Shown here: piece by piece, positions 1 through 64,000 of the stretch | Numbering within the stretch: the stretch's first letter is position 1 | Layout of the letters: each line of letters opens with the position of its first letter | Source of the DNA: Candidatus Saccharicenans sp. | GTDB lineage: Bacteria; Acidobacteriota; Aminicenantia; Aminicenantales; Saccharicenantaceae | Reading direction: 5' to 3' | Length of the DNA: 64,000 bases | NCBI GenBank assembly: GCA_026414545.1 | Contig: JAOAIU010000028.1 | Span: 1 to 64,000 of the forward strand | The notes under the pieces: model-generated | The model's database searches: none | Seen by the model: the letters and a program-made list of their open reading frames with translations, nothing else | Told to the model about the DNA's origin: nothing | Position numbers and translations under genes: made by a program

Positions 1-545
1 ACCACGCCAATGCAGACCATCAAGAAATCTTTGGGGTCGGTGGTGCTGTAGCCGGCTTCGTCATCTATCAGGAAAACGGTGTAACGATATCTGAGGTCCA
101 GATTTCCGCTGCGGTCATAGACGAAGGGCTCTTCGAAGAGCACAACCTGGAGGGGATTGTCGGCCCGGCCATCGCTGTTCTGGTCCAGCAATCTTAAAAT
201 CTGTTCGTCGGTCAGGCGACGGAAGTAGAGAGGGTTAGGGGTAGCCAGGTTCATGTTCAGGAAGGGGATATCAATGCCGCTGGGACTGGTCAGGTAATGG
301 TCGGAAAAACTTCCCCAGGTGCCGGCAGCGATTCTGTCTTCTATGGTCATTCTGGCGGCGTCAAAGCCGGCTTCGGCCGCGTTGAAGGCTTCTTCCTGGT
401 CACGCATGCTGGCCGAGACCTTGGGCCCGGAGCTGGTCACAGTCAGGACGGCCACACCCACCGTCAGCATGAAGGCCATGACCAGGATAACAGCAATCAG
501 GCCCGATCCTTCAGGTTGCTTTTTTGTTCTTACTTTCTCGTCCAT
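1..545 (-). CDS. PilX-like type IV pilus assembly protein, partial
   Basis: Reading frame open from the start codon at 545 to the window edge, so the C-terminus is missing. The N-terminus has a short basic stretch, then a hydrophobic segment (residues about 15-37, GLIAVILVMAFMLTVGVAVL) followed by an amphipathic helix with EEAFNAAEAGFDAARM. This is typical of PilX-type minor pilins, which lack the canonical FTLIE signal but carry the 'AAEAG' helix. It is the last visible member of an operon with the PilW-, PilV- and GspH-like genes upstream. GGGAG lies eight bases before the ATG at 545; an in-frame ATG at 560 is an alternative. The role in pilus assembly is inferred from family and neighbours; no adhesin (PilY1) is visible because the window ends. 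Confidence 0.75.
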   Translation of the reverse strand, partial: MDEKVRTKKQPEGSGLIAVILVMAFMLTVGVAVLTVTSSGPKVSASMRDQEEAFNAAEAGFDAARMTIEDRIAAGTWGSFSDHYLTSPSGIDIPFLNMNLATPNPLYFRRLTDEQILRLLDQNSDGRADNPLQVVLFEEPFVYDRSGNLDLRYRYTVFLIDDEAGYSTTDPKDFLMVCIGV

Positions 546-589
546 CCCGCCTACTCCCATCAATTTTTCCCTTTTCCCTTGCTTTTTTC

Positions 590-1741
590 TCATCTCTGTC
601 CCTGGTTATAAAGATTGAGACTAAGGTTTCGGACATTGGCCGTCGTTTCCAGGACAAACCGGCGGCGATAATCATCGGTGCTGCTACCGGGGGAATCGGA
701 AACAGAAGGCCTCCGGTAGTTGTGAACATTAGCCGGCACCTTTCCTGAAACCGAGACAAAGCGGTTGGGGGTGCGGCCAACGATGATCACCCTGACCTGA
801 CGGATGCGGGAGATCTGGTCGGAAGTCCAGCCAACATTCCAGGGCTGAAAGTTGTCGAGAACCCCGTTGTTATCTAAGTCTCCGCTATACTCAAACTGAA
901 GGTTTTCGATGTTCTGGGCCAGTGGCAGGTGAAGTCCATTGTTGGTGACGTACAGAATTCCCGGTTCGCCCACGTAACCGTTCTTGCCCGGGGTCAAACC
1001 CGGGAAAAGAGTGCTTCCATAGTTTCCGGTAGTATCCAGCCAGAATTCCTTGACGTTGGCAAACATGATTAGACCATTGTCAAAATCATTCGATTGACAG
1101 TTGGAGGTGGCCGTCAGGCCCCGCGGGGGGTTTATGCCCGGGGCCAGTCCGGGAGACATGTTAAATTTTTCGTTGGTTCCACCCTGGCTCCAGGTAATAT
1201 GGGTAATCTGCCTTATTTCGCCCTGGCGGCAGGGAGATTGGGGATTGGGCAGAATCAGCACTATCTTGTTTCTGTAAAAATCTTCTGAGTAAGGAAAGGT
1301 CTCAAAACTTCCGTCATAGACGGAAACCGTAACCGAGCTGCCCTGATAGTTCTGGATTTTTAAGTTCAGGGGATCATCCATGTTTCCGAGGATAATCAGT
1401 CGGTCGGGCCTGACTTCACCGCCCTGGTTTTCGTTATTGAAACCGTTCAGGGCATACATGCCGAAAACTTCAGGTAGCCCCGAGCCTGTCATCCTCAGGT
1501 CTCGAACCATTAGAAACATGGCCGAGCGAACGTCATGCTGCAATTCGGCATACTGCTGCTGGTCAACCGAAATCCGGTTGCTCCGGGAGTAGAGGGTCAG
1601 GGCCCCGATTATGACTATGGTCATGATGGTGGAGGCTATCAGGACTTCAATCATGGTAAAGCCGGCCGTAATTGGCCCAGCTCCTATTTTTCTGGTTCTT
1701 GTATTTTTACTTTTCTGATTATTATTGCCTGTGCTTTTCAT
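590..1741 (-). CDS. PilW-like minor pilin, prepilin-type N-terminus
   Basis: 383 residues. A class III prepilin signal is clear: a basic leader of about 27 residues ending in Gly, then FTMIEVLIASTIMTIVIIGAL, with Glu at position +5 of the mature protein. Cleavage and methylation by PilD would be expected. The rest fits PilW proteins (YAELQHDVRSAMFLMVRDLRMTGSG is characteristic), with a large beta-rich C-terminal part. RBS AGGGAG lies before the ATG. It sits 10 bases after the PilV-like gene and 45 bases before the PilX-like gene, in one minus-strand operon. Minor pilins prime pilus assembly and can carry adhesins; which of these applies here cannot be told. Confidence 0.85.
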   Translation of the reverse strand: MKSTGNNNQKSKNTRTRKIGAGPITAGFTMIEVLIASTIMTIVIIGALTLYSRSNRISVDQQQYAELQHDVRSAMFLMVRDLRMTGSGLPEVFGMYALNGFNNENQGGEVRPDRLIILGNMDDPLNLKIQNYQGSSVTVSVYDGSFETFPYSEDFYRNKIVLILPNPQSPCRQGEIRQITHITWSQGGTNEKFNMSPGLAPGINPPRGLTATSNCQSNDFDNGLIMFANVKEFWLDTTGNYGSTLFPGLTPGKNGYVGEPGILYVTNNGLHLPLAQNIENLQFEYSGDLDNNGVLDNFQPWNVGWTSDQISRIRQVRVIIVGRTPNRFVSVSGKVPANVHNYRRPSVSDSPGSSTDDYRRRFVLETTANVRNLSLNLYNQGQR

Positions 1742-1751
1742 AAGACTCTCC

Positions 1752-2258
1752 CTACCTGGTTATTATGGTGTGAATATATGCCCGGACCCGGTACCTGTCG
1801 GGATTGGCCATGAGCTGGTTGCGGGCCACGTTCCTGGAGAATATGGGAAAAACCATCACCAGGACATCAAAGCCGGCGGTGTTGGCCACCTGGGAGTTGG
1901 TGACCACGGTCACCCGGCGGAAGTCCAGAGTCCCGTCCTGGTTGATGTCTAAGAGCTCATCATCACTTTCCCCGATGTTGGCAGAGGGGAAGTGGGCCAG
2001 TTCATCTATGGTCAGAGTCCTCAGATAGTCGATCCGCTGCTGGGCCAGGAAGATAGCGTTGCTCATCTCGTTTGACCTTAAATTTTGCATAACACTCAGG
2101 GTAAAAAGCTGGGCCAGGCTCACAAAAACCACCGTCACCAGGGCCAGACTGATAATTACCTCAATCAGGGTAAAACCTTCCTCCCTGGAAGTTGCCTCTC
2201 TTTTGCTGACCAGCATTTTTTCCCTTGCTTTCCTTATCATGAACATAACTGGACTCAT
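1752..2258 (-). CDS. PilV-like minor pilin
   Basis: 168 residues. Long leader (about 27 residues) ending in EEG, then FTLIEVIISLALVTVVFVSLAQL, a prepilin peptidase site with Glu at +5 of the mature protein. The sequence after the helix (MSNAIFLAQQRIDYLRTLTI) resembles PilV/type IV modification proteins. A purine-rich GGGGG RBS seven bases upstream supports the first ATG. It lies 16 bases after the GspH/FimT-like gene and is followed at 10 bases by the PilW-like gene, so co-transcription is very likely. Confidence 0.8.
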   Translation of the reverse strand: MSPVMFMIRKAREKMLVSKREATSREEGFTLIEVIISLALVTVVFVSLAQLFTLSVMQNLRSNEMSNAIFLAQQRIDYLRTLTIDELAHFPSANIGESDDELLDINQDGTLDFRRVTVVTNSQVANTAGFDVLVMVFPIFSRNVARNQLMANPDRYRVRAYIHTIITR

Positions 2259-2274
2259 GTCATTCCCCCTGTAA

Positions 2275-2805
2275 TCAGCTCTTGGCCTTTCTGTAGCCTA
2301 TGGACCCTCCGGCATAGACCGTCAGGATCCTCAGGTCGTCCTGTCCCAGATTTTTAAGCTTCAGGCTCTGCAGGATTATTCTGAAGGTCTGAGGGTTGCT
2401 GAAGTCATAGTTGGCCACCAGTCCCAGGGGCGAGAAAATAACCTGCTCGTTTCCCGAGGGAAGCTGAATCTGAGGCCTGAACTTAGGCGGCAGGGTTTTC
2501 TTTATGAACTTTGGAACCGGTATCCAAGCGAAAGTGGGGTTAGTTCCGGTCAGCCCCCCTTCTTCCACCTCGACCAGGTAACGCCATTGATTGTTTTCCC
2601 TGAAAAACCTGACGCGGCAATAGACCTTCTCATTGACGGCAGTATACCGGGCGGCCTCCATGGTGGTCAGGAGATCTCGGGCGGCGCTGTCCAGGGCCCG
2701 GGCTTCCAGGATATTTAAAATGCTCGGGTAGGAGGCAGCCAGAATGATGCCGATTATACCCACCACCACGATGATCTCGATTAGAGTAAACCCTTCTTTT
2801 TTCAT
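2275..2805 (-). CDS. GspH/FimT-family pseudopilin
   Basis: 176 residues. Very short leader (MKKEG) followed by FTLIEIIVVVGIIGIILAASYP, a textbook prepilin cleavage site, with Glu at +5. The region SAARDLLTTMEAARYTAVNEK matches the conserved helix of GspH/FimT pseudopilins, and the C-terminal half is beta-rich. First gene of the minus-strand minor-pilin operon (GspH, PilV, PilW, PilX order), with AGGGAA before its ATG. It would initiate or decorate a type IV pilus or type II secretion pseudopilus; no pilus ATPase or secretin is in the window to decide. Confidence 0.85.
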   Translation of the reverse strand: MKKEGFTLIEIIVVVGIIGIILAASYPSILNILEARALDSAARDLLTTMEAARYTAVNEKVYCRVRFFRENNQWRYLVEVEEGGLTGTNPTFAWIPVPKFIKKTLPPKFRPQIQLPSGNEQVIFSPLGLVANYDFSNPQTFRIILQSLKLKNLGQDDLRILTVYAGGSIGYRKAKS

Positions 2806-3115
2806 CTGTTATTTCCCTGCCGGTTCATTATTTGGCATAATTTTACCCCAGCCCGATGATAAAAAGCAACAGAATCAACTGGATGGAGGCCATTTCTAGC
2901 TGGTGGAATAGAAGCTCTGAATAGAAAACAAGAAAGTAACCGGTTATAATTCCCGGGCATAGCTGCAGTTTTTGCCTCCTGGAAATAAGCTATTTTTTAA
3001 GCCGGTTGAAGACAATAATCACCAGGGGTGATTTTAGGGGTGATAATCGTCGTCTTCGCTTGTTGATTTTCCCCTTATCTTTTGAGTCTTAATCGCTCCC
3101 GACGGTTGATGGATG
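2806..3115. other. Intergenic region with GGTGATT-type repeats
   Basis: No gene visible. It must contain the promoter of the minus-strand pilin operon, but I see no convincing -35/-10 pair. At 3017-3033 lies a perfect inverted repeat AATCACC-AGG-GGTGATT. The 9-mer AGGGGTGAT occurs twice 12 bases apart (3024 and 3036), giving two direct repeats on one face of the helix. This looks like an operator; similar half-sites occur at three other intergenic places in the window. Confidence 0.4.
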
Positions 3116-3144
3116 AAAGAAAAGGGCAGGCCTGAGGCCTGCCC
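3115..3144 (-). terminator. Rho-independent terminator of the DPP IV gene
   Basis: Perfect 9-bp inverted repeat GGGCAGGCC-TGA-GGCCTGCCC at 3124-3144. On the minus strand it is followed by TTTTCTTTC, and it lies 18 bases after the DPP IV stop codon. Confidence 0.85.
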
Positions 3145-3161
3145 TCCAACCTGAGATTCTC

Positions 3162-5276
3162 TTACCTGTTCAGGACCAGGTTTTCTATAAAAAATTCCAT
3201 CATCCGGTCTAGGCGAACGGACGTATGCCCCATATCCGGCCCGACCTGCACTTCAAAGGATTTGTTGGCTTTCTGCAAGGCCTGTATTAGCTGCATGGTG
3301 TTGTTGGGATGGACATTGTTATCGGCTGTCCCGTAGTAAATCATCAAGCGCCCCTTGAGGTTGTTGACGTAGGTCATGGCGCTGCTGTTCTTATAACCTT
3401 CCTTGTTTTCCTGGGGAATCCACATGTAGCGCTCGGTGTAGATGCTGTCGTAGTGTTCCCAGGCCGTGACCGGGGAAGAAGCGCAGGCCGCGGCAAAAAC
3501 ATCCGGGTGCCTTAATATGGCCATGATGGAAGCATATCCTCCGTATGAGGTTCCGAAAATTCCTACCCGGCTGCTGTCCACATAAGGCCTCTGGCCAAGG
3601 GCTCTGACTCCGGCCGCCTGGTCGTCAATTTCCACCACCCCCAGCTTCTGGTAGATGGCATCGAGTATTTTCTTGCCGCGGCCGGCGACACTGCGAGAAT
3701 CGAAGGAAGCTACCAGGAAACCAAACTCGGTTATCGGGTTCGGGGTGACGAAGGTTTCCCGGGCTCCGTTGGTAGCCGGCCCGGCATAAACGCTCACCAG
3801 GAGAGGATATTTCTGGCCGGGGTCAAAATTGGACGGGAACTGGAGCAAGCCGTGCAATTCTGTCTGTCCGTCGGCTGCCTTAAAGGTAAAAAGTTCTGCC
3901 TTCTTAAGGCCGAGGGCCTCAAACTTACTAAGGTCCGACTTGGCCAGCTCCTTGATCAAAATTCCTGAGGTTGAATACAGGCGAGTGAAAGGCGCAACCT
4001 GGTGGGTCTGGGCCACGTCGATGAAATACTTAAAATTGGGGGAGATATCAACGTTATGATTGAACGCCGGGTCGGTCAGCCTCCGGTCATTTTTGCCGCT
4101 CAGAGAAACCCGGTGCAGCTGGACCTTCATATGGTTATCGCCGCTCCGGGCGGTGTAATATACCAGACCCGCTTTCTCGTCTACCGCCAAGACCCCGACC
4201 ACCTCAAATGGATGACGGGTGAGGGTAGCCAGCAGCTGGCCGCTCAGGTCGTAAAGATACAGATTCCTGAAACCCGTCCGCTCCGAAACCAGGATGAACC
4301 GGCGGCCGTCTTTCAGCCAGGTAATCTGGGGAGAGTTCTCCGTCCAGGAAGCTGGCCATTCTTCCCGGACGACCACTCTGGTCTGGCCGGTATCGGGGTT
4401 GGCCGCTACTAGCTCAGTAATGTTCTGCCGGCGGTTGGCCCGGAAAAACAGGAGTTCCCGGCCGTCTTTTGTCCAGTTTATCCCGTAGATGTAATGGCCA
4501 ACTACCTCGTTGGAGAAAGGCTGACCGCTGCGGACATCGACGGTGGTGATTTTCCTGGTGGCCAGGTCATAGACCAGGAGGTCGACCACCGGGTTGGGTT
4601 CCCCGGCCTTGGGGTAGGGTTCGATATCCATCTTGCTGTAGAGCTTAGTCTGGTCCAGCTGCAGGAAGTAGTCGGGCACATTTTTCTCGTCGAAGCGGTA
4701 AAAAGCCAGTTTCCGGCTGTCCGGAGACCACCACATGGCCGTGATCTGGTCCAGTTCTTCTCCGTAGACCCAGGATGCGGTGCCATATTTGACCCGGTTT
4801 TTTTCGGAGCCATCGGTGGTTATGGCTATTTCAGCCTTGGTGGCCAGGTCCTCCAGGTAAAGATTGCGGTCCCGGTAAACGGCCTTGAACTTCTTATCCG
4901 GCGATTCGGCCGAGGTGAACTGTCTCCCGCGCTCGGGGAAGCCGGCCCGGCGGGCAAAAGGCATGGGCGGTTGCTCGGCGGCTTTGCCGATTTCAGTTAA
5001 CTTCCTGGTCTTGAGGTCAAACCGCCACTGTTTGCCGTCACGGGCAAATTCCAGGGCTTCACCGTCCTCTTTCCAGGTGACCCGGAGCGCCCCGGATTTA
5101 ACCGCCTCGCGTATTTCCTTGGACAAGCGCTCGTAGCGGTCGTAGTTGGGATAGGTCTTCAGCCGGTCCTGGGAAAACAGGGATAAAGGGAAAAGTATAA
5201 GGCCGAAGACAAACAGGAGTCCCAGAAATAGAGCTGGGGCCTTCTTGGTAGCTGATTGTCTGGTTGTTCTGTTCAT
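3162..5276 (-). CDS. Dipeptidyl peptidase IV-like S9 peptidase, secreted
   Basis: 704 residues, close to the usual size of bacterial DPP IV. Signal peptide or membrane anchor at residues 15-35 (LFLGLLFVFGLILFPLSLFS). The N-terminal beta-propeller carries WVYGEELD near residue 171, matching the double-Glu motif that binds the substrate amino terminus in DPP IV. The C-terminal alpha/beta hydrolase domain has the nucleophile in GTSYGGYAS (Ser near 579), Asp in GTADNNVH (near 650) and His in MGHTS (near 684), so the catalytic triad is complete. It releases N-terminal dipeptides, classically X-Pro, outside the cytoplasm. GGAGGA precedes the ATG. The gene is monocistronic with its own terminator and fits a peptide-degrading lifestyle alongside the AGCS symporter. 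Confidence 0.92.
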   Translation of the reverse strand: MNRTTRQSATKKAPALFLGLLFVFGLILFPLSLFSQDRLKTYPNYDRYERLSKEIREAVKSGALRVTWKEDGEALEFARDGKQWRFDLKTRKLTEIGKAAEQPPMPFARRAGFPERGRQFTSAESPDKKFKAVYRDRNLYLEDLATKAEIAITTDGSEKNRVKYGTASWVYGEELDQITAMWWSPDSRKLAFYRFDEKNVPDYFLQLDQTKLYSKMDIEPYPKAGEPNPVVDLLVYDLATRKITTVDVRSGQPFSNEVVGHYIYGINWTKDGRELLFFRANRRQNITELVAANPDTGQTRVVVREEWPASWTENSPQITWLKDGRRFILVSERTGFRNLYLYDLSGQLLATLTRHPFEVVGVLAVDEKAGLVYYTARSGDNHMKVQLHRVSLSGKNDRRLTDPAFNHNVDISPNFKYFIDVAQTHQVAPFTRLYSTSGILIKELAKSDLSKFEALGLKKAELFTFKAADGQTELHGLLQFPSNFDPGQKYPLLVSVYAGPATNGARETFVTPNPITEFGFLVASFDSRSVAGRGKKILDAIYQKLGVVEIDDQAAGVRALGQRPYVDSSRVGIFGTSYGGYASIMAILRHPDVFAAACASSPVTAWEHYDSIYTERYMWIPQENKEGYKNSSAMTYVNNLKGRLMIYYGTADNNVHPNNTMQLIQALQKANKSFEVQVGPDMGHTSVRLDRMMEFFIENLVLNR

Positions 5277-5311
5277 GACTCCTCCGGATAATTAATTATT
5301 ACTTCAGAAGC

Positions 5312-5342
5312 ATTATACTCAGCTCGAGAAAAATTTCAGCAA
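5312..5342 (-). promoter_or_regulatory. Possible promoter of the DPP IV gene
   Basis: On the minus strand a perfect TATAAT (plus positions 5312-5317) lies 36 bases before the DPP IV start codon. A weak -35-like TTGCTG is found 19 bases upstream. The -10 is convincing, the -35 is not. Confidence 0.4.
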
Positions 5343-5473
5343 CAATCTTGCCCGCCCGGGGAGAATACCCATTTTTTATTGTTCTGGCCCGCGCCCGGGT
5401 CCGGGTTCTCTGGATTTTCTTTCATTTTTCGCCGCGGCCTCTCCAGACTGCAATTGGCCAGATTTCAGGTATG

Positions 5474-5496
5474 CCCTTTTTTTCCCGGAAAAAGGG
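5474..5496. other. Inverted repeat upstream of the tRNA promoter
   Basis: CCCTTTTT (5474-5481) and AAAAAGGG (5489-5496) form an 8-bp stem with a 7-base loop just before the tRNA promoter. There is no T-tract, so it is not a clear terminator. The rest of 5277-5505 shows no coding potential. Confidence 0.35.
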
Positions 5497-5505
5497 GTGG
5501 CTCAG

Positions 5506-5534
5506 TTGACAACTTGGCCTGTCTAAATTAAACT
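5506..5534 (+). promoter_or_regulatory. Promoter of tRNA-Lys
   Basis: Consensus -35 TTGACA (5506-5511), a 17-base spacer and -10 TAAACT (5529-5534), placed 14 bases before the tRNA. It probably also transcribes the small gene immediately downstream. Confidence 0.65.
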
Positions 5535-5548
5535 TAATAAGAATTTCT

Positions 5549-5621
5549 GGCCCGTTAGCTCAACAGGTAGAGCAGCGGACTCTTAATCCGCGGGTTGAAG
5601 GTTCGAGTCCTTCACGGGTCA
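5549..5621 (+). tRNA. tRNA-Lys (anticodon CTT)
   Basis: Full cloverleaf by eye, 73 bases. Acceptor GGCCCGT pairs with ACGGGTC (one G-U), D-stem GCTC/GAGC, anticodon stem GCGGA/TCCGC with loop CTCTTAA, and T-stem GAAGG/CCTTC around TTCGAGT. The anticodon in the 7-base loop is CTT, reading AAG (Lys). The 3' CCA is not encoded (discriminator A, then TTTT). Confidence 0.95.
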
Positions 5622-5641
5622 TTTTCTTTCTGGAGGGTAAG

Positions 5642-6016
5642 TTGAGGGGCAAAGGCGCTCTGGTGATACTCCTTCTGGCTGCGGTCGTAATCTATTTTGC
5701 CTATTTTATGAGAACCGAGAAAAAGGCACCGGTTGAAGAGCAGGTGTCCAGATTCAACCAGACCAGAGCCGAGCTGACCTCGGTCAACCTGGAACAGGTG
5801 GGGCGGGCGGTCCAGGAATGGATGACCGAGCACGAGGGCCGGGTACCAGGCTCTCTGAGGGAGTTGCAGGGTGGCCGGAGCTACGGACTCAGCCTGACCG
5901 ACGGCTGGGGTCGGACCATCAGGTATCAGAAAATATCCGATACGGAATTCGAACTCCGCTCGGCCGGGGAAGACGGACGGTTTGACACCGAAGACGACAT
6001 CATCCGGACCTATTGA
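5642..6016 (+). CDS. Membrane-anchored protein with GspG-like C-terminal domain
   Basis: 124 residues starting at TTG, supported by GGAGG six bases upstream; no better start is in frame. One transmembrane segment near the N-terminus (residues 6-23, ALVILLLAAVVIYFAYFM) is followed by a soluble domain. Its end, DGWGRTIRYQ followed by ELRSAGEDGRFDTEDDI, matches the C-terminal signature of GspG-type major pseudopilins (DxWG...S.G.DG...DDI, the calcium-binding region). However, there is no prepilin cleavage motif: no Gly-Phe and no Glu at +5. It is therefore not an ordinary pseudopilin, or has lost processing. It begins 20 bases after tRNA-Lys and probably shares its promoter. Function unknown. 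Confidence 0.6.
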   Translation: MRGKGALVILLLAAVVIYFAYFMRTEKKAPVEEQVSRFNQTRAELTSVNLEQVGRAVQEWMTEHEGRVPGSLRELQGGRSYGLSLTDGWGRTIRYQKISDTEFELRSAGEDGRFDTEDDIIRTY

Positions 6017-6242
6017 TACGACGGTTGGAAGGATTATCGTCATCCATCAATGATGTCCTGTTCAGTATATTTTCCCGAGATTTCAGATTTCTTGATAATT
6101 TAAAGCTTAGATAATTCAGCGGGATTTATCGCCAGAAAACCGAATTCAGTGGGTCGGCCCGCGGCTTTCACCATTGCCTTGTTCTGCCGGTTAAGTCTTA
6201 CCCTGTCCGGTTTTTATTCTTTAAGCTGGTTCCAATTTCGCT

Positions 6243-7613
6243 TTAAATTTCCGGATGCTTTTCCTTCATTTCTTGCAACCGTCTGGCCAGGACTCCGGAT
6301 AGCAGCAGTAAGCCGATCAGGTTGGGGAAGGCCATGAAAGCGTTGGCGATATCTCCCATGAAGAAGACAATTTCTATCGAAACCACAGCTCCGATGAAAG
6401 TCAGGGCAATGAAGACGACCCGGTAAGGCAGGGCGATTTTGATTCCAAACAGGTACTTGAGGCACTGTTCACCGTAATAACACCAGCCGATGAGCGTGGT
6501 GTAACCAAAAAAGAAGGAACAGGCAGCCACGATGATTCCACCGACATGGGGCAGAGTTTTGGAAAAAGCTGTCACCGTCATGGCCGAGCCCGATACCCCA
6601 CTGGTCCAGACCCCGGAAGAAAGGTTGATCAAACCGGTAAAGGTACAGACCACAATGGTGTCGATAAAAACCTCCATCACCCCGATGAGGCCCTGGTGAA
6701 GCGGGCTGGGCGTCTGGGCGGCGGCGTGGGCAATGGGGGCACTGCCCAGGCCGGCTTCATTGGACAGAATGCCGCGGCGGGCTCCAAACTGAACGGCATT
6801 CTTTATGGTCGCTCCCAGAAATCCGCCGGTGGCTGCGGCCGGGGTAAAGGCGTATTCAAAGATAAGGATAAAGGTCTGCGGAAGGGCTCCGATGTTATCA
6901 ATCAGCACAATAATTCCTGCTCCGAGGTACAGGACAATCATGGCCGGCACCAGGCGTTCGGCCACGGCCCCGATTCTCTTGATTCCGCCAAGGACCACCA
7001 GGCCGACAAAGAAAGTTATGACCGCTCCGGTCAGTGCAGGCGGAATTCCGAACTGGGTCTTAAAAGCCAGCGACATCTGGTTGCTCTGCATCATGTTGCC
7101 GGTTCCGAACAGGGAAGCAAAGGCCCCGCAGACGGCAAAAAAACCGGCCAGGAAAACGGCAAAATTGGTCCTGTTCAGGCCATTCTTGATATAATACATT
7201 GGCCCGCCGGCTATGGTGCCGTCCGGGTGCTTTTCCCTGTAAAGAACCCCCAGGAAAGCTTCTGAGAATTTTGTTCCCATGCCCAGGAAACCGCAAACCC
7301 ACATCCAGAAAATGGCTCCTGGCCCACCCCAGTAAAGAGCTGTGGCCACGCCGGCTATGTTGCCATTGCCGACCGTAGCAGCCAGGGCCGTGGAGACGGC
7401 GGCAAAAGGCGAAACATCTCCTTCGCCGCCGCTTTTTCTGGAGGCGCGGCTGAACATTATTTTGAAAGCCTTACCCAGTTTGCGGAACTGGATGAAGCCA
7501 ATCCTGATGGTCAGAAGTAGGCCTACTCCGAAGAGAATTGGTACCATGATGGTCCAGATATTGGAGGCTGTCTTATCCAGCCAGCCGGCCAGGTTGTGGA
7601 GAAAATGTTCCAT
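6243..7613 (-). CDS. Sodium:alanine/glycine symporter, AGCS family
   Basis: 456 residues from the ATG at 7613, which has AGGAG eight bases upstream; the frame stays open further upstream but that part overlaps the likely promoter. Multiple transmembrane helices. The AGCS signature is present: VGNGNIAGVATALYWGGPGA near residues 80-100, and NEAGLGSAPIAHAAA. It imports alanine, glycine or a related amino acid with sodium across the inner membrane. Monocistronic, convergent with the GspG-like gene. Together with the secreted peptidases it suggests uptake of amino acids released outside the cell. The exact substrate cannot be read from the sequence. Confidence 0.9.
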   Translation of the reverse strand: MEHFLHNLAGWLDKTASNIWTIMVPILFGVGLLLTIRIGFIQFRKLGKAFKIMFSRASRKSGGEGDVSPFAAVSTALAATVGNGNIAGVATALYWGGPGAIFWMWVCGFLGMGTKFSEAFLGVLYREKHPDGTIAGGPMYYIKNGLNRTNFAVFLAGFFAVCGAFASLFGTGNMMQSNQMSLAFKTQFGIPPALTGAVITFFVGLVVLGGIKRIGAVAERLVPAMIVLYLGAGIIVLIDNIGALPQTFILIFEYAFTPAAATGGFLGATIKNAVQFGARRGILSNEAGLGSAPIAHAAAQTPSPLHQGLIGVMEVFIDTIVVCTFTGLINLSSGVWTSGVSGSAMTVTAFSKTLPHVGGIIVAACSFFFGYTTLIGWCYYGEQCLKYLFGIKIALPYRVVFIALTFIGAVVSIEIVFFMGDIANAFMAFPNLIGLLLLSGVLARRLQEMKEKHPEI

Positions 7614-7689
7614 GCCTGGTGCTCCTGTATGAAAAAATGTCTTATTTATCAAAACCGAAAAATCGGTTGAACTCAAAATGGCGTTCCTT

Positions 7690-7718
7690 TCTTTAACACA
7701 GCCGGTCAGGGCTGTCAA
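7690..7718 (-). promoter_or_regulatory. Probable promoter of the AGCS symporter
   Basis: On the minus strand: -35 TTGACA (7713-7718), 17-base spacer, -10 TAAAGA (7690-7695), 77 bases before the chosen start. The perfect -35 argues that the longer open frame reaching 7718 is not translated. Confidence 0.45.
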
Positions 7719-7950
7719 TCAGAAAGTTCTCTCCGGGGTCAGGACAGCCTATCGGGTCAGGGGCCAGCTAACGACCGGGCGCTCACCCGCTTTAGTCTGC
7801 TTGCAACCAGCCAGGTCGGTAGCCATTCCCCAGGGGATAACTCTATTTTCAATCTAACTGCTGGCTCGGCCAAGATGGGCAATCCAATATAACCTGTGGA
7901 TATTAAATATATTTACCCTGTTTCTGAATATTTCCCCGGCCTCTTCTGTC

Positions 7951-7979
7951 TTGATATTTCTGGTCATATCTGCTATTCT
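7951..7979 (+). promoter_or_regulatory. Promoter of rpoZ
   Basis: -35 TTGATA (7951-7956), 17-base spacer, -10 TATTCT (7974-7979) with an extended TG element (TGC) in front. A TATAAT overlaps just downstream (7980-7985). This is 45 bases before the TTG start of rpoZ. The remainder of the 7719-7950 gap shows nothing I can name. Confidence 0.55.
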
Positions 7980-8024
7980 TATAATCCAGTTTCTTCTTAT
8001 ATCCGAAAAAGGAGAAAACCGCTC

Positions 8025-8414
8025 TTGAAAGAAAACACTTTTGACAGTAAGTTCCGGTTTATCATAGTGGCAGCCCAGAGAGCCAAGCAGCTTCTCAAGG
8101 GCGGCCGCCCCAAGATCAAGTCCCGTCACCGCAATCCCATTCGCGTGGCCCAGGAAGAGCTTAAGTCCGGGGCCATCAAGTACGAGATTCTGCCGTTCAA
8201 GAGAGAAGAGGGCCTGGAAGAGGAAGAAGTGCTGCTGACCGAAGCCATTCCTCTGGTGGCCGGAGAATCAGAGGCCGAAGCCGAGTATGAAGGTCAGGAA
8301 CTGGAAGAAGTAGAGGAAGAAGGACTGGAAGAGGAAGAGCTGGAAGAAGAAGAAGAGTTGGAAGAATTTGAGGAAGAAGAGGAAGAGGGCGGCTTCGACG
8401 AAGAAGACAAATAA
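8025..8414 (+). CDS. rpoZ: RNA polymerase omega subunit with long acidic tail
   Basis: 129 residues from TTG at 8025, preceded by AAGGAG ten bases upstream. The frame is open from 7896, but that part has no RBS and covers the promoter. Residues 5-57 (DSKFRFIIVAAQRAKQLLKG, then NPIRVAQEELKSG) match the omega core, which helps assemble the beta-prime subunit. From about residue 58 the chain is almost purely Glu/Asp with scattered Leu, Gly and Phe, ending GGFDEEDK; E. coli omega is 91 residues, so this tail of about 65-70 residues is unusually long and acidic. The last 121 bases overlap, on the opposite strand, the 3' end of the CYTH gene. Standing alone on the plus strand. Confidence 0.85.
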   Translation: MKENTFDSKFRFIIVAAQRAKQLLKGGRPKIKSRHRNPIRVAQEELKSGAIKYEILPFKREEGLEEEEVLLTEAIPLVAGESEAEAEYEGQELEEVEEEGLEEEELEEEEELEEFEEEEEEGGFDEEDK

Positions 8415-8926
8415 TCTTTCTGTCTTTTTTCCTTAATCATCTGCACGTAATCAAGCTTGATAAAGTCTTTTCTGGAAAATCCCAGTCTGGCCGCCAGCTT
8501 GACGATATCGCTTCTTTTCCCTTCCAGTTCGATAAAGTTGCCGACCTCGGTTTCATCCAGGCAGATCTTAACCCGGTCCTTCCGCAGGAGCATCCTTTTT
8601 TTCCGGTATTCAAATACCGGTCGCAGGCCGAGTTTCTGCAGGATTTTTCTGAAATGTCTGAAATTCTTTACCTCGCTTTCGTATTCTTCGCGGACTTTGA
8701 ATGACCTGGACTTCAGAGGTTGTCCCTTGAAGGTGAGGAAAACTTTGCGGCCTATTCTTCTCAGACGCAGGGCCTGACGGGCTTTTTCCAGCCGGCCGTC
8801 GGCATAATCGTAAAGGGCATTCCACTCCCGGTACCAATCCCGCTCCACCAGGCACCCCAGGTCCAGCAACCTTTGCCTGGCTTCTTTCAGACTGGAGACC
8901 CTGAGCTTGACTTCAGTTTCTATCAT
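8294..8926 (-). CDS. CYTH-domain protein with poly-Ser tail
   Basis: 210 residues. The N-terminal MIETEVKLRV holds the ExExK motif of the CYTH fold (class IV adenylate cyclase / thiamine triphosphatase / inorganic triphosphatase), followed by charged strands with alternating Arg, Lys and Glu (LRLRRIG, ECLDETEVGNFIELEG-type region) that line the triphosphate tunnel. The domain ends near residue 170; the last 40 residues are nearly all serine and lie antisense to the acidic tail of rpoZ, with the first stop only at 8294. Third gene of a tatD - polyprenyl synthase - CYTH operon, 15 bases after the synthase. The substrate cannot be decided; many such proteins hydrolyse organic or inorganic triphosphates. 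Confidence 0.8.
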   Translation of the reverse strand: MIETEVKLRVSSLKEARQRLLDLGCLVERDWYREWNALYDYADGRLEKARQALRLRRIGRKVFLTFKGQPLKSRSFKVREEYESEVKNFRHFRKILQKLGLRPVFEYRKKRMLLRKDRVKICLDETEVGNFIELEGKRSDIVKLAARLGFSRKDFIKLDYVQMIKEKRQKDYLSSSSKPPSSSSSSNSSNSSSSSSSSSSSPSSSTSSSS

Positions 8927-8941
8927 CTTGAACCTTCTCCA

Positions 8942-9964
8942 TTATTGCTCTCTCCACAGGACAAAGTCCGTAAGCTGCAGCAACGACTGCCGGTAAATCG
9001 AGGGGCTCAACCTCCCGGCAGCCGACCTGGCTCTGGCCGTAAAGGAAGCCGCCTGCCGGAATGTCTCCTGGATAGCTCCCGTGTTCTGGATCAGGGCAGA
9101 CAGGGCCGGCCAGACTCCTTCCTCCCTCTTTTTTTTTGCTGCTTCCAGCAGAGCTGTCAATTTCCGGTGCTCGGCCTGGTCGGATTTCTTGAGAGCTAAG
9201 ATCAGAGGCAAGGTCACCCGTCCTTCTTTCAGGTCGGAAAAAAGAGGTTTTCCGGTCTGAGCAGGCTGGCCCACCAGGTCCAGCAGGTCATCGATCACCT
9301 GGAAGGCCAGTCCGAGGTTGAGCCCGTATTCTTCCAGGGCTTCTGCCTCCGCCGACCCGGCCCGGCCAAGCCGGCAGGCCAGCTGGCAGGTGACCTGGAA
9401 AAGGCTGGCCGTTTTCTTCTCAATGATTTTCAGGTATCGCCTCCGGCCGATATTGAAATTATAACTCTCGGCCAGTTCTTCTATTTCGCCCTCGATCATC
9501 ATTCTGGCCGCTTCCGCCAGCATCTCTGGAATTTCTGTTTCCTTCATCGAGAGCGACCTGGCAATGGACCTGATGAAGAAAAAATCTCCCAGCAGCAAAC
9601 TGAAGTCAGGGCCAAACTTTTGCAGGGCAGTTTTTTCACCCCGGCGGTAGGTCGAGCGGTCGATGATGTCATCGTGGATCAGGCTGGCCAGGTGGATTCC
9701 CTCCACCGCTGCCGCCAGGAAGATATCCTGATGGCCCCGGTATCCAAGGTGTCCTGTGACCAGCAGCAATATTCCCGGCCGTATCAGCTTGCCGCGCCTG
9801 GAAATGGTCCTCGAAGCCATGCGCCGAACCACCGGAGAGCTCGAACCCGGCCAGGACCTCAATGCCCGGTCCACCTGGCATACTCGTCGGCTAACGGGCC
9901 TGAAGATTTCTGAGAGGGTGGGTATCCGCTCCGGGGCAGTTAGAGTCAGCGGGTAAGGAGTCAT
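8942..9964 (-). CDS. Polyprenyl diphosphate synthase (trans, IspA/IspB type)
   Basis: 340 residues. It has the two Asp-rich motifs of trans-isoprenyl diphosphate synthases: LIHDDIID (first) and QVIDDLLDLVG (second), plus GKLIRPGILLL, which binds isopentenyl diphosphate. It condenses isopentenyl diphosphate with an allylic diphosphate to build the chain of a quinone or other prenyl lipid. Large residues two to five positions before the first motif would set product length, but I cannot assign it reliably. Spacing to its neighbours is 18 bases (tatD) and 15 bases (CYTH), so the three are one operon. The RBS is weak. Confidence 0.88.
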   Translation of the reverse strand: MTPYPLTLTAPERIPTLSEIFRPVSRRVCQVDRALRSWPGSSSPVVRRMASRTISRRGKLIRPGILLLVTGHLGYRGHQDIFLAAAVEGIHLASLIHDDIIDRSTYRRGEKTALQKFGPDFSLLLGDFFFIRSIARSLSMKETEIPEMLAEAARMMIEGEIEELAESYNFNIGRRRYLKIIEKKTASLFQVTCQLACRLGRAGSAEAEALEEYGLNLGLAFQVIDDLLDLVGQPAQTGKPLFSDLKEGRVTLPLILALKKSDQAEHRKLTALLEAAKKKREEGVWPALSALIQNTGAIQETFRQAASFTARARSAAGRLSPSIYRQSLLQLTDFVLWREQ

Positions 9965-9982
9965 TTTTTCAGGATAAACAGC

Positions 9983-10825
9983 TCAGACTTTTCTCATCTT
10001 ATCATCGGCTGTCAGATTTTGCAATTTAAACAGGTTAAAAAAGTTAGCCGTGGTAGTTTCAGCCAGTTTTTCCAGCGAAACCCGGTGTAGCTCAGCCAGC
10101 CGTCGGGCAGTGGAGACCACAAAGGCCGGTTCGTTTCTCCGATTTGACTGTTTTTCCGGCTCGGGGGTGAGGTAGGGAGAATCGGTTTCCACCAGCAGGC
10201 TGTCCAGGGGCAGGCTTCTAGCAGTTTCCCTGAGGTCGCCGGCCCGGGGATAGGTCAGGATGCCAGAAAATGAAATCAGGAAGCCCCGGTCGACCATGGA
10301 CCTGGCCGTGGCCAGGGATTCTGTATAACAATGGAGGATTCCCCTGGGGCCGAAACCAGAGACCGGTATCATCTCCAGCAATTTTTTCTCGGCCAGCCGG
10401 CTGTGGATGATGACCGGAAGCTTTAATTCGACGGCCAGTTCCAGCTGGGCCCCGAAGGCCGCGAGCTGTTTTTCGGGCGGCGAAAAGTTGTAATGAAAGT
10501 CAAGACCGATTTCACCCACGGCCAGGATCTTTTTCTCGGTAGCCAGCCGCTTAATGGTCTCCAGATGCCCGGGGTTGAGCTGACTGGCCTGGTGGGGATG
10601 CACTCCGGCCGCCAGGAACAGGCCAGGATATTCAGACCAGAGTCTTAAGCCGTTCCTCAAGCTTGTTTTTGAACAAAGGTCCAGAGGGCAGAGAATCCAG
10701 TTAACCGAACTCCCTCTGGCCCGCTCCACCACCTGTGACCTATCCCGGTTGAAATCCGGCATATCCAGGTGGGCATGGGAATCCACCAGGTCGAATTTAT
10801 TCTTCCCATTAGTGGGCTGATCCAT
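9983..10825 (-). CDS. tatD: TatD-family metal-dependent deoxyribonuclease
   Basis: 280 residues. TatD/YcfH signatures: VDSHAHLD at the N-terminus (two His metal ligands), GEIGLDFHYN (Glu ligand), PVIIHSR, ILHCYTE (His ligand) and VETDSPYLTPEP (catalytic Asp). The family comprises cytoplasmic TIM-barrel nucleases with 3'-5' exonuclease activity linked to DNA repair; the Tat name is historical. First gene of the minus-strand operon with the polyprenyl synthase and CYTH genes. Full length, no defects seen. Confidence 0.9.
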   Translation of the reverse strand: MDQPTNGKNKFDLVDSHAHLDMPDFNRDRSQVVERARGSSVNWILCPLDLCSKTSLRNGLRLWSEYPGLFLAAGVHPHQASQLNPGHLETIKRLATEKKILAVGEIGLDFHYNFSPPEKQLAAFGAQLELAVELKLPVIIHSRLAEKKLLEMIPVSGFGPRGILHCYTESLATARSMVDRGFLISFSGILTYPRAGDLRETARSLPLDSLLVETDSPYLTPEPEKQSNRRNEPAFVVSTARRLAELHRVSLEKLAETTTANFFNLFKLQNLTADDKMRKV

Positions 10826-10875
10826 TGGCTTATCTTTATTCCTTACTTTTATTCCGGACTGTGAAAAAAGGATTT

Positions 10876-10917
10876 AAATAAAAAAATAGGGAGGAGAGGA
10901 ACCGGGCCTCTCCTCCC
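10876..10917 (-). terminator. Rho-independent terminator of the DUF885 gene
   Basis: 11-bp perfect stem GGGAGGAGAGG (10889-10899) / CCTCTCCTCCC (10907-10917) with a 7-base loop. On the minus strand it is followed by TATTTTTTTATTT, directly after the DUF885 stop. Confidence 0.9.
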
Positions 10918-10926
10918 TTTCTTAAA

Positions 10927-12690
10927 TTAATTAATTACGCGAGATCTGAGCTGAATAGGGGGCAGGGCTCCGTTGGAAATCAACCTGGTCAGGAAGTCGG
11001 CCCGGTCGAAGGCCTGTCCTTTGGTTCTCTGAACGTCCTTTTCCAGGTCCAGAATTTCCTGCAAGCCAACGTAGGGCAGAGCACCGGAGCCGGGATTCAG
11101 CACCAGGTAATCCCAGGTCCTTTCAGCTTCGGCTTCGGTCTGGAAACCGATAACAGTCAGGTACCTCATGAACTGCTCCTTGGTAATTCCGCCCTGGTGG
11201 ATGTTCAGGTCCATCTGGAAATCCATGACGGTTTTTAACATCAACTTCAACTGGTTGAGCCTCAGTCTGGGGTCGTAATCTCCGTAGCCGGCATAGATCA
11301 GGTTTTGCTGGACGTAGATGGGCCAGCCCAGAAGCAGGGCCGGGTTGGGAAAGAGCCTGGTTATCAGGGTAGAGGCTTTTCTGGTGGACACCACCGGAAC
11401 GAAGTTTCCGGGGAAAACTCTCTGGGCGGTCATGACTTCCAGGTAAAAGTTATTGTATTCTTCCAGGTAATCCTTAACTTTCTGTTCAGACCAGTCATCG
11501 GGCAGGGGGGCAATTTCCACTGTGTATTTCCCCTGGGTATCATAGGCCCCCGGTCCGGTCAGCCGGACCCGGCTCAGACCGGCGAAGTAGCCGGGCATGG
11601 GCTTGATTTCCAGGGGTTCATTGGGAACGGGGAAGAGCTTGGACTCCAGCCCGAATTTCTTGAGGCTTTCGGCCGAGGCGGCAATTTTGTTGACCAGGTC
11701 TTCCCTGGTTGGATGGAAGACCTTGATTTTGTCAAAAACATTCTTGATGATCCGGTTCCAGATGGTGTCGGCATCTCCCTGAAGCTGCTCGATGTCGACT
11801 TCCGGATACATCATCTTGTGAAGGGGTATGCAGACCAGAAACATTTCGCGGCGGATGTTCTTGACGTCAGCCTGGGCCCGGTTGGCCAGTTCTTCCTGGC
11901 TGATGGCTGAGCCGGACAGCCTCTGGATCAAGCGGCGATGAACTTCCGGGCCAAGGCGGAAGTTCCCGGTGGATTTGGGCAGCAGCTCGGAACGCAGGTA
12001 TCTCTGGTAGTCTTCGAGCAGCGGGATGGCCCTGTTGAGCTCGGCCAGGAAAGCCTGCTTGACTGGCTCGGAAGCCGCGGCCACCAGGGTTGGCGCTTCA
12101 TTCTTGTAGAAATTGATGATGTGCGGCATCTGCTTCAGAGCGGTTTCGGTATAGATCTGGGCCGGGGTTTTGAGGTTTTCCTTGGCCCTCTTTATCAGGT
12201 TGGGCAGGGCTTTGAGTCTCTCGGTAGCGCTCCGCAGCCGGCTGTCAACCGGAGCGAATTCTTTGGTCAGCAGGCTGTGCAGGCTGGTGATGATGATTTC
12301 ATTGTAGAAAAGCGGGTTGTAATCCCAGGGCAAAAGATTTTCCAGCTTGACGAATTCCAGGTCGATGTAGTCGAACAGAATATTCAGGGCCTGCTGGTTT
12401 TCGGGCGAGAGCTTGGAGCGGTCGAGCTTGATGATGTCGCTATTTATTTTTTTAATGGTCTCGTCTCTCTTGTCAACGTTGGACTGGCTGGGGTCTTCCA
12501 GCTTGTCGTTGTATTTGTAGTATCCGGCCACGGTAGCCTGTGTCGGGTAGAATTTCCAGTATTCATCAAGGTAAGTTTCCAGGATTTTCTGGAACTTGGC
12601 GTCTTCCTGGCCCTGGGCCAGGGCCTGTCCCAGCGGCAGCAATAACACAAATATGACTGCACCCAGGATCAAGAGTTTTGTGTTCTTCAT
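10927..12690 (-). CDS. DUF885-family protein, zinc-binding residues replaced
   Basis: 587 residues from the ATG at 12690, chosen because GAGGAGG lies upstream and a signal peptide follows at once (LLILGAVIFVLLLPLGQALAQ). The family is M32-like helical metallopeptidases. The C-terminal layout matches DUF885: GWPIYVQQNLIYAGYGDYDP for the usual EGWALYAE block, IHQGGITKEQ for the GLHxxGWT block, and PGSGALPYVG near the end. Yet at the expected HExxPGHH position it reads TAQRVFPGNFVP: the PG is kept, but both His and the Glu are gone, and the Glu before GW is Leu. It is probably not a zinc peptidase. Exported; monocistronic with its own terminator. Possible role: binding protein or chaperone-like pseudo-peptidase (inference). 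Confidence 0.8.
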   Translation of the reverse strand: MKNTKLLILGAVIFVLLLPLGQALAQGQEDAKFQKILETYLDEYWKFYPTQATVAGYYKYNDKLEDPSQSNVDKRDETIKKINSDIIKLDRSKLSPENQQALNILFDYIDLEFVKLENLLPWDYNPLFYNEIIITSLHSLLTKEFAPVDSRLRSATERLKALPNLIKRAKENLKTPAQIYTETALKQMPHIINFYKNEAPTLVAAASEPVKQAFLAELNRAIPLLEDYQRYLRSELLPKSTGNFRLGPEVHRRLIQRLSGSAISQEELANRAQADVKNIRREMFLVCIPLHKMMYPEVDIEQLQGDADTIWNRIIKNVFDKIKVFHPTREDLVNKIAASAESLKKFGLESKLFPVPNEPLEIKPMPGYFAGLSRVRLTGPGAYDTQGKYTVEIAPLPDDWSEQKVKDYLEEYNNFYLEVMTAQRVFPGNFVPVVSTRKASTLITRLFPNPALLLGWPIYVQQNLIYAGYGDYDPRLRLNQLKLMLKTVMDFQMDLNIHQGGITKEQFMRYLTVIGFQTEAEAERTWDYLVLNPGSGALPYVGLQEILDLEKDVQRTKGQAFDRADFLTRLISNGALPPIQLRSRVIN

Positions 12691-12806
12691 ACCTAAGACC
12701 TCCTCGTCTCTTGGTTTATCCGGCAAAAGCCTGATTTCTTTTTCAAACTCTTAGCTTATCATAATTTATTTTTTAATATCAATCCAGAATTCAAAAAATC
12801 AGGGCT

Positions 12807-13811
12807 TCACCATCTGATAAAAGCCGAACCCCAGGTAAACCCGGCTCCGAAGGCGGTCAGGGCAATCAGCATTCCTGGCTTGATACGACCTTCCTCAACT
12901 GCTTCCGATAAGGCTATGGGGATGGAAGCGGCGGTGGTGTTGCCGTACTTGTGGATATTCCTGATGACCTTTTCTTCCGGGAGGCGGAGTCCGCGGGCTA
13001 CCATCTGAGAAATGCGGTCGTTGGCCTGGTGGGGTATCAGGTAATCGATATCGGCCACGGTCAGACCCAGATTTTTTAAGCCCAGCAGGACGGCCTGGGG
13101 CATTTTTTCGCAGGCGTTCTTAAAGACGGTCCGGCCGTTCATCCGCGGATAGAATTTACCCTGTTCAAAGAACTCGGTCCTGAAAGTGGGGTTGTCTTTT
13201 GAAGACGGTTTTTCCATCCAGAGCTCGCTGACGAAACGTCCGTCAGAGAAGAGGTGGCAGGACAGAACTCCCCGGCCATCTCCCGAATCGTTGGGCTCCA
13301 GGATAACCGCACCCGCCCCGTCTCCGAACAGAACGGCCATGTCACGTCCTTCGTCGGAATAATCAAGATTGGCCGACTGCAGTTCGGCTGCCACCAGCAG
13401 GATTTTCTTATAAGTGCCGGTCCGGATGTACTGGTCGGCTACCGACAGGGCATAGATGAACCCCGAGCACTGATCACGGACATCAAGAGCCCCGATTTCT
13501 CCCAGACCCAGCTTGGCCTGGACCATGACCCCGATGCCGGGGAAGTAGTGGTCCGGGGAAAGGGTAGCGGCGATGATGAAATCAATTTCCGATTTGTCTA
13601 TGCCGGCGGCCTGAATGGCTCTAAGGGCGGCTTCTGTGGCCAGGTCCGAGGTTCCCACTCCTGGTTCGGCCCAGTGCCTTTCCACAATTCCGGTTCGCTC
13701 CCTTATCCATTCGTCGGAGGTGTTCATCATTTTTTCCAGGTCAAAGTTGGTGACCACTTTCGGCGGGACATAGTGCCCGATCCCGGTGATTACGGTTCTT
13801 CTAGTATCCAT
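12807..13811 (-). CDS. fabH: 3-oxoacyl-ACP synthase III
   Basis: 334 residues from the ATG at 13811, with GGAG nine bases before it; an ATG five codons upstream has no RBS. The FabH catalytic triad is visible: Cys in DQCSGFIYAL, His in IPHQAN, Asn in KYGNTTAAS. The N-terminal TGIGHYVPPKVVTN and GIVERHW are typical. It starts fatty-acid chains by condensing an acyl-CoA with malonyl-ACP. Usual fab partners are not adjacent; instead it follows an SDR gene (100-base gap), which itself is divergent from a serine-palmitoyltransferase-like gene. A function in primary fatty-acid synthesis or in a specialised lipid is possible. Confidence 0.88.
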   Translation of the reverse strand: MDTRRTVITGIGHYVPPKVVTNFDLEKMMNTSDEWIRERTGIVERHWAEPGVGTSDLATEAALRAIQAAGIDKSEIDFIIAATLSPDHYFPGIGVMVQAKLGLGEIGALDVRDQCSGFIYALSVADQYIRTGTYKKILLVAAELQSANLDYSDEGRDMAVLFGDGAGAVILEPNDSGDGRGVLSCHLFSDGRFVSELWMEKPSSKDNPTFRTEFFEQGKFYPRMNGRTVFKNACEKMPQAVLLGLKNLGLTVADIDYLIPHQANDRISQMVARGLRLPEEKVIRNIHKYGNTTAASIPIALSEAVEEGRIKPGMLIALTAFGAGFTWGSAFIRW

Positions 13812-13910
13812 TGGCCAAGACTCCATTTATAATTTAATAAAGCTCAAGATGCCCTTTATGGGCCAGGCTAATAATTAGCAGAAAAAAAGGTTTTGATAAA
13901 GAGAAATTTA

Positions 13911-14879
13911 TTATAACCAATTGTTCTCCAGGTACCAGTCCAGGGTAACTCTCATGGCCTGGGGGAAGGTCCAGGATGTTTCAAAGCCCAGGTCTCGCTT
14001 TATTTTTCCGGTGTCTGCTACCCAGAACAATTTTTCCAGGTCGCGGCACTTGCTGCGGTTGAGAGGGCTGGGGCGACCCGAGAACCTGGAAAAGACTTCG
14101 GAAATTCCGGAGGCGCTCTTTACCAGCCAGAGGGGAAACCTGAGCGGTTTAACTTTCAGACCGAGTATCCTGGCTGCTTCCAGGCCGATTTCTTCCCAGC
14201 TCCTGGGAACCGGGTCAGCCACGTTGTAGATTTCCCCGCTCTTGAAAGAAACGGTCAGGCAGAGCTCCAGGGCTCTGACCAGGTCGTCGACGTAGCAGAG
14301 GCTGAGCAGGAGCTCCTTGGTAAAGGTCGGCAGCCAGCCCTTTTTTACCAGCTGAAAGAGTTGCAGAAAATCCCGGTCCCGGGGCCCGTAGATGGCGGCC
14401 GCCCGCAGGATGATGACCGGCATTTTTTCTTTTCGCTTCAGCACTTCTTCTTCAGCCAGAAGCTTGCTGTGGCCGTAGGGCGAGGCCGGGCAGGCAGGTT
14501 CATCTTCCTTGACCGGAGTGCCGTCCGGTGAGGGGCGTCCGGCAGCCAGGCTGCTCAGGTGAATGAACCTGGGGGCCAGGCCACTCTTCTCCAGTTTGTC
14601 CAGCAAGCTTGCCGTTCCGCCCTGGTTTACAGTATAATAATCCCGCGGTTTCAGGGCCTTGGTTAGCCCCGCCAGATGGAAGACCGCCTGACAGCCAGCC
14701 GGCAGTTCGGGCAGAGAAAAAAGGTCTCCTTCCAGAAGCACCAGGTTTTCGGCTTGCTTTAGCCAGCCAAGCCGGGCCGGGTTCCGGACAAGAGCCTGGA
14801 CGCGGTGGCCGGCCTGAAGAAGCTGCTCTACAAGGCGGCTGCCAATGAACCCGGTGGCGCCAGTGACCAGCAAATTCAT
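13911..14879 (-). CDS. NAD-dependent epimerase/dehydratase (extended SDR)
   Basis: 322 residues. Rossmann motif TGATGFIGSRLVEQLL at the N-terminus, DLFS and VFHLAG nucleotide-binding stretches, and SSLAAG plus YGHSK holding the Ser-Tyr-Lys catalytic set of extended short-chain dehydrogenases. The substrate is not evident. It reads divergently from the serine-palmitoyltransferase-like gene (116-base gap between starts) and precedes fabH. In known bacterial ceramide pathways an SDR of this class (CerR) acts on the product of serine palmitoyltransferase, so a reductase role in sphingolipid synthesis is a reasonable hypothesis. A sugar-nucleotide or sterol-like dehydrogenase is the alternative. 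Confidence 0.8.
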   Translation of the reverse strand: MNLLVTGATGFIGSRLVEQLLQAGHRVQALVRNPARLGWLKQAENLVLLEGDLFSLPELPAGCQAVFHLAGLTKALKPRDYYTVNQGGTASLLDKLEKSGLAPRFIHLSSLAAGRPSPDGTPVKEDEPACPASPYGHSKLLAEEEVLKRKEKMPVIILRAAAIYGPRDRDFLQLFQLVKKGWLPTFTKELLLSLCYVDDLVRALELCLTVSFKSGEIYNVADPVPRSWEEIGLEAARILGLKVKPLRFPLWLVKSASGISEVFSRFSGRPSPLNRSKCRDLEKLFWVADTGKIKRDLGFETSWTFPQAMRVTLDWYLENNWL

Positions 14880-14920
14880 GCCCTGATTTTAGACCAGGCC
14901 GGGCAGGCGGTCAATTGAGG

Positions 14921-14949
14921 TTGAAAAAAAACAATTAAAAAGGTAATAA
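14921..14949 (+). promoter_or_regulatory. Possible promoter of the SPT-like gene
   Basis: TTGAAA (14921-14926), 17-base spacer, TAATAA (14944-14949) in an AT-rich stretch 47 bases before the start codon. The -10 is imperfect. Confidence 0.4.
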
Positions 14950-14995
14950 ATAATAACCGGTAAGAACGAGCAATCGAAACAGTCAGGAGGACGCG

Positions 14996-16180
14996 ATGGA
15001 TATTTTTGACAAGTGTTATGAATTCAGCCGGGCCGAAGAAGTCATGGCCGCAGGGCTCTATCCTTATTTCACCCCGATTTCAGAAGCCAGGGGCAACCGG
15101 GTGAAAGTCCGGGGTCGGGAGATGATCCTGATCGGCTCCAACAATTACCTGGGCCTGATTGACCACCCCAAGGTCATGCAGGCGGCTAAGGAGGCCATTG
15201 ACCGTTACGGCGTGGCCACCTGCGGCTCCAGGTTCCTGACCGGAACAATCGACCTGCATGAAACCCTGGAAGAAAGGCTGGCCCGGTTCATGAATAAAGA
15301 AGCGGCGGTTACCTTTTCCACCGGCTACCAGACTAACCTGGGAATCATCTCCTCGTTGGCCGGCAAGGACGACGTGGTGATTACCGACCGCATGGACCAT
15401 GCCAGCATCATCGACGCCTGCCGCCTGTCAAAGGCAGAGGTCAAGAAGTTCAAACACAATGACCTTCAGGATCTGGAAAGGGTCCTGGCCGACATTCCCG
15501 ATAATAAAGGAAAGTTGATCGTGGTTGACGGAGTGTTCAGCATGGAAGGTGATATCGCCGACTTGCCGGGCATCGTCCCGCTGGCCAAAAAATACAAGGC
15601 CAGGATAATGGTCGATGACGCCCACGGCCTGGGGGTTCTGGGAAAACACGGCCGGGGAACAGCCGAGCATTTCGGTCTGGAAGACGAAGTGGACCTGGTC
15701 ATGGGCACCTTCAGCAAGTCCTTCGTTTCCATCGGCGGCTTTGTTGTCGGCAAGAAGAAAGTCGTCAGTTACATAAAACACCACGCCCGCTCTCTAATCT
15801 TCAGCGCGGCCGCCACTCCGGCCTCGGTGGCCGCGGTTCTGGCCGCCCTGGAAGTCATAGAAACCGAGCCGGAGAGAAGGGAACGGCTGTGGCAGGTTAC
15901 CAACTTCATGAGGGAAAGCTTCCAGAAACTGGGTTTTGACACCGGTCCCAGCCAGACTCCCATCATTCCCATTTTAATCGGCGACGATGAAAAGTGCTTT
16001 GCCATGTGGAAAACCCTTAGGGATGAAGGCATCTTCACCACTCCGGTCATCCATCCGGCGGTTCCCCACGGACAGGCCTTAATTCGTACCAGCTATTCGG
16101 CTAACCATACCGACGAAGAGCTCCGGTTGATACTGGCGGCCTTTGAAAAATGCGGCCGGGCCCTGGGCATTATTCCTTGA
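14996..16180 (+). CDS. Serine palmitoyltransferase-like alpha-oxoamine synthase
   Basis: 394 residues, PLP-dependent fold type I. The family (SPT, 2-amino-3-ketobutyrate CoA ligase, 8-amino-7-oxononanoate synthase) is shown by GSNNYLGL, TGTIDLHETLE, MDHASIIDA, VDDAHGLGVLG and the PLP lysine in GTFSKSFVSIGGF. The stretch GTFSKSF.S.GGF around the lysine is closer to bacterial serine palmitoyltransferases than to KBL (GTLGKAxGG) or BioF. It would condense serine with an acyl thioester to 3-ketosphinganine, a cytoplasmic first step of sphingolipid synthesis. AGGAGG precedes the ATG. No biotin or threonine-catabolism genes are near; an SDR is divergent. KBL remains the main alternative. Confidence 0.75.
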   Translation: MDIFDKCYEFSRAEEVMAAGLYPYFTPISEARGNRVKVRGREMILIGSNNYLGLIDHPKVMQAAKEAIDRYGVATCGSRFLTGTIDLHETLEERLARFMNKEAAVTFSTGYQTNLGIISSLAGKDDVVITDRMDHASIIDACRLSKAEVKKFKHNDLQDLERVLADIPDNKGKLIVVDGVFSMEGDIADLPGIVPLAKKYKARIMVDDAHGLGVLGKHGRGTAEHFGLEDEVDLVMGTFSKSFVSIGGFVVGKKKVVSYIKHHARSLIFSAAATPASVAAVLAALEVIETEPERRERLWQVTNFMRESFQKLGFDTGPSQTPIIPILIGDDEKCFAMWKTLRDEGIFTTPVIHPAVPHGQALIRTSYSANHTDEELRLILAAFEKCGRALGIIP

Positions 16181-16210
16181 ATGGAATGAAAAGCCATAAA
16201 GGGGTCAGGC

Positions 16211-18043
16211 ATGTTTTTTTCCCGTCGGTCTAAGTCCAAAAAATTATCTGCCCTGATCCTGGCCTGTTTGGCGTTTAGCCTGAGCTCACTGCTGGCCGGG
16301 ACCAGGATTATGCCGCTGTCCCAGGTCAAACCCGGAATGAAAGGAACCGGGCGCAGCGTCTTTGCCGGTTCTCAGGTTTCAAACTTTGAAGCCGAAATAC
16401 TCGGGGTCATGCAGAATGTTCAACCCGGGAGAAGCTGGATTGTGGCCCGGCTTAAAGGCCAGGGCCTGGAAAATACCGGAGTCATCGCCGGGATGAGCGG
16501 AAGCCCGGTTTACGTTGACGGTCAGTTAATCGGGGCGGTGGCCTTCAGCTATGCTTTTGCCCGGGAAGCCATAGCTGGTATTACCCCGATAGAAGAAATG
16601 CTGGCCCTGGGCGGCAGTGGTCAGTCGACTCGGCCGCCGGTTGGATTGCCCACCTCTTTTAACCTGGGAGAGATGACTCAGGAAGGACTGAGCCGGGCTT
16701 ACCGGGAACTGGTTTTCGGCGGCGAGGACACCCGGGTTCCTGACCGGGCCTTTGTGCCGGTCAAAATTCCGCTCATTTTTTCCGGGTTTTCCGAGCGGGC
16801 CTTTCGCCAGTACCAGTCATTTTTCAGCCAGAACAATTTTCAGCCAGTCCTGGGCGCCGGGCGGTCTGCGGGGCAGGCTCTTAACCTGACCCCTCAGCCG
16901 GTGACTCTGAGCGAAGGCCAGGCGGTGGGGGTGCAACTGATAACCGGCGACCTCGACCTGACGGCAGTCGGAACGGTAACCTACGTTGACGGGAAAAGGA
17001 TATTGGCCTTCGGGCATCCTTTTTATAATCTGGGACCGGTTGATTACGGCCTGACCACGGCCGAAGTCCTGGCCGTGGTGCCCAGCCTGGAGAGCTCCTT
17101 CAAGCTGGCTTCCACCGGTCAGCTCATCGGCCGGGTGCTTCAGGACCGAAGCAGCGGAGTCCTGGCTGAAATCGGTGCCCTGCCGAAATATATTCCCCTC
17201 ACTATTGAAGTGCAGGACAGCCCGGTCAGCCAGAAACAATTCAAGCTGAGACTGGTCAACGACCAGGTGCTGACCCCGGCCCTGGTCAACCTGGCCCTGT
17301 ACACTCTCCTTACCACCGAGGAAAGGTCCTACGGGAATTTATCGGTCGATTTCGAAGCCGATTTATTCCTGGAAGGCGGACAGAGCGTCCACCTGGAAGA
17401 CCTGTTCAGCGGGAACATGGACAGCGCCAGCACCAGCCTGTCCAGCCTGGTGGCGGCTGTGGTCTACATGCTCAAGAACAATGAGTTTAAGGATATCGGG
17501 CTCAATCAAATTGAAGTCAAGGTCAGGGTGGTGGAGCAACTGAGGACAGCCACCCTAGAAAAGGTTCTCCTCGATAGATATGAAGTTCAACCCGGCGAAG
17601 TAATCCAGGTTAAGGCCTACTTCCGAACCCAGGGCCACGATTTGAAAACTGAAGAGGTGGAATTTATGGCCCCCTCTCTTGCACCGGGAACAGAGTTCGA
17701 GCTGGTGGTGGCTGAAGCCAGCTACATCCAGCAGCTGGAACGAAGCCTTTACCGGATACAGGATTTCCGGCCGAGAAACATCAACCAGCTGATCAGGTTG
17801 CTGGGCAACCTCAGGAAAAATAACCGGATCTATTTCAAGGTGGTGGCTCCCCGTCCCGGCCTTTTTCTCAAGGGCGAAGAGTTGCCCAACCTGCCTCCCA
17901 GCCTGAAAAACATGTTCATCTCGCCCCGGGCCTCGACTACCGACCTGACTGAAATCAACAGGTCAACTCTAACCGAATACCAGTTGCCGGTTCCCTATGT
18001 TTTTCGCGGGGCCCTGACCATACCCATCCGGATAAAGAAATAG
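16211..18043 (+). CDS. Secreted protein with SpoIVB-type S55 peptidase motifs
   Basis: 610 residues. Basic start then a signal peptide (ALILACLAFSLSSLLAGTRI). Residues 34-140 hold IMPLSQVKPGMKGTGRSVF and VIAGMSGSPVYVDGQLIGAV, the Ser motif of S55 (SpoIVB) peptidases. A His motif, LAFGHPFYNLG, follows near residue 255. In Bacillus SpoIVB the His precedes the Ser; here the order is reversed. The C-terminal 350 residues are beta-rich with no named domain. SpoIVB cleaves signalling partners after secretion. AAAGGGG precedes the ATG. It probably forms an operon with the beta-propeller gene 58 bases downstream; the pair may work together in the periplasm (inference). Whether it is proteolytic is not certain. 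Confidence 0.75.
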   Translation: MFFSRRSKSKKLSALILACLAFSLSSLLAGTRIMPLSQVKPGMKGTGRSVFAGSQVSNFEAEILGVMQNVQPGRSWIVARLKGQGLENTGVIAGMSGSPVYVDGQLIGAVAFSYAFAREAIAGITPIEEMLALGGSGQSTRPPVGLPTSFNLGEMTQEGLSRAYRELVFGGEDTRVPDRAFVPVKIPLIFSGFSERAFRQYQSFFSQNNFQPVLGAGRSAGQALNLTPQPVTLSEGQAVGVQLITGDLDLTAVGTVTYVDGKRILAFGHPFYNLGPVDYGLTTAEVLAVVPSLESSFKLASTGQLIGRVLQDRSSGVLAEIGALPKYIPLTIEVQDSPVSQKQFKLRLVNDQVLTPALVNLALYTLLTTEERSYGNLSVDFEADLFLEGGQSVHLEDLFSGNMDSASTSLSSLVAAVVYMLKNNEFKDIGLNQIEVKVRVVEQLRTATLEKVLLDRYEVQPGEVIQVKAYFRTQGHDLKTEEVEFMAPSLAPGTEFELVVAEASYIQQLERSLYRIQDFRPRNINQLIRLLGNLRKNNRIYFKVVAPRPGLFLKGEELPNLPPSLKNMFISPRASTTDLTEINRSTLTEYQLPVPYVFRGALTIPIRIKK

Positions 18044-18101
18044 GGGCGGAAATGAGGCTGCGGCTGGATGATATAAATATAAAATAAAGGTAGGCTGAGA
18101 A

Positions 18102-20300
18102 ATGAAAAAAAGGTTATTGCTGGCCCTGAAAATAATGGCCGCGCTGCTGGTGGTTACCCAGCTCCAGGCCGTGGTTCCCAGGAAATGGGAGTTGCGTTCG
18201 AAGGATGATTTCCTTAAGGGCAAATTCTCCGGAATGTCTCTCACTTCTGACGGAGTCCTGTCTATCGGTCCTAAGCTGGAAAAGCTTGAAGTTCCGGCCG
18301 AAGAATTCTTCCTGTCCCTGGCCCAGGGGCCGGACGGAAGTTATTACCTCGGCACCGGCCACGGCGGCAAGATATACCGCCTGGGCAAGGACAAAAAAGC
18401 CGAGCTCTATTTCCAGACAACTGAACTGGACGTGACCGCCCTGGCTGTGGATGACAAGGGGGTCCTGTATGCCGGGACTTCACCCAACGGCAAAATCTAT
18501 AAAATAACGGCCGGAAATAAGGGCGAGGAGTTCTTCAATCCTCAGGAACGCTATATCTGGGACCTGGTGTTTACTGACAAGGGGAACCTGCTGGCGGCAG
18601 TGGGGGAGAGTGGTGGAATCTATGAAATAAATCCGGCCGGAGCGGGGCGGCTGTTGTTCAAGTCCCGGGATAACCATATCCTCTGCCTGGTCCAGACCTC
18701 GAGCGGGGACCTGCTGGCTGGTAGCGGCGGACGGGGACAGCTTTACCGGATATCGGCTTCAGGCCGGGCCAGTGTCATCTTTGATTCTGGCTACGAAGAA
18801 GTCAGGAACGTAGTTCTGGACCGCGAGGGTAATATCTACCTGAGCGCTGGCGGAGCTCCCTCCAAGCCAGTCTCCACGGTTAGTCCCGCTTCAACCGCGT
18901 CCTCCAGCAAGACCGACACTGAAGTCAGCCTCGTGGTGTCAGCTGTGGCCGCGGCGCTCGACGCTGAGGTTACGTCTGTTCCCGAAACCGCACCCAGGGG
19001 CAAGACCCAGGGAACGGTTTCCGGAGCAGTGTTCCAGGTTACACCGGACGGCCTGGCCAGGAAGCTCTGGAGTTCCGGAGAAGAAATCGTCTACAGTCTG
19101 GTCTACCAGTCCGACACTCAGAAGCTGATCATGGGCACGGGCAACCAGGGCCGCCTGTACTTGCTCGACCGCCAGGGGGGACTGGAACTCCTGGCCCAGT
19201 CTGGCTCGGAACAGGTCTACGGGCTTTTTCAGTTAAATAAGCAGATCCAGGTTCTTGGCAATAATCCCTGTTTCCTGGGACATCTCCAGCCCGGACAGAA
19301 TTTTTCTGGAGAATACCTGAGCCCGGTCCTGGATGCCAGGATTCTTTCCACCTGGGGGCGCCTGAGCTGGGAAGCGGAACTGCCCCAGGGTGCTTACCTC
19401 CAGATTCAATCGAGGAGTGGCAACACAGCTGAGCCCGACGATACCTGGAGCGATTGGTCTCCTCCTTATGGCCGGCCAGATGAAAAGGTGCTGAGCCCGG
19501 CCGGTCGCTATCTTCAATTTAAGATCAGCCTGAAGAGTCCGGGCGGGCCGAAATCTCCCCGTGTACAGAAGCTCCTGGTTTTTTACCTTCAGGCCAATGT
19601 GGCCCCGGTTATAGACAGACTGGAAGTTCTGCCAGCCAACCAGGTATTTATCAAGCCGCCGGAGCAGGAGGAAGTAATCCTGGGTCTGGATGGAGCCTCC
19701 AGAGAAGGAGCCCGCCGCAAGGATGAGACCAGTCTGTACCTGACCCCGAAGAAAGCCGAGCGTCAGGGTTTCCGGACTATTACCTGGGAGGCCTCCGACG
19801 AAAACGAGGACAATCTGGCCTTCAATATTTACCTGAGAAAAGAAGGGGAAAATATCTGGAGGCCGATGCAGGAAAAACTGTCAGATAAGGTTTTTTCCTT
19901 TGACACCAGAAATTTTCCAGACGGGACATACTGGTTAAAGGTTGAAGCTACCGACCTGCCCTCCAATCCTCCTGGGACAGAGAAGAAAGCAGAGAAGGAA
20001 AGCCAGGCCCTGGTCATCGATAACTCCTTGCCGGTCGTCAAGAACTTCCTGGCCAGTCGCAGCGGTGAGGGCCTGGAAGTGAGCTTCGTGGCTGAGGACG
20101 CTTATTCTTACATTGAAGAGGTGAAATTCCTGGTCAGGCCAGGGGACTGGCAGGTGGTTTTCCCGGTGGACGGGCTGTGCGATTCCCGGAGCGAGAGTTT
20201 CAAGTTTACGGTGAAAGTTCCCTCCGGTACTGATAACCTGCTTCTGATCAGGGTTCGGGACAGTTTTGGCAACGTCGGGGTGCACCAGCACCGGTTTTAG
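18102..20300 (+). CDS. Secreted beta-propeller protein with C-terminal Ig/FN3-like region
   Basis: 732 residues. Signal peptide at residues 1-23. Residues about 60-400 contain five to seven repeats of roughly 40-45 residues with the pattern G.GG.IYR or G.GG.LYRIS (GTGHGGKIYRLG, GTSPNGKIYKIT, GESGGIYEIN, GSGGRGQLYRIS, GTGNQGRLYLLD), a NHL/WD-like propeller. A low-complexity Ser/Thr/Ala linker (about 250-285) interrupts it. The C-terminal third has ITWEASDENEDNLAFNIYLR, a fibronectin-like stretch. No catalytic motif is seen. It lies directly after the S55-type gene and likely shares its transcript. Function unknown; a periplasmic scaffold or ligand-binding role is possible. Confidence 0.65.
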   Translation: MKKRLLLALKIMAALLVVTQLQAVVPRKWELRSKDDFLKGKFSGMSLTSDGVLSIGPKLEKLEVPAEEFFLSLAQGPDGSYYLGTGHGGKIYRLGKDKKAELYFQTTELDVTALAVDDKGVLYAGTSPNGKIYKITAGNKGEEFFNPQERYIWDLVFTDKGNLLAAVGESGGIYEINPAGAGRLLFKSRDNHILCLVQTSSGDLLAGSGGRGQLYRISASGRASVIFDSGYEEVRNVVLDREGNIYLSAGGAPSKPVSTVSPASTASSSKTDTEVSLVVSAVAAALDAEVTSVPETAPRGKTQGTVSGAVFQVTPDGLARKLWSSGEEIVYSLVYQSDTQKLIMGTGNQGRLYLLDRQGGLELLAQSGSEQVYGLFQLNKQIQVLGNNPCFLGHLQPGQNFSGEYLSPVLDARILSTWGRLSWEAELPQGAYLQIQSRSGNTAEPDDTWSDWSPPYGRPDEKVLSPAGRYLQFKISLKSPGGPKSPRVQKLLVFYLQANVAPVIDRLEVLPANQVFIKPPEQEEVILGLDGASREGARRKDETSLYLTPKKAERQGFRTITWEASDENEDNLAFNIYLRKEGENIWRPMQEKLSDKVFSFDTRNFPDGTYWLKVEATDLPSNPPGTEKKAEKESQALVIDNSLPVVKNFLASRSGEGLEVSFVAEDAYSYIEEVKFLVRPGDWQVVFPVDGLCDSRSESFKFTVKVPSGTDNLLLIRVRDSFGNVGVHQHRF

Positions 20301-20319
20301 GCCGGGAGTCCACCAGGAA

Positions 20320-20886
20320 TTATTTGGTCTTTACTCTTTCCAGGTACTTATCTTCTCTGGTATCAACTCTGATGATATCGCCCTCTTTGATAAACTGTGG
20401 CACCTGAATTACCAGCCCGGTCTCCAGCTTAGCCGGCTTGTTGATGGCCGTCTGGGTGGCTCCTTTGAGTATCGGTTCGGTCTCCACCACTTTCAGGTCG
20501 ACGGTATTGGGCAGGTGGATGCCCACTGGCTGGCCTTCGTAGAATTCAATGGTCAGGACCATGTCCGGCAAAAGGTAATTGACTCCGTCGCCGATGGCTT
20601 CCAGGTCGAGCTTGATCTGTTCGTAGGTCTGGAGATTCATGAAATAGAATTCATCGCCGCTCCGATACAGAAAGACCATTTCCACTTCTTCCAGGTAGGC
20701 CTGTTCCACCCGGTCTTCAGACCGGAAGCGGTATTCCAGCTGTGAACCGTCCTTGATATTCCTGAGCTTGGTTTGAACCATGGCTTTCCAGCGTCCCGGC
20801 GTGATGAGCTGGTAGTCCATGACCCGGTAGAGCTGTCCTTCCATCTTGATGATCATGCCTTTTCTTATCTTGGTAGCGTCAATCAT
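20320..20886 (-). CDS. efp: Translation elongation factor P
   Basis: 188 residues, the normal three-domain length; aligns with E. coli EF-P over its entire length (TKLRN, IGDGVNYLL, KPAKLETGLVIQVPQFI and VDTREDKYLERV near the end). EF-P rescues ribosomes stalled at polyproline. The residue at the tip of domain I that matches E. coli Lys34 is Arg32, in TPGRWKAM. AGGAGGA precedes the ATG. It follows the GHMP-kinase gene by 123 bases on the same strand. No modification enzyme (EpmA/B, EarP) is in this window. Confidence 0.96.
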   Translation of the reverse strand: MIDATKIRKGMIIKMEGQLYRVMDYQLITPGRWKAMVQTKLRNIKDGSQLEYRFRSEDRVEQAYLEEVEMVFLYRSGDEFYFMNLQTYEQIKLDLEAIGDGVNYLLPDMVLTIEFYEGQPVGIHLPNTVDLKVVETEPILKGATQTAINKPAKLETGLVIQVPQFIKEGDIIRVDTREDKYLERVKTK

Positions 20887-21009
20887 CGGGCTTCCTCCTG
20901 GGCTGAGCCGGTAAAAGAACCGGACCCTGCTAAAATGGATGTGATCGAGCCAAAAGAGAAATTGAAGTTATATTTTACAACAAATCAAAGATTTGTCTAT
21001 TACCCCTTG

Positions 21010-22104
21010 CTATGACCGGGTCTCAACCTTCAGCCCGGAATCGGGTCTGATGATGTAGGGTCGGCCCCCGGCCCGCTCGATGGCCCGGGCCACCGTTTCC
21101 GGGTCCTCGGGAGCATAGGCAAACATGCAGCCCCCGCCGCCCGAGCCATTGATTTTTCCGCCCAGGGCCCCGTTCTTCAGGGCAGCCTGGAGCAGGCGGT
21201 CAATCTTCGGGGTGGAAATACCCACCAGCTCTCTCAGCACCCTCTGCTGCTCGGTCAGCAGCCGGCCGAATTCCTCAGGGGCGAAGCTCGGCGACCGAAA
21301 AATCTTGAGCCCTTCGGCCGTCAGCATCCGGTTAAGAACTGCCCCGTGAAGCGGCTTTCTGATTTCCGGCGGGAGGTTTCGACTGAGTTTCAGAATCTCC
21401 TGTTCACTCACGGAAGACAGGTCCAGTCCCGGATATTCTTTTTTTAATATTTCCAGCCCCCTGGCGACCCTTTCCCGAACGGAACCCAGGGTGCCGGTGG
21501 TATCCTTCTTTTCCAGGGAATCACCCAGGACAAAGGTGCCCGGTGGCGAAGGCAGCCGGGTAACTTTCAGTCCTCCGGTGAACTCTATCCAGACGGTTCC
21601 GCCCAGAGCCGAGGTGTAATGGTCCATCTGGCCGCCGGGTTCTTTGAACTCCAGCACTTCCGCCCGGTGGGCCAGCCTGGCCACGGCTTCGGGCCCCGGT
21701 GCCAGGTCAGCCCGGCCACAGGCCTCAAGCAGGAACCTGGTCCAGGCCACTACCATGGCCGAGGAGCTGGAAGTCCCGGCGTTGATGGGAATTTCCCCGT
21801 GCATGGTAATTTCCCAGCCCTGCCTGAAGCGGCAACCCAGCCGGAGCAGGACGTTGACCGTACTTCTCAGGTAATCTCTCTGCTTCAAGTAAGGAAGCTC
21901 TGACTCGGGGATAAAGCTGTCTTCTTCGCCCGTATCCGGAAGATGGAGGTGGAATCCGGGGTCGGGGCAGGGGGAACCGTCGACATAAAACCTGAGGCTG
22001 ATGGCCGAGGCAATGACATCCAGTTCCAGGTAGTCCTGGTGTTCACCGAACAGGCAGATTCTTCCCGGCGAGGAAACCCGGAGCGAGGGAGCTTTTTTAT
22101 TCAT
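21010..22104 (-). CDS. GHMP-family sugar kinase, galactokinase-like
   Basis: 364 residues. All three GHMP motifs are visible: SPGRICLFGEHQDYLE (motif 1, substrate side), GEIPINAGTSSSSAMVVA (motif 2, the phosphate loop) and GGKINGSGGGGCMFAY (motif 3). They place it near galactokinases and related sugar kinases, but the first motif differs from the galactokinase GRVNLIGEHTDYN, so the sugar is uncertain. It phosphorylates a sugar (or mevalonate-like alcohol) at C1 using ATP. It is divergent from the RNase Z-like gene and upstream of efp. No galactose or nucleotide-sugar pathway genes are adjacent. RBS weak. Confidence 0.75.
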   Translation of the reverse strand: MNKKAPSLRVSSPGRICLFGEHQDYLELDVIASAISLRFYVDGSPCPDPGFHLHLPDTGEEDSFIPESELPYLKQRDYLRSTVNVLLRLGCRFRQGWEITMHGEIPINAGTSSSSAMVVAWTRFLLEACGRADLAPGPEAVARLAHRAEVLEFKEPGGQMDHYTSALGGTVWIEFTGGLKVTRLPSPPGTFVLGDSLEKKDTTGTLGSVRERVARGLEILKKEYPGLDLSSVSEQEILKLSRNLPPEIRKPLHGAVLNRMLTAEGLKIFRSPSFAPEEFGRLLTEQQRVLRELVGISTPKIDRLLQAALKNGALGGKINGSGGGGCMFAYAPEDPETVARAIERAGGRPYIIRPDSGLKVETRS

Positions 22105-22255
22105 TTCTTCTTTTCATTGGTTGAAAGTGGATCAGGCTTAAAATCTATCCCAGCCGCTCTTTTCTGTCAATTTTATTTCTGCCATCGACCTGCGGTTGAT
22201 TTATTCCTTGAAATTTTTTATAAAGAGTTTTCTGTTAGACGATGAAAGGCGAGTG

Positions 22256-23029
22256 ATGAAAATCATTTTTCTGGGAACGGGCGGAGCGGTGCCCACCGCG
22301 GCCCGGGATAACACCAGCTTTCTTCTGGAAGCCAGCGGCGCTTTCTGCCTGGTAGACTGCCCCGGTTCCCTGACTCAGAAAATACTCAAGGCCGGGTTGC
22401 AGCCAACTCAGATTTTGGCCATATTTGTCAGCCACATCCATGCCGACCATGTTTACGGCCTGCCGGCTTTTGTCCATAGCCTGATGCTGGAGGAAATAAC
22501 GGTGCGCCTTTTCGGCTCGGACGAGACCATAGCCTTCTGTCTGCAGCTCCTGGACCTTTTCGGCTTGAGAAAAGAAAAAATCGCTTACCGGATAGAGCCG
22601 CAGACTCTGACGCCCGGGAGAAGGACAGAAATATCTTCTGGGCTAGCCGTAACCGGCTGGCCGGTGCCGCACCATTCTTCTTCTCTGGCCTTTGATTTTG
22701 AAACTCGGGAAGGCCGGGTTGTCTATTCGGGGGACACGCCGCTCTGTAAATCTCTGATGGAGCGGACGGCCGGGGCCGATTGCCTGATCCATGACTGCAG
22801 CACTCCCTCTCGTTATCTAGACGAGCTGCCTTTCCTGCGCACCATGCACAGCAACTCCCTGGAGCTGGGGAGGGCGGCAGCCGAGGCCGGTTTCCGGACC
22901 CTGGTTCCCTGCCATTTTTTCAGCGACCTGGATTTTTCTCCCGAAGAAGTGGAAACTGAGATCAGGAAATACTACCACGGCCGGCTATTCATGCCTGAAG
23001 ATTTTTCCTGCCTGGAGCTGCAGACTTGA
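22256..23029 (+). CDS. RNase Z-like metallo-beta-lactamase fold hydrolase
   Basis: 257 residues from the ATG at 22256, which has AAAGGCGAG before it. N-terminal LGTGGAVPTAARDNTSFLLE is typical of RNase Z / ElaC relatives. The zinc motif SHIHADHVYG, then VPHHSSS, YSGDTPLC (bridging Asp) and PCHFF supply ligands. RNase Z trims tRNA 3' ends, which would matter here because the only tRNA seen lacks encoded CCA; but the protein is somewhat short (E. coli RNase Z is 305 residues) and could be a general MBL hydrolase. Stand-alone gene, divergent from the GHMP kinase. Confidence 0.75.
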   Translation: MKIIFLGTGGAVPTAARDNTSFLLEASGAFCLVDCPGSLTQKILKAGLQPTQILAIFVSHIHADHVYGLPAFVHSLMLEEITVRLFGSDETIAFCLQLLDLFGLRKEKIAYRIEPQTLTPGRRTEISSGLAVTGWPVPHHSSSLAFDFETREGRVVYSGDTPLCKSLMERTAGADCLIHDCSTPSRYLDELPFLRTMHSNSLELGRAAAEAGFRTLVPCHFFSDLDFSPEEVETEIRKYYHGRLFMPEDFSCLELQT

Positions 23030-23180
23030 AGCCTGGAATTGATAAAAGGGCTAAAATAGAGTGTGAACCGGGCCGGGTTCAGGCCGGGGCAGCTGTCCAG
23101 AATAATTATGAGACTCCCGTTCCAGTTCCGGCACGACGCCCTTTCCGGTCGGGACAGGATATAACCGTAGGAAGGACTTC

Positions 23181-24890
23181 ATGAAGATCCTATTCAAGAC
23201 CTTTTTGCTGATTCTTTCGGGCAGCCTGGTTCTCGCCGGTTGCCTGAAGCGAGGAGGAACCATGGCCGATACCGTTCTCGTCAACGGGCATATCTGGACT
23301 GGAAGCGATTCAGTTCCTGAGGTTGAGGCCCTGGGCATAGTTCAGAATAGAATCATAAGCGTTGGCAGTAATTCCGAGGTTAAAAAGCTCGTTGGTTCGG
23401 GGACCCGGGTCCTGGACCTTAAAGGCCGGCTGGTTCTGCCGGGGTTTATCGATGCCCACACCCACTTTCTGAACGGCGGACTGGCCCTGCGTTCGGTCCA
23501 GTTGCGGGACTGCCGTCAGCGGGAAGAATTTGTCAGCCGGATTGCGGCCAAGGCCCGCGAACTGCCGGCCGGGAGCTGGATTCTCAACGGCAACTGGGAC
23601 CATGAACAGTTTTCGCCGCCGCAGCTTCCGACCAGGGAGTGGATTGATTCGGTGACGCCAGACCACCCGGTCTGCGTCAATCGTTTTGATGGGCACATGG
23701 TTCTGGTCAATTCGCTGGCCCTGAAGCTGGCCGGGATTGACCGCAAGACCATTTCTCCGCCTGGCGGTGAAATTGTCCTGGATCCCAAGACCGGAGAGCC
23801 GACGGGCATTCTGAAGGATGCGGCGGCCGACCTGGTTTATGCCATCATTCCAGAACCTTCTCTGCAAGAGAAAAAGGAGGCGGTGAGAATTGCCCTGAAG
23901 GAAGCGGCCGCTTGCGGGGTTACCTCCATTCATGACATGTCAGATGCGGTGAGCTTTGAAGTTTACCAGGAACTGCTCAGGTCGGGAGAGCTGACGGCCA
24001 GGCTCTATGTTTATATTCAGATTCCGGAAATAGAAAGTTTTCTCCGGCTTAAGATCAAATCCGGTTTTGGCCATCCTTTTCTCAGGCTGGCCGGGCTCAA
24101 GGGCTTTGTGGACGGTTCCCTGGGTTCTTCCACCGCTCTTTTCTTCGAACCTTACTCCGACAATCCCAGGGCTTACGGGTTGCTGGCCTCCCACATGTTT
24201 CCGGAAGGCATAATGGAGCAGCGGTTGCGTCAGGCCGACCGGGCCGGGCTTCAGGTGGCCGTTCATGCCATCGGCGACAGGGCTAACGCCATTTTGCTTG
24301 ACATGATGGAAAAGATATTCGCCGAAAACGGGCCCCGCGACCGGCGCTGGAGAATCGAACATTGCCAGCACTTGAGGAAGAGCGATATAGACCGCTATGG
24401 CCGGCTGGGCCTGGTGGCCTCAGTCCAGCCTTACCATGCCATCGACGACGGTTGCTGGGCAGAAAGAAAAATTGGCCCGGACCGGGCCAGAACCACCTAC
24501 GCCTTCAAGTCGCTGCAACAGGCCGGAGCTGTTCTGGTTTTTGGCTCAGACTGGACTGTGGCCCCGCTCAATCCTCTTACCGGAATTTATGCCGCCGTTA
24601 CCCGCAGAACCCTTGACGGCCAGAACCCGGATGGCTGGATACCCGAAGAAAAGATAACCCTGGAAGAAGCCATCAAGTCCTATACTGTCCGGGCTGCCTA
24701 TGCTGAATTCTCGGAGAAAGAAAAGGGTTCGCTGGAACCAGGGAAACTGGCCGACCTGGTGGTTCTGGACCGGGACCTGTTTCATATCGAGCCAGAAGAG
24801 ATCATGAAAGCCCGGGTGGTGCTGACCATGGTTGACGGACGAATTGTCCATTCCAGCCCGGATATTCTTTTTAGTGAAAAGCAGAGATAA
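23181..24890 (+). CDS. YtcJ-type amidohydrolase, lipoprotein
   Basis: 569 residues. The lipobox LAGC near residue 20 predicts a lipoprotein with Cys anchored to a membrane. The amidohydrolase (YtcJ-like) layout follows: PGFIDAHTHFLNGG (two His ligands), DGHMVLVNS, HDMSD, FVDGSLGSS, VHAIGDRAN, IEHCQHL, VFGSDWTVAPLNP and SLEPGKLADLVVLDRD. It would hydrolyse an amide or related C-N bond of an unknown substrate outside the cytoplasm. AGGAAGGA precedes the ATG. The downstream complex-I-like operon starts within a few bases of its stop, so the genes may be co-transcribed, though the functional link is unclear. Intact. Confidence 0.85.
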   Translation: MKILFKTFLLILSGSLVLAGCLKRGGTMADTVLVNGHIWTGSDSVPEVEALGIVQNRIISVGSNSEVKKLVGSGTRVLDLKGRLVLPGFIDAHTHFLNGGLALRSVQLRDCRQREEFVSRIAAKARELPAGSWILNGNWDHEQFSPPQLPTREWIDSVTPDHPVCVNRFDGHMVLVNSLALKLAGIDRKTISPPGGEIVLDPKTGEPTGILKDAAADLVYAIIPEPSLQEKKEAVRIALKEAAACGVTSIHDMSDAVSFEVYQELLRSGELTARLYVYIQIPEIESFLRLKIKSGFGHPFLRLAGLKGFVDGSLGSSTALFFEPYSDNPRAYGLLASHMFPEGIMEQRLRQADRAGLQVAVHAIGDRANAILLDMMEKIFAENGPRDRRWRIEHCQHLRKSDIDRYGRLGLVASVQPYHAIDDGCWAERKIGPDRARTTYAFKSLQQAGAVLVFGSDWTVAPLNPLTGIYAAVTRRTLDGQNPDGWIPEEKITLEEAIKSYTVRAAYAEFSEKEKGSLEPGKLADLVVLDRDLFHIEPEEIMKARVVLTMVDGRIVHSSPDILFSEKQR

Positions 24891-24891
24891 C

Positions 24892-25350
24892 TTGACCGAA
24901 AAATTGGAGACCATCCTGGCCTCTCTACCGGCTGAGAGGAGATATCTCATTCTCTTTTTGCACCTGGTGCAACAGGAGCTCGATTACCTGCCCGAAGAAG
25001 CCCTCCGGGCTGCAGCCGATTATTTCGCCGTCCCCCCGGCCGAGGTTTATGGCCTGGTCACTTTTTACTCAGCCTTCAGACTCAAACCTGGTTGCCGGCA
25101 TGAAGTGACTGTCTGCCAGGGAACAGCCTGCCATGTGCGGGGAGCCGGGGAGCTGGCGGCCGAGTTCTCCCGCCTGCTTGGAGTCAGGCCGGGTGATAAA
25201 AACCCGGAGAAAGGGGTGGCTCTCAGGACAGTCAATTGTCTCGGCTGTTGTGCCCTGGCTCCGGTGGTAGTGGTTGACGGAGAATATCAGGGCCGAGTCC
25301 AGGTAAGCAAAGTTCCAGAGATTGTGAAAAAGTTGACCGGAAAAAAATAA
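24892..25350 (+). CDS. NuoE/HydC-like [2Fe-2S] thioredoxin-fold subunit
   Basis: 152 residues from TTG at 24892, directly after the upstream stop; a GTG at 24874 is an alternative. No strong RBS. The family is shown by LPEEALRAAADYFAVPPAEVYGL, then the [2Fe-2S] ligands CQGTACHVRGA (C-x4-C) and NCLGCCALAP (C-x3-C). It is the electron-transfer partner of the NuoF/HydB-like subunit encoded next, with which it shares one base (TAATG). In complex I this subunit is NuoE, in bifurcating hydrogenases HydC. As the neighbours lack membrane complex-I subunits, a soluble complex is expected. Confidence 0.88.
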   Translation: MTEKLETILASLPAERRYLILFLHLVQQELDYLPEEALRAAADYFAVPPAEVYGLVTFYSAFRLKPGCRHEVTVCQGTACHVRGAGELAAEFSRLLGVRPGDKNPEKGVALRTVNCLGCCALAPVVVVDGEYQGRVQVSKVPEIVKKLTGKK

Positions 25351-27254
25351 TGAACCAGAAAAGGATCAGGACGGTCGGCGAGTTGCGGGCACTGCGGACG
25401 CGCCTCCAGGCGGCCCAGAAGCCACCGCGTCTGGTCAGCGTTTCGGCTGCCAGCTGTGGCCGGGCTTCAGGAGCTATGGCCTTGGCCGCAGCCCTGGATG
25501 AAGAAATAGGCAGGAGGGGTCTTGAAGGCTCGGTCGAGCTACGCCTTACCGGCTGTCACGGACTGTGTCAGTTTGAGCCGAACGTGGTTATCTTTCCCGA
25601 AAAGATTTTTTATCCGAACCTGGTCCCCGAAAAGGTGCCGTGGCTGGTGGAAGAAACCCTGGTTCACGGACGGATAGTGCCCGAGCTGGCTTTCCGGGAA
25701 AGCTCCGGGAGCCAGATTTTTCCGCGGCTGGAAGATTTGCCGTTTCTCAAGAAACAGGTGCGGTGGCTGCTTGACCGGCACCTGACCCTTGACCCTGGTC
25801 GCCTGGAAAGTTACCTGGAGCACGGAGGATTCATGGCCCTGGAGAAGGTGCTATCGGGTATCTCTCCAGAGGAGGTTATCAACCTGGTCCAGGCCTCCGG
25901 GTTGCGAGGCCGGGGCGGGGCCGGTTTTCCCACCGGTCTCAAGTGGCGCCTGGCCCGCCAGGCCGGTCAAACTGAAAAATATTTAATCTGCAACGGAGAT
26001 GAGGGAGACCCCGGAGCTTATATGGACCGCGGGCTTCTTGAAAGTAATCCCTTCAGCATAATAGAAGGAATGATCATAGGAGGCTATGCGGTCGGTGCGG
26101 CCCTGGGCTTCATCTACATCCGGCAGGAGTACCCGCTGGCCATAGAGCGGATGTCGGTCGCCCTGGAAAAAGTCCGGGAAGCCGGTCTCCTGGGAAAAAA
26201 TATTCTAGGCAGCGATTTTTCATTCGATCTGGAACTCATCAGGGGAGCCGGTGCGTTTGTTTCCGGGGAGGAGACTGCGCTCATAGCTTCCATAGAAGGA
26301 CGGCGGGCCTTTCCGCGTCAGAGGCCGCCTTTCCCGGTGGTCCGCGGACTATGGGGCCAGCCGACAGTCATCAACAACGTGGAAACCTGGGCCAATGTGC
26401 CCATGATCATCGAGCAGGGACCAAGCTGGTTTGCCAGGATGGGCACCGCTCACAGCAAGGGGACCAAGATATTTTCTCTGGTCGGTAAGGTCCGATATAC
26501 CGGCCTGGTTGAAGTTCCCTTCGGACTTACCCTCAGAGAAGTGATTGAAGAAGTGGGGGGCGGCCCGGAGCCTGGTCAGAGAATAAAGGCCGTGCAGACT
26601 GGCGGCCCATCCGGCGGTTGCCTGCCAGCCTCTCTTTTTGACCTGCCACTCGATTACGAAAGCCTGCAGAAAGCTGGCTCAATCATGGGTTCGGGTGGAA
26701 TGATCGTCATCGACGAAGCCACCTGCATAGTTGACCTTATCCTTTACTTCCTCCGCTTTGCCCGGGAAGAATCCTGCGGTCAGTGCGCCCCCTGTCGGCT
26801 GGGTACTGCCCGGATGGTAAGGATACTGGAAAAAATAACTCGGGGAGAGGGCCGCCCGGAAGACCTGGAGCTTCTGGAAAAAGCCAGCTGGACCATGCGA
26901 GAGGCCTCCCTGTGCGGCCTGGGACGGACGGCAGCCAACCCGGTCCTCAGCGCGCTAAGTTATTTCCGGGACGAGCTCCAGAGGCATGTTCTTGACGGGG
27001 AATGCCCGGCCGGAGTCTGCCGCGGCCTTATTTCATACACAATAGATAAGCATCGGTGCGGTGGCTGTTTGCTTTGCCTTGACGCCTGCCCGGCGGAAGC
27101 CATTGAGGTGGCCGACGACGGCTACCCGCGAATAGACCAGAAGTTATGCACCCGGTGCGGGGCCTGTCTTACGGTCTGCCCCGCGGACCTCTCGGCCGTA
27201 ATTAAATTAAACAAAAAAGGGGCCGGAGCCGGTGAAGGGTCTCGAGAGGAGTAA
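25350..27254 (+). CDS. NuoF/HydB-like NADH-binding flavoprotein with ferredoxin tail
   Basis: 634 residues. Domains: (1) about 1-110, thioredoxin-like [2Fe-2S] domain with TGCHGLCQFEP; (2) about 150-540, NADH:FMN module with GLRGRGGAGFPTGLKW, CNGDEGDPGAYMDR and the [4Fe-4S] ligands ESCGQCAPCRLGT ... LCGLG; (3) the last 60 residues, two [4Fe-4S] motifs CGGCLLCLDACP and CTRCGACLTVCP. This is the HydB/HndC layout, the electron-bifurcating core of soluble NADH-ferredoxin enzymes. The first domain shows only three Cys: the region AASCGRASGA lacks the expected first Cys, so its cluster may be altered. Fits tightly between NuoE- and NuoG-like genes. Confidence 0.9.
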   Translation: MNQKRIRTVGELRALRTRLQAAQKPPRLVSVSAASCGRASGAMALAAALDEEIGRRGLEGSVELRLTGCHGLCQFEPNVVIFPEKIFYPNLVPEKVPWLVEETLVHGRIVPELAFRESSGSQIFPRLEDLPFLKKQVRWLLDRHLTLDPGRLESYLEHGGFMALEKVLSGISPEEVINLVQASGLRGRGGAGFPTGLKWRLARQAGQTEKYLICNGDEGDPGAYMDRGLLESNPFSIIEGMIIGGYAVGAALGFIYIRQEYPLAIERMSVALEKVREAGLLGKNILGSDFSFDLELIRGAGAFVSGEETALIASIEGRRAFPRQRPPFPVVRGLWGQPTVINNVETWANVPMIIEQGPSWFARMGTAHSKGTKIFSLVGKVRYTGLVEVPFGLTLREVIEEVGGGPEPGQRIKAVQTGGPSGGCLPASLFDLPLDYESLQKAGSIMGSGGMIVIDEATCIVDLILYFLRFAREESCGQCAPCRLGTARMVRILEKITRGEGRPEDLELLEKASWTMREASLCGLGRTAANPVLSALSYFRDELQRHVLDGECPAGVCRGLISYTIDKHRCGGCLLCLDACPAEAIEVADDGYPRIDQKLCTRCGACLTVCPADLSAVIKLNKKGAGAGEGSREE

Positions 27255-27255
27255 A

Positions 27256-29760
27256 ATGTCCGGGACGGTTATCAAATTGAAAATCAACGGGCTGCCAGTC
27301 GAAGCCCGTCCCGGCATGACCGTCCTGGAATGTGCTCGCAGTCAGGGCCTGTTCATTCCTTCCCTGTGCGACCTGGAAGGCTTGCCGGCTTTTGCCGGCT
27401 GCCGGCTGTGCCTGGTAGAGATTGCCCAAAGGCCCCACCGCTCTCCGGCCTGCCAGACGCTGGTCGAAGACGGAATGGAGATTGTCACCAGCACCCCAGA
27501 ACTGGAAGAGCTCAGGCTGGCCACCTTGGAGCTAATTCTCAGCGAGCATCCCCATTTTTGCCTTCTGTGCCAGGAAAGGCCGGACTGCCAGGAGCTCAAA
27601 GCCACCATGGTCAAGGCCCTGGAGCCGGGCGGCTGTATTTTCTGCCCGAAAGATGGCGACTGCGAGCTGCAACGTGTGGCTGATTACTTAAAACTCAAGC
27701 GGGTGGCTTACGATTTTGAAGACCCGGGACGGTCGCTGTGGCAGTCGGACCCTTTCATAACCCATAATCCTAATCTTTGCCTACTTTGCGGCCGATGCGT
27801 CCGGGTCTGCGCCGAGGTCCGCGGGCAGAACGTGCTCAGCTTTGTCGGCCGGGGTCCAGAAACGGCCATCGGCACCTTTCTGGAGCGCAGCCTCCAGGAG
27901 TCCGGTTGCAGTTTTTGCGGGGCCTGCCTGGATGTCTGCCCGGTGGCCGCTTTCAGCGAGCGTGGTCTGACCGCGGCCCGGGGCCATCGAATATATGAAC
28001 ATTCATTCATATGTCCGCTGTGCAGCTCGCTCTGTGAGTTGAGGGCCGAGTACCTGGAAGACGGCCAGCTTCGGAGGATTATCCCGGAAAGCGGCCGCGG
28101 GCCGGTCCATGGTCTGGCCTGCGCCCGGGGGCGGTTCGGTCTCAAGGAAATCGGCGACCGGAAGCAGGAAAGGGTGCTGCCGGTTCTCAGGAGAAACGAA
28201 CGGCTGCTGACGGTTTCGCCAGAAGAGGCCCTGGCGGCCGCGGCCGAGTCGTTAAGACGGTATCAACCGGAAGAAATAGCCATGATTTCTTCGGCCCATG
28301 GTACTGCTGACAGTCTACTGGCCTTTTATCAGCTCGGCCGCCTGCTGGGCACCGACAACCTCTTTTATTTTTACCCGGAAGATTTTCTGGAAAGAATCGC
28401 TGCTTTTGAAACCGAGCAGGGAATTCAGGTCAGGCGCAAGATAGATTTTAGAGAACTGGAGAGATACAGGACTTTCTTCCTGGTGGAGGTTGACCCTGAT
28501 TCCGAGGCCCTGGCTCTCTGGTTGGACATAAAAAAAAGATTACGGTCAGGAGCCAGGTTGCTCGTCCTGGATTCCATTCTGAACCGCTGCGGCCAGGAGG
28601 CTGCGGTTGACCTGAGGGGCCACCCCGGCAGAGAAACCGAGGCTCTGCTGGCACTCTTAAAAAGGATAATCTTCAAAACGTCGCAGCTCAGCTTTTATCC
28701 TGGATATCACCACCTCCTGGATGAGATTAACCTGTGGTCGGAGGAAATGTTGGCGCGGAGAAGCGGGCTCCGGGCGGCCGAGCTGGACAGAGCGGCCGGA
28801 ATTTTACTGGAGTCCAGTCCTGCGCTTTTTCTTTTTGGACAGAGATTCCTGCACCAGCCACGCTGGGCAGAGAACCTGACTGCCCTCTGGAATTTACATC
28901 TGCGCCTGGAGTCTGACCTGATGCCGGTTACCGGAAAAGCCAACGAGCTCTTGATTGACGGGCTCAAAGCCGATTTCGGCCTGCGTGTTCTGCCCGATCT
29001 GGAGCCGGTCGAAAATGCTATCAAGACCGAAAAAATAAAAGCGGTTTTTGCCTTCGGCCACCTCCCGCTTGGAGAAAAACCAGAAGTGTTGATTGTTCAA
29101 AATCCGTTCAGGGCAGGCCTGGCTGAAAGAGCGGACATCTTTATTCCCTCAGCCAGCTGCCTAGAAAACGGCGGCCTGATGGTGGACCTGGCTGGCAATA
29201 TAAAGCAGAGAGGCCGAGAATTCAGAATTCCTGGAAAGGAAACGAACCCGGCCGACATCTCCCTCGTAGCCAGGTTGGCCGAAGCTCTTGGCCAGCGCCT
29301 GGAGATTGAAAATTATCCCGGAAGACTGGAATCCAGGCTGAGGGAAAAGCCTGCCGGCTCAAAGAGCTTTATTAAAAAATATCTGCCGCTTTCCCCTGTG
29401 GTCCAGAAGCCTTCGGCTGAGCCTGAAGTCAATGAGCTCCCCGGTCAGCTGGAGGTGGTGGTCGGGGGCAACCTTGATTATTACGGCGGCCTGGTCATGG
29501 CCGGGCTGAGTTCGGGATTCCGGGCCATCCGGAATCCGGACTGGTTGTGGCTTAATCCGCGAGACGCAGATTTTCTGGGGCTCCGGGAAGGCCAGAAGGT
29601 GGCGCTGGAAACTGCCTGGGGCCAACTTAACCTTGAAATAAAATACGCCCCCCGGCTCCGGCCTGGAACTGCTTTTTACAATCCTGTGCTTGATGACCCG
29701 CTCAGGATGAAACTTTACGGGCAGGGAATAATTAAAGGAACGGTAAGAGTCAGAAAATGA
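27256..29760 (+). CDS. NuoG/FdhA-like iron-sulfur subunit without a catalytic Mo site
   Basis: 834 residues from the ATG at 27256 (GAGGAG five bases upstream, next to the previous stop). Order: N-terminal [2Fe-2S] (CDLEG...GCRLC...C); an HxxxC motif EHPHFCLLCQERPDC, then a second CIFCPKDGDCELQ; two [4Fe-4S] ferredoxin motifs (CLLCGRCVRVC, CSFCGACLDVCPV); a CPLCSSLC motif typical of molybdopterin oxidoreductases; and a C-terminal domain ending with the NPRDADFLGLREGQ molybdopterin-binding stretch. In formate dehydrogenases a Sec or Cys follows in the active site; I see none in the central domain (about 330-560). So it likely works as an electron wire like NuoG. No H-cluster motif either. Confidence 0.85.
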   Translation: MSGTVIKLKINGLPVEARPGMTVLECARSQGLFIPSLCDLEGLPAFAGCRLCLVEIAQRPHRSPACQTLVEDGMEIVTSTPELEELRLATLELILSEHPHFCLLCQERPDCQELKATMVKALEPGGCIFCPKDGDCELQRVADYLKLKRVAYDFEDPGRSLWQSDPFITHNPNLCLLCGRCVRVCAEVRGQNVLSFVGRGPETAIGTFLERSLQESGCSFCGACLDVCPVAAFSERGLTAARGHRIYEHSFICPLCSSLCELRAEYLEDGQLRRIIPESGRGPVHGLACARGRFGLKEIGDRKQERVLPVLRRNERLLTVSPEEALAAAAESLRRYQPEEIAMISSAHGTADSLLAFYQLGRLLGTDNLFYFYPEDFLERIAAFETEQGIQVRRKIDFRELERYRTFFLVEVDPDSEALALWLDIKKRLRSGARLLVLDSILNRCGQEAAVDLRGHPGRETEALLALLKRIIFKTSQLSFYPGYHHLLDEINLWSEEMLARRSGLRAAELDRAAGILLESSPALFLFGQRFLHQPRWAENLTALWNLHLRLESDLMPVTGKANELLIDGLKADFGLRVLPDLEPVENAIKTEKIKAVFAFGHLPLGEKPEVLIVQNPFRAGLAERADIFIPSASCLENGGLMVDLAGNIKQRGREFRIPGKETNPADISLVARLAEALGQRLEIENYPGRLESRLREKPAGSKSFIKKYLPLSPVVQKPSAEPEVNELPGQLEVVVGGNLDYYGGLVMAGLSSGFRAIRNPDWLWLNPRDADFLGLREGQKVALETAWGQLNLEIKYAPRLRPGTAFYNPVLDDPLRMKLYGQGIIKGTVRVRK

Positions 29761-30599
29761 ACAGAGTGATTCTGGTTGACAGACTGGTGCCCAACCTTTT
29801 CCGGCTGGTTCTGGAAGCTCCTGAGGTGGCCGCCTCCGCTCAGCCCGGGCAGTTTGTCATGGTCATACCCGATGGCCAGGGCGAACGGATTCCCATCAAC
29901 CTGGCCGACTGGGACCGCGAGAAGGGAACGGTTGACCTGGTCTTCTTGAACCTGGGGGTTAGCACCAGGAAACTGGCTGCTCTGAAGCCGGGAAAAGCAG
30001 TGGAAGGACTGGCCGGTCCGCTGGGACGGGCTCCGGAAATTGCTGGTTCCGGTGCGGTGCTGCTGGCCGGGGGTTGCTATGGGATAGGCGGTCTTTATCC
30101 TCTGGCCAGAAAGCTCAGTGAGGCCGGGCGCCGGGTTGTTTTTCTGGCCGAAGCCCGCAGCCCTGCCTATCTTTACTGGGAAGAAAAAATCAAAAAACAT
30201 GCTGATAAGTTTTTGACCCTGTTCCGGTCGGATTGCCTGTATTCGGGTCATGACCTGAAAGAGCTGTTGGACAAGGTCAGAGCCAGTAACCCCGATATTT
30301 CCCTGGTGATGGTCATGGGCTGCAGTTATCTTCTATTCAAGCTGTCAGCAGCTGCTACCGGGCTGGGTCTTAAGACCCTGGTCAGCCTTAACCCGATCAT
30401 GGTGGATGGCACCGGGATGTGCGGGGCCTGCCGGGTTTCGGTTGAGGGGCGCACCTACTTTGCCTGCGTCGACGGGCCCTGGTTTGAAGCTCGCGGCCTG
30501 GACTGGCAGGAGTATTTCAACCGGCGAAAAGCTTTTTTGGCGCAGGAAGAACAGGCCCTGATCAGGTTTGACCGGGAATCCTGGAATAGAACGGAGTGA
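29757..30599 (+). CDS. NfnA/SudB-like FAD and [2Fe-2S] subunit
   Basis: 280 residues; ATG overlaps the previous stop by four bases. Family features: an FAD-binding ferredoxin-reductase domain (residues about 5-95, PINLADWD), a nucleotide-binding part (LLAGGCYGIGGLYPLA) and the C-terminal DGTGMCGACRVSVEGRTYFACVDGPWF, which binds [2Fe-2S] in NfnA and dihydroorotate-dehydrogenase-B-type electron-transfer subunits. In NfnAB this subunit handles NAD(H). Its gene lies immediately before the NfnB-like gene. Together they form one half of a flavin-based bifurcating enzyme. Confidence 0.88.
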   Translation: MNRVILVDRLVPNLFRLVLEAPEVAASAQPGQFVMVIPDGQGERIPINLADWDREKGTVDLVFLNLGVSTRKLAALKPGKAVEGLAGPLGRAPEIAGSGAVLLAGGCYGIGGLYPLARKLSEAGRRVVFLAEARSPAYLYWEEKIKKHADKFLTLFRSDCLYSGHDLKELLDKVRASNPDISLVMVMGCSYLLFKLSAAATGLGLKTLVSLNPIMVDGTGMCGACRVSVEGRTYFACVDGPWFEARGLDWQEYFNRRKAFLAQEEQALIRFDRESWNRTE

Positions 30600-30606
30600 A
30601 CCTGGC

Positions 30607-32115
30607 ATGAACGGAATCGACAGGCTGGAACCGGGACAGGCAGAAAGGCTTCTCCGGGAGCGAGAAAAAGACTGGCGAAAAGCCCTGCGCCGGGAGCTTT
30701 CCGTGCAGAAAAGGATGGCCATCGACCGCCAGCCGATGCCGGAGCAGGAGCCTGGAGTCAGGATCCGGAACTTCAAAGAAGTAAACCTTGGCTACAATCT
30801 GGAGCTGGCCAGGGAAGAGGCCAGAAGATGCCTGGACTGCGGGAGTCCAGGGTGCGTGGCCGGTTGCCCGGTGGCCATTGACATTCCGACTTTTATTAAA
30901 TACATCGAAGCCGGAGAGCTGGAGAGGTCGCTGGAAAAAATCCGCGAGACCAACGGCCTGCCGGCCATCTGCGGCCGGGTCTGTCCCCAGGAAGTTCAGT
31001 GCGAAAAAGATTGCAACCTGGTTCGGGCCGGCAAAGCACCGGTGGCCATTGGCCATCTGGAAAGGTTCGTGGCCGATTATCTCTGTCTGAGGGAAGGGAC
31101 AGGTCCCCGGCTATCTTTCAGTCCCGAGTCATTCCGTCGACCGGAAAAAATTGCCGTGGTTGGTTCTGGCCCTGGAGGCCTGACCGCCGCCGCCGACCTG
31201 GCCCGTCTGGGCTACCAGGTTACGGTTTTTGAAGCGCTACACCTTCCGGGCGGGGTTCTGGCCTACGGCATACCGGAGTTCCGGCTGCCCCGGGAAATCC
31301 TTCAGTCGGAAATAAATTTCATTAAAGCCCTAGGGGTTGAGATCAAAACCAATTTCATCGTCGGCCGGACGGCCAGCCTGGAAGATCTCGTCCGGGCCGG
31401 TTACCGGGCCTTTTTCCTCGGAACTGGAGCCGGGCTGCCAGCCTTCATGAACATACCCGGTGAAAACTTGCTCGGGGTCTATTCGGCCAACGAGTACCTG
31501 ACCAGGGTCAACCTGATGAAGGGCTTTCGCTTTCCGGAGTTTGATACACCGGTGCCCCGGGCCAGGAAAGCAGCCGTCATCGGCGGAGGCAATGTGGCCA
31601 TGGATGCGGTCAGAACCGCCCTGCGGCTGGGAGCGGAACAGGCCACCGTCTATTACCGGCGCTCAAGGGCTGAGATGCCGGCCAGGTTGGAAGAGGTCAA
31701 GCATGCTGAGGAAGAGGGCATAGTCTTCAATTTTCTGACGGTTCCGGTCCGCTTCCTGGGAAATGACCGGGGCGAGTTGAAGGGAATGGTTCTGCAGAGG
31801 CTGGCCCTGGGAGAGCCTGATTCCTCCGGTCGGCCCCGACCAGTGCCCATTCCAGGCTCTGAATTTGAAGTGGAAGTCGACCTGGCGGTGGTGGCCATCG
31901 GCCAGAGCCCAAACCCACTTCTGATCAAACAGCTTCCGGGTCTAAAACTCGGCCGCTGGGGCAATGTCGAGGTTGATTTCCAGACGATGGCCACCAATCT
32001 CCCCGGGATCTTTGCCGGCGGGGATGCCGTCCGCGGCGGGGCCACGGTCATCCTGGCCATGGGCGACGGGCGACGGGCAGCCCGGGCCATGGATGAATTC
32101 TTGACAAGAAGTTAA
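30607..32115 (+). CDS. NfnB/SudA/GltD-like NADPH flavoprotein
   Basis: 502 residues from the ATG at 30607, with GGAG upstream and seven bases after the NfnA-like stop. N-terminal [4Fe-4S] domain: RCLDCGSPGCVAGCPVAIDIP and ICGRVCPQEVQCEKDC. FAD Rossmann site VVGSGPGGLTAAADL, NADP site VIGGGNVAMDAVRTAL, and FAGGDAVRGGATV at the end. Homologous to glutamate-synthase small subunit, but no large glutamate synthase subunit is nearby and the NfnA gene is adjacent, so NfnB is the better call. In Nfn it holds the bifurcating FAD. Last gene of the operon; its stop is followed by 180 non-coding bases without a clear terminator. Confidence 0.88.
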   Translation: MNGIDRLEPGQAERLLREREKDWRKALRRELSVQKRMAIDRQPMPEQEPGVRIRNFKEVNLGYNLELAREEARRCLDCGSPGCVAGCPVAIDIPTFIKYIEAGELERSLEKIRETNGLPAICGRVCPQEVQCEKDCNLVRAGKAPVAIGHLERFVADYLCLREGTGPRLSFSPESFRRPEKIAVVGSGPGGLTAAADLARLGYQVTVFEALHLPGGVLAYGIPEFRLPREILQSEINFIKALGVEIKTNFIVGRTASLEDLVRAGYRAFFLGTGAGLPAFMNIPGENLLGVYSANEYLTRVNLMKGFRFPEFDTPVPRARKAAVIGGGNVAMDAVRTALRLGAEQATVYYRRSRAEMPARLEEVKHAEEEGIVFNFLTVPVRFLGNDRGELKGMVLQRLALGEPDSSGRPRPVPIPGSEFEVEVDLAVVAIGQSPNPLLIKQLPGLKLGRWGNVEVDFQTMATNLPGIFAGGDAVRGGATVILAMGDGRRAARAMDEFLTRS

Positions 32116-32295
32116 TTTTAGCCCCGAGCTTTGGAGCGTTTAATTCCTTCCGTGCGAGAAGGCGGGAGAGAGCGCTACCGGTTCAAGATAATTTTTTTGA
32201 TGAACCAATGCCGTCAGCCTGGCTTTTGCTGTAAAATAGAGCGAACAGACTCTGACGAGAAAAGCGAATAATTGGAATTGTAATATGGCTGAAAG

Positions 32296-32964
32296 ATGAA
32301 ACAGGAAGAGCTTTTTCCGCCGGAAGCCGGGCACATCGGCACCGATGAATCGGGCAAGGGAGATTTTTTCGGCCCGCTGGTGGTGGCCGGATTCTTCCTG
32401 CCCGAGGGGCAGGAGGAAGTTCTCCGGGAACTTGGAGTCCGGGACTCCAAGAAGCTGTCCGACGGGCGAGTCCTGGAAATTGCCCGCAGCCTGCGGCAGG
32501 GCTATAAAAGCTCGGTGGTGGCCATCGGTCCCGAACGCTACAATGCGCTCTACAGGAACCTGCGGAATCTCAATCGCCTGCTGGCCTGGGGGCATGCCCG
32601 GGTTATTGAGAACATTCTGGCCGAGGTCAACTGCGTCATAGCCATTACCGACCAGTTTGGCGACGAGCGCTTTGTCCGCGAGGCCCTTCTGAAAAAAGGG
32701 AAAAACATCAACCTGATCCAGAAAACAAAGGCCGAAGACGACCCGGCGGTGGCGGCCGCTTCCATCCTGGCCCGGGCCCATTTCCTTTATAAGTTAAAAG
32801 ACCTATCGGAAGAGGTTGGGATGGAACTGCCCAAAGGGGCTTCGCCCCTGGTGGAAGAAGCTGGCCTCAGGCTGGTAAAAAAGTATGGGCCGGGTATCCT
32901 GGAAAAGGTGGCCAAGACCCATTTCAAGACGGCCGAAAAAATTCTTAAAATTGCCGGGAGTTGA
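32296..32964 (+). CDS. rnhC: Ribonuclease HIII
   Basis: 222 residues. IGTDESGKGDFFGPLVVAG is the RNase HIII signature (DESGKGD, with catalytic Asp and Glu), then DSKKLSDG and AEDDPAVAAASILAR with the remaining acidic residues. The enzyme cuts RNA in RNA-DNA hybrids. The usual N-terminal TBP-like substrate-binding domain (about 80 residues) is absent: the catalytic domain starts at residue 13. There is no upstream in-frame extension with the domain. The RBS is weak. Stand-alone gene between the bifurcating operon and alaX. Confidence 0.85.
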   Translation: MKQEELFPPEAGHIGTDESGKGDFFGPLVVAGFFLPEGQEEVLRELGVRDSKKLSDGRVLEIARSLRQGYKSSVVAIGPERYNALYRNLRNLNRLLAWGHARVIENILAEVNCVIAITDQFGDERFVREALLKKGKNINLIQKTKAEDDPAVAAASILARAHFLYKLKDLSEEVGMELPKGASPLVEEAGLRLVKKYGPGILEKVAKTHFKTAEKILKIAGS

Positions 32965-33203
32965 GGCGGGTCGGGCCGGGTCTCTCAGGGGTGATTACCG
33001 GGTGGGCCTGGAAAATTCCCGCCCGATGACCCGATTATTTGGCCATTAACTGAGAACGGGAAATCAGTTTTTCCTTTCTAAACGCTTGATTTGGGTGATA
33101 TTGTTTTCCCGGGTTTCACCGCAGAGCACAGCGAGGTCATAAAATCTTATGCAGACGGAGATGATTTCCCGGGTCGGCCCTTAACCAGAATCATTCTCCG
33201 AAA

Positions 33204-33232
33204 TTACTCTGGCCGCCGGGCTGTGGTATACT
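33204..33232 (+). promoter_or_regulatory. Extended -10 promoter of alaX
   Basis: TATACT (33227-33232) with TGG in front (extended -10), and a weak TTACTC (33204-33209) 17 bases upstream. Followed by GGAG and the ATG at 33254. The rest of the 32965-33253 gap holds GGTGATTACC at 32990 but no gene. Confidence 0.5.
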
Positions 33233-33253
33233 TGGGAAAAACGGAGCGGACAG

Positions 33254-34474
33254 ATGACCGAGATTCAACGTGCTCAGGCAACAGAACGCCTCTATTTTCA
33301 GGATGCCTACCTGCAGGAATTTTCGGCCCGGGTGACCGGCCGAGAATCGAGAGAAGGCAACCCGGTGGTAGTCCTGGACCGGACAGCCTTCTATCCAGAA
33401 TCAGGTGGTCAGCCCCACGACCTGGGTTGGCTCGATGCCGTCCGGGTGATTCGAGTTGAGGAAGAAAACGGGCTCATCCTGCATTTCCTGGAAAAAGAGC
33501 TGTCTGCGGTTGACCAAGTCCGGGGCCGCATCGACTGGCCCCGCCGCTTTGACCACATGCAGCAGCATACCGGGCAGCATATCCTGTCGCAGGCTTTCTA
33601 TGAGGTGGTCAAGGGGGAGACTCTGTCCTTCCATCTCGGCCAGGAGGAATCAACGGTCGAGATCGGTATCCCGGCCATCAAGGATGAAACATTGCAGAGA
33701 GTGGAAGAACTGGCCAACAGGATTGTCTTCTCAGACCTGGAAGTTAAGACCTATTTCCTGTCCGAAATGGAACTCACGACTGTCCCGCTTCGCAAGCCGC
33801 CGAAGAAATCCGGCCCGGTCAGAGTGGTGGAAGTTTCTGGCTTTGATTATTCGGCCTGCGGTGGAACCCACTGCCGGCGGACCGGGGAAGTGGGACTGAT
33901 AAAAATCCTGAAGCAGGAGAAAATCAGGGGTAACCTCCGTTTTTCCTTTGTCTGCGGTTTCCGGGCCCTGCGGGAATTTGAAAACCGCCGGCGCTTCCTG
34001 CAGTCGGCCTCCGTCGTGCTCTCGGCCGAAGAATCAGAAGTGGCTGCCTGTGTGGAAAAGAACCTGGCCGAACTGAAAAACCTCAAGAAGAGGCAAAAAA
34101 AACTGGAAGAAAAGTTATCATTCTTCGAGGCCCGGGAAATGCTGGCCGGGAATCCGGGCGGGATAATTTCCGGCCTCTATCCTGACAAATCCCCCGAGGA
34201 GATTAAATTCCTGGCTCTTAACCTGGTGCACCAGGCCGAGGTCCTGGCTGTGCTGGCCGCTTACCGGAATGAAAATTTCCACCTGGTGGTGGCCGCTTCC
34301 GACAGCTTGAAAGTTGATGTCCGGGGGGTAATACCGGTTCTCCAGGCCGAGATGCAGTTCAAGGGTGGCGGCAGTCCGACTCTGGTTGAACTGGTTAGTC
34401 CGGAAAAAGATAAGGCCGGTCGGGCCATCGAACTGGCCCTGGAATTTTTCAAGACCAGGACAGGAAGGGTCTGA
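33254..34474 (+). CDS. Alanyl-tRNA editing protein AlaX (long form)
   Basis: 406 residues. The editing domain shows HMQQHTGQHILS (zinc HxxxH) and CGGTHCRRTGEVG (the second metal-binding pair), as in the AlaRS editing domain. A coiled coil (ENRRRFLQ...LKNLKKRQKKLEEKLSFFEA) and a C-terminal DHHA1-like domain with FKGGGSPTLVELVS follow. It removes serine or glycine from mischarged tRNA-Ala. The length fits the AlaX-L class. Acts in the cytoplasm; alaS itself is not in the window. Intact, stand-alone. Confidence 0.88.
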   Translation: MTEIQRAQATERLYFQDAYLQEFSARVTGRESREGNPVVVLDRTAFYPESGGQPHDLGWLDAVRVIRVEEENGLILHFLEKELSAVDQVRGRIDWPRRFDHMQQHTGQHILSQAFYEVVKGETLSFHLGQEESTVEIGIPAIKDETLQRVEELANRIVFSDLEVKTYFLSEMELTTVPLRKPPKKSGPVRVVEVSGFDYSACGGTHCRRTGEVGLIKILKQEKIRGNLRFSFVCGFRALREFENRRRFLQSASVVLSAEESEVAACVEKNLAELKNLKKRQKKLEEKLSFFEAREMLAGNPGGIISGLYPDKSPEEIKFLALNLVHQAEVLAVLAAYRNENFHLVVAASDSLKVDVRGVIPVLQAEMQFKGGGSPTLVELVSPEKDKAGRAIELALEFFKTRTGRV

Positions 34475-34476
34475 AA

Positions 34477-35727
34477 TCACTCGTATCTCAGGCAGACTAT
34501 CGGGTCCATCCGGGCAGCTTTCTGGGCGGGGAAAATACCGAAAAACAGGCCTACCGCCATTGACACCGAAAGTCCCAGAAACACCGACCACCAGGTGACG
34601 GCGGCCGGCAGGGGAGTGGCCGAGCCGATAATCAGGGCGATGCCAAATCCGGCCAGGATACCGATTATGCCGCCCAGACCGGTCAGGACCACTGACTCCA
34701 GCAGGAACTGCTTGACGATGTCTCCGGCCCGGGCTCCGATGGCTTTTCTTATTCCGATTTCCCGGGTCCTTTCCTTGACCGCCACCAGCATGATGTTCAT
34801 AACTCCAATGCCACCCACCAGCAGGCCGATGGAGGAGATGACGATCATCACGATAAAGGCGGCCCCGGTTATCTGATTGTAGAGCGTCAGCAGGGTTTCC
34901 TGGGTGTAGATGGAAAAGTCGTTGGGCTTGTCGGCCGGAACTTTTCTTCTAATCCGGAGGAGGTTGGTTACCTGTTCGATGGTCTCTTCAACCATGGTCG
35001 GATCCCTGGGAATCAGGGTCAATTGCAGGGAACTCATATCATAGGGAAAGTATTTCATCAGGCTGGTATAGGGAATTACCAGGATATTGTCCTGGCTACG
35101 GCCGAACATCTGTCCCCGTCTGCCCATCACCCCTATGACCGTAAAGCTTTCACCGCCGATTCTTATTTCTTTGCTCAGCGGGTTGGAATGGGGGAACAGG
35201 GCTTCGGCTACTTCGGCCCCCAGCAGGCAGACCCGGGCCTTGTGCCTTATTTCGGCCTCGGTAAAACCACGTCCTTCCTTTGGCAGGTAAATGGCGTAGA
35301 CCTTGAAGAAGTTTTCATCGGTCCCGAACAGGAAGGCGTTGTCGCTTTTCATGTTCTGATATTTTACTTCGGGCAGATTCAGGAAGTCAGGGTTCAACCA
35401 GATGGTCAGGCCTCCCACCAGCGGGCATTCCTCCAGTATAGCCTGAGCATCTTCTATGGACAGGTTCTTTCTCTGTCTTTCCTCTTCCGACAGGTTGCCC
35501 ATCCTGACCGGCTCGTACTTTTGAACCATGATCAGGCTGCTGCCAACCTTTTCAATTTCTCCGGCAATGCTCTTGTTCAGTCCCTGGATGACCGAGACCA
35601 TGGCAATGACGGTCATGACCCCGATGACAATTCCCAGGGTGGTCAGGAAGGAACGCATCTTATGAGCCCGGATGGATTCCAGGGCCATTCCGAATATTTC
35701 CTGGAGCAATCCGGTCCTGGCTTTCAT
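34477..35727 (-). CDS. MacB-type ABC transporter permease
   Basis: 416 residues. Four transmembrane helices in the MacB topology: one at residues 22-46 (MRSFLTTLGIVIGVMTVIAMVSVI), a large periplasmic domain, then three at the C-terminus around FIVMIVISSIGLLVGGIGVMNIMLVAVKERTREIGIRKAIGA, the FtsX-type signature. It starts inside the stop codon of the upstream paralogue (4-base overlap), so the two are translationally coupled. No ATPase or membrane fusion protein is adjacent. Likely exports or extracts a lipid or peptide by mechanotransmission; the substrate is unknown. Confidence 0.85.
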   Translation of the reverse strand: MKARTGLLQEIFGMALESIRAHKMRSFLTTLGIVIGVMTVIAMVSVIQGLNKSIAGEIEKVGSSLIMVQKYEPVRMGNLSEEERQRKNLSIEDAQAILEECPLVGGLTIWLNPDFLNLPEVKYQNMKSDNAFLFGTDENFFKVYAIYLPKEGRGFTEAEIRHKARVCLLGAEVAEALFPHSNPLSKEIRIGGESFTVIGVMGRRGQMFGRSQDNILVIPYTSLMKYFPYDMSSLQLTLIPRDPTMVEETIEQVTNLLRIRRKVPADKPNDFSIYTQETLLTLYNQITGAAFIVMIVISSIGLLVGGIGVMNIMLVAVKERTREIGIRKAIGARAGDIVKQFLLESVVLTGLGGIIGILAGFGIALIIGSATPLPAAVTWWSVFLGLSVSMAVGLFFGIFPAQKAARMDPIVCLRYE

Positions 35728-36965
35728 TGTTCTGACCTCAGGGCTTCTACTGGGTTGAGCCTGGCCGCCCGGTTGGCCGGGTAGATACCGAAGAACAGGC
35801 CGACCATGGTTGACATCATGATGGCCACGATGATCGAAACGGGGTCAACCTTTGAGGGCAGGGAAGTGGCCGCGGTGACCACGGTGGCAATCAGGTAGCC
35901 CAGCAGGATGCCGATTATTCCGCCCACCCCGGAGATGATGGCCGATTCCATCAGGAACTGTATGAGAACATCCCGGCGTCGGGCTCCCACCGCCATTCTA
36001 ATTCCGATCTCCTTGGTCCTTTCGGTTACCGAGACCAGCATGATATTCATGATGACGATGCCCCCGACCAGCAGGGCGATGGCCGAAATGGCAATCATGG
36101 CGAAATAGATTCCCGAGGTGGCTGACTTGTAAAACTGGATGAAGGTGTCGGAGGTGACAAAGGCAAAGTCATCAGGCTGGCCGTAGGTTCTTTTCCTGAC
36201 TGACCTGAGGATGGTCCGGACCTCTTCCATGGCCCTGGCCATGGCTTCCTGGGAAGAGGTGTGAATGTTGATGTTTATGGTCTGGCGGCTGCCATAAATT
36301 TTCATGAAGGTGGAAATTGGTATCCAGGCGTAATTATCCTGACTGTAGCCGAGCAATTTGCCCTTCTTCTTGCCCAGGCCGATGATTTCAAAGTTCTGGT
36401 TGCCGATCTTAAGCCAGCGGCCGACCGGGTCCAGTCCCGGGAATAGATTTTCGGCCACGTCGGCCCCGATTATGCAGACATAGCGGGAGCGGTCCTCGTC
36501 ATCCTGGTTGATAAAGCGCCCCCGTTCCAGCTCCAGGACCGAGCCGATTAGGTGGTCGACTGCCGTCACCCCGCGAATGGAAACGTCCTTTATCGACCGG
36601 CTGCCGAACTTGGCTGTTCGGCTGGTATTGACCGAGGCTCCAACCAGCTCACAGGAACGGCAGAGCTGGCGCAGCGTTCTCATATCTTCCAGGGTCAAGT
36701 CCCGGCGTTTCATCTGCTCCTGGTATTCCTTGATGGTGGTGATGAAGGGGGCGAATTTGGAAACCGAGAAGTCGTTGGCCCCGTAGAAGGACATTTTGGT
36801 GTAGACATAATTGTTGAGCCCCTGGATGACCGAAACCACGGCGATAATGGTCAGGACCCCGATGATCACCCCCAGCAGGGTCAGAAAAGTTCGCAGCTTG
36901 TTGTGCCAGAGTGAGTCGAAGGCCATGTCCAGCGACTCGCGGAGATAAAGGCTGCTTCTTTTCAT
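35724..36965 (-). CDS. MacB-type ABC transporter permease, paralogue
   Basis: 413 residues with the same layout as its downstream neighbour: MRTFLTLLGVIIGVLTIIAVVSVI at the N-terminus and YFAMIAISAIALLVGGIVIMNIMLVSVTERTKEIGIRMAVGA near the C-terminus. The two share clear similarity (paralogous pair) and may form a heterodimer. GGCAGGTAG precedes the ATG and TATAAA lies about 35 bases upstream. The required MacB-like ATPase is absent here; the only ATPase of this type in the window is the lolD-like gene at 46322. Confidence 0.85.
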   Translation of the reverse strand: MKRSSLYLRESLDMAFDSLWHNKLRTFLTLLGVIIGVLTIIAVVSVIQGLNNYVYTKMSFYGANDFSVSKFAPFITTIKEYQEQMKRRDLTLEDMRTLRQLCRSCELVGASVNTSRTAKFGSRSIKDVSIRGVTAVDHLIGSVLELERGRFINQDDEDRSRYVCIIGADVAENLFPGLDPVGRWLKIGNQNFEIIGLGKKKGKLLGYSQDNYAWIPISTFMKIYGSRQTININIHTSSQEAMARAMEEVRTILRSVRKRTYGQPDDFAFVTSDTFIQFYKSATSGIYFAMIAISAIALLVGGIVIMNIMLVSVTERTKEIGIRMAVGARRRDVLIQFLMESAIISGVGGIIGILLGYLIATVVTAATSLPSKVDPVSIIVAIMMSTMVGLFFGIYPANRAARLNPVEALRSEQ

Positions 36966-37192
36966 TTCTACCTGCCAGTAAGTTTACTATATTTTATACG
37001 AAAGAATAAGGGCGGGGTTCAGGTCGATGTCGGGCCATGGCCAACAGGATGCCCGGAGCGTGAGGAGGCCGGAGAATAATTACCTCTCCCTCGGTCTGGA
37101 ATGCGGCCGGCCGGGCAGAAATCCCGGCCTTCTTGACTGGACGGCGCGCAGGGTCAATAATGATGAGGAATTCCAGACATAAGGAGTGCCAG

Positions 37193-37810
37193 ATGTGCCA
37201 GTTTGACCTTCAGGCTGAAGGGCAGAGCGTGCCCTGTCTTTACTTTGATGAACCGGGTGCCATCAATACCGAGGCTACCTTGAAACGGGCGGCCATCAGA
37301 GCCGCTGAACTCGGTATAAACCAGGTGGTGGTGGCCTCGGCGTCGGGTCAGACCGCCCTGCTAGCGGCTGAAATTTTCCATGATTGTCGGCTGGTGGCGG
37401 TCACCCATTCCACGGGTTTCTACCGGCCGGATTTCCAGGAGATGCCGGAAGAGGTCAGGCTTCGCCTGGAGGAAAAGGGGGTGAAGGTTCTGACCTGCCA
37501 GCACGCCTTCGGCGGAGTGAACCGGGCGGTGCGGAAGAAACTCGGAACCTATGAACTGGATGAAATAATTGCCTATACCCTGAGAGCCTTCGGCGAGGGG
37601 ATGAAAGTGGCCATCGAGGTCAGCCTGATGGCGGCCGACGCCGGTCTGCTGGAAACCTCCAGACCCTGCCTGGCCATGGGAGGGACTGAAAAAGGAGTGG
37701 ATACCGCCGTCCTGCTCAGGCCGGTCAATGCCCAGAATTTTTTTGACCTGCGGATCATGGAGATTCTGGCCAAGCCGGGCTTTTACCACGAGGAAGCCAG
37801 GAAAAAGTAA
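37193..37810 (+). CDS. Pyruvate kinase C-terminal (alpha/beta) domain-like protein
   Basis: 205 residues from the ATG at 37193 with AAGGAG six bases upstream; the open frame extends to 37133 but without an RBS. The sequence is a single alpha/beta domain: NTEATLKRAAIRAAELGINQVVVASASGQTALLAAEIF resembles the pyruvate kinase C-domain, and VTHSTGFYRPDFQEMPEEVRLRLEEKGVKVLT fits stand-alone PK-alpha/beta proteins of anaerobes. No pyruvate kinase catalytic domain is present. Its role is unknown; the domain in pyruvate kinase binds effectors. Stand-alone gene. Confidence 0.7.
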   Translation: MCQFDLQAEGQSVPCLYFDEPGAINTEATLKRAAIRAAELGINQVVVASASGQTALLAAEIFHDCRLVAVTHSTGFYRPDFQEMPEEVRLRLEEKGVKVLTCQHAFGGVNRAVRKKLGTYELDEIIAYTLRAFGEGMKVAIEVSLMAADAGLLETSRPCLAMGGTEKGVDTAVLLRPVNAQNFFDLRIMEILAKPGFYHEEARKK

Positions 37811-38036
37811 GGCGGAGGTAACAAGAAAGCTTACCGGTTTCCGCTGGCCAGGCTTTGTGGGCTGCGGCCAGAAAGATTTTTCGCGATTTATTTTTTCCTA
37901 AAATGATTTTCCGGTCGTCATGTTCAGAAATTCATGTTCACCTCCGGGCCAGGCTTTCCCGGGCTGGCTCTACTTTTGGGTCCGAGTCTGGTAAAATGTT
38001 CACAGTATTTAACAAGGGAGAAAAGCGATTATCAGG

Positions 38037-38753
38037 TTGAACAAGTTTCTGGCCCGGGCGGGAGTGGCCTCGCGCCGGGAAGCCGACCGGATGATTGAAG
38101 AAGGTCGGGTCAAACTAAATGGCCGGGTGGTGACCGAGCTCGGCCTTAAAATTGATGAACAAAAAGACCGGGTGGAAGTGGACAACCGCTGGCTGAGATT
38201 GCCATCGGAACATGTGTATATTCTGCTCAATAAACCGGCCGGTTACATAGTTACGGTCGATGACCCCCAGCAGCGGAAGACAGTGATGGAACTTCTGCCC
38301 CGCCTTCCGGTCCGGGTCTTTCCGGTTGGGCGGCTGGATGCCGAGACCGAAGGCCTGTTGCTTTTTACCAACGACGGGGAACTGGCTTACCGCCTGACCC
38401 ATCCGCGCTATGAGATCAAAAAAATCTATGAAGTCAGAGTGAAGGGTTTCGTCGAAGATAAAGAGCTGGAGAAACTGGAAAAGGGAGTCTTCATCGACGG
38501 CCGGAAGACGGCTCCGGCCCGGGCCCGGATTATCTACCGCAACCGGGAAAAATCACTGCTCAGCCTGGAAATCCACGAGGGCCGAAAACACGAAGTCCGT
38601 AAGATGCTCTATGCCCTGGGCTTTGAGGTTAAGAAGCTCCGCCGGGTATCCTTCGCCGGAATTACCATTAAAGGACTGCGCCGCGGGTTCTGGCGGCGGC
38701 TCAGACCGGAAGAGGTAGACCGTCTGAGAAAAATGACCGGATTGGGTGATTAA
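38037..38753 (+). CDS. RsuA/RluB-family 23S/16S rRNA pseudouridine synthase
   Basis: 238 residues as written from TTG at 38037. N-terminal S4 domain (FLARAGVASRREADRMIEEGRVKLNG), then the catalytic motif GRLDAETEGLLLFTNDG with the nucleophile Asp, and EGRKHEVRKMLYALG. RluB is the nearest match; RsuA and RluE/F are relatives. Related proteins begin M-R-L-N-K-F-L, and here the two codons before TTG are ATC and AGG, with ATT at 38028; GGGAG lies eight bases before ATT but too far from TTG. An in-frame TAA stands shortly upstream, so the start is ATT (38028) or TTG. A TGGTAAAAT extended -10 lies at 37989-37997. Confidence 0.88.
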   Translation: MNKFLARAGVASRREADRMIEEGRVKLNGRVVTELGLKIDEQKDRVEVDNRWLRLPSEHVYILLNKPAGYIVTVDDPQQRKTVMELLPRLPVRVFPVGRLDAETEGLLLFTNDGELAYRLTHPRYEIKKIYEVRVKGFVEDKELEKLEKGVFIDGRKTAPARARIIYRNREKSLLSLEIHEGRKHEVRKMLYALGFEVKKLRRVSFAGITIKGLRRGFWRRLRPEEVDRLRKMTGLGD

Positions 38754-38841
38754 GTCTGGATCTTAATTATTTGTCTTTAGTCTGGTATCTCCTGATGTCA
38801 CCCCTGGCCTTCTCTAAATGACGGGAAAATCTTCGTTCGGC

Positions 38842-41313
38842 TCAGCTCTCTTCTTCTTCTCCTGATTCACCCGACTCTTTTTCAATATGCTTCCATAGCA
38901 GCTCATCCTCGAATTCTTCCCAGGCCATTCCCAGGTGCCAGATGCCGGCATCAACCAGGCTGTTGACAGTTTCTTCTTCATAACTACCATTTTGCAGTCT
39001 GTCGCCGGCCTTAACTCCGGTCAGAATTTCTATCGCTTCATCAACCGTCTTTATCGGGTAAATATGAAACTTGCCCTCAGCCACGGCCTTGACCACTTCT
39101 TCTTTAAGCATCAGGTTCTTGACGTTCTGGTGGGGGATAATGACCCCCTGAGTTCCGGTCAGACCCCGGGCCTGGCAGACCTGGAAAAATCCTTCGATTT
39201 TTTCGTTAACCCCGCCGATGGGCTGGATTTCGCCCCGCTGATTGATGGAACCGGTAACGGCAATATCCTGACGCAGCGGCACCCGGGATAGGCTTGAGAT
39301 TATGGCCAAGGCCTCGGCCGCAGAGGCGCTATCCCCGTCTACCCCCGAGTAAGATTGTTCAAAAGCGATGCTGGCTGACAGGGCAAACGGCTTGTCCTGG
39401 GCGTACTTGCCACGGAGGTAACCGCTAAGAATCAATACTCCCTTGTTATGAGTTCGGCCGCTGAGGTCCGCCTCCCGCTCGATATTGATGATACCAGCCC
39501 GGCCGGTTGAAGTCCTGGCCGTTATCCTGGTCGGCTTGCCAAAAGCCAGCTCTCCGGTATCGTAGACGGCCAGTCCGTTGACCTGTCCAACCACCCGCCC
39601 CTCGGTGTCGATCAGTATCGTTCCTTCTTCTATCATTTCCTGGATTTTTCTCTCTACCAGGTTGACCCGTTCTATCTTTTCCTGGATGGCCTTCTTAACG
39701 TCTTCTCTGGAGATGACTTCCTTTCCGGCATGCCTGGCCCAGTAATCGGCCTCCCTGATGATGTCGGCCACCAGGTGAAAGCGGGTGGACAGCTTTTTCT
39801 GCCGACCGGCCAGCCTGACTCCAAATTCTACGATGGCCGCAATTCCTTCCCGGTCAACCGGCCGCAGTCCGTCTTCATCGCAGATTTTCCTTATGAACCG
39901 GACATAATCGGTGATGGTCTTTTTGTTCTTTTCCACTTCGGTATCAAACTCGACCTTGACCTTGAAAATTTTCTTGAAATCCTCGTCGTAAAAATAGAGG
40001 AGGTTGTAGAGATAGTCATCCCCGATCATGATCACCTTGACCCGGCACTTGATCGGCTCCGGTTTCAGTCGGGCGGTGGAGATGGCAAATATGGAAATGG
40101 GGTTCTGGATCTCGAACGTCTGGTAGCGCAGGGTCCGGAGCAGGGTGGGCCAGACTCCGGGCTCAGTCAGGACATCGAGGGCATTGAGCACCAGGTAACC
40201 CCCGTTGGCCTTGAGAAAGGAGCCGGCTTTAATCTTGGTGAAATCGGTCTGGGCCACGCCGAAGCGGCTGTAGGAGTACTCAATGGTGCCGAAAAGATTG
40301 GGGTAAGAGGGTGAGATTTCCATGACTACCGGGGCTCCCTTGGTCTCCGAGTTATCGACCAGGAGGTTAACCCGGTAAGAAAGGTAGGGGTCAAGGCCGG
40401 TTTCTCTTTCTGGCTCCTCCTTGGGAACCGCCTTGAACAGGTCCAGGTCGCGCCTCAGGTTTTTCTCGACTTCATCCAGGTATTGCTGGACGCCGGGGAA
40501 GGGGAGTTTCTGTCGCAGGTCATTCAACCCTCCCTGGATGAGTGGGGTGCAGGCTTCCTCTTCCAGGCTTTTCAGCTGGCTCTGGGTCTCTTCATCGATT
40601 TCCCTCAGAGTGGCAATAAGCTTTTCCAGCTGTTCGGTCAGTTGCTCGTATTTTTTCTTGAGCTGGTCCAGCTGCTGCCTGGACATCTTTTCTTCCCTGA
40701 CCAGTGTTTCCAGCTTGCTGAAGGGGGTGGGCTGGCCCTCGATCACGGGAATAAGTTCAGGCCTGGTGAAAAGGCCCATGGGAACCTGAATGACGGTAAA
40801 TCCCTCGGTGGCCACCAGGTCGTCGAACTTTTGCAGAATTTCCCTCTGCTTTCGCTGCTGGGCTTCGACAATAGCCTGCTTTTTTTCCTGGAAGTACTGG
40901 CTCTTCAGCAGTTCGGGGATGTTGGTCCGGAGCATGGTGATCAGTTTTTCCATCCCCTCGCTGAGCAACCGGCCCTGGCCGGCTGGCAGGCTCAACAGGA
41001 GCGGCTCGTCAGTTTTGCTGAAGTTGTTAACGTACAGAAGGTCGTCAGGGATTTCTTCCGAGGCCCGAATTTTTTCCAGAAACTGTTTGATGGTGGTGGT
41101 GCGGCCGGTGCCGACCATGCCGGTGATAAAGATGTTATAGCCCCGGCTCTTGATCTCCAAGCCTGTTTTCAAGGATTCCAGGGCCCGGTCCTGTCCGATG
41201 ATGTCATCGCAGGCCGGGCAGCTGGCCGTAGTCTCATAGGCGATGGCCTCGGGGGGACATCGCCAGTAGAGCTGTTCCGGTTTAAGTTCTAAAAAGTTGT
41301 TAGCGGGTTTCAT
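38842..41313 (-). CDS. LonB/LonC-like ATP-dependent protease (AAA_32 type)
   Basis: 823 residues. Order: Cys-rich N-terminal CPAC, a P-loop (ITGMVGTGRTTT near residue 67) where the usual Walker A Lys is Arg, a long coiled-coil (about 195-255), an AAA region (KANGGYLVLNALDVL as Walker B-like), and a Lon protease domain with the Ser-Lys dyad: Ser in GVDGDSAS (near 657) and Lys in GVNEKIEG (near 702). The same P-loop spelling is common in this branch, so it may still bind ATP. It degrades damaged or regulatory proteins. The C-terminus ends in an acidic EKESGESGEEEES tail. Single gene, facing rluB. Confidence 0.88.
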   Translation of the reverse strand: MKPANNFLELKPEQLYWRCPPEAIAYETTASCPACDDIIGQDRALESLKTGLEIKSRGYNIFITGMVGTGRTTTIKQFLEKIRASEEIPDDLLYVNNFSKTDEPLLLSLPAGQGRLLSEGMEKLITMLRTNIPELLKSQYFQEKKQAIVEAQQRKQREILQKFDDLVATEGFTVIQVPMGLFTRPELIPVIEGQPTPFSKLETLVREEKMSRQQLDQLKKKYEQLTEQLEKLIATLREIDEETQSQLKSLEEEACTPLIQGGLNDLRQKLPFPGVQQYLDEVEKNLRRDLDLFKAVPKEEPERETGLDPYLSYRVNLLVDNSETKGAPVVMEISPSYPNLFGTIEYSYSRFGVAQTDFTKIKAGSFLKANGGYLVLNALDVLTEPGVWPTLLRTLRYQTFEIQNPISIFAISTARLKPEPIKCRVKVIMIGDDYLYNLLYFYDEDFKKIFKVKVEFDTEVEKNKKTITDYVRFIRKICDEDGLRPVDREGIAAIVEFGVRLAGRQKKLSTRFHLVADIIREADYWARHAGKEVISREDVKKAIQEKIERVNLVERKIQEMIEEGTILIDTEGRVVGQVNGLAVYDTGELAFGKPTRITARTSTGRAGIINIEREADLSGRTHNKGVLILSGYLRGKYAQDKPFALSASIAFEQSYSGVDGDSASAAEALAIISSLSRVPLRQDIAVTGSINQRGEIQPIGGVNEKIEGFFQVCQARGLTGTQGVIIPHQNVKNLMLKEEVVKAVAEGKFHIYPIKTVDEAIEILTGVKAGDRLQNGSYEEETVNSLVDAGIWHLGMAWEEFEDELLWKHIEKESGESGEEEES

Positions 41314-41440
41314 GTTGACTCCTGCTTACTTTTTACCATTAACTCGCCCGGAAATTCAACCGCGGTCAGCCTCAGATTATTGCTGAAAAAAAAAGTGAGT
41401 TCTGGTAAAATCTGAAAAAGTTACTCTAAGGGTGCCGGTC

Positions 41441-42562
41441 ATGAGCAACGTTGAAATCGTAAAAGTGAACACCAAAAAAGACCGTGAGGCGTTCATCAGG
41501 TTCCCCTGGGAAATATACAGGAACAATCCCAACTGGGTTCCGCCACTGCTCTTTGAGGTTCGGGCCAAGCTCGACCCCAGGAAAAATCCCTTTTTTGAGC
41601 ATGCCGAGATGGAGCTGTTCCTGGCCCGGAGGGACCGGTCAATCGTCGGCCGGGTGGCAGCCATCATCGACCGCCGCCATAATGAATACCACCGGGAAAA
41701 AGTGGTCTTCTTCGGCCTGTATGAGAGTGTCAACGACCTGGAGGTGGCCAGGGCCTTGCTGGATACCGTTTCCCGCTGGGGCAAAGAACGCGGAATGGAA
41801 ATTCTGCGGGGCCCGATGAACCTGTCCATGAACGATGAATGTGCCTTTCTGCTGGAAGGCTTCGACCGGCCGCCGGTTATCATGATGCCCTACAATCCCC
41901 CTTATTATATTGAACTCATGGAGAAGGCCGGGCTGGCCAAGGCCAAGGATCTCTACGCTTTCATCATGACCCGGGACCACCAGACCGTGGAAAAGGTCCA
42001 GACCGTAATCGAAAAAATCAGGAGCGTTACCTCTTTTGCTATGCGCACGGTCGACCTGAAAAAAATTTATGAAGAAACCCGGAAAGTGGCTTATATCTAT
42101 AATCAAGCCTGGTCCAGAAACTGGGGCTTTGTCCCCTGGACCGAGAAGGAAATGGACTTCATGGCCAGGCGGCTTAAGGACTTTGCCGACCCGGAGCTGG
42201 TCATTTTTGCCCTGCATGAGGGAAAAGAGGTGGGCTTTGCCTTCGGCCTGCCCAATTACAATGAAATACTTAAGGACCTGAACGGCCGGCTTCTGCCGTT
42301 CGGAATTTTCCACCTGCTGTTTAACCGGAGAAGAATAAAAGGCATGAGAGCGGTGGTCTTCGGGGTCCTGCCCAGGTTCCAGCATACCGGGCTGGCCTAC
42401 CTTCTTTATGATGAACTGGAGAGAAGGGCCAGGGCCAAGGGATACGAGTGGGCCGAAACCTCCTGGCAACTCGAAGATAACGAGGCCATCAATAGATTTA
42501 CCACTTCCATAGGTGGTAAAATATACAAGAAATACAGGATATATGAAAAAAGACCGATTTGA
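41441..42562 (+). CDS. GNAT-family acyltransferase, about 370-residue type
   Basis: 373 residues from the ATG at 41441 (AAGGG nine bases before); the upstream GTG at 41432 is less likely. N-terminal part (FPWEIYRNNPNWVPPL, DPRKNPFFEHAEMELFLA) and C-terminal GNAT fold (MRAVVFGVLPRFQHTGLAYLLYDELERRARAKGYEWAETSWQLEDNEAINRF) are typical of large GNAT proteins found in many bacteria. Acceptor unknown. TGGTAAAAT extended -10 at 41403-41411, 30 bases upstream. Only 18 bases separate it from ribH, so it may head the riboflavin/nusB/lysS operon. Confidence 0.8.
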   Translation: MSNVEIVKVNTKKDREAFIRFPWEIYRNNPNWVPPLLFEVRAKLDPRKNPFFEHAEMELFLARRDRSIVGRVAAIIDRRHNEYHREKVVFFGLYESVNDLEVARALLDTVSRWGKERGMEILRGPMNLSMNDECAFLLEGFDRPPVIMMPYNPPYYIELMEKAGLAKAKDLYAFIMTRDHQTVEKVQTVIEKIRSVTSFAMRTVDLKKIYEETRKVAYIYNQAWSRNWGFVPWTEKEMDFMARRLKDFADPELVIFALHEGKEVGFAFGLPNYNEILKDLNGRLLPFGIFHLLFNRRRIKGMRAVVFGVLPRFQHTGLAYLLYDELERRARAKGYEWAETSWQLEDNEAINRFTTSIGGKIYKKYRIYEKRPI

Positions 42563-42580
42563 CGACCAAAGGAGAAGGAG

Positions 42581-43051
42581 ATGAAAGTTTACGAAGGAAA
42601 GCTGCAGGCGAAAGGATATAAGATAGGCATAGTCCTCAGCCGCTTCAACCAGTTTATCTCCGGCCACCTGCTGGAGGGAGCTTTGGAAGCCCTGAAAAAG
42701 CTGGGGGCAGAAGAAGCTAACCTTTCTATCTATAAGGTTCCAGGCGCTTTTGAAATTCCTCAGGTGGCCAAGATGCTGGCCCGGAAAAAACAGGTCGACG
42801 GGATTCTGTGCCTGGGCGTCCTGATCCGGGGCGAGACACCCCATTTCGATTTTCTCAGTGCCGAGGTGACCAAGGGCCTGGCCCAGGTGGCCATGGAAGA
42901 AGGCCTCCCGGTGGCCTATGGCATTCTGACGGTGGAAACCCTGGAACAGGGTATTGAAAGGGCAGGAACCAAGGCTGGAAACAAGGGCTACAATGCGGCC
43001 ATGGCCCTGGTGGAAATGCTAAACCTGCTGCAGGATTCCAAGCTCAGGTAA
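42581..43051 (+). CDS. ribH: 6,7-dimethyl-8-ribityllumazine synthase
   Basis: 156 residues, normal length. Signature stretches SRFNQFISGHLLEGALEAL, KVPGAFEIP, LGVLIRGETPHFDFLS (substrate pocket, with the catalytic His in the ETPHF segment) and YGILTVETLEQGIERAG. It condenses 3,4-dihydroxy-2-butanone 4-phosphate with 5-amino-6-ribitylamino-uracil, the penultimate step of riboflavin synthesis; icosahedral or pentameric assemblies are typical. GGAGAAGGAG precedes the ATG. Other rib genes are not in the window; ribH-nusB adjacency is widespread in bacteria. Confidence 0.95.
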   Translation: MKVYEGKLQAKGYKIGIVLSRFNQFISGHLLEGALEALKKLGAEEANLSIYKVPGAFEIPQVAKMLARKKQVDGILCLGVLIRGETPHFDFLSAEVTKGLAQVAMEEGLPVAYGILTVETLEQGIERAGTKAGNKGYNAAMALVEMLNLLQDSKLR

Positions 43052-43078
43052 GGCTCGTAAGATAAGAGATCTTTGCCC

Positions 43079-43507
43079 ATGGGAAAGAGAAGAAAAGCGA
43101 GGGAGTGTGCTTTACAGATTCTATTCCAGCTGGAATTTACCGGTGATGAACTGAATCTGGTCCTTAAGGATTACTGGTCCCGTCAGGCCGTCCCAGCTGA
43201 GACCAGGGAATATTGTGAGTGGTTGGTCAGGGGAATCTATGAACACCAGGCTGAGGTGGACCGAACCATCCAGCAGGCTTCCAAGAACTGGCGACTGGAG
43301 AGGATGGCCACGGTGGACCGGAATATCCTGAGGCTGGCCGTGTTTGAAATGCTTTTTGAAAAGAACCTGGCCCCGTCCATTATCATGGACGAAGCCATCG
43401 AGATAGCCAAGAAATATTCCGGGCAGGAAGCCGCCAATTTTGTTAACGGCATCCTGGACGGAGTGCATCATCAGCTCCAGAGCGTCAGCGGCCCGGAAAA
43501 GAACTGA
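43079..43507 (+). CDS. nusB: Transcription antitermination factor NusB
   Basis: 142 residues from the ATG at 43079; a TTG two codons upstream is the alternative. NusB features: KRRKARECALQILFQLEFT at the N-terminus, and TVDRNILRLAVFEMLFEKNLAPSIIMDEAIEIAKKYSGQEAANFVNGILDGV near the C-terminus, the most conserved part. It binds boxA RNA with S10 and supports rRNA transcription. Located 28 bases after ribH and followed closely by lysS. Its RBS is weak, suggesting coupled expression. Confidence 0.93.
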   Translation: MGKRRKARECALQILFQLEFTGDELNLVLKDYWSRQAVPAETREYCEWLVRGIYEHQAEVDRTIQQASKNWRLERMATVDRNILRLAVFEMLFEKNLAPSIIMDEAIEIAKKYSGQEAANFVNGILDGVHHQLQSVSGPEKN

Positions 43508-43544
43508 AGCGCTGCGAGAAGCCAGAATTTCAAGAGGTGAAAAA

Positions 43545-45065
43545 ATGAATGAACAGCATGGAAAAAAGGACCGCCAGTTGAAGCTGGTCCAGGAAGAACT
43601 CAGCGACCAGGAGTTAATCCGCCTGGAAAAGTGGCGGAAACTACAGGAAAAGGGACTGGAAGTTTTCCCCCATCGGGCCGAGGTCAGCCATTCCGTTTTC
43701 GAGGTGGTCAGGGATTTCTCCCATTTGAACAAAGAAGAACTGGAAGGAAAAGAATATCGGGTGAAGGTCCCGGGCCGGATCATGACCATTCGCAAGATGG
43801 GCCGGGCCACCTTCTTTCATATTGCCGATTGCCGCCGTCGCCTCCAGGTTTACCTGAGAGAAGATCAGGTCGGCCCGGAAAATTATGACCTGTTTGACCT
43901 GTTTGACATCGGCGACGTGATCCTGGTCGAGGGGCGCTTGTTCCGGACCAGGACCGGTGAGCTGACGGTGCTGGCCGAGAAGTTTTCTTTCCTGGCTAAG
44001 TCTTTTCATCCCCTGCCTGAAAAATGGCACGGCCTGCAGGATGTGGAGCTTCGCTACCGCAAGCGCTACCTGGACCTGATCATGAACCCGGACTCAAGCG
44101 AAACCTTCATGGTCAGGAGCCGAATAGTCAGCAGCCTTCGGAAATTCTTTGACGACCGGGGTTTCCTGGAAGTGGAGACTCCGATGATGCAGGTCATTCC
44201 CGGGGGGGCCCTGGCCAGGCCTTTCAAGACCTTCCACAATGCCCTGGGAATTGACCTCTACCTGAGAATTGCCCCGGAACTCTACCTGAAGCGATTGGTG
44301 GTCGGTGGCCTGGAAAAAGTCTATGAAATTAACCGCAATTTCCGTAACGAGGGTGTAGATTCCCAGCACAACCCCGAGTTCACCATGCTGGAATTCTACC
44401 AGGCTTATATCGACTACAACCAGCTGATGGACCTGACTGAAGAACTCTTCGTCTACCTGGCCCGGGAAATTCACGGGAAAGAAGAGTTTCCCTATGGCGA
44501 GGAGACCATTTCCTTCCGTCGCCCCTGGAAAAGGCTCAAGTTCCAGGATGCTGTTCGGCAGTACAGCGGTCTGGCTCCAGCCAGGTTTGATGACCCCAAG
44601 GCCCTGATAGAATTTGCCTCCACTCTGACTGCCGACCGGAAGCCCACCACTTATGCCAAGGCCCTGGACGTTATCTTCGACAAACTGGTCAAGGAAAAGA
44701 TTGTGCAGCCGACTTTCATCATCAATCCGCCCCGAGAAATTTCCCCGCTGGCCAAGGCCGACCCGACCCGGCCGGAGGAGGCCAGCCGCTTCGAGCTGAT
44801 CATTGCCGGAATGGAGATTGCCAACGCTTTCTCCGAGCTGACCGACCCCTTCGAACAACGGCAGCGCTTCGAAGAGCAGGCGGCTATGAGGCAGACCGGC
44901 GATGAAGAATCGCACCTGGTGGACCTGGATTACGTCGAGGCCCTGGAGTACGGCCTGCCGCCCACCGGCGGCGAGGGCATCGGGATTGACCGGTTGACCA
45001 TGATCCTGGCCAACAGAAAATCGATTCGGGAGGTAATCCTATTTCCTCTCCTTAAACCAAGATGA
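43545..45065 (+). CDS. lysS: Lysyl-tRNA synthetase, class II
   Basis: 506 residues from the ATG at 43545, with AAGAGGTG before it. Class II LysRS: OB-fold anticodon domain (YRVKVPGRIMTIRKMGRATFFHI), motif 1 with MMQVIPGGALARPF, motif 2 YEINRNFRNEGVDSQHNPEFTMLEFYQAY, and motif 3 GGEGIGIDRLTMILA. Charges tRNA-Lys; the CTT tRNA gene is in the same window at 5549. In operon with ribH and nusB. Full length, no anomalies. Confidence 0.96.
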   Translation: MNEQHGKKDRQLKLVQEELSDQELIRLEKWRKLQEKGLEVFPHRAEVSHSVFEVVRDFSHLNKEELEGKEYRVKVPGRIMTIRKMGRATFFHIADCRRRLQVYLREDQVGPENYDLFDLFDIGDVILVEGRLFRTRTGELTVLAEKFSFLAKSFHPLPEKWHGLQDVELRYRKRYLDLIMNPDSSETFMVRSRIVSSLRKFFDDRGFLEVETPMMQVIPGGALARPFKTFHNALGIDLYLRIAPELYLKRLVVGGLEKVYEINRNFRNEGVDSQHNPEFTMLEFYQAYIDYNQLMDLTEELFVYLAREIHGKEEFPYGEETISFRRPWKRLKFQDAVRQYSGLAPARFDDPKALIEFASTLTADRKPTTYAKALDVIFDKLVKEKIVQPTFIINPPREISPLAKADPTRPEEASRFELIIAGMEIANAFSELTDPFEQRQRFEEQAAMRQTGDEESHLVDLDYVEALEYGLPPTGGEGIGIDRLTMILANRKSIREVILFPLLKPR

Positions 45066-45088
45066 GGAAAGGCTGCGGTGAAACCGGC

Positions 45089-46306
45089 ATGAGCTTTGAA
45101 TTATTCCTGGCCCGAAGATACCTGACTGCCAGAAGGAAGCAGGCCTTCATTTCCGTCATCACCTCGGTCTCCATCCTGGGGGTGACCATCGGGGTGATGG
45201 CCCTGGTCATTGCCCTGGCCCTGATTACCGGGTTTCAGGAGGATGTTCAGGACAAGATACTGGGAGCCACTTCCCACCTTATGGTTTCTGACCTCACAGG
45301 ACAGGGATTAAAAAATTATCAAGCGCTAGCCGAAGAAATTCGAAAAATTCCAGAAGTTGAGTCGGTCAGCCCGGTCATTTATAATACCGTACTGATTCTT
45401 GGCCCGGCCCGCAATTCTGGAGCTCTGCTCAAGGGCCTGAATTTTGAGGAAGAAATAAAGGTTTCCCGCTGGCTGGGCAAGTTACTGGCCGGCCAGCTGC
45501 CCGGTCCCGGGAGCGAGGATGAAATAATCCTGGGTAAGGACCTGGCTGCGGCCCTGGGGGTAAGTCCGGGCGACCGGGTGAATGTGCTTATTCCCTCTGG
45601 CCGGCTGACCCCGGTTGGCCTTCTGCCCCGGACCAGGACCTTTCGGGTGAGCGGGCTGTTTGATTCTGGACTTTACGAATTTGACTCGTCAACGGCCCTG
45701 ATTTCCCTGGACCTGGCCCAGAAACTGTACAACCTGCCAGACAGAGTATCCTATCTTCAGGTCAGGATCAGGGATATTTTCCGGGCAGAAAAGGTGGCCG
45801 AAAAGATATACCGGCTGACCACCTCTGGTATTTACGTGACCACCTGGATGGAGCTCAACCGCTCGCTCTTTTCAGCCCTGAAGCTGGAAAAGACCTTGCT
45901 CTTCCTGACCATAACCCTGATCGTGGTGGTGGCTGCTCTGAATATCATTGCCAGCCTGGTGCTCATGGTCATGGAAAAAACCCGCGATATTGGAGTGCTC
46001 ATGGCCATGGGGGCCAGCTCGGCCAGTATCAGGAAAATATTTTTCCTGCAGGGAGCCATCATCGGGGTGGTGGGCACCGTCCTGGGTCTGGCCCTGGGCC
46101 TGGTCTGGTGCTGGCTGGCCAACATATTTAAGCTGATTAAGGTGCCGGTGGACATTTACCAGATTTCCTATGTTCCCTTTCACGCCAAGCCGCTGGACCT
46201 GGCTCTGGTTGTCCTGGTAACCCTGGCCATTACCTTCATTTCCACCATTTTCCCGTCGAGGCGGGCGGCCCGGATCGACCCGGTTCAGGCCTTAAAATAT
46301 GAATAG
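45089..46306 (+). CDS. Lipoprotein-releasing ABC permease, LolC/LolE family
   Basis: 405 residues from ATG at 45089 (N-terminus aligns well with LolC: ELFLARRYLTARRKQAFISVIT...ILGVTIGVMALV). An upstream ATG at 45062 overlaps the lysS stop and cannot be excluded. Four transmembrane helices, large periplasmic domain, C-terminal SLVLMVMEKTRDIGVLMAMGASSASIRKIFFLQGAIIG and FPSRRAARIDPVQALKYE typical of Lol permeases. Only one permease gene is present, so it may act as a homodimer (LolF-like) with LolD. Extracts lipoproteins from the inner membrane for the outer membrane; lolD is next at 15 bases. Confidence 0.9.
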   Translation: MSFELFLARRYLTARRKQAFISVITSVSILGVTIGVMALVIALALITGFQEDVQDKILGATSHLMVSDLTGQGLKNYQALAEEIRKIPEVESVSPVIYNTVLILGPARNSGALLKGLNFEEEIKVSRWLGKLLAGQLPGPGSEDEIILGKDLAAALGVSPGDRVNVLIPSGRLTPVGLLPRTRTFRVSGLFDSGLYEFDSSTALISLDLAQKLYNLPDRVSYLQVRIRDIFRAEKVAEKIYRLTTSGIYVTTWMELNRSLFSALKLEKTLLFLTITLIVVVAALNIIASLVLMVMEKTRDIGVLMAMGASSASIRKIFFLQGAIIGVVGTVLGLALGLVWCWLANIFKLIKVPVDIYQISYVPFHAKPLDLALVVLVTLAITFISTIFPSRRAARIDPVQALKYE

Positions 46307-46321
46307 ATTGGCAGAAGCATC

Positions 46322-47032
46322 ATGGTAACTGAAAATAACCAGGTCATCATCAGGACAGAAAACCTGGGCAAGGCTTACCCGTTGCCCGGAAACGAATGGC
46401 TGCGGGTTTTTGAGGGCATTGATTTTGAACTCCGGGCTGGAGAACTGGCCGCGGTCATGGGGGTGTCTGGAGTCGGGAAGACCACCTTTCTTAACATAAT
46501 TGGCGGTCTGGACCGGCCGACTGAAGGTAAGGTCTTCGTTCGCGGGCAGAATCTCTGGGAGAAGACTCCGAGTGAGATTGCCCTGCTCAGGAATAGATAC
46601 ATCGGGTTCGTCTTTCAATTTTACCATCTGCTGCCTGAATTTTCGGCCCTGGAAAACGTGGCCATACCGCTGCTGATTGCCGGCAGGGACCGGGAAGAGG
46701 CCCTGGAACAGGCCGCCCGGGCTCTGGAAGAAGTTGGCATGAGCGGCCGGGCCACCGCCCGCCCGGCCCAGCTTTCAGGAGGCGAGCAGCAAAGGGTGGC
46801 CGTGGCCAGGGCCCTGGTGGCCGGGCCGGGTTTGTTGCTGGCAGATGAGCCCACCGGCAACCTGGACTGGAAAACAGGGGAGAAGATCTTGCGATTGATA
46901 ATCGACCTGCACCAGAAGAAGGGCCTGTCGTCGATAATCGTCACTCATAACGAGAGAATAGCCCGTTTCTGCCATAAGGCTTACCTGCTGGAAGCCGGAC
47001 AGATGAAACTTTTAGAGGGTGCGGTTGGTTAA
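46322..47032 (+). CDS. lolD: Lipoprotein-releasing ABC transporter ATPase
   Basis: 236 residues. Walker A GVSGVGKTTFLN, signature LSGGEQQRVAVARAL, Walker B LLLADEPTGNLD, then THNERIA (H-loop). The MacB/LolD-type subfamily is recognised by DEPTGNLD and the N-terminal ENLGKAYPLP. It powers the LolC/E permease encoded immediately upstream. Because the MacB-type permease pair at 34477-36965 lacks an ATPase, this protein might serve it as well (inference). Followed by bamA after 84 bases. Confidence 0.93.
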   Translation: MVTENNQVIIRTENLGKAYPLPGNEWLRVFEGIDFELRAGELAAVMGVSGVGKTTFLNIIGGLDRPTEGKVFVRGQNLWEKTPSEIALLRNRYIGFVFQFYHLLPEFSALENVAIPLLIAGRDREEALEQAARALEEVGMSGRATARPAQLSGGEQQRVAVARALVAGPGLLLADEPTGNLDWKTGEKILRLIIDLHQKKGLSSIIVTHNERIARFCHKAYLLEAGQMKLLEGAVG

Positions 47033-47084
47033 TAGATTTATGAAGCCCATGGCCGCAGAAAAATACCCGGCCCGACCTGACTCT

Positions 47085-47113
47085 TTGAAAAATGGCCGGC
47101 GATATGGTATAAA
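47085..47113 (+). promoter_or_regulatory. bamA promoter, nearly at the start codon
   Basis: TTGAAA (47085-47090), 17-base spacer, TATAAA (47108-47113). The predicted transcription start is near 47120, i.e. at the ATG of bamA (47117 or 47123). No RBS lies before either ATG, so the message may be leaderless. Confidence 0.6.
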
Positions 47114-47116
47114 GTT

Positions 47117-49438
47117 ATGTCAATGAGAAGACTCAGCCTGGTTATATTCATATTATTTGTCATTTCATCGGCCACCTTGTCTGCCCAGCAGATTATCGAG
47201 AAAATAGAAGTGGTCGGCAACAACCGCATCTCCCAGGAAACCATCATCTACTACCTTTCTTCGCGCGAGGGTGATTACTACAACGAGGCCCTCCTGAAGA
47301 AGGATTTCAAGGTTCTGTGGTCGACCGGATTTTTCTCCAACCTCCGGATAGAGGAACAGGACGGAACCAGGGGTAAAATCATCAGGATTTTCGTCGAGGA
47401 AAACCCGGTCATCAAGAACGTGGTTTTCCGGACGGGAAAGAAGGTTAAAGAAAGCGATATCGTCAACAAGCTCAAAGAGAAGGACGAATACATTGCTGCC
47501 CATTCACACTATAACCCGTTCCGGGTTCAGAAAGCTAAAAAGACAATAAAAGAGCTCCTTGAGGATAAAGGGTTGCAGGCCGCCAGAATAGATGCCGAGC
47601 TGGTGACCAGGGCCAACAATGAAGTGGACCTGGTGTTTAGGATCGATGAAGGAGCCAGGTTGCGGGTGGGGGAGGTGGTTTTTGTCGGCCGGACCAAAAT
47701 TCCCGACAGCTTCCTGGTGGAGGCGATGAAGGATAATCGCCAGCACAGTCTTTTCAATTGGATTGCCAACAAGGACGTTTTCAAGAAAAACAAGCTGGAA
47801 GAGAATCTGGCCGAGATCAAGAAGAGGCTCCAGGAATATGGCTACATGGAGGCCAGCGTCGGCGAGCCCCGGTTGGAGGAGATAACCAAAAAGAACGTCC
47901 TGTTCAGCAAGCAAAAAATGATGCGGATTATCATCCCGGTGGACCCGGGCCACGTTTACCGCACCGGCGAAATCAAAATCGAAGGCAACAAGTTCTTCAC
48001 CACCAAATACCTGCAGAGTCTGATCAAACTACAGCCGGGGGATATATACAGTTCCAAGAAGAGAGAAAAAACCGTTGAGTCCATGGGGGAGAGCTATCGC
48101 AATTTTGCCTTTCTCTATGCCCAGATCATCCCGGTTGAAAACCTCGATCCCAAGAAGAAAGTGGTCAACGTGACCTTCAACATCCAGGAAGGGGAAGTGG
48201 CTTTCCTGAGGCGCCTGGAATTCAAGGGTAACACCTTCACTAAGGACAAGGTGCTTCGCCGGGAATTCCTGATGCGCGAGGGCGACCGCTTCAGCCTGGC
48301 CGTCTTCAAAGACAGTCTGTTGAGACTCAAACAGCTCGGGTTGGTTGACGTGGAGAAGGAGCCAGACATCAAGCCCGACCCGGAGAATCCTACCCAGATA
48401 GATGTCAACCTGAACGTCAAGGAGCTGCAGCGGAACAACATTCAGTTTACAGCCGGTTACAGCGGCTATGAGGGCACTTTCGTGGCCTTCAGCTATTCCA
48501 CGGTGAATTTCCTGGGAACCGGGGAAACCCTGGACTTGACCCTGCAGCACGGTAAGAGAGTCAAGAATTATAGCTTCGGGATGAGCCAGCCCTACATTTT
48601 CGACAAGCCGATGACCTTAGGCTTCAACGTATTCGACCGGAAGATTACGATTCCCTATCTATACAACCAGTTTGCCAAAGGGATCACTCTGAGCTACGGG
48701 ACCAGGCTTTATGGTTACCTGAGGTTCAATCTGAGCTACAGCTTCCAGAAGCAGATCTTGGAAATTCCAAGTTATGGGGATGAAGAAGGACAACAATATT
48801 ATTACAATCCATATTTTTATCCTGGAAAATACTTTGTTAGTGCCCTGGAACCCGTTCTTTACCAGTCGACCATAGATAGTCCCCTGACTCCCAGCCGGGG
48901 CACGATGTACACCGTGGCCTTCAGGTATGCCGGCAACTTCCTGGGGGGCGATGTCCATCTCTACCGGCCGAGGTTCGAGTTTGCCCGCTACCAGCCACTG
49001 TGGGGGAATCATGTGCTGGGAATTCATGTTGAGTACCAGTTCATCAAACCCATCGGCAACCATGAGGTGCCCTACTGGGAAAGGTTCTTCCTGGGTGGCG
49101 AACAGTCAGTCCGGGGTTATGAGTATTATACCATCGGCCCGCGGGACGAAAAGAACATCCTGATCGGCGGAGTGAAGTCGCTAATCTTCAATCTGGAGTA
49201 CATAGTCCCCCTGGGTGGACCGCTCTACGGCATACTGTTCTATGACGTGGGCAATGCCCTGCTTCAGTCTGAAAAGTTCAGCCCCAAGAATATGTACAGC
49301 TCGGCCGGACTGGAAGTTCGGGTATTTGTGCCGGCCCTCCGGGTGCCCTTCCGGCTGATCTTCGCTTTCAACAACCGGAAAATTTACGTGGACGATTCTA
49401 ATTTTGCCTTCCGCTTTGCGGTCGGCACCACCTTCTGA
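47117..49438 (+). CDS. bamA: Outer membrane protein assembly factor BamA
   Basis: 773 residues. Signal peptide (LSLVIFILFVISSATLSA), then five POTRA domains (residues about 25-420; IEKIEVVGNNRISQETI opens POTRA1, LEFKGNTFTKDKVLRREFL opens POTRA5), and a 16-strand barrel ending in Phe (AVGTTF). The conserved VRGY motif of loop 6 is present in GGEQSVRGYEYY. It folds and inserts beta-barrel proteins into the outer membrane. Skp follows downstream, a common order. No RBS is visible at the ATG; the promoter described above would make the message leaderless. Confidence 0.95.
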   Translation: MSMRRLSLVIFILFVISSATLSAQQIIEKIEVVGNNRISQETIIYYLSSREGDYYNEALLKKDFKVLWSTGFFSNLRIEEQDGTRGKIIRIFVEENPVIKNVVFRTGKKVKESDIVNKLKEKDEYIAAHSHYNPFRVQKAKKTIKELLEDKGLQAARIDAELVTRANNEVDLVFRIDEGARLRVGEVVFVGRTKIPDSFLVEAMKDNRQHSLFNWIANKDVFKKNKLEENLAEIKKRLQEYGYMEASVGEPRLEEITKKNVLFSKQKMMRIIIPVDPGHVYRTGEIKIEGNKFFTTKYLQSLIKLQPGDIYSSKKREKTVESMGESYRNFAFLYAQIIPVENLDPKKKVVNVTFNIQEGEVAFLRRLEFKGNTFTKDKVLRREFLMREGDRFSLAVFKDSLLRLKQLGLVDVEKEPDIKPDPENPTQIDVNLNVKELQRNNIQFTAGYSGYEGTFVAFSYSTVNFLGTGETLDLTLQHGKRVKNYSFGMSQPYIFDKPMTLGFNVFDRKITIPYLYNQFAKGITLSYGTRLYGYLRFNLSYSFQKQILEIPSYGDEEGQQYYYNPYFYPGKYFVSALEPVLYQSTIDSPLTPSRGTMYTVAFRYAGNFLGGDVHLYRPRFEFARYQPLWGNHVLGIHVEYQFIKPIGNHEVPYWERFFLGGEQSVRGYEYYTIGPRDEKNILIGGVKSLIFNLEYIVPLGGPLYGILFYDVGNALLQSEKFSPKNMYSSAGLEVRVFVPALRVPFRLIFAFNNRKIYVDDSNFAFRFAVGTTF

Positions 49439-49510
49439 GGTGCGAAATCCCTTTATCTTTTGCTCGGAAAAGTGTAAAATTATTCACTATTAATTTTAGG
49501 AGGATTGGAA

Positions 49511-50047
49511 ATGCGCAGAATACTGACGACGGTTATGCTCCTGGCAGTTTTGTTGATTGCCGGCAGCCACCTGGCCCTGGCCCAGCAGGCCCTCAAGGTC
49601 GGGGTGATCAATTCCCAGGAAATCCTGGAAAAGTCGGCTGAAGGCAAGAAAGCCATCGCCCAGCTTGAAGAAAAGAATAAGAAGACCCAGCAGGACCTGG
49701 CCAAACTGGATGACCAGATCAGGCAGCTGGAAAGCCGGCTGAGCACCCAGCAGCTGACTATGACCCAGGAAGCCATTCTGTCGCTGAGCGTTGACCTGGA
49801 CCGCAAGAGAACCGAAAGACAGAGGATGGCTGAGGATGCCCAGAAGGACATGCAGGAACTCACCCAGAGACTCTACATGCGAATTCAGGGAGAGGTCATG
49901 CCCATCATCAATAAGCTCGGACAGGAAAAAGGACTGGACCTGATCCTGGACCTCAGGGAGAGTGGCGTGCTCTATTTCTCCCCGGCCGTGGACCTGACCC
50001 AGGAAGTCATCAAGAGGTACGACGCCAGCAAGGCCCCGGCCAAGTAA
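49511..50047 (+). CDS. OmpH/Skp-like periplasmic chaperone
   Basis: 178 residues from ATG at 49511 with AGGAGG eight bases before; TTG at 49505 overlaps that RBS region. Signal peptide (LTTVMLLAVLLIAGSHLALAQ), then the beta-strand VGVINSQEILEKSAEGKKA, long coiled-coil arms (about residues 55-135), and GLDLILDLRESGVLYFSPAVDLTQEVIKRYD at the end, as in Skp. It keeps unfolded barrels soluble in the periplasm and feeds BamA. A TAAAAT -10-like element sits at 49475. fabZ follows after 21 bases. Confidence 0.9.
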   Translation: MRRILTTVMLLAVLLIAGSHLALAQQALKVGVINSQEILEKSAEGKKAIAQLEEKNKKTQQDLAKLDDQIRQLESRLSTQQLTMTQEAILSLSVDLDRKRTERQRMAEDAQKDMQELTQRLYMRIQGEVMPIINKLGQEKGLDLILDLRESGVLYFSPAVDLTQEVIKRYDASKAPAK

Positions 50048-50068
50048 GTTGTTCTGAACCTTGATTCC

Positions 50069-50500
50069 ATGAACTCAGAACAGATTGAGAAATGGTTACC
50101 ACACCGGTACCCGTTTCTTCTGGTGGATAGGGTGCTGGAACTGAAGCCGGGAGAGAGTATTCTGGCCCTTAAAAACGTCACCTATAATGAACCTTTCTTC
50201 ACCGGGCATTTCCCGGGACTTAAGCTGATGCCCGGGGTGCTAATCGTAGAAGCCCTGGCCCAGGCCGGAGGCATACTTCTCTACCATTCGCTGCCGGAAC
50301 CGGAAACTGTGGTCATGGTCCTGAGCAAGATAGAAGAAGCCAAGTTCAGGAAACCGGTGGTTCCCGGCGACCAGCTGAAACTTTCGGTTCAGATGCTCCG
50401 TCATAAAGCCGGTTTTTATTATTTTTCAGCTCAGGCCACGGTCGACGGAGAAGTGGTGGCTGAGGGTAAACTCACGGCTGGTTTGATGAAAAAAAAATAA
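50069..50500 (+). CDS. fabZ: 3-hydroxyacyl-ACP dehydratase
   Basis: 143 residues. [13 protein letters not shown] at the N-terminus and [21 protein letters not shown] with the active-site His and Glu. Dehydrates 3-hydroxyacyl-ACP in fatty-acid synthesis; hot-dog fold. In many Gram-negative bacteria fabZ sits between lpxD and lpxA after skp; here both are absent and the operon ends with a terminator. No strong RBS is visible. Confidence 0.95.
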
Positions 50501-50542
50501 ACCGGATGAGGGCAGATAACCCTCATCCGGTTCTTATTCTTT
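50490..50542. terminator. Bidirectional terminator between fabZ and the LolA-like gene
   Basis: 13-bp perfect stem: AACCGGATGAGGG (50500-50512) and CCCTCATCCGGTT (50520-50532), 7-base loop. T-rich on the plus side (CTTATTCTTTT) and A-rich before it (AAAAAAAT), so it can stop transcription from both directions; the flanking genes converge. Confidence 0.92.
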
Positions 50543-50579
50543 TCCCGCCTTGTTTTCCTTGACCCCGTAAGTAACCCGA

Positions 50580-51311
50580 TTACTTCAGCACGAAAAGTGA
50601 ATCATCCAGGCCGGTGTTGTAGACAATTTCGTTGATGGTCATTCTTGCGAATTCGACGCCACCCTGGAAGATGGTGATCGAGAAGGCGGCCATGGTGCCG
50701 TTAACTTTCCTGTAGTCTGATAAAACCTGAACGGCCTCAATTTCGCCTCCGCTGGGGCTCAGGGCCTTGCTCCTGTTCTTGTAGGGCAGAAAGGTGGAGG
50801 CATCCACATAGACGGTGGCCGTGTCGCCATTGGCAAACTTCTGTTCCAGGACATGGCAAACCTTTCCATCTACTTCTTCTTTACCTTTATAGGTGTAAGT
50901 GATGCCGAATTTTTCGGGGTGAAGGAGAGAGTCATTACCCAGGGCCTGCCGCCTCATCTGTTCGGCCTGGTCGGGAGGTAGCTCTATAACTTCCCCGGTC
51001 TGAGGATTAGTAACCTTAGCTTTCTCACCGTCATAGACCTGAACCATGCTCATGCCCATGACTTCTAGTTCCAGGCGATATTTGTCAGGCTCCTTCAGGT
51101 ACATGGTAAACGGCGAGCTCATACCAAACTGGATAATTTCCATGGTGCCGCTCAACCTGGTATCCTTGATGCCGGCCAGGGTTTCGCGTCCGCCCAGGGC
51201 CTTGATCATGTTGTCCAGTATGTCTTTTTCGGTCTGGGCCAGGGCTGGAAGAGTAAGAGCCGCCAGCACCAGCAGCACCAGGGAATAAGTCAGGATTCTT
51301 TTGGCTTTCAT
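50580..51311 (-). CDS. LolA-like outer membrane lipoprotein-sorting family protein
   Basis: 243 residues. Signal peptide (LTYSLVLLVLAALTLPALAQ) then a single beta-rich domain of the LolA/LppX type: ILDNMIKALGGRETLAGIKD, RLSGTMEI, MYLKEPDKYRLELEVMGMSMVQVYDGEKAKVTNPQTGEV and VDASTFLPYKNR. In this family the fold binds acyl chains or lipoproteins in the periplasm. Canonical LolA is about 180-200 residues; this is longer, like the 'outer membrane lipoprotein-sorting protein' group. AGGAGG precedes the ATG. It faces the bam/lol region and may add to lipoprotein transport; not proven. Confidence 0.7.
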   Translation of the reverse strand: MKAKRILTYSLVLLVLAALTLPALAQTEKDILDNMIKALGGRETLAGIKDTRLSGTMEIIQFGMSSPFTMYLKEPDKYRLELEVMGMSMVQVYDGEKAKVTNPQTGEVIELPPDQAEQMRRQALGNDSLLHPEKFGITYTYKGKEEVDGKVCHVLEQKFANGDTATVYVDASTFLPYKNRSKALSPSGGEIEAVQVLSDYRKVNGTMAAFSITIFQGGVEFARMTINEIVYNTGLDDSLFVLK

Positions 51312-51388
51312 GCTTTCCTCCTGTATCGTCAGTCAAGATTATACAGAATTGATACGGAAAAGGATAGCAAAAGTTCAGCCGGCAGATA

Positions 51389-51431
51389 GGGGGGTGAGGG
51401 ATTTTTGAAAAAATCACCCCCCGCGGTGATT
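51389..51431. promoter_or_regulatory. Inverted repeats between the LolA-like and diguanylate cyclase genes
   Basis: GGGGGGTGA (51389-51397) and TCACCCCCC (51414-51422) are perfect 9-bp arms around an A/T centre. Overlapping them, AATCACC (51412-51418) and GGTGATT (51425-51431) form a second inverted repeat with 6-base spacing, the same half-site as at 3017. An operator or a transcript hairpin. Confidence 0.45.
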
Positions 51432-51482
51432 GCCTTTGGACCTTTTTTATCTTATTTTATGCTCAAAACAAGGCGTAAGATT

Positions 51483-52739
51483 ATGATCTGGGACAGCCAG
51501 GAAGACAGGTATAAGCTTATCTTCGACACCGTGCCCACCCCTGCCCTTTTGCTGGACCTTGACGACAATATTGAGGATTTTAATGACAGTTGTCTGGAAT
51601 ATTTTCCCAACCCTGAATTTCATCAGGTATTATACGGGAGCAAGGTTCCGGTCTCGCGGGTCTTCCCCTGGCTGTTAAATTCACTTTCTGCTCTGCACTC
51701 CGGTAATTCCAGAGAATTGACCTTTGAGCAGCAGATCATATCTGATAAGGGCCGGATTATCTTCCAGGTCAGGGTTAAAAAAATTCTAGACCCCTTCGAT
51801 AACCACCGCAGCACCCTGGTGGTAATGAATGACATCACCACCATCGTCGAGGCTGAAGAAAAGGTCAAGAGGGCCCGGGATTTTTACCTGACCCTGTTTG
51901 AAGAGTTCCCGGCCATGATCTGGCGAGCCGGGACCGACGGCCGGTTTGACTATTTCAACCGAGCCTGGCTGACCTTTACCGGCCGGACGTTAGAAGAAGA
52001 AGCCGGCCTGGGCTGGCTTCAGAATCTGACCGAGGCCGACAAGAAAAGATTCCAGCTCAGTTATGAGTCCGCCCTGCAGAACAGAAGACCTTTTGAGGTT
52101 GAGTTCCGGATGAGACGGTTTGACGGTCAGGTCCGATGGGTCCTGTGTGTTGGCCGCCCCTTCAACGGGTTGGACGGAGAGTTCGCCGGGTTTATCGGTT
52201 CCTGCTATGACATCACCGAGAGAAAAAACCAGGAAGAGCAGCTGGCTTACCAGGCCTTGCACGACCCCTTGACCGGTCTACCCAACCGCCGCATGCTGGA
52301 AGTTATCCTGCCCCGGTTGATCGAGGAAAGTGAGCAGGGCAAGTTCAGCGCCCTGTTCTTCATCGACCTCGATAATTTCAAACTGGTAAACGATAATTTC
52401 GGGCACCACGTTGGCGACAGCCTGCTGGTGGAGCTGGGGCGCCTGATTCAGAAGCAATTACGTTCCACCGACAGGCTGATTCGCCTGGGTGGTGATGAGT
52501 TTGCCATCCTGCTGGATGGCGTCCAGAGAAGGGAAGCCGAGTTGATTGCCGCCCGGCTCCTGGAAAGCGTGGCCGATTACCAGTTTGTCACCCCCCAGAA
52601 ATCATTCAACCTATTTCTTAGCATCGGTGTGGCCATGATAACAGGCCGGGTCGACCAGGAAATAATCATGTCCAGGGCTGACACGGCCATGTATCAAGCC
52701 AAGGAGCGCGGGGGGAACCAGTACGTTATTTATGATTGA
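51483..52739 (+). CDS. PAS-PAS-GGDEF diguanylate cyclase
   Basis: 418 residues from ATG at 51483, chosen because the longer frame (TTG 51405) begins inside the inverted repeat; AAGG lies upstream. Residues about 1-120 hold a PAS-like domain (YKLIFDTVPTPALLLDL), about 125-245 a second PAS/PAC (FEEFPAMIWRAGTDGRFDYFNRAW...FIGSCYDITERK), then GGDEF: DPLTGLPNRRML, DLDNFKLVNDNFGHHVGD and RLGGDEFAILL. An RxxD product-inhibition site (RSTD) sits five residues before GGDEF. Cytoplasmic; makes cyclic di-GMP. It has no EAL domain. Sensing ligand unknown. The only obvious signalling protein in the window. Confidence 0.9.
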   Translation: MIWDSQEDRYKLIFDTVPTPALLLDLDDNIEDFNDSCLEYFPNPEFHQVLYGSKVPVSRVFPWLLNSLSALHSGNSRELTFEQQIISDKGRIIFQVRVKKILDPFDNHRSTLVVMNDITTIVEAEEKVKRARDFYLTLFEEFPAMIWRAGTDGRFDYFNRAWLTFTGRTLEEEAGLGWLQNLTEADKKRFQLSYESALQNRRPFEVEFRMRRFDGQVRWVLCVGRPFNGLDGEFAGFIGSCYDITERKNQEEQLAYQALHDPLTGLPNRRMLEVILPRLIEESEQGKFSALFFIDLDNFKLVNDNFGHHVGDSLLVELGRLIQKQLRSTDRLIRLGGDEFAILLDGVQRREAELIAARLLESVADYQFVTPQKSFNLFLSIGVAMITGRVDQEIIMSRADTAMYQAKERGGNQYVIYD

Positions 52740-52838
52740 GGCCGCTTGGCTCATCCGGTCAGGTTTCTGATTCTATCATTTTAGTCTTTATTTACATTGG
52801 GTGCTGTATTAAAATTGGGCTCGAAAGCAGGAGCAGCC

Positions 52839-53471
52839 ATGACTACCGGAATTAAAAGGCAAGCCGTTCTAATAGTTCTTCTCTTGCTGTTGTTATTGAC
52901 CCCTGACCTTAAAGCCGGAATGGTGATCCGGCCCGGGTTCAAGCTGGGCGGCGGGGTCTCCACCATTTTCGGGCAGGATACCTATGAGCAGAAATGGCAG
53001 CCATCGTTCCAGGCGGGAGTATTTTTTGAGTTGTCCGTCTGGAACCGCCTGGCGGTAGCTGCCGAGCTTAACTTTGTTCGAAAGGGCTCGGTTTACCGGC
53101 TGGATTCAGACGGGCTGGAATACAGAGAAAGATACTTCTTTGACTACCTGGAAGTTCCTGTCCTGGCCAAATATTATTTGGCCAGACTGAAAGAGATAGA
53201 CCTATATTTTTATGCCGGGCCCTCGGTGGCCCTGAACCTGAAAGCCAGGCTCCGGGTAAGTTTTAACGACCTGGAGGAGACGGTTGAGGTGGACAACCTG
53301 AAGGGAACCGACCTGCTATTGAACGGTGGAGCCGGCGCGGAGGTCAACCTCAAGCCGGGTAAACTGATAGTGGAAGCGCGTTACAGCCACGGCCTGCAGT
53401 CGGTAGCCACCGAGCCCGAAGCCGATATTCGGAACAAGAGCCTGCTCTTTCTGGCCGGGTTCAAATTCTAA
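52839..53471 (+). CDS. Small outer membrane beta-barrel protein (porin family)
   Basis: 210 residues from ATG at 52839 with AGGAG six bases upstream. Signal peptide (AVLIVLLLLLLLTPDLKA), then alternating strands typical of OMP_b-brl_2: RPGFKLGGGVSTIFG, FQAGVFFELSVWNRLAVAAELNFVRKG, FDYLEVPVLAKYYL, FYAGPSVALNLKARLRV, and a last strand ending in Phe (LLFLAGFKF), the outer-membrane sorting signal. Likely eight strands. Function unknown. It converges with the giant M14 gene (10-base gap). Confidence 0.8.
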   Translation: MTTGIKRQAVLIVLLLLLLLTPDLKAGMVIRPGFKLGGGVSTIFGQDTYEQKWQPSFQAGVFFELSVWNRLAVAAELNFVRKGSVYRLDSDGLEYRERYFFDYLEVPVLAKYYLARLKEIDLYFYAGPSVALNLKARLRVSFNDLEETVEVDNLKGTDLLLNGGAGAEVNLKPGKLIVEARYSHGLQSVATEPEADIRNKSLLFLAGFKF

Positions 53472-53480
53472 GCGCCCGGC

Positions 53481-56400
53481 TCATTTTTTCCAGGTTCCTG
53501 GCCGCCTTCTATGGAATTCAACCCTGATTCTGTTCTGGACTTCTTCTTCCAGGAGAGCCATGTCGAAAGTTAGTCCGGCCAGGTATTTGGCGTGGGCCCG
53601 CAGGTAGGCCAGGCCCTGGCGGCAGAGAAAGTCGAGCCAGGAACCGGTGGCGGTTTCATCCATCACCTCGGGTGTCTGTTCCACCGGTGTCATCTGGCTG
53701 CGCTGGTTCAAGCGGTTTTCGGTGGGCGACTGTCTCCGGGCAAAGATGTTCAGCCCGTCATATATTTCCAGGGGTGAGACGAAGGGAGACCAGCGTCTGG
53801 CCCAGCGGTCGTACCTGGAATAAAACTTCAGGTTGGAGTCGCGTATTCCCGGCATTGAATTCATTTCTTCAATCATAATTTTTTTAAGCTCTTCGGCCGC
53901 TTCCCGATAAGGCCGGTAGATGTCCAGGCTTAACTGGCGGAAGTAGGTGAACCAGCCCTTGGGAATCCAGTAATCGCGGAAGAGATAGGGTGAGTAGCCG
54001 GAAAACATCTGGACCCATTCGTGGGAAGGGTAGCCATGCAGGTTAAGGTAAATATCCGGAACCCAGTCGCGATTAAGACGGGCTCGGACTCTGGCTTCCG
54101 GCAGCAGCGGCTGGCCGAGACCCACCTGGTAGCCGATATCCACTCCCAGCGAGCTGTACCTGCCGGCGTGGAGGCTGTGAAAAGGCTCGTCCTTCCACAG
54201 GTCCAGGGCCAGGGCTGCTCCGTCCGGGTTTTCCATCGGCTGAATAACGACCGAGAACCTTTTGAGAAAATCTTGGTAGTCGGGGTCGGAGGCTAGCAGC
54301 TCGGCAAATTGAAGTGAATAGTTGGTGGCTGAGACTTCGTTAGCATGCTGGCGGGCAGTCAGGTGGAGCACCGGTTTGAAAGTTATCAGTCTCGGCAGAG
54401 ATACGTAGCGACCGGCTGGCAGATAAATTTCCAGAACCGGCACCGGTCTTCTTTCATAAGAGTATCCGCCGACATAGCTCCTGACCGCCGGATAGCGCGA
54501 CAGCGAGGAGGCAATCCTGAGGCATTCTTCTGGTCCAATTATTCGGTCGGAAGGAATGTCAACGGCCGGGGCCTGATTTCCAGCGACCGCAGGCTCGGCC
54601 GCTCCGGGTACTATCGGTATTGTCTTCTCCAGGCTCAGGTCCTGGTATTGGACCCTTATTTTAAGATTCGAAACTCCAGGAAGGGCGAAAAACTGAACGT
54701 TGGTCCTTTTCTCTCTTTGCCGGCAAAAGGAGTCAAGAATCGAAGCCAGCAGGGTGTAGTCGCTTTCCTTTTCCATCTGGAGCGACAGCCCGGCTGATTC
54801 CAGGCAGCCGCGGCCGGGGTCATAGACCAGCTCATCCAGGCGCAGACTCTTCGTTTTTATCGGGCTGAACTCCAGGACCTTTCGGGCTGGCGGCTGGCTC
54901 CCGGAAGTCCAGCTCAGGGTCATTCTTGGTTGTTTTGACCGGAAGTCTTCCAGTCTGAAGCTGGCCCTGGGAGCCCGGCCTTCAGTTGAGGGATGGATGA
55001 CTGGCAGAACGTTGCCCGGGGCGGAGGAGCGGGAGGCATCGGCCGGAAGACTGAGGTCTTCCTCCGTCCAGCCGGTTATGGCCCGCAGAAAGTCCAGGGT
55101 GTCAAAGTAGATTTCATCGTGCAGGGCTTCCAGTGAACTGATGATTTCCTGGTCCAGACCCAGGCGGTAATCGGGTTCACTCAGCCATAGTTCGACTGCC
55201 AGCCGCTTGAAATAGGGTTGCTTGGCGAAGGTCGGTTCATGCCCGGTCTTTTGAAGGACGAAGTCCTGGAGCGGTTTGAGTATTTCATCCTGATAGAAGT
55301 CCCAGAATTTTTCCGGGTCAGTCTGAACTGCGGCCTCCAGCCAGGTCTGGCCTTTCTGGCTGACCCGGCACCAGCCGGTAGTTATAGTCACTGTTCCCCA
55401 GTCGGGCCTGGCCCTCAAGAAAGGTATTTCCCTGGTCTGCGGAGAAAAGTCTCCCTGCCAGAGAAGTTGTCCCCGAAGGTCGAAGGCCTGCGCTTCGTAG
55501 ATGGGTCCACCGGCCGGCTTTTTTTCAAACTGGATGTTTTCAATGGGCAGCCGCAGTTCCGCCGCCAGGATTTCATCCACCGGGTAGAGTTCCTGCAGCC
55601 AGCGGTTGGGGTCGCCATAAAACCTCTTTATTTTTCTCTGGGGTTGGTCCTGAACCTCGGCGAAACGAACGAGCACTCTGTGGACGGGAAGATTCTTGAG
55701 GCGGGGCAGAACACTTTCTGTCAGCCAGAAAAAGCCAGGCTTGTAGGCCGAGAGAACCTCGACTTCGGCCTGGAGGTTTCTGGACCGGGCCAGCTCTTCC
55801 ACCTGCCGGCGGACTTTCTCCCTGACCGCCGGGGATTCGCTCAGGCCGAGGCTGATCATTATGCTTTCCGCCCGGGGAATTTTATCCAGCTTCTCCCTTA
55901 GCAGGCCCAGGGCTTCGTCGGCTTCCCAGACCCATTCCTTGGTCTTGCTCAACACCTCAACCGTCTGGTTCATGGTCTCGACCGTGACTTTGAGTCCTGT
56001 GCCGGGCAGCTCTTTCTTCAGGTAAGATTCAATTTCCTGACCGAAGCCGGGGTTGTCTTCTGGCAGAGTTATGGCCACTTCCAGGTTTTCCGGCTGTTCA
56101 CGGGCGATCTTCTTTATTTCTTCAGCCAGCCTGTCCTGGAAATAAGCTTCGGCCGCCCCGTTTTTGCCCTGCAGGAATTTTTCCGTTTCTTCCTTCAGCA
56201 GCGAAATTTCCGGCTCACCTTTTTTGAAGTCGGTAAGGTAGGGAAATTTTTGGCCGAAGTAGGCCAGGGTCTTATCCAGGACCTCGGCGGAAGAAGCGGT
56301 AATCAGCAGCGAATCGGAGGAACCAGGAGCCGAGGGAAGAATTTTAATCAATCCCAGTCCGGGATTTAGTTCCGGGGTTTTAAGCTTGCCTTTCTTGAGC

Positions 56401-57605
56401 AGGTCCCGGGTCAGAGCGTTACTGCTTACCAGAATCGGAGCCACCAGGGCTTTCGGACTATCAATTTCTTTGTCCAGGTAGACCAAAGGAAAGGAACTGC
56501 CGGCGGTGTCGAGCACCAGCCGGGTGGCCAGCAGGGGAAGGTTATGGCCGGCATAATCGGTCGGGATGATGACGGCCGTCTCGATTCCATCGGTGATTCC
56601 ATCACCATTGCGGTCAGCATAGAATCCCTTGGTGGAAAAGACCTCGGTCAGGTCAAACTGCCGCGGTTTATCCGGAATCCTGGGAATTTCCTTAAAGAGC
56701 GGGGTTAACAGCCGCCTGGAGGAACCGGGGCGGGGCAGGCTCACCCTATCTTCACGGCCGGGAGAATTCAGTATGAACTCCAGGCAGGCGCAGGCCGGGT
56801 AAGCCAGGACTTCCGTATTCTGTCCAAGGTTTCTCTGCCGCGAAAGCTGCCGCAGAGAAGAGGCCACTCTTTCCAGATCAGAGAATTGAGAGAAATCGAG
56901 TTTTACCGTCATAACAGCAATCTCGCCCGCAGCCTCAAAATCCAGGGAATTCAGGCTGGCCGGGAGGTTGTCGGAGGGGGGAAAGGTGTACAGCAAGCGG
57001 GTTACGGCCACCCCGCTTGGTTTAACCTTGAGACCTTCCAGGAATCCTTTCAGGTCTTTTTCCAGTCTTTGGTAGGTATAGCCTGATTCCCTACCCCAGA
57101 TTTCCCAGAAATAAGGCCAGCGCAGGAAAAAGGCCCGGCCGGTCCTGAGCAGGGTTTCGGGCGTACCGGCCAAGCAGACCAGTCCCTGCTGTCCCCGGTA
57201 GTTGAAGACAGCTACCAATCCCTCGCCGGCCTTCAGTCCAGCCGGGTCGATTTTTTCGCCAGCCAGGATTTTTCCGGCCAGCTTGAGCCTGTTACCAATC
57301 AGCACCGGGTTCTTCAGGCGAGAAAGATCCTTGATTTCCGATTCCAGGTAAACCAGCTTGAAGTCCAGTTCCAGGCTTTCCAGGTTGATCCTGGCGGCCA
57401 GGTCGGCGGCCAGGGCCAGCTCCTCGGGCAGGGGCTTGTCAGGAATGATTATAGACAGGGCAATTTTTTCGCCCAGGCCGTCGCCGTCTTCGTCCAGGAG
57501 CGTTTTCCCCTGGCGATAAAGGTGAGAGAGGCTGAAATCGTCGGCAGCGGCCAGCCCAGCCAGCAGCCCGATGATGATCAGACTTAAGATTAATCTCTGT
57601 CGCAT
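53481..57605 (-). CDS. Giant M14-family metallocarboxypeptidase with duplicated N-terminal domain
   Basis: 1374 residues from the ATG at 57605 (GAGGG just before it; an ATG ten codons upstream has none). Signal peptide LILSLIIIGLLAGLAAADD. Two copies of one domain open with Ca-loop-like DEDGDGLGEKI (near residue 40) and DRNGDGITDGIE (near 330), each followed by a 'VIIP..LPL' segment. The C-terminal 300 residues hold the M14 zinc site: LTARQHANEVSA (HxxE, near 1087) and YLNLHGYPSHEW (third His near 1188). The long middle has no named domain. Secreted carboxypeptidase-like enzyme; the substrate could be peptides or peptidoglycan. Single gene, no obvious promoter seen. Confidence 0.8.
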   Translation of the reverse strand: MRQRLILSLIIIGLLAGLAAADDFSLSHLYRQGKTLLDEDGDGLGEKIALSIIIPDKPLPEELALAADLAARINLESLELDFKLVYLESEIKDLSRLKNPVLIGNRLKLAGKILAGEKIDPAGLKAGEGLVAVFNYRGQQGLVCLAGTPETLLRTGRAFFLRWPYFWEIWGRESGYTYQRLEKDLKGFLEGLKVKPSGVAVTRLLYTFPPSDNLPASLNSLDFEAAGEIAVMTVKLDFSQFSDLERVASSLRQLSRQRNLGQNTEVLAYPACACLEFILNSPGREDRVSLPRPGSSRRLLTPLFKEIPRIPDKPRQFDLTEVFSTKGFYADRNGDGITDGIETAVIIPTDYAGHNLPLLATRLVLDTAGSSFPLVYLDKEIDSPKALVAPILVSSNALTRDLLKKGKLKTPELNPGLGLIKILPSAPGSSDSLLITASSAEVLDKTLAYFGQKFPYLTDFKKGEPEISLLKEETEKFLQGKNGAAEAYFQDRLAEEIKKIAREQPENLEVAITLPEDNPGFGQEIESYLKKELPGTGLKVTVETMNQTVEVLSKTKEWVWEADEALGLLREKLDKIPRAESIMISLGLSESPAVREKVRRQVEELARSRNLQAEVEVLSAYKPGFFWLTESVLPRLKNLPVHRVLVRFAEVQDQPQRKIKRFYGDPNRWLQELYPVDEILAAELRLPIENIQFEKKPAGGPIYEAQAFDLRGQLLWQGDFSPQTREIPFLRARPDWGTVTITTGWCRVSQKGQTWLEAAVQTDPEKFWDFYQDEILKPLQDFVLQKTGHEPTFAKQPYFKRLAVELWLSEPDYRLGLDQEIISSLEALHDEIYFDTLDFLRAITGWTEEDLSLPADASRSSAPGNVLPVIHPSTEGRAPRASFRLEDFRSKQPRMTLSWTSGSQPPARKVLEFSPIKTKSLRLDELVYDPGRGCLESAGLSLQMEKESDYTLLASILDSFCRQREKRTNVQFFALPGVSNLKIRVQYQDLSLEKTIPIVPGAAEPAVAGNQAPAVDIPSDRIIGPEECLRIASSLSRYPAVRSYVGGYSYERRPVPVLEIYLPAGRYVSLPRLITFKPVLHLTARQHANEVSATNYSLQFAELLASDPDYQDFLKRFSVVIQPMENPDGAALALDLWKDEPFHSLHAGRYSSLGVDIGYQVGLGQPLLPEARVRARLNRDWVPDIYLNLHGYPSHEWVQMFSGYSPYLFRDYWIPKGWFTYFRQLSLDIYRPYREAAEELKKIMIEEMNSMPGIRDSNLKFYSRYDRWARRWSPFVSPLEIYDGLNIFARRQSPTENRLNQRSQMTPVEQTPEVMDETATGSWLDFLCRQGLAYLRAHAKYLAGLTFDMALLEEEVQNRIRVEFHRRRPGTWKK

Positions 57606-57865
57606 ATTAACCCTCACTGCCCTGAATTTTATCATTTATTCTCCGGGCGGGGTAAATAATTTTGGTTGGTCCGGTGCGAGATTTGTTCATAACAGAGCAT
57701 CGGGCAGTTTGGTTGGGGTTAAAATTCTGTTTGTATTTATGTCTACCTCCGAAGATAATAAAGAAAAGAAAGGAATATGTTTTTTAAGGCTTCAGGCCGA
57801 CTAACATTCTGTCCCGGGAACGGGCCTGAAAATCATAGCGGGCTGGCCCGGTTCGAGGAGGTTTA

Positions 57866-59872
57866 ATGAAAACCAGTGTTTTCCTTCGCATCTTGATACT
57901 GGCGGGCTTACTTCTGGGCGGGGTGGGGACTTCAACCCGGCTGCCCGGACAGGGGAGAGTTGTTTCCAGCATTTCAGTAAGCTCCCCCGATAACCGGGTA
58001 GAGGTGAAAATAGAGCTCGGAAATCAGATCACTTACTCCGTTTTTTATGATGGAAGACAGGTGCTGGCCCCCTCCACCATTTCCATGACCATCAACGACA
58101 ACGTGGTGCTTGGCCGGCGACCGGTCCTGGAGAATACCGCCAGGAATAAGGTTGATACGACCATTAATCCGCCGGTCAGAGAAAAGCGGGCGGTGATTGT
58201 TGACAAGTATAATGAGGCCAATCTCAAGTTCCGGGGCAATTTTGGTCTCATTTTTCGGGTTTATAACGACGGTGTGGCCTACCGTTTCTATACTGGCTAC
58301 CGGGTGCCGATTAAGGTCCGCGCTGAGGAGGCCAGGTTTAACTTTCCCGATAACTATCAAGTTTATATAGCTTTGGCCAGGAGCTTTCACACCTCATTTG
58401 AAAGCAACTATAGTTACCTTTCTCTCAAAGAAGTTGGCCAGGAATGTTTCGGCTTTGCCCCGGCGGTGGTGGAGATACCCGACGGACTCAGAGTGGCCAT
58501 CACTGACGTGGGAGTAGATGATTATCCCGGAATGTTCCTGACAGGGAGCGACCAGGGGCAGCCCGGGCTCATGGGTAAGTTTGCTCCCTATCCGCTGGAA
58601 GAAAAATTGCGGGAAAATAGTAACAGGGAACTGGAAGTGATAAAAGCGGCCGATTATATTGCCGAAACCAGGGGTGCCCGGCAATATCCCTGGCGCCTGA
58701 TAGCCCTGGCCCAAAAAGATGCCGACCTGATCAGCACCGATATCGTCTACCGGTTGTCGCCCGAGCTGGAACTCCGGGATACTTCCTGGATCAAGCCGGG
58801 CAAGGTGGCCTGGGACTGGTGGAATGCCAACAACGTTTACGGGGTGGAGTTCAAGGCCGGAGTCAACACCGAGACCTATAAATACTACATAGATTTCGCT
58901 TCGAAATATGGGATTGAATACATTATCCTGGATGAAGGCTGGTCTGACCCGGCCGACCTGTTTAAGGTTAATCCCGAAATTAACCTCGAAGAGCTAGTCC
59001 GCTACGGCCAGCAGAAGAACGTCGGGTTGATTCTCTGGTGTGTCTGGCTGACCCTCGACCGCCAGCTGGACCGGGCACTGGATTATTTCCATAAAATTGG
59101 AGTCAAGGGAATAAAGGTTGATTTCATGGACCGCGATGACCAGAAGATGGTTAATTTTTACCGGCGCGCGGCGGCCGCAGCTGCCCGCCGCCGCCTGCTG
59201 GTTGATTTTCACGGTGCCCACAAGCCAGTCGGCCTGAGACGGGCCTTTCCCAACATCCTCACCAAGGAAGGCGTGCTCGGCCTGGAATACAGCAAGTGGA
59301 GCAGCCAGGTTACCCCTGACCACGACCTGATGTTGCCTTTCCTGAGGATGCTGGCCGGGCCTATGGATTATACCCCGGGAGCCATGCGCAATGCCCAGGA
59401 GAAACAATTCCGGGCTGTGTTCGATGTGCCTATGAGCCAGGGAACCAGGTGTCACCAGCTGGCCATGTACGTGGTCTACGAGTCGCCACTGCAGATGCTA
59501 TGCGACTCGCCCTCGGCTTATCTTCGCGAGTCCGAAATTATGGATTTTCTGGCCGCGGTGCCCACGGTCTGGGATGAAACCAGGGTCCTGGAAGCGAAGA
59601 TAGGAGACTACGCGGTAGTCGCCAGAAAGAACGGCGAGACCTGGTACCTGGGAGCTATGACTGACTGGACACCAAGGGAATTTGAGCTGAAACTGGATTT
59701 CCTGGAGCCGGGTAAGCTTTGGCTGGCCGACCTCTGGCTGGACGGACCCAATGCCAGCCGTTTTGCTTCCGATTTCAGCCGTCAGAACCTTAAACTTTCT
59801 TCAGAAGAAACGATAAAATTGAAGCTGGCCCCGGGCGGAGGAGCCGTGGTCAGGCTCAGGCCAGCCAAATAG
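57866..59872 (+). CDS. Glycoside hydrolase family 97 enzyme
   Basis: 668 residues. Signal peptide at 1-28. GH97 signatures: AWDWWNANNVYG, YIILDEGWSD, LILWCVWLTLDRQLD, GIKVDFMDRDDQKMVNFY and MLAGPMDYTPGAMRN. The family has a beta-super-sandwich, a TIM barrel and a C-terminal beta-sandwich and needs calcium. The Asp in KVDFMD (near residue 420) matches the nucleophile of the retaining alpha-galactosidase branch rather than the inverting SusB branch; this is an inference from motif position. Periplasmic or extracellular. GAGGAGG precedes the ATG. No sus or sugar transport genes are adjacent. Confidence 0.9.
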   Translation: MKTSVFLRILILAGLLLGGVGTSTRLPGQGRVVSSISVSSPDNRVEVKIELGNQITYSVFYDGRQVLAPSTISMTINDNVVLGRRPVLENTARNKVDTTINPPVREKRAVIVDKYNEANLKFRGNFGLIFRVYNDGVAYRFYTGYRVPIKVRAEEARFNFPDNYQVYIALARSFHTSFESNYSYLSLKEVGQECFGFAPAVVEIPDGLRVAITDVGVDDYPGMFLTGSDQGQPGLMGKFAPYPLEEKLRENSNRELEVIKAADYIAETRGARQYPWRLIALAQKDADLISTDIVYRLSPELELRDTSWIKPGKVAWDWWNANNVYGVEFKAGVNTETYKYYIDFASKYGIEYIILDEGWSDPADLFKVNPEINLEELVRYGQQKNVGLILWCVWLTLDRQLDRALDYFHKIGVKGIKVDFMDRDDQKMVNFYRRAAAAAARRRLLVDFHGAHKPVGLRRAFPNILTKEGVLGLEYSKWSSQVTPDHDLMLPFLRMLAGPMDYTPGAMRNAQEKQFRAVFDVPMSQGTRCHQLAMYVVYESPLQMLCDSPSAYLRESEIMDFLAAVPTVWDETRVLEAKIGDYAVVARKNGETWYLGAMTDWTPREFELKLDFLEPGKLWLADLWLDGPNASRFASDFSRQNLKLSSEETIKLKLAPGGGAVVRLRPAK

Positions 59873-59939
59873 CCAGAAGACATAGACATCCGGCTGGCCG
59901 CTCTGGTCAGGATGAGACGAAGGTTCTTGACGATTTGAA

Positions 59940-59959
59940 ATATGAAAAGATTTTCATAT
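59940..59959. other. Perfect palindrome, possible operator
   Basis: ATATGAAAA-GA-TTTTCATAT: 9-base arms with a 2-base centre in an AT-rich stretch 68 bases after the GH97 stop. No T-tract follows, so a terminator is unlikely. Confidence 0.45.
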
Positions 59960-60028
59960 GTTATTGATTATAAATAAATTAAATATTCCCATCTGTCTAC
60001 TGTAGCCATATCCTGCCGGGTCATTTTA

Positions 60029-60037
60029 TGCTATAAT
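60029..60037 (+). promoter_or_regulatory. Extended -10 element
   Basis: TGC-TATAAT: consensus -10 with an extended TG. No good -35 at 17 bases. It lies upstream of a second, better promoter at 60102. Confidence 0.45.
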
Positions 60038-60101
60038 TATATTCGTTCTGGAAGCGGGTTTAACAGGTTTCGGCCGGGCGCCGAAGATAGCCAGAAAAGT
60101 C

Positions 60102-60130
60102 TTGACACAACCCGTTTTCGGGCATAGATT
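60102..60130 (+). promoter_or_regulatory. Promoter of the SpoIID-like gene
   Basis: TTGACA (60102-60107), 17-base spacer, TAGATT (60125-60130). The transcript would begin near 60137 and have a leader of about 200 bases. Confidence 0.65.
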
Positions 60131-60340
60131 ATGGTCAAGGGAACACAATATATTGTATAGGTAAAAGATGGTAGACTATATAGTGTTAATCACCGATATA
60201 ATTCCCCGCTTCGACTTGCCCAATACCCGTTATTTATCGCTGCTCATGAGCGGCAGTTTAAACCTCCGCCCCTGCGGAAATGTCCAGTCTGCCCAGAGTT
60301 TCCATGCAGGAGAAGGCCGGACGCTTAGCTCCCTGAGCTG
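60131..60340 (+). promoter_or_regulatory. Structured 5' leader with mutually exclusive hairpins
   Basis: No protein gene seen. Hairpins: GCTGCT/AGCGGC (60239-60254); TCCGC/GCGGA (60265-60278); CCTGCGGAAA pairing with TTTCC-AT-GCAGG (60271-60310); and AGCTC/GAGCT (60327-60339), just before the ATG at 60341. The second and third share bases 60271-60278, so only one can form at a time, as in riboswitches and attenuators. I do not recognise a known class. Confidence 0.4.
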
Positions 60341-62608
60341 ATGGGCCGAGGAAAGAATAAAAGGATTGACGGGCTCAAGATGAGAAGAGTTAGAGCGCTT
60401 AAGTATTTTCTGGCCACTTTTCTGGCCCTGTTTTTTATTGCCGGCCAGCCGCCCGAGTTCGGTCGGGAAAGCAATTTTTTCCAGGGTTTTATGATACCCC
60501 GACCGGTGGTCAGGATCGGTTTGATGGTCGGGTTGAAACAGGCAGCTATCAGTTCCTCTTCCGGAATGAAAATCTATGAAATCGGGCGGGAATACAGGCA
60601 GCTGGCCGAAGATGTCGAGGAAGTAGTCATCAAGGTCGAGAAAGAAAAGCTAACCGAAAAGTTCGTCTTGTTGATAACCCAGACCAGTGACTACCAGGAA
60701 GCCGAGCTCCTGGCGGCTGAACTCAGCCAGAAGTTGCCAGGACAGGTCATTGTGGAAGAAAGGGTGGAGGCTGGAACCAAACTCTATCAGCTGAAATACG
60801 GGGAATTCCTGACCCGCGGGCAGGCCCTGGAATCCATCAGGCTGCTGGATAGCCTCGGCTACCGGGATGTCTGGATCATCAGAGAAATCGTCAGCCTGCC
60901 CGAGCCGGGCAACATCTGGCTACAGGTGGACCATAAGCTTCAGTCCTTCAATAAAGAAGCCGACCTTTATTTCATCCCGGCCTTTCCCGAGAGCTTCCTC
61001 AAGCTCAACGACCGTAGCTACCGCGGCATTTTCCAGCTCAAGAATACCGGACGCGGGCTGGCTCTGATCAACATCTTAAACCTGGAAGATTATCTTAAGG
61101 GGGTCGTACCGCTGGAAATGTCGCCCGGGACTTTTAACGCCCTGGAGGCCTTGAAGGCCCAGGCCGTAGCCTCCAGGACTTATGCCCTTAAGAATCTGGG
61201 AAAGAACAATAGCCTGGGGTTTGACCTGACCGATACCCAGAGCTCCCAGGTCTATGGAGGCCTGTCGGCCGAGCACCCTCTGAGCAACCGGGCAGTGGAG
61301 GAAACGGCCGGGGAAGTTATTACCTATAAGAATGAACTGATCAATGCCCTTTATACCAGCACCTGTGGCGGTATGACCGAGGATGCCGAAAACATCTTTT
61401 CCGGCCGCCCGGTTTCTTATCTGAAGAGTGTCAGCTGCACCCACGAAAAACAGCCCGAATGGCGCCTGGAGACTTCCCGGGCTTATCCAGGGATCAGAAT
61501 AAAAGGTCGTGACGTGCTGGCCGAGGTCTTTCCTCTGCTGGCTGCGGGAATAGTTTCGCCCAATTCTCCAGCCGATTATTTTGACCAGCCCTCGACCGGG
61601 GAAGAAGTGGCCGGGTGTCTCCAGCGGGTTGACCAGTTCAGAAAAATCAACGACCCTGCAATGAACCCCGGTCTGGAAAAATTGCCCCAGGTTAACTTTG
61701 TGGAACTGGCTCACATCCTGGTAGATTTTTTTGGCTGGCAGGACAAGACAGATTTGCTGCTTCTGCCGGCCGAAATTGAATTTCTGCTCAAGGATCAGCA
61801 GCGCCATAAAGACCTTAAGGAAGCTGACCGCAAGGTTCTGGCTTACCTGCTGCAATCCGGGATATATCCCAGCTATCTCCGCGAGGATAACCTGTTTCGC
61901 CCGGTGACCAGGGCCGAGCTGGCCTTCATCCTGAAAAAGTCGCTGAGCTGGCTGGAAGACCTTTACCACCAGGGTACCTTCCTGGGAAAAAAGGGCGAGC
62001 AACTGGAAGTGATGGAAGGTAACAACCGCCGGGTGCTGTCCTGGCCGGCTGATGGCTATCTTTTGCGCAGCCTGGAGGAGGGCACTTTCCCGGCCAGGTC
62101 GCTGCTACTTCTGGGCGGCGAAAAAATCAGGTGGATAGAAGCTGACGGCCAGGTTCGGTTGCTGGAAGTCCTTTATCCGCCTAACACCAATGTCCTGGAC
62201 CGAAATTCCCGCTACAACCGCTGGAACGTCAGGGTGGCCCGCGAAGAGCTGGAAAAAATCATCCTGAAATCCTATCCCCAGGTCGGGTCGCTTTCTGACC
62301 TCAAGGTTCTGCAGAGGGGCAAATCAAACCGGGTGATTGAGCTGCAGATTGTCGGCGAAAAGGGCACGGTGGTGGTGCAGGGCCTCAGGGTGCGCTGGGC
62401 TTTGAACCTGAAGGATACCCTCTTTTCAATCGACCGCGAATACGACCCTTCCGGCCGGCTGTCGCACTTTGTGTTCAGCGGTCGAGGCTGGGGACATGGT
62501 GTTGGCTTATGCCAGGTTGGCGCTTATGGCATGGCCCTGGCCGGCGCCAGTTACAAAGACATCCTCAGCCATTACTATAAGAACGTAAAGATCGAAAAAG
62601 TCCACTGA
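60341..62608 (+). CDS. SpoIID/LytB-domain protein with SPOR-like domain and inserted SLH-like region
   Basis: 755 residues. The ATG at 60341 or 60380 (the signal peptide MRRVRALKYFLATFLALFF starts at the latter) are both possible; no RBS decides. Order: signal; SPOR-like repeat (about 107-182, FVLLITQTSDYQEAELLAAELSQ); SpoIID with NLEDYLKGVVPLEMSPGTFNALEALKAQAVASRTYAL (catalytic Glu near 258) and TSTCGGMTEDAENIF; an insertion (about 400-680) with SLH-like HILVDFFGW and RPVTRAELAFILKKS; then GRGWGHGVGLCQVGAYGMALAG near 713. SpoIID cuts stem-free glycan strands. Followed by uppP, a cell-wall lipid gene. Confidence 0.85.
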   Translation: MGRGKNKRIDGLKMRRVRALKYFLATFLALFFIAGQPPEFGRESNFFQGFMIPRPVVRIGLMVGLKQAAISSSSGMKIYEIGREYRQLAEDVEEVVIKVEKEKLTEKFVLLITQTSDYQEAELLAAELSQKLPGQVIVEERVEAGTKLYQLKYGEFLTRGQALESIRLLDSLGYRDVWIIREIVSLPEPGNIWLQVDHKLQSFNKEADLYFIPAFPESFLKLNDRSYRGIFQLKNTGRGLALINILNLEDYLKGVVPLEMSPGTFNALEALKAQAVASRTYALKNLGKNNSLGFDLTDTQSSQVYGGLSAEHPLSNRAVEETAGEVITYKNELINALYTSTCGGMTEDAENIFSGRPVSYLKSVSCTHEKQPEWRLETSRAYPGIRIKGRDVLAEVFPLLAAGIVSPNSPADYFDQPSTGEEVAGCLQRVDQFRKINDPAMNPGLEKLPQVNFVELAHILVDFFGWQDKTDLLLLPAEIEFLLKDQQRHKDLKEADRKVLAYLLQSGIYPSYLREDNLFRPVTRAELAFILKKSLSWLEDLYHQGTFLGKKGEQLEVMEGNNRRVLSWPADGYLLRSLEEGTFPARSLLLLGGEKIRWIEADGQVRLLEVLYPPNTNVLDRNSRYNRWNVRVAREELEKIILKSYPQVGSLSDLKVLQRGKSNRVIELQIVGEKGTVVVQGLRVRWALNLKDTLFSIDREYDPSGRLSHFVFSGRGWGHGVGLCQVGAYGMALAGASYKDILSHYYKNVKIEKVH

Positions 62609-62634
62609 AAGATTTCTCCCCACCGGGTCCCGAG

Positions 62635-62663
62635 TTGACAATATCCTCGCACCGTTGTAGATA
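62635..62663 (+). promoter_or_regulatory. Promoter of uppP
   Basis: TTGACA (62635-62640), 17-base spacer, TAGATA (62658-62663), 44 bases before the uppP ATG. Confidence 0.55.
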
Positions 62664-62707
62664 AGTTGTTCGCATCTCGTTAAGTCTGACCGATAAGAGG
62701 CGAAGAC

Positions 62708-63487
62708 ATGAACTATTTTCAAGCGCTGGTGCTCGGTTTCCTGCAGGGTCTGGGGGAATTCCTGCCGATTTCCAGTTCGGCTCACCTGGTTGTCGGCCCC
62801 TATTTTTTCAACTGGAACTACCAGGGGCTGGAGTATGACGTGATGCTCCACCTGGGCACTCTGCTGGCCATAGTGGCTTATTTCTGGAAGGACTGGATAA
62901 AGATAATAGGCGACGGCTTTACCAGGACGAAAGAAAAGGAAGGACGTTTTCTATGGTATGTGCTTCTGGCCACGGCTCCCGGGGCCCTGGCCGGTTACCT
63001 CCTGGAAGAAAAAGCCGAAACCGTCTTCCGTGAACCGCAGGTGGTAGCCGCCAGCCTGATTTTCTTCTCCATATTTATTTTCCTGGCCGACCGGCTAGCC
63101 AGAAACCGAAAGGGATTGGAGGAACTGAACCTGATTGAGGTTCTGCTTATTGGACTGGCCCAGGCCCTGGCCATAGTGCCGGGCGCTTCGCGCTCTGGAA
63201 TGACCATTATGATGGCCCTGTTCCTGGGATACCGACGCCAGGCTGCGGCCAGGTTTTCTTTCCTGCTGGCTACCCCTCTGATCGTGGGCGCGGCCCTGCT
63301 GGAAGTGCCGAAGATAACTCTGTCTTCAATCAACGGTCCTTTTCTGGCCGGTTTCCTGTCTTCAGCCCTGTTCGGTTTTCTGTCGATCGGGTTCCTGCTG
63401 TCTTTTCTCAAGACTAGAAACCTGGTGCCGTTTGTTGTCTATCGCCTGGGGCTGGCCCTGTTGATCCTGCTTAAGTATTTTCTGTAA
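62708..63487 (+). CDS. uppP: Undecaprenyl-diphosphate phosphatase
   Basis: 259 residues with about eight transmembrane helices. GLGEFLPISSSAHL (E-rich signature) and PGASRSGMTIMMALFLG (phosphate-binding) are the hallmarks of UppP/BacA. Recycles undecaprenyl diphosphate at the outer face of the inner membrane for peptidoglycan and related polymers. Its neighbour upstream is the SpoIID-like peptidoglycan enzyme. AGAGGCGAAG precedes the ATG. Full length. Confidence 0.95.
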   Translation: MNYFQALVLGFLQGLGEFLPISSSAHLVVGPYFFNWNYQGLEYDVMLHLGTLLAIVAYFWKDWIKIIGDGFTRTKEKEGRFLWYVLLATAPGALAGYLLEEKAETVFREPQVVAASLIFFSIFIFLADRLARNRKGLEELNLIEVLLIGLAQALAIVPGASRSGMTIMMALFLGYRRQAAARFSFLLATPLIVGAALLEVPKITLSSINGPFLAGFLSSALFGFLSIGFLLSFLKTRNLVPFVVYRLGLALLILLKYFL

Positions 63488-63552
63488 ATTGACTTGAAGC
63501 GGTATCTCCCCTAAAATACTGCTTACGTTCATCAACTTTCCTGGAGGACAAA

Positions 63553-64000
63553 GTGAAAAATTCGGCTCTGTCACCTGACCGCAAAGAGGCCCGCGAGTAC
63601 CAGACGGCTTCATCCGGACTATTCTTCAAGGCCAGAAAAGTTCTTTTTGAAAAGAAATCAGCTTTTCAGAAGATAGAAATTATTGAGAATGATTTTTATG
63701 GCCGGGTGCTGTTCCTGGACGGGCTGGTCCAGACCACTCTAAGGGATGAATTTTTCTACCACGAGATGCTGGTTCACCCGGCCCTGGCCTGCCTGCCGCG
63801 CCCGGAGAAAGTCCTGGTCATCGGCGGGGGAGACGGCGGAGCTCTAAGGGAAGTGCTCAAGCATCCTGTTAAGAAAGCCTGGCTGGTGGAAATAGACCAG
63901 GAAGTCATCAAAGCTTGCGAGAAGTACTTTCCCTGGCTGGACGCCGCCCTGTCTGATCCCCGGGCCGAGCTGGCCATTGCCGATGGCTTTGATTTCATCC
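63553..64000 (+). CDS. speE: Spermidine synthase, partial
   Basis: Runs off the window; 149 residues seen. GTG start at 63553, with GGAGG five bases upstream. N-terminal beta-strands and TTLRDEFFYHEML, then the methyltransferase-like VLVIGGGDGGALREVLKH and VEIDQEVIKACEKYFP, typical of SpeE, which adds an aminopropyl group to putrescine. The catalytic Asp region (D..D.TDP) lies beyond the edge. 65 bases after uppP. Confidence 0.9.
   Translation, partial: MKNSALSPDRKEAREYQTASSGLFFKARKVLFEKKSAFQKIEIIENDFYGRVLFLDGLVQTTLRDEFFYHEMLVHPALACLPRPEKVLVIGGGDGGALREVLKHPVKKAWLVEIDQEVIKACEKYFPWLDAALSDPRAELAIADGFDFI

Follow-up and report, generated by a model that had tools for sequence, protein, structure and literature searches.

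The stretch of DNA analysed here (the window, 64,000 nucleotides from a 2.5-Mb assembly of a Candidatus Saccharicenans sp.) carries two genes arranged tail to tail, rpoZ on the plus strand (8025-8414) and a CYTH-domain gene on the minus strand (8926-8294). rpoZ encodes the omega subunit of RNA polymerase, a protein of 129 aa with an acidic C-terminal tail ending in ...EGQELEEVEEEGLEEEELEEEEELEEFEEEEEEGGFDEEDK. Its true start is most likely the TTG at 8025, with AAGGAG 11 nt upstream, position 7896 being merely the first possible start of the frame. RpoZ matched RNA_pol_Rpb6 in Pfam (PF01192, E 2.4e-8, 34.3 bits versus a cut-off of 26) and scored 21.7 bits with TIGR00690, slightly below the cut-off of 23.6; orthologues were present in every genome of the genus carrying the locus.

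The CYTH gene (8294..8926, 210 aa; class IV adenylate cyclase/triphosphate tunnel family) lies directly after a polyprenyl synthetase gene and starts with ATG, with its own Shine-Dalgarno sequence GGAGAAGG upstream. The product matched PF01928 in Pfam (E 5.4e-18) and reached 67.3 bits with TIGR00318, over the curated cut-off of 57.95, and the closest solved structure was the triphosphate tunnel metalloenzyme 7ns8 (E 9e-14). Residues E3, E5 and K7 of the N-terminal ExExK motif were invariant in 19 sequences. Profile and motif thus identify a class IV adenylate cyclase-like (CyaB) gene with putative cyclase or triphosphatase activity. As judged by their Pfam matches and by the 16 congeners that carry both, the two genes are real and conserved. 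AlphaFold2 modelled residues 1-176 of CYTH as folded, mostly with pLDDT above 90, and residues 181-210 without secondary structure and with pLDDT of 43-57. The serine-rich tail of this protein, DYLSSSSKPPSSSSSSNSSNSSSSSSSSSSSPSSSTSSSS, is therefore predicted to be disordered and to sit outside the CYTH fold.

The original prediction that the two genes share 121 bases on opposite strands at positions 8294-8414 proved exact in coordinates and reading frames when checked against the ORFs. In this overlap the codon positions 1, 2 and 3 of CYTH face the rpoZ positions 2, 1 and 3, respectively, i.e. phase (123:213), in which third codon position faces third. The serine-rich tail (8297..8411, minus strand) is read antisense to the acidic tail of rpoZ. 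That GAA and GAG would read as TCT and TCC was also correct, and in fact any GAN codon of rpoZ (Asp or Glu) becomes TCN, always Ser, in the CYTH frame; a CTN codon for Leu likewise becomes AGY (Ser) when the preceding codon ends in a purine. Stops in the CYTH frame are possible only opposite an rpoZ Tyr codon that follows a codon ending in C or T, or opposite His or Gln codons that follow a codon ending in T. Since stops can arise only at such Tyr, His or Gln pairs, a tail of Glu, Leu, Val, Phe and Gly stays open until the first of them, here Gly(GGT)-Gln: the CYTH stop TGA (8294..8296, minus strand) is formed by the rpoZ codons GGT-CAG (8292-8297) in reverse. At the other end, the 'DY' (or 'DH') of CYTH is the rpoZ stop codon in reverse. 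Here this stop is TAA (8412..8414), and with the preceding base it reads as the tetramer TTAT on the minus strand, which makes CYTH codon 172 TAT (Tyr); 14 relatives carry TTAG, TTAA, CTAG or CTAA there. With TGA as the rpoZ stop, CYTH mostly has His at this place (DH) and in one case Gln.

Comparison of the two 3' ends across Candidatus Saccharicenans (Aminicenantia, Acidobacteriota) covered 16 genomes with the rpoZ-CYTH pair, and in all 16 the genes overlapped, by 121, 118 (three genomes), 115, 112 (three), 106, 97, 94, 88, 25, 22 (two) and 13 nt. CYTH identity to named Candidatus Saccharicenans relatives was up to 93%. The rpoZ stop fell at CYTH nucleotide 513 in 16/16 congeners, so that the spacing is identical, and with 16 independent assemblies in agreement a local sequencing error or a frameshift within the repeat is ruled out. 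A CYTH protein ending at KDY, which would have spoken against the original prediction, occurred in no congener, and none of the 16 had an in-frame CYTH stop earlier than the one inside rpoZ. Three further genomes of the genus, 63-80% complete, were missing both rpoZ and CYTH. The long overlap is basal within the genus, and one subclade (L013, L015, L016, L017) has shortened it. These data confirm a genuine overlap that the whole genus has retained. It exceeds chance both in this recurrence at fixed spacing and in its length. Among 46 convergent pairs in 400 kb of one congener (G010), called with a crude codon-score gene caller allowing up to 50% overlap, rpoZ-CYTH (118 nt) was the longest overlap, followed by overlaps of 47 and 11 nt. 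Elsewhere in the window, an ORF on the minus strand (62507-62851), opposite a 259-aa undecaprenyl-diphosphatase-like ORF, overlaps a 755-aa gene by 102 nt; this ORF is most likely spurious.

A survey of the order yielded 83 loci with adjacent rpoZ and CYTH genes, comprising 40 gaps, 14 four-nt overlaps, two short overlaps in other phases and 27 longer overlaps. All 14 four-nt overlaps were in phase (123:213) with stop/stop tetramers of the TTAG/TTAA/CTAG/CTAA type, and the same phase was found in 26 of the 27 longer overlaps versus 9 of the 40 gapped pairs. On a tree of the CYTH and RpoZ cores, the long-overlap state formed three separate clades requiring three changes, namely the Saccharicenans genus, genus g8 of family f5 and a subclade of family f2. 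Family f4, which has the four-nt state, was placed beside the long-overlap f5 clade (support 76). In the nearest members of the genus's own family (f1 g2-g4), most pairs are separated by 13-21 nt in other phases instead of sharing four nt, so the ancestral state of the Saccharicenans genus is not directly seen. The longest overlap of the survey (L066 in genome G034, family f2) measured 193 nt; there the CYTH frame covers most of the acidic rpoZ tail in antisense and stops at ATT-CAG. The sole longer overlap in a different phase (L080 in genome G023, family f1) measured 23 nt and gave a Pro/Arg tail end (...LIRPCRP). Within this one order the C-terminal tails of RpoZ alternate between strongly acidic and strongly Lys-rich forms, the latter repetitive and of the KPKEK/KPKDK type (e.g. 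L020, L037, L042 and L060).

The RpoZ protein sequence was then kept constant and encoded by random synonymous codons, with 2000 draws in 8 species. No draw gave an overlap shorter than the observed one (P = 1.0 for equal or greater length), and for this genome the Ser fraction of the CYTH tail was 0.76 after recoding and 0.77 as observed. As recoding yields the same Ser content and never a shorter overlap, loss of the CYTH stop opposite an acidic tail is all that a serine tail requires; the acidic RpoZ sequence by itself suffices to keep the frame open and rich in Ser, and neither property is surprising. The deterministic reading of GAN as TCN also displaces the idea that the serine tail is a chance match. 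The tail is thus an automatic consequence of the acidic tail, with no sign of selection for its own sequence. This bears on the possibility that it is a selected, functional part of CYTH, such as a linker or a phosphorylation or localisation tail, for the sake of which the overlap is kept. Twelve of the 16 congeners do have a serine tail of ∼29-40 residues, and the separately evolved long overlaps of g8 (67 and 76 nt) likewise yield serine tails. However, the Ser content does not depart from the level produced by random synonymous recoding, the subclade with the shortened overlap has cut the tail to a few residues, the tail in the f2 clade is short with just ∼40% Ser, and the tail of CYTH is predicted to be disordered. 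We therefore regard a selected function of the tail as improbable.

The position at which CYTH ends behaves differently. In 12/12 long-overlap congeners the CYTH TGA lies at one column of the rpoZ alignment, and the wobble T of that column showed no change although the RpoZ residue varies between Gly, Asp and Thr. Third-base changes averaged three per column and were absent from only two of 99 gap-free columns; among the 31 columns with at least two residue changes, the TGA column alone had no third-base change (empirical P ∼0.02-0.03). In this species 80% of the recoded draws at Gly-Gln ran past the observed CYTH stop, with a median of 340 nt, so that the observed early stop was not reproduced. 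Without its stop, the CYTH frame would run 56 codons further into the antisense of the rpoZ core. Against selection on the stop, a spare one follows after 9-12 nt in two congeners. The invariance of a wobble base that is silent in RpoZ suggests, albeit with modest statistics, that the CYTH frame is translated to this stop and that the stop is under selection. 'Kept under selection' is accordingly supported for the CYTH stop codon, but not for the Ser residues.

The same observations weigh on the view that the long CYTH frame is not realised in the cell, with the mRNA ending or translation being lost before the stop inside rpoZ and no serine tail being made. The CYTH transcript must indeed extend at least 121 nt antisense into rpoZ, and annotated long overlaps are often artefacts (Palleja et al., 2008; PMC2478687). 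However, conservation of the stop's wobble base would be unexpected if the stop were never read, an earlier in-frame stop is absent from all 16 congeners, and every CYTH message lacking a stop codon would need ribosome rescue. A terminator between rpoZ and CYTH was considered as well and rejected, as the minus strand, on which CYTH lies, showed no terminator-like site between 7700 and 9000. An untranslated frame thus appears about as improbable as a functional tail.

As for the direction of the extension, CYTH outside the genus mostly ends at ∼167-181 aa, with gaps or a four-nt overlap, and reaches 199-210 aa in the long-overlap congeners, in which RpoZ has a length similar to that of its relatives. 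The extension is one-way: CYTH grew and RpoZ did not. The reverse history, in which the stop of rpoZ was lost and the gene lengthened into a serine tail that CYTH already had, is equally compatible with the geometry, which alone is symmetric, but is very improbable given that acidic RpoZ tails of similar length occur at non-overlapping loci (L028, L029, L039 and others), that the median RpoZ length from the motif is 118 aa at non-overlapping loci versus 122 in the genus, and that non-overlapping CYTH proteins are without a serine tail.

Geometry, conservation, recurrence, direction of extension and the sufficiency of the RpoZ protein sequence are shown by these results, and we consider it highly probable that this conserved convergent overlap arose when CYTH lost its stop codon. 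The ancestor at each origin would have had two stops overlapping by 4 nt (TTAG, TTAA, CTAG or CTAA), wobble facing wobble. A single change could then have removed the CYTH stop while keeping that of rpoZ, by giving the last rpoZ sense codon a purine end; alternatively, a change of the rpoZ stop from TAA or TAG to TGA would have abolished the CYTH stop only. The ribosome on the CYTH mRNA would continue antisense to the rpoZ tail and presumably translate the new tail, a by-product that is predicted to be disordered and is probably tolerated; selection appears to hold the position where CYTH ends. The shared tract thus looks like a side effect of stop loss and not like a dual code by design.

A four-nt starting overlap by itself fixes the phase. 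With the acidic tails of the long-overlap group, phase (123:213) gave Ser-rich, hydrophilic products (mean GRAVY -0.7), a second antisense phase gave Phe/Leu-rich, hydrophobic ones (GRAVY +1.8) and the remaining antisense phase gave Leu/Pro/Arg-rich ones. Long overlaps occurred only opposite strongly acidic tails, with on average 15.9 D/E and 0.8 K/R in the last 25 residues. The Lys-rich tails of family f6 would read as Phe/Leu in phase (123:213), and no long overlap was found opposite them despite four-nt overlaps at L038, L055 and L067. The pattern fits a filter against hydrophobic tails, although with only three origins the associations with phase and charge rest on three events and not on 26 loci. 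We tentatively propose, as an idea that may well prove wrong, that an acidic C-terminal tail provides a permissive landing strip for the gene that converges on it: only the phase turning Glu and Asp into hydrophilic Ser would be tolerated, the others being Phe/Leu- or Pro/Arg-rich, so that tail charge and stop/stop phase would predict where long convergent overlaps arise and persist, with silent sites held by the neighbour's stop.

Mutation of a stop codon as the origin of convergent overlaps, with the tetramers CTAA, TTAA, CTAG and TTAG, was described by Lillo and Krakauer (2007; PMC2174442), in whose data phase (123:213) made up 47% of all convergent overlaps but only 18%, less than any other phase, of those of 5 nt or more. 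The rpoZ-CYTH pair resembles these in its stop loss, its read-through into the neighbour and the phase of its four-nt class, but differs in that 26/27 long overlaps are in (123:213) and that the neighbour's composition sets the sequence of the new tail. Of 178 convergent overlaps longer than 60 bp, Palleja et al. (2008; PMC2478687) accepted only 54 as putatively true, convergent being the sole orientation with possibly real long overlaps. Here, too, one of the two genes extends beyond the 3' ends of its orthologues. Their study classes such one-sided 3' extensions as misannotation, whereas the rpoZ-CYTH extension is genus-wide with a conserved stop and is hence real, even though their rule would dismiss it. 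Recent de novo protein C-termini formed by stop loss are known from yeast and Drosophila (Andreatta et al., 2015; PMC4494051); there the extension enters noncoding sequence, in contrast to the new CYTH tail, which is read antisense to a coding gene. Text searches for previous descriptions of Glu/Ser antisense tails, or of an acidic tail on RpoZ, returned nothing relevant. Convergent overlap by stop-codon loss is thus already known, and rpoZ-CYTH is an unusually well-documented new case.

In bacteria, long overlaps between genes are frequently put down to faulty annotation. The geometry of the rpoZ-CYTH overlap is conserved genus-wide; such overlaps arose at least three times within a single order, one mutation is a plausible route to them, and the stop of the second gene shows a sign of selection at a position that is silent in the first. 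The case is a warning that a low-complexity tail on a protein may be a by-product of what the other strand encodes, and it yields a rule, open to testing, on the antisense frames that are safe for a gene to enter at its neighbour's end.
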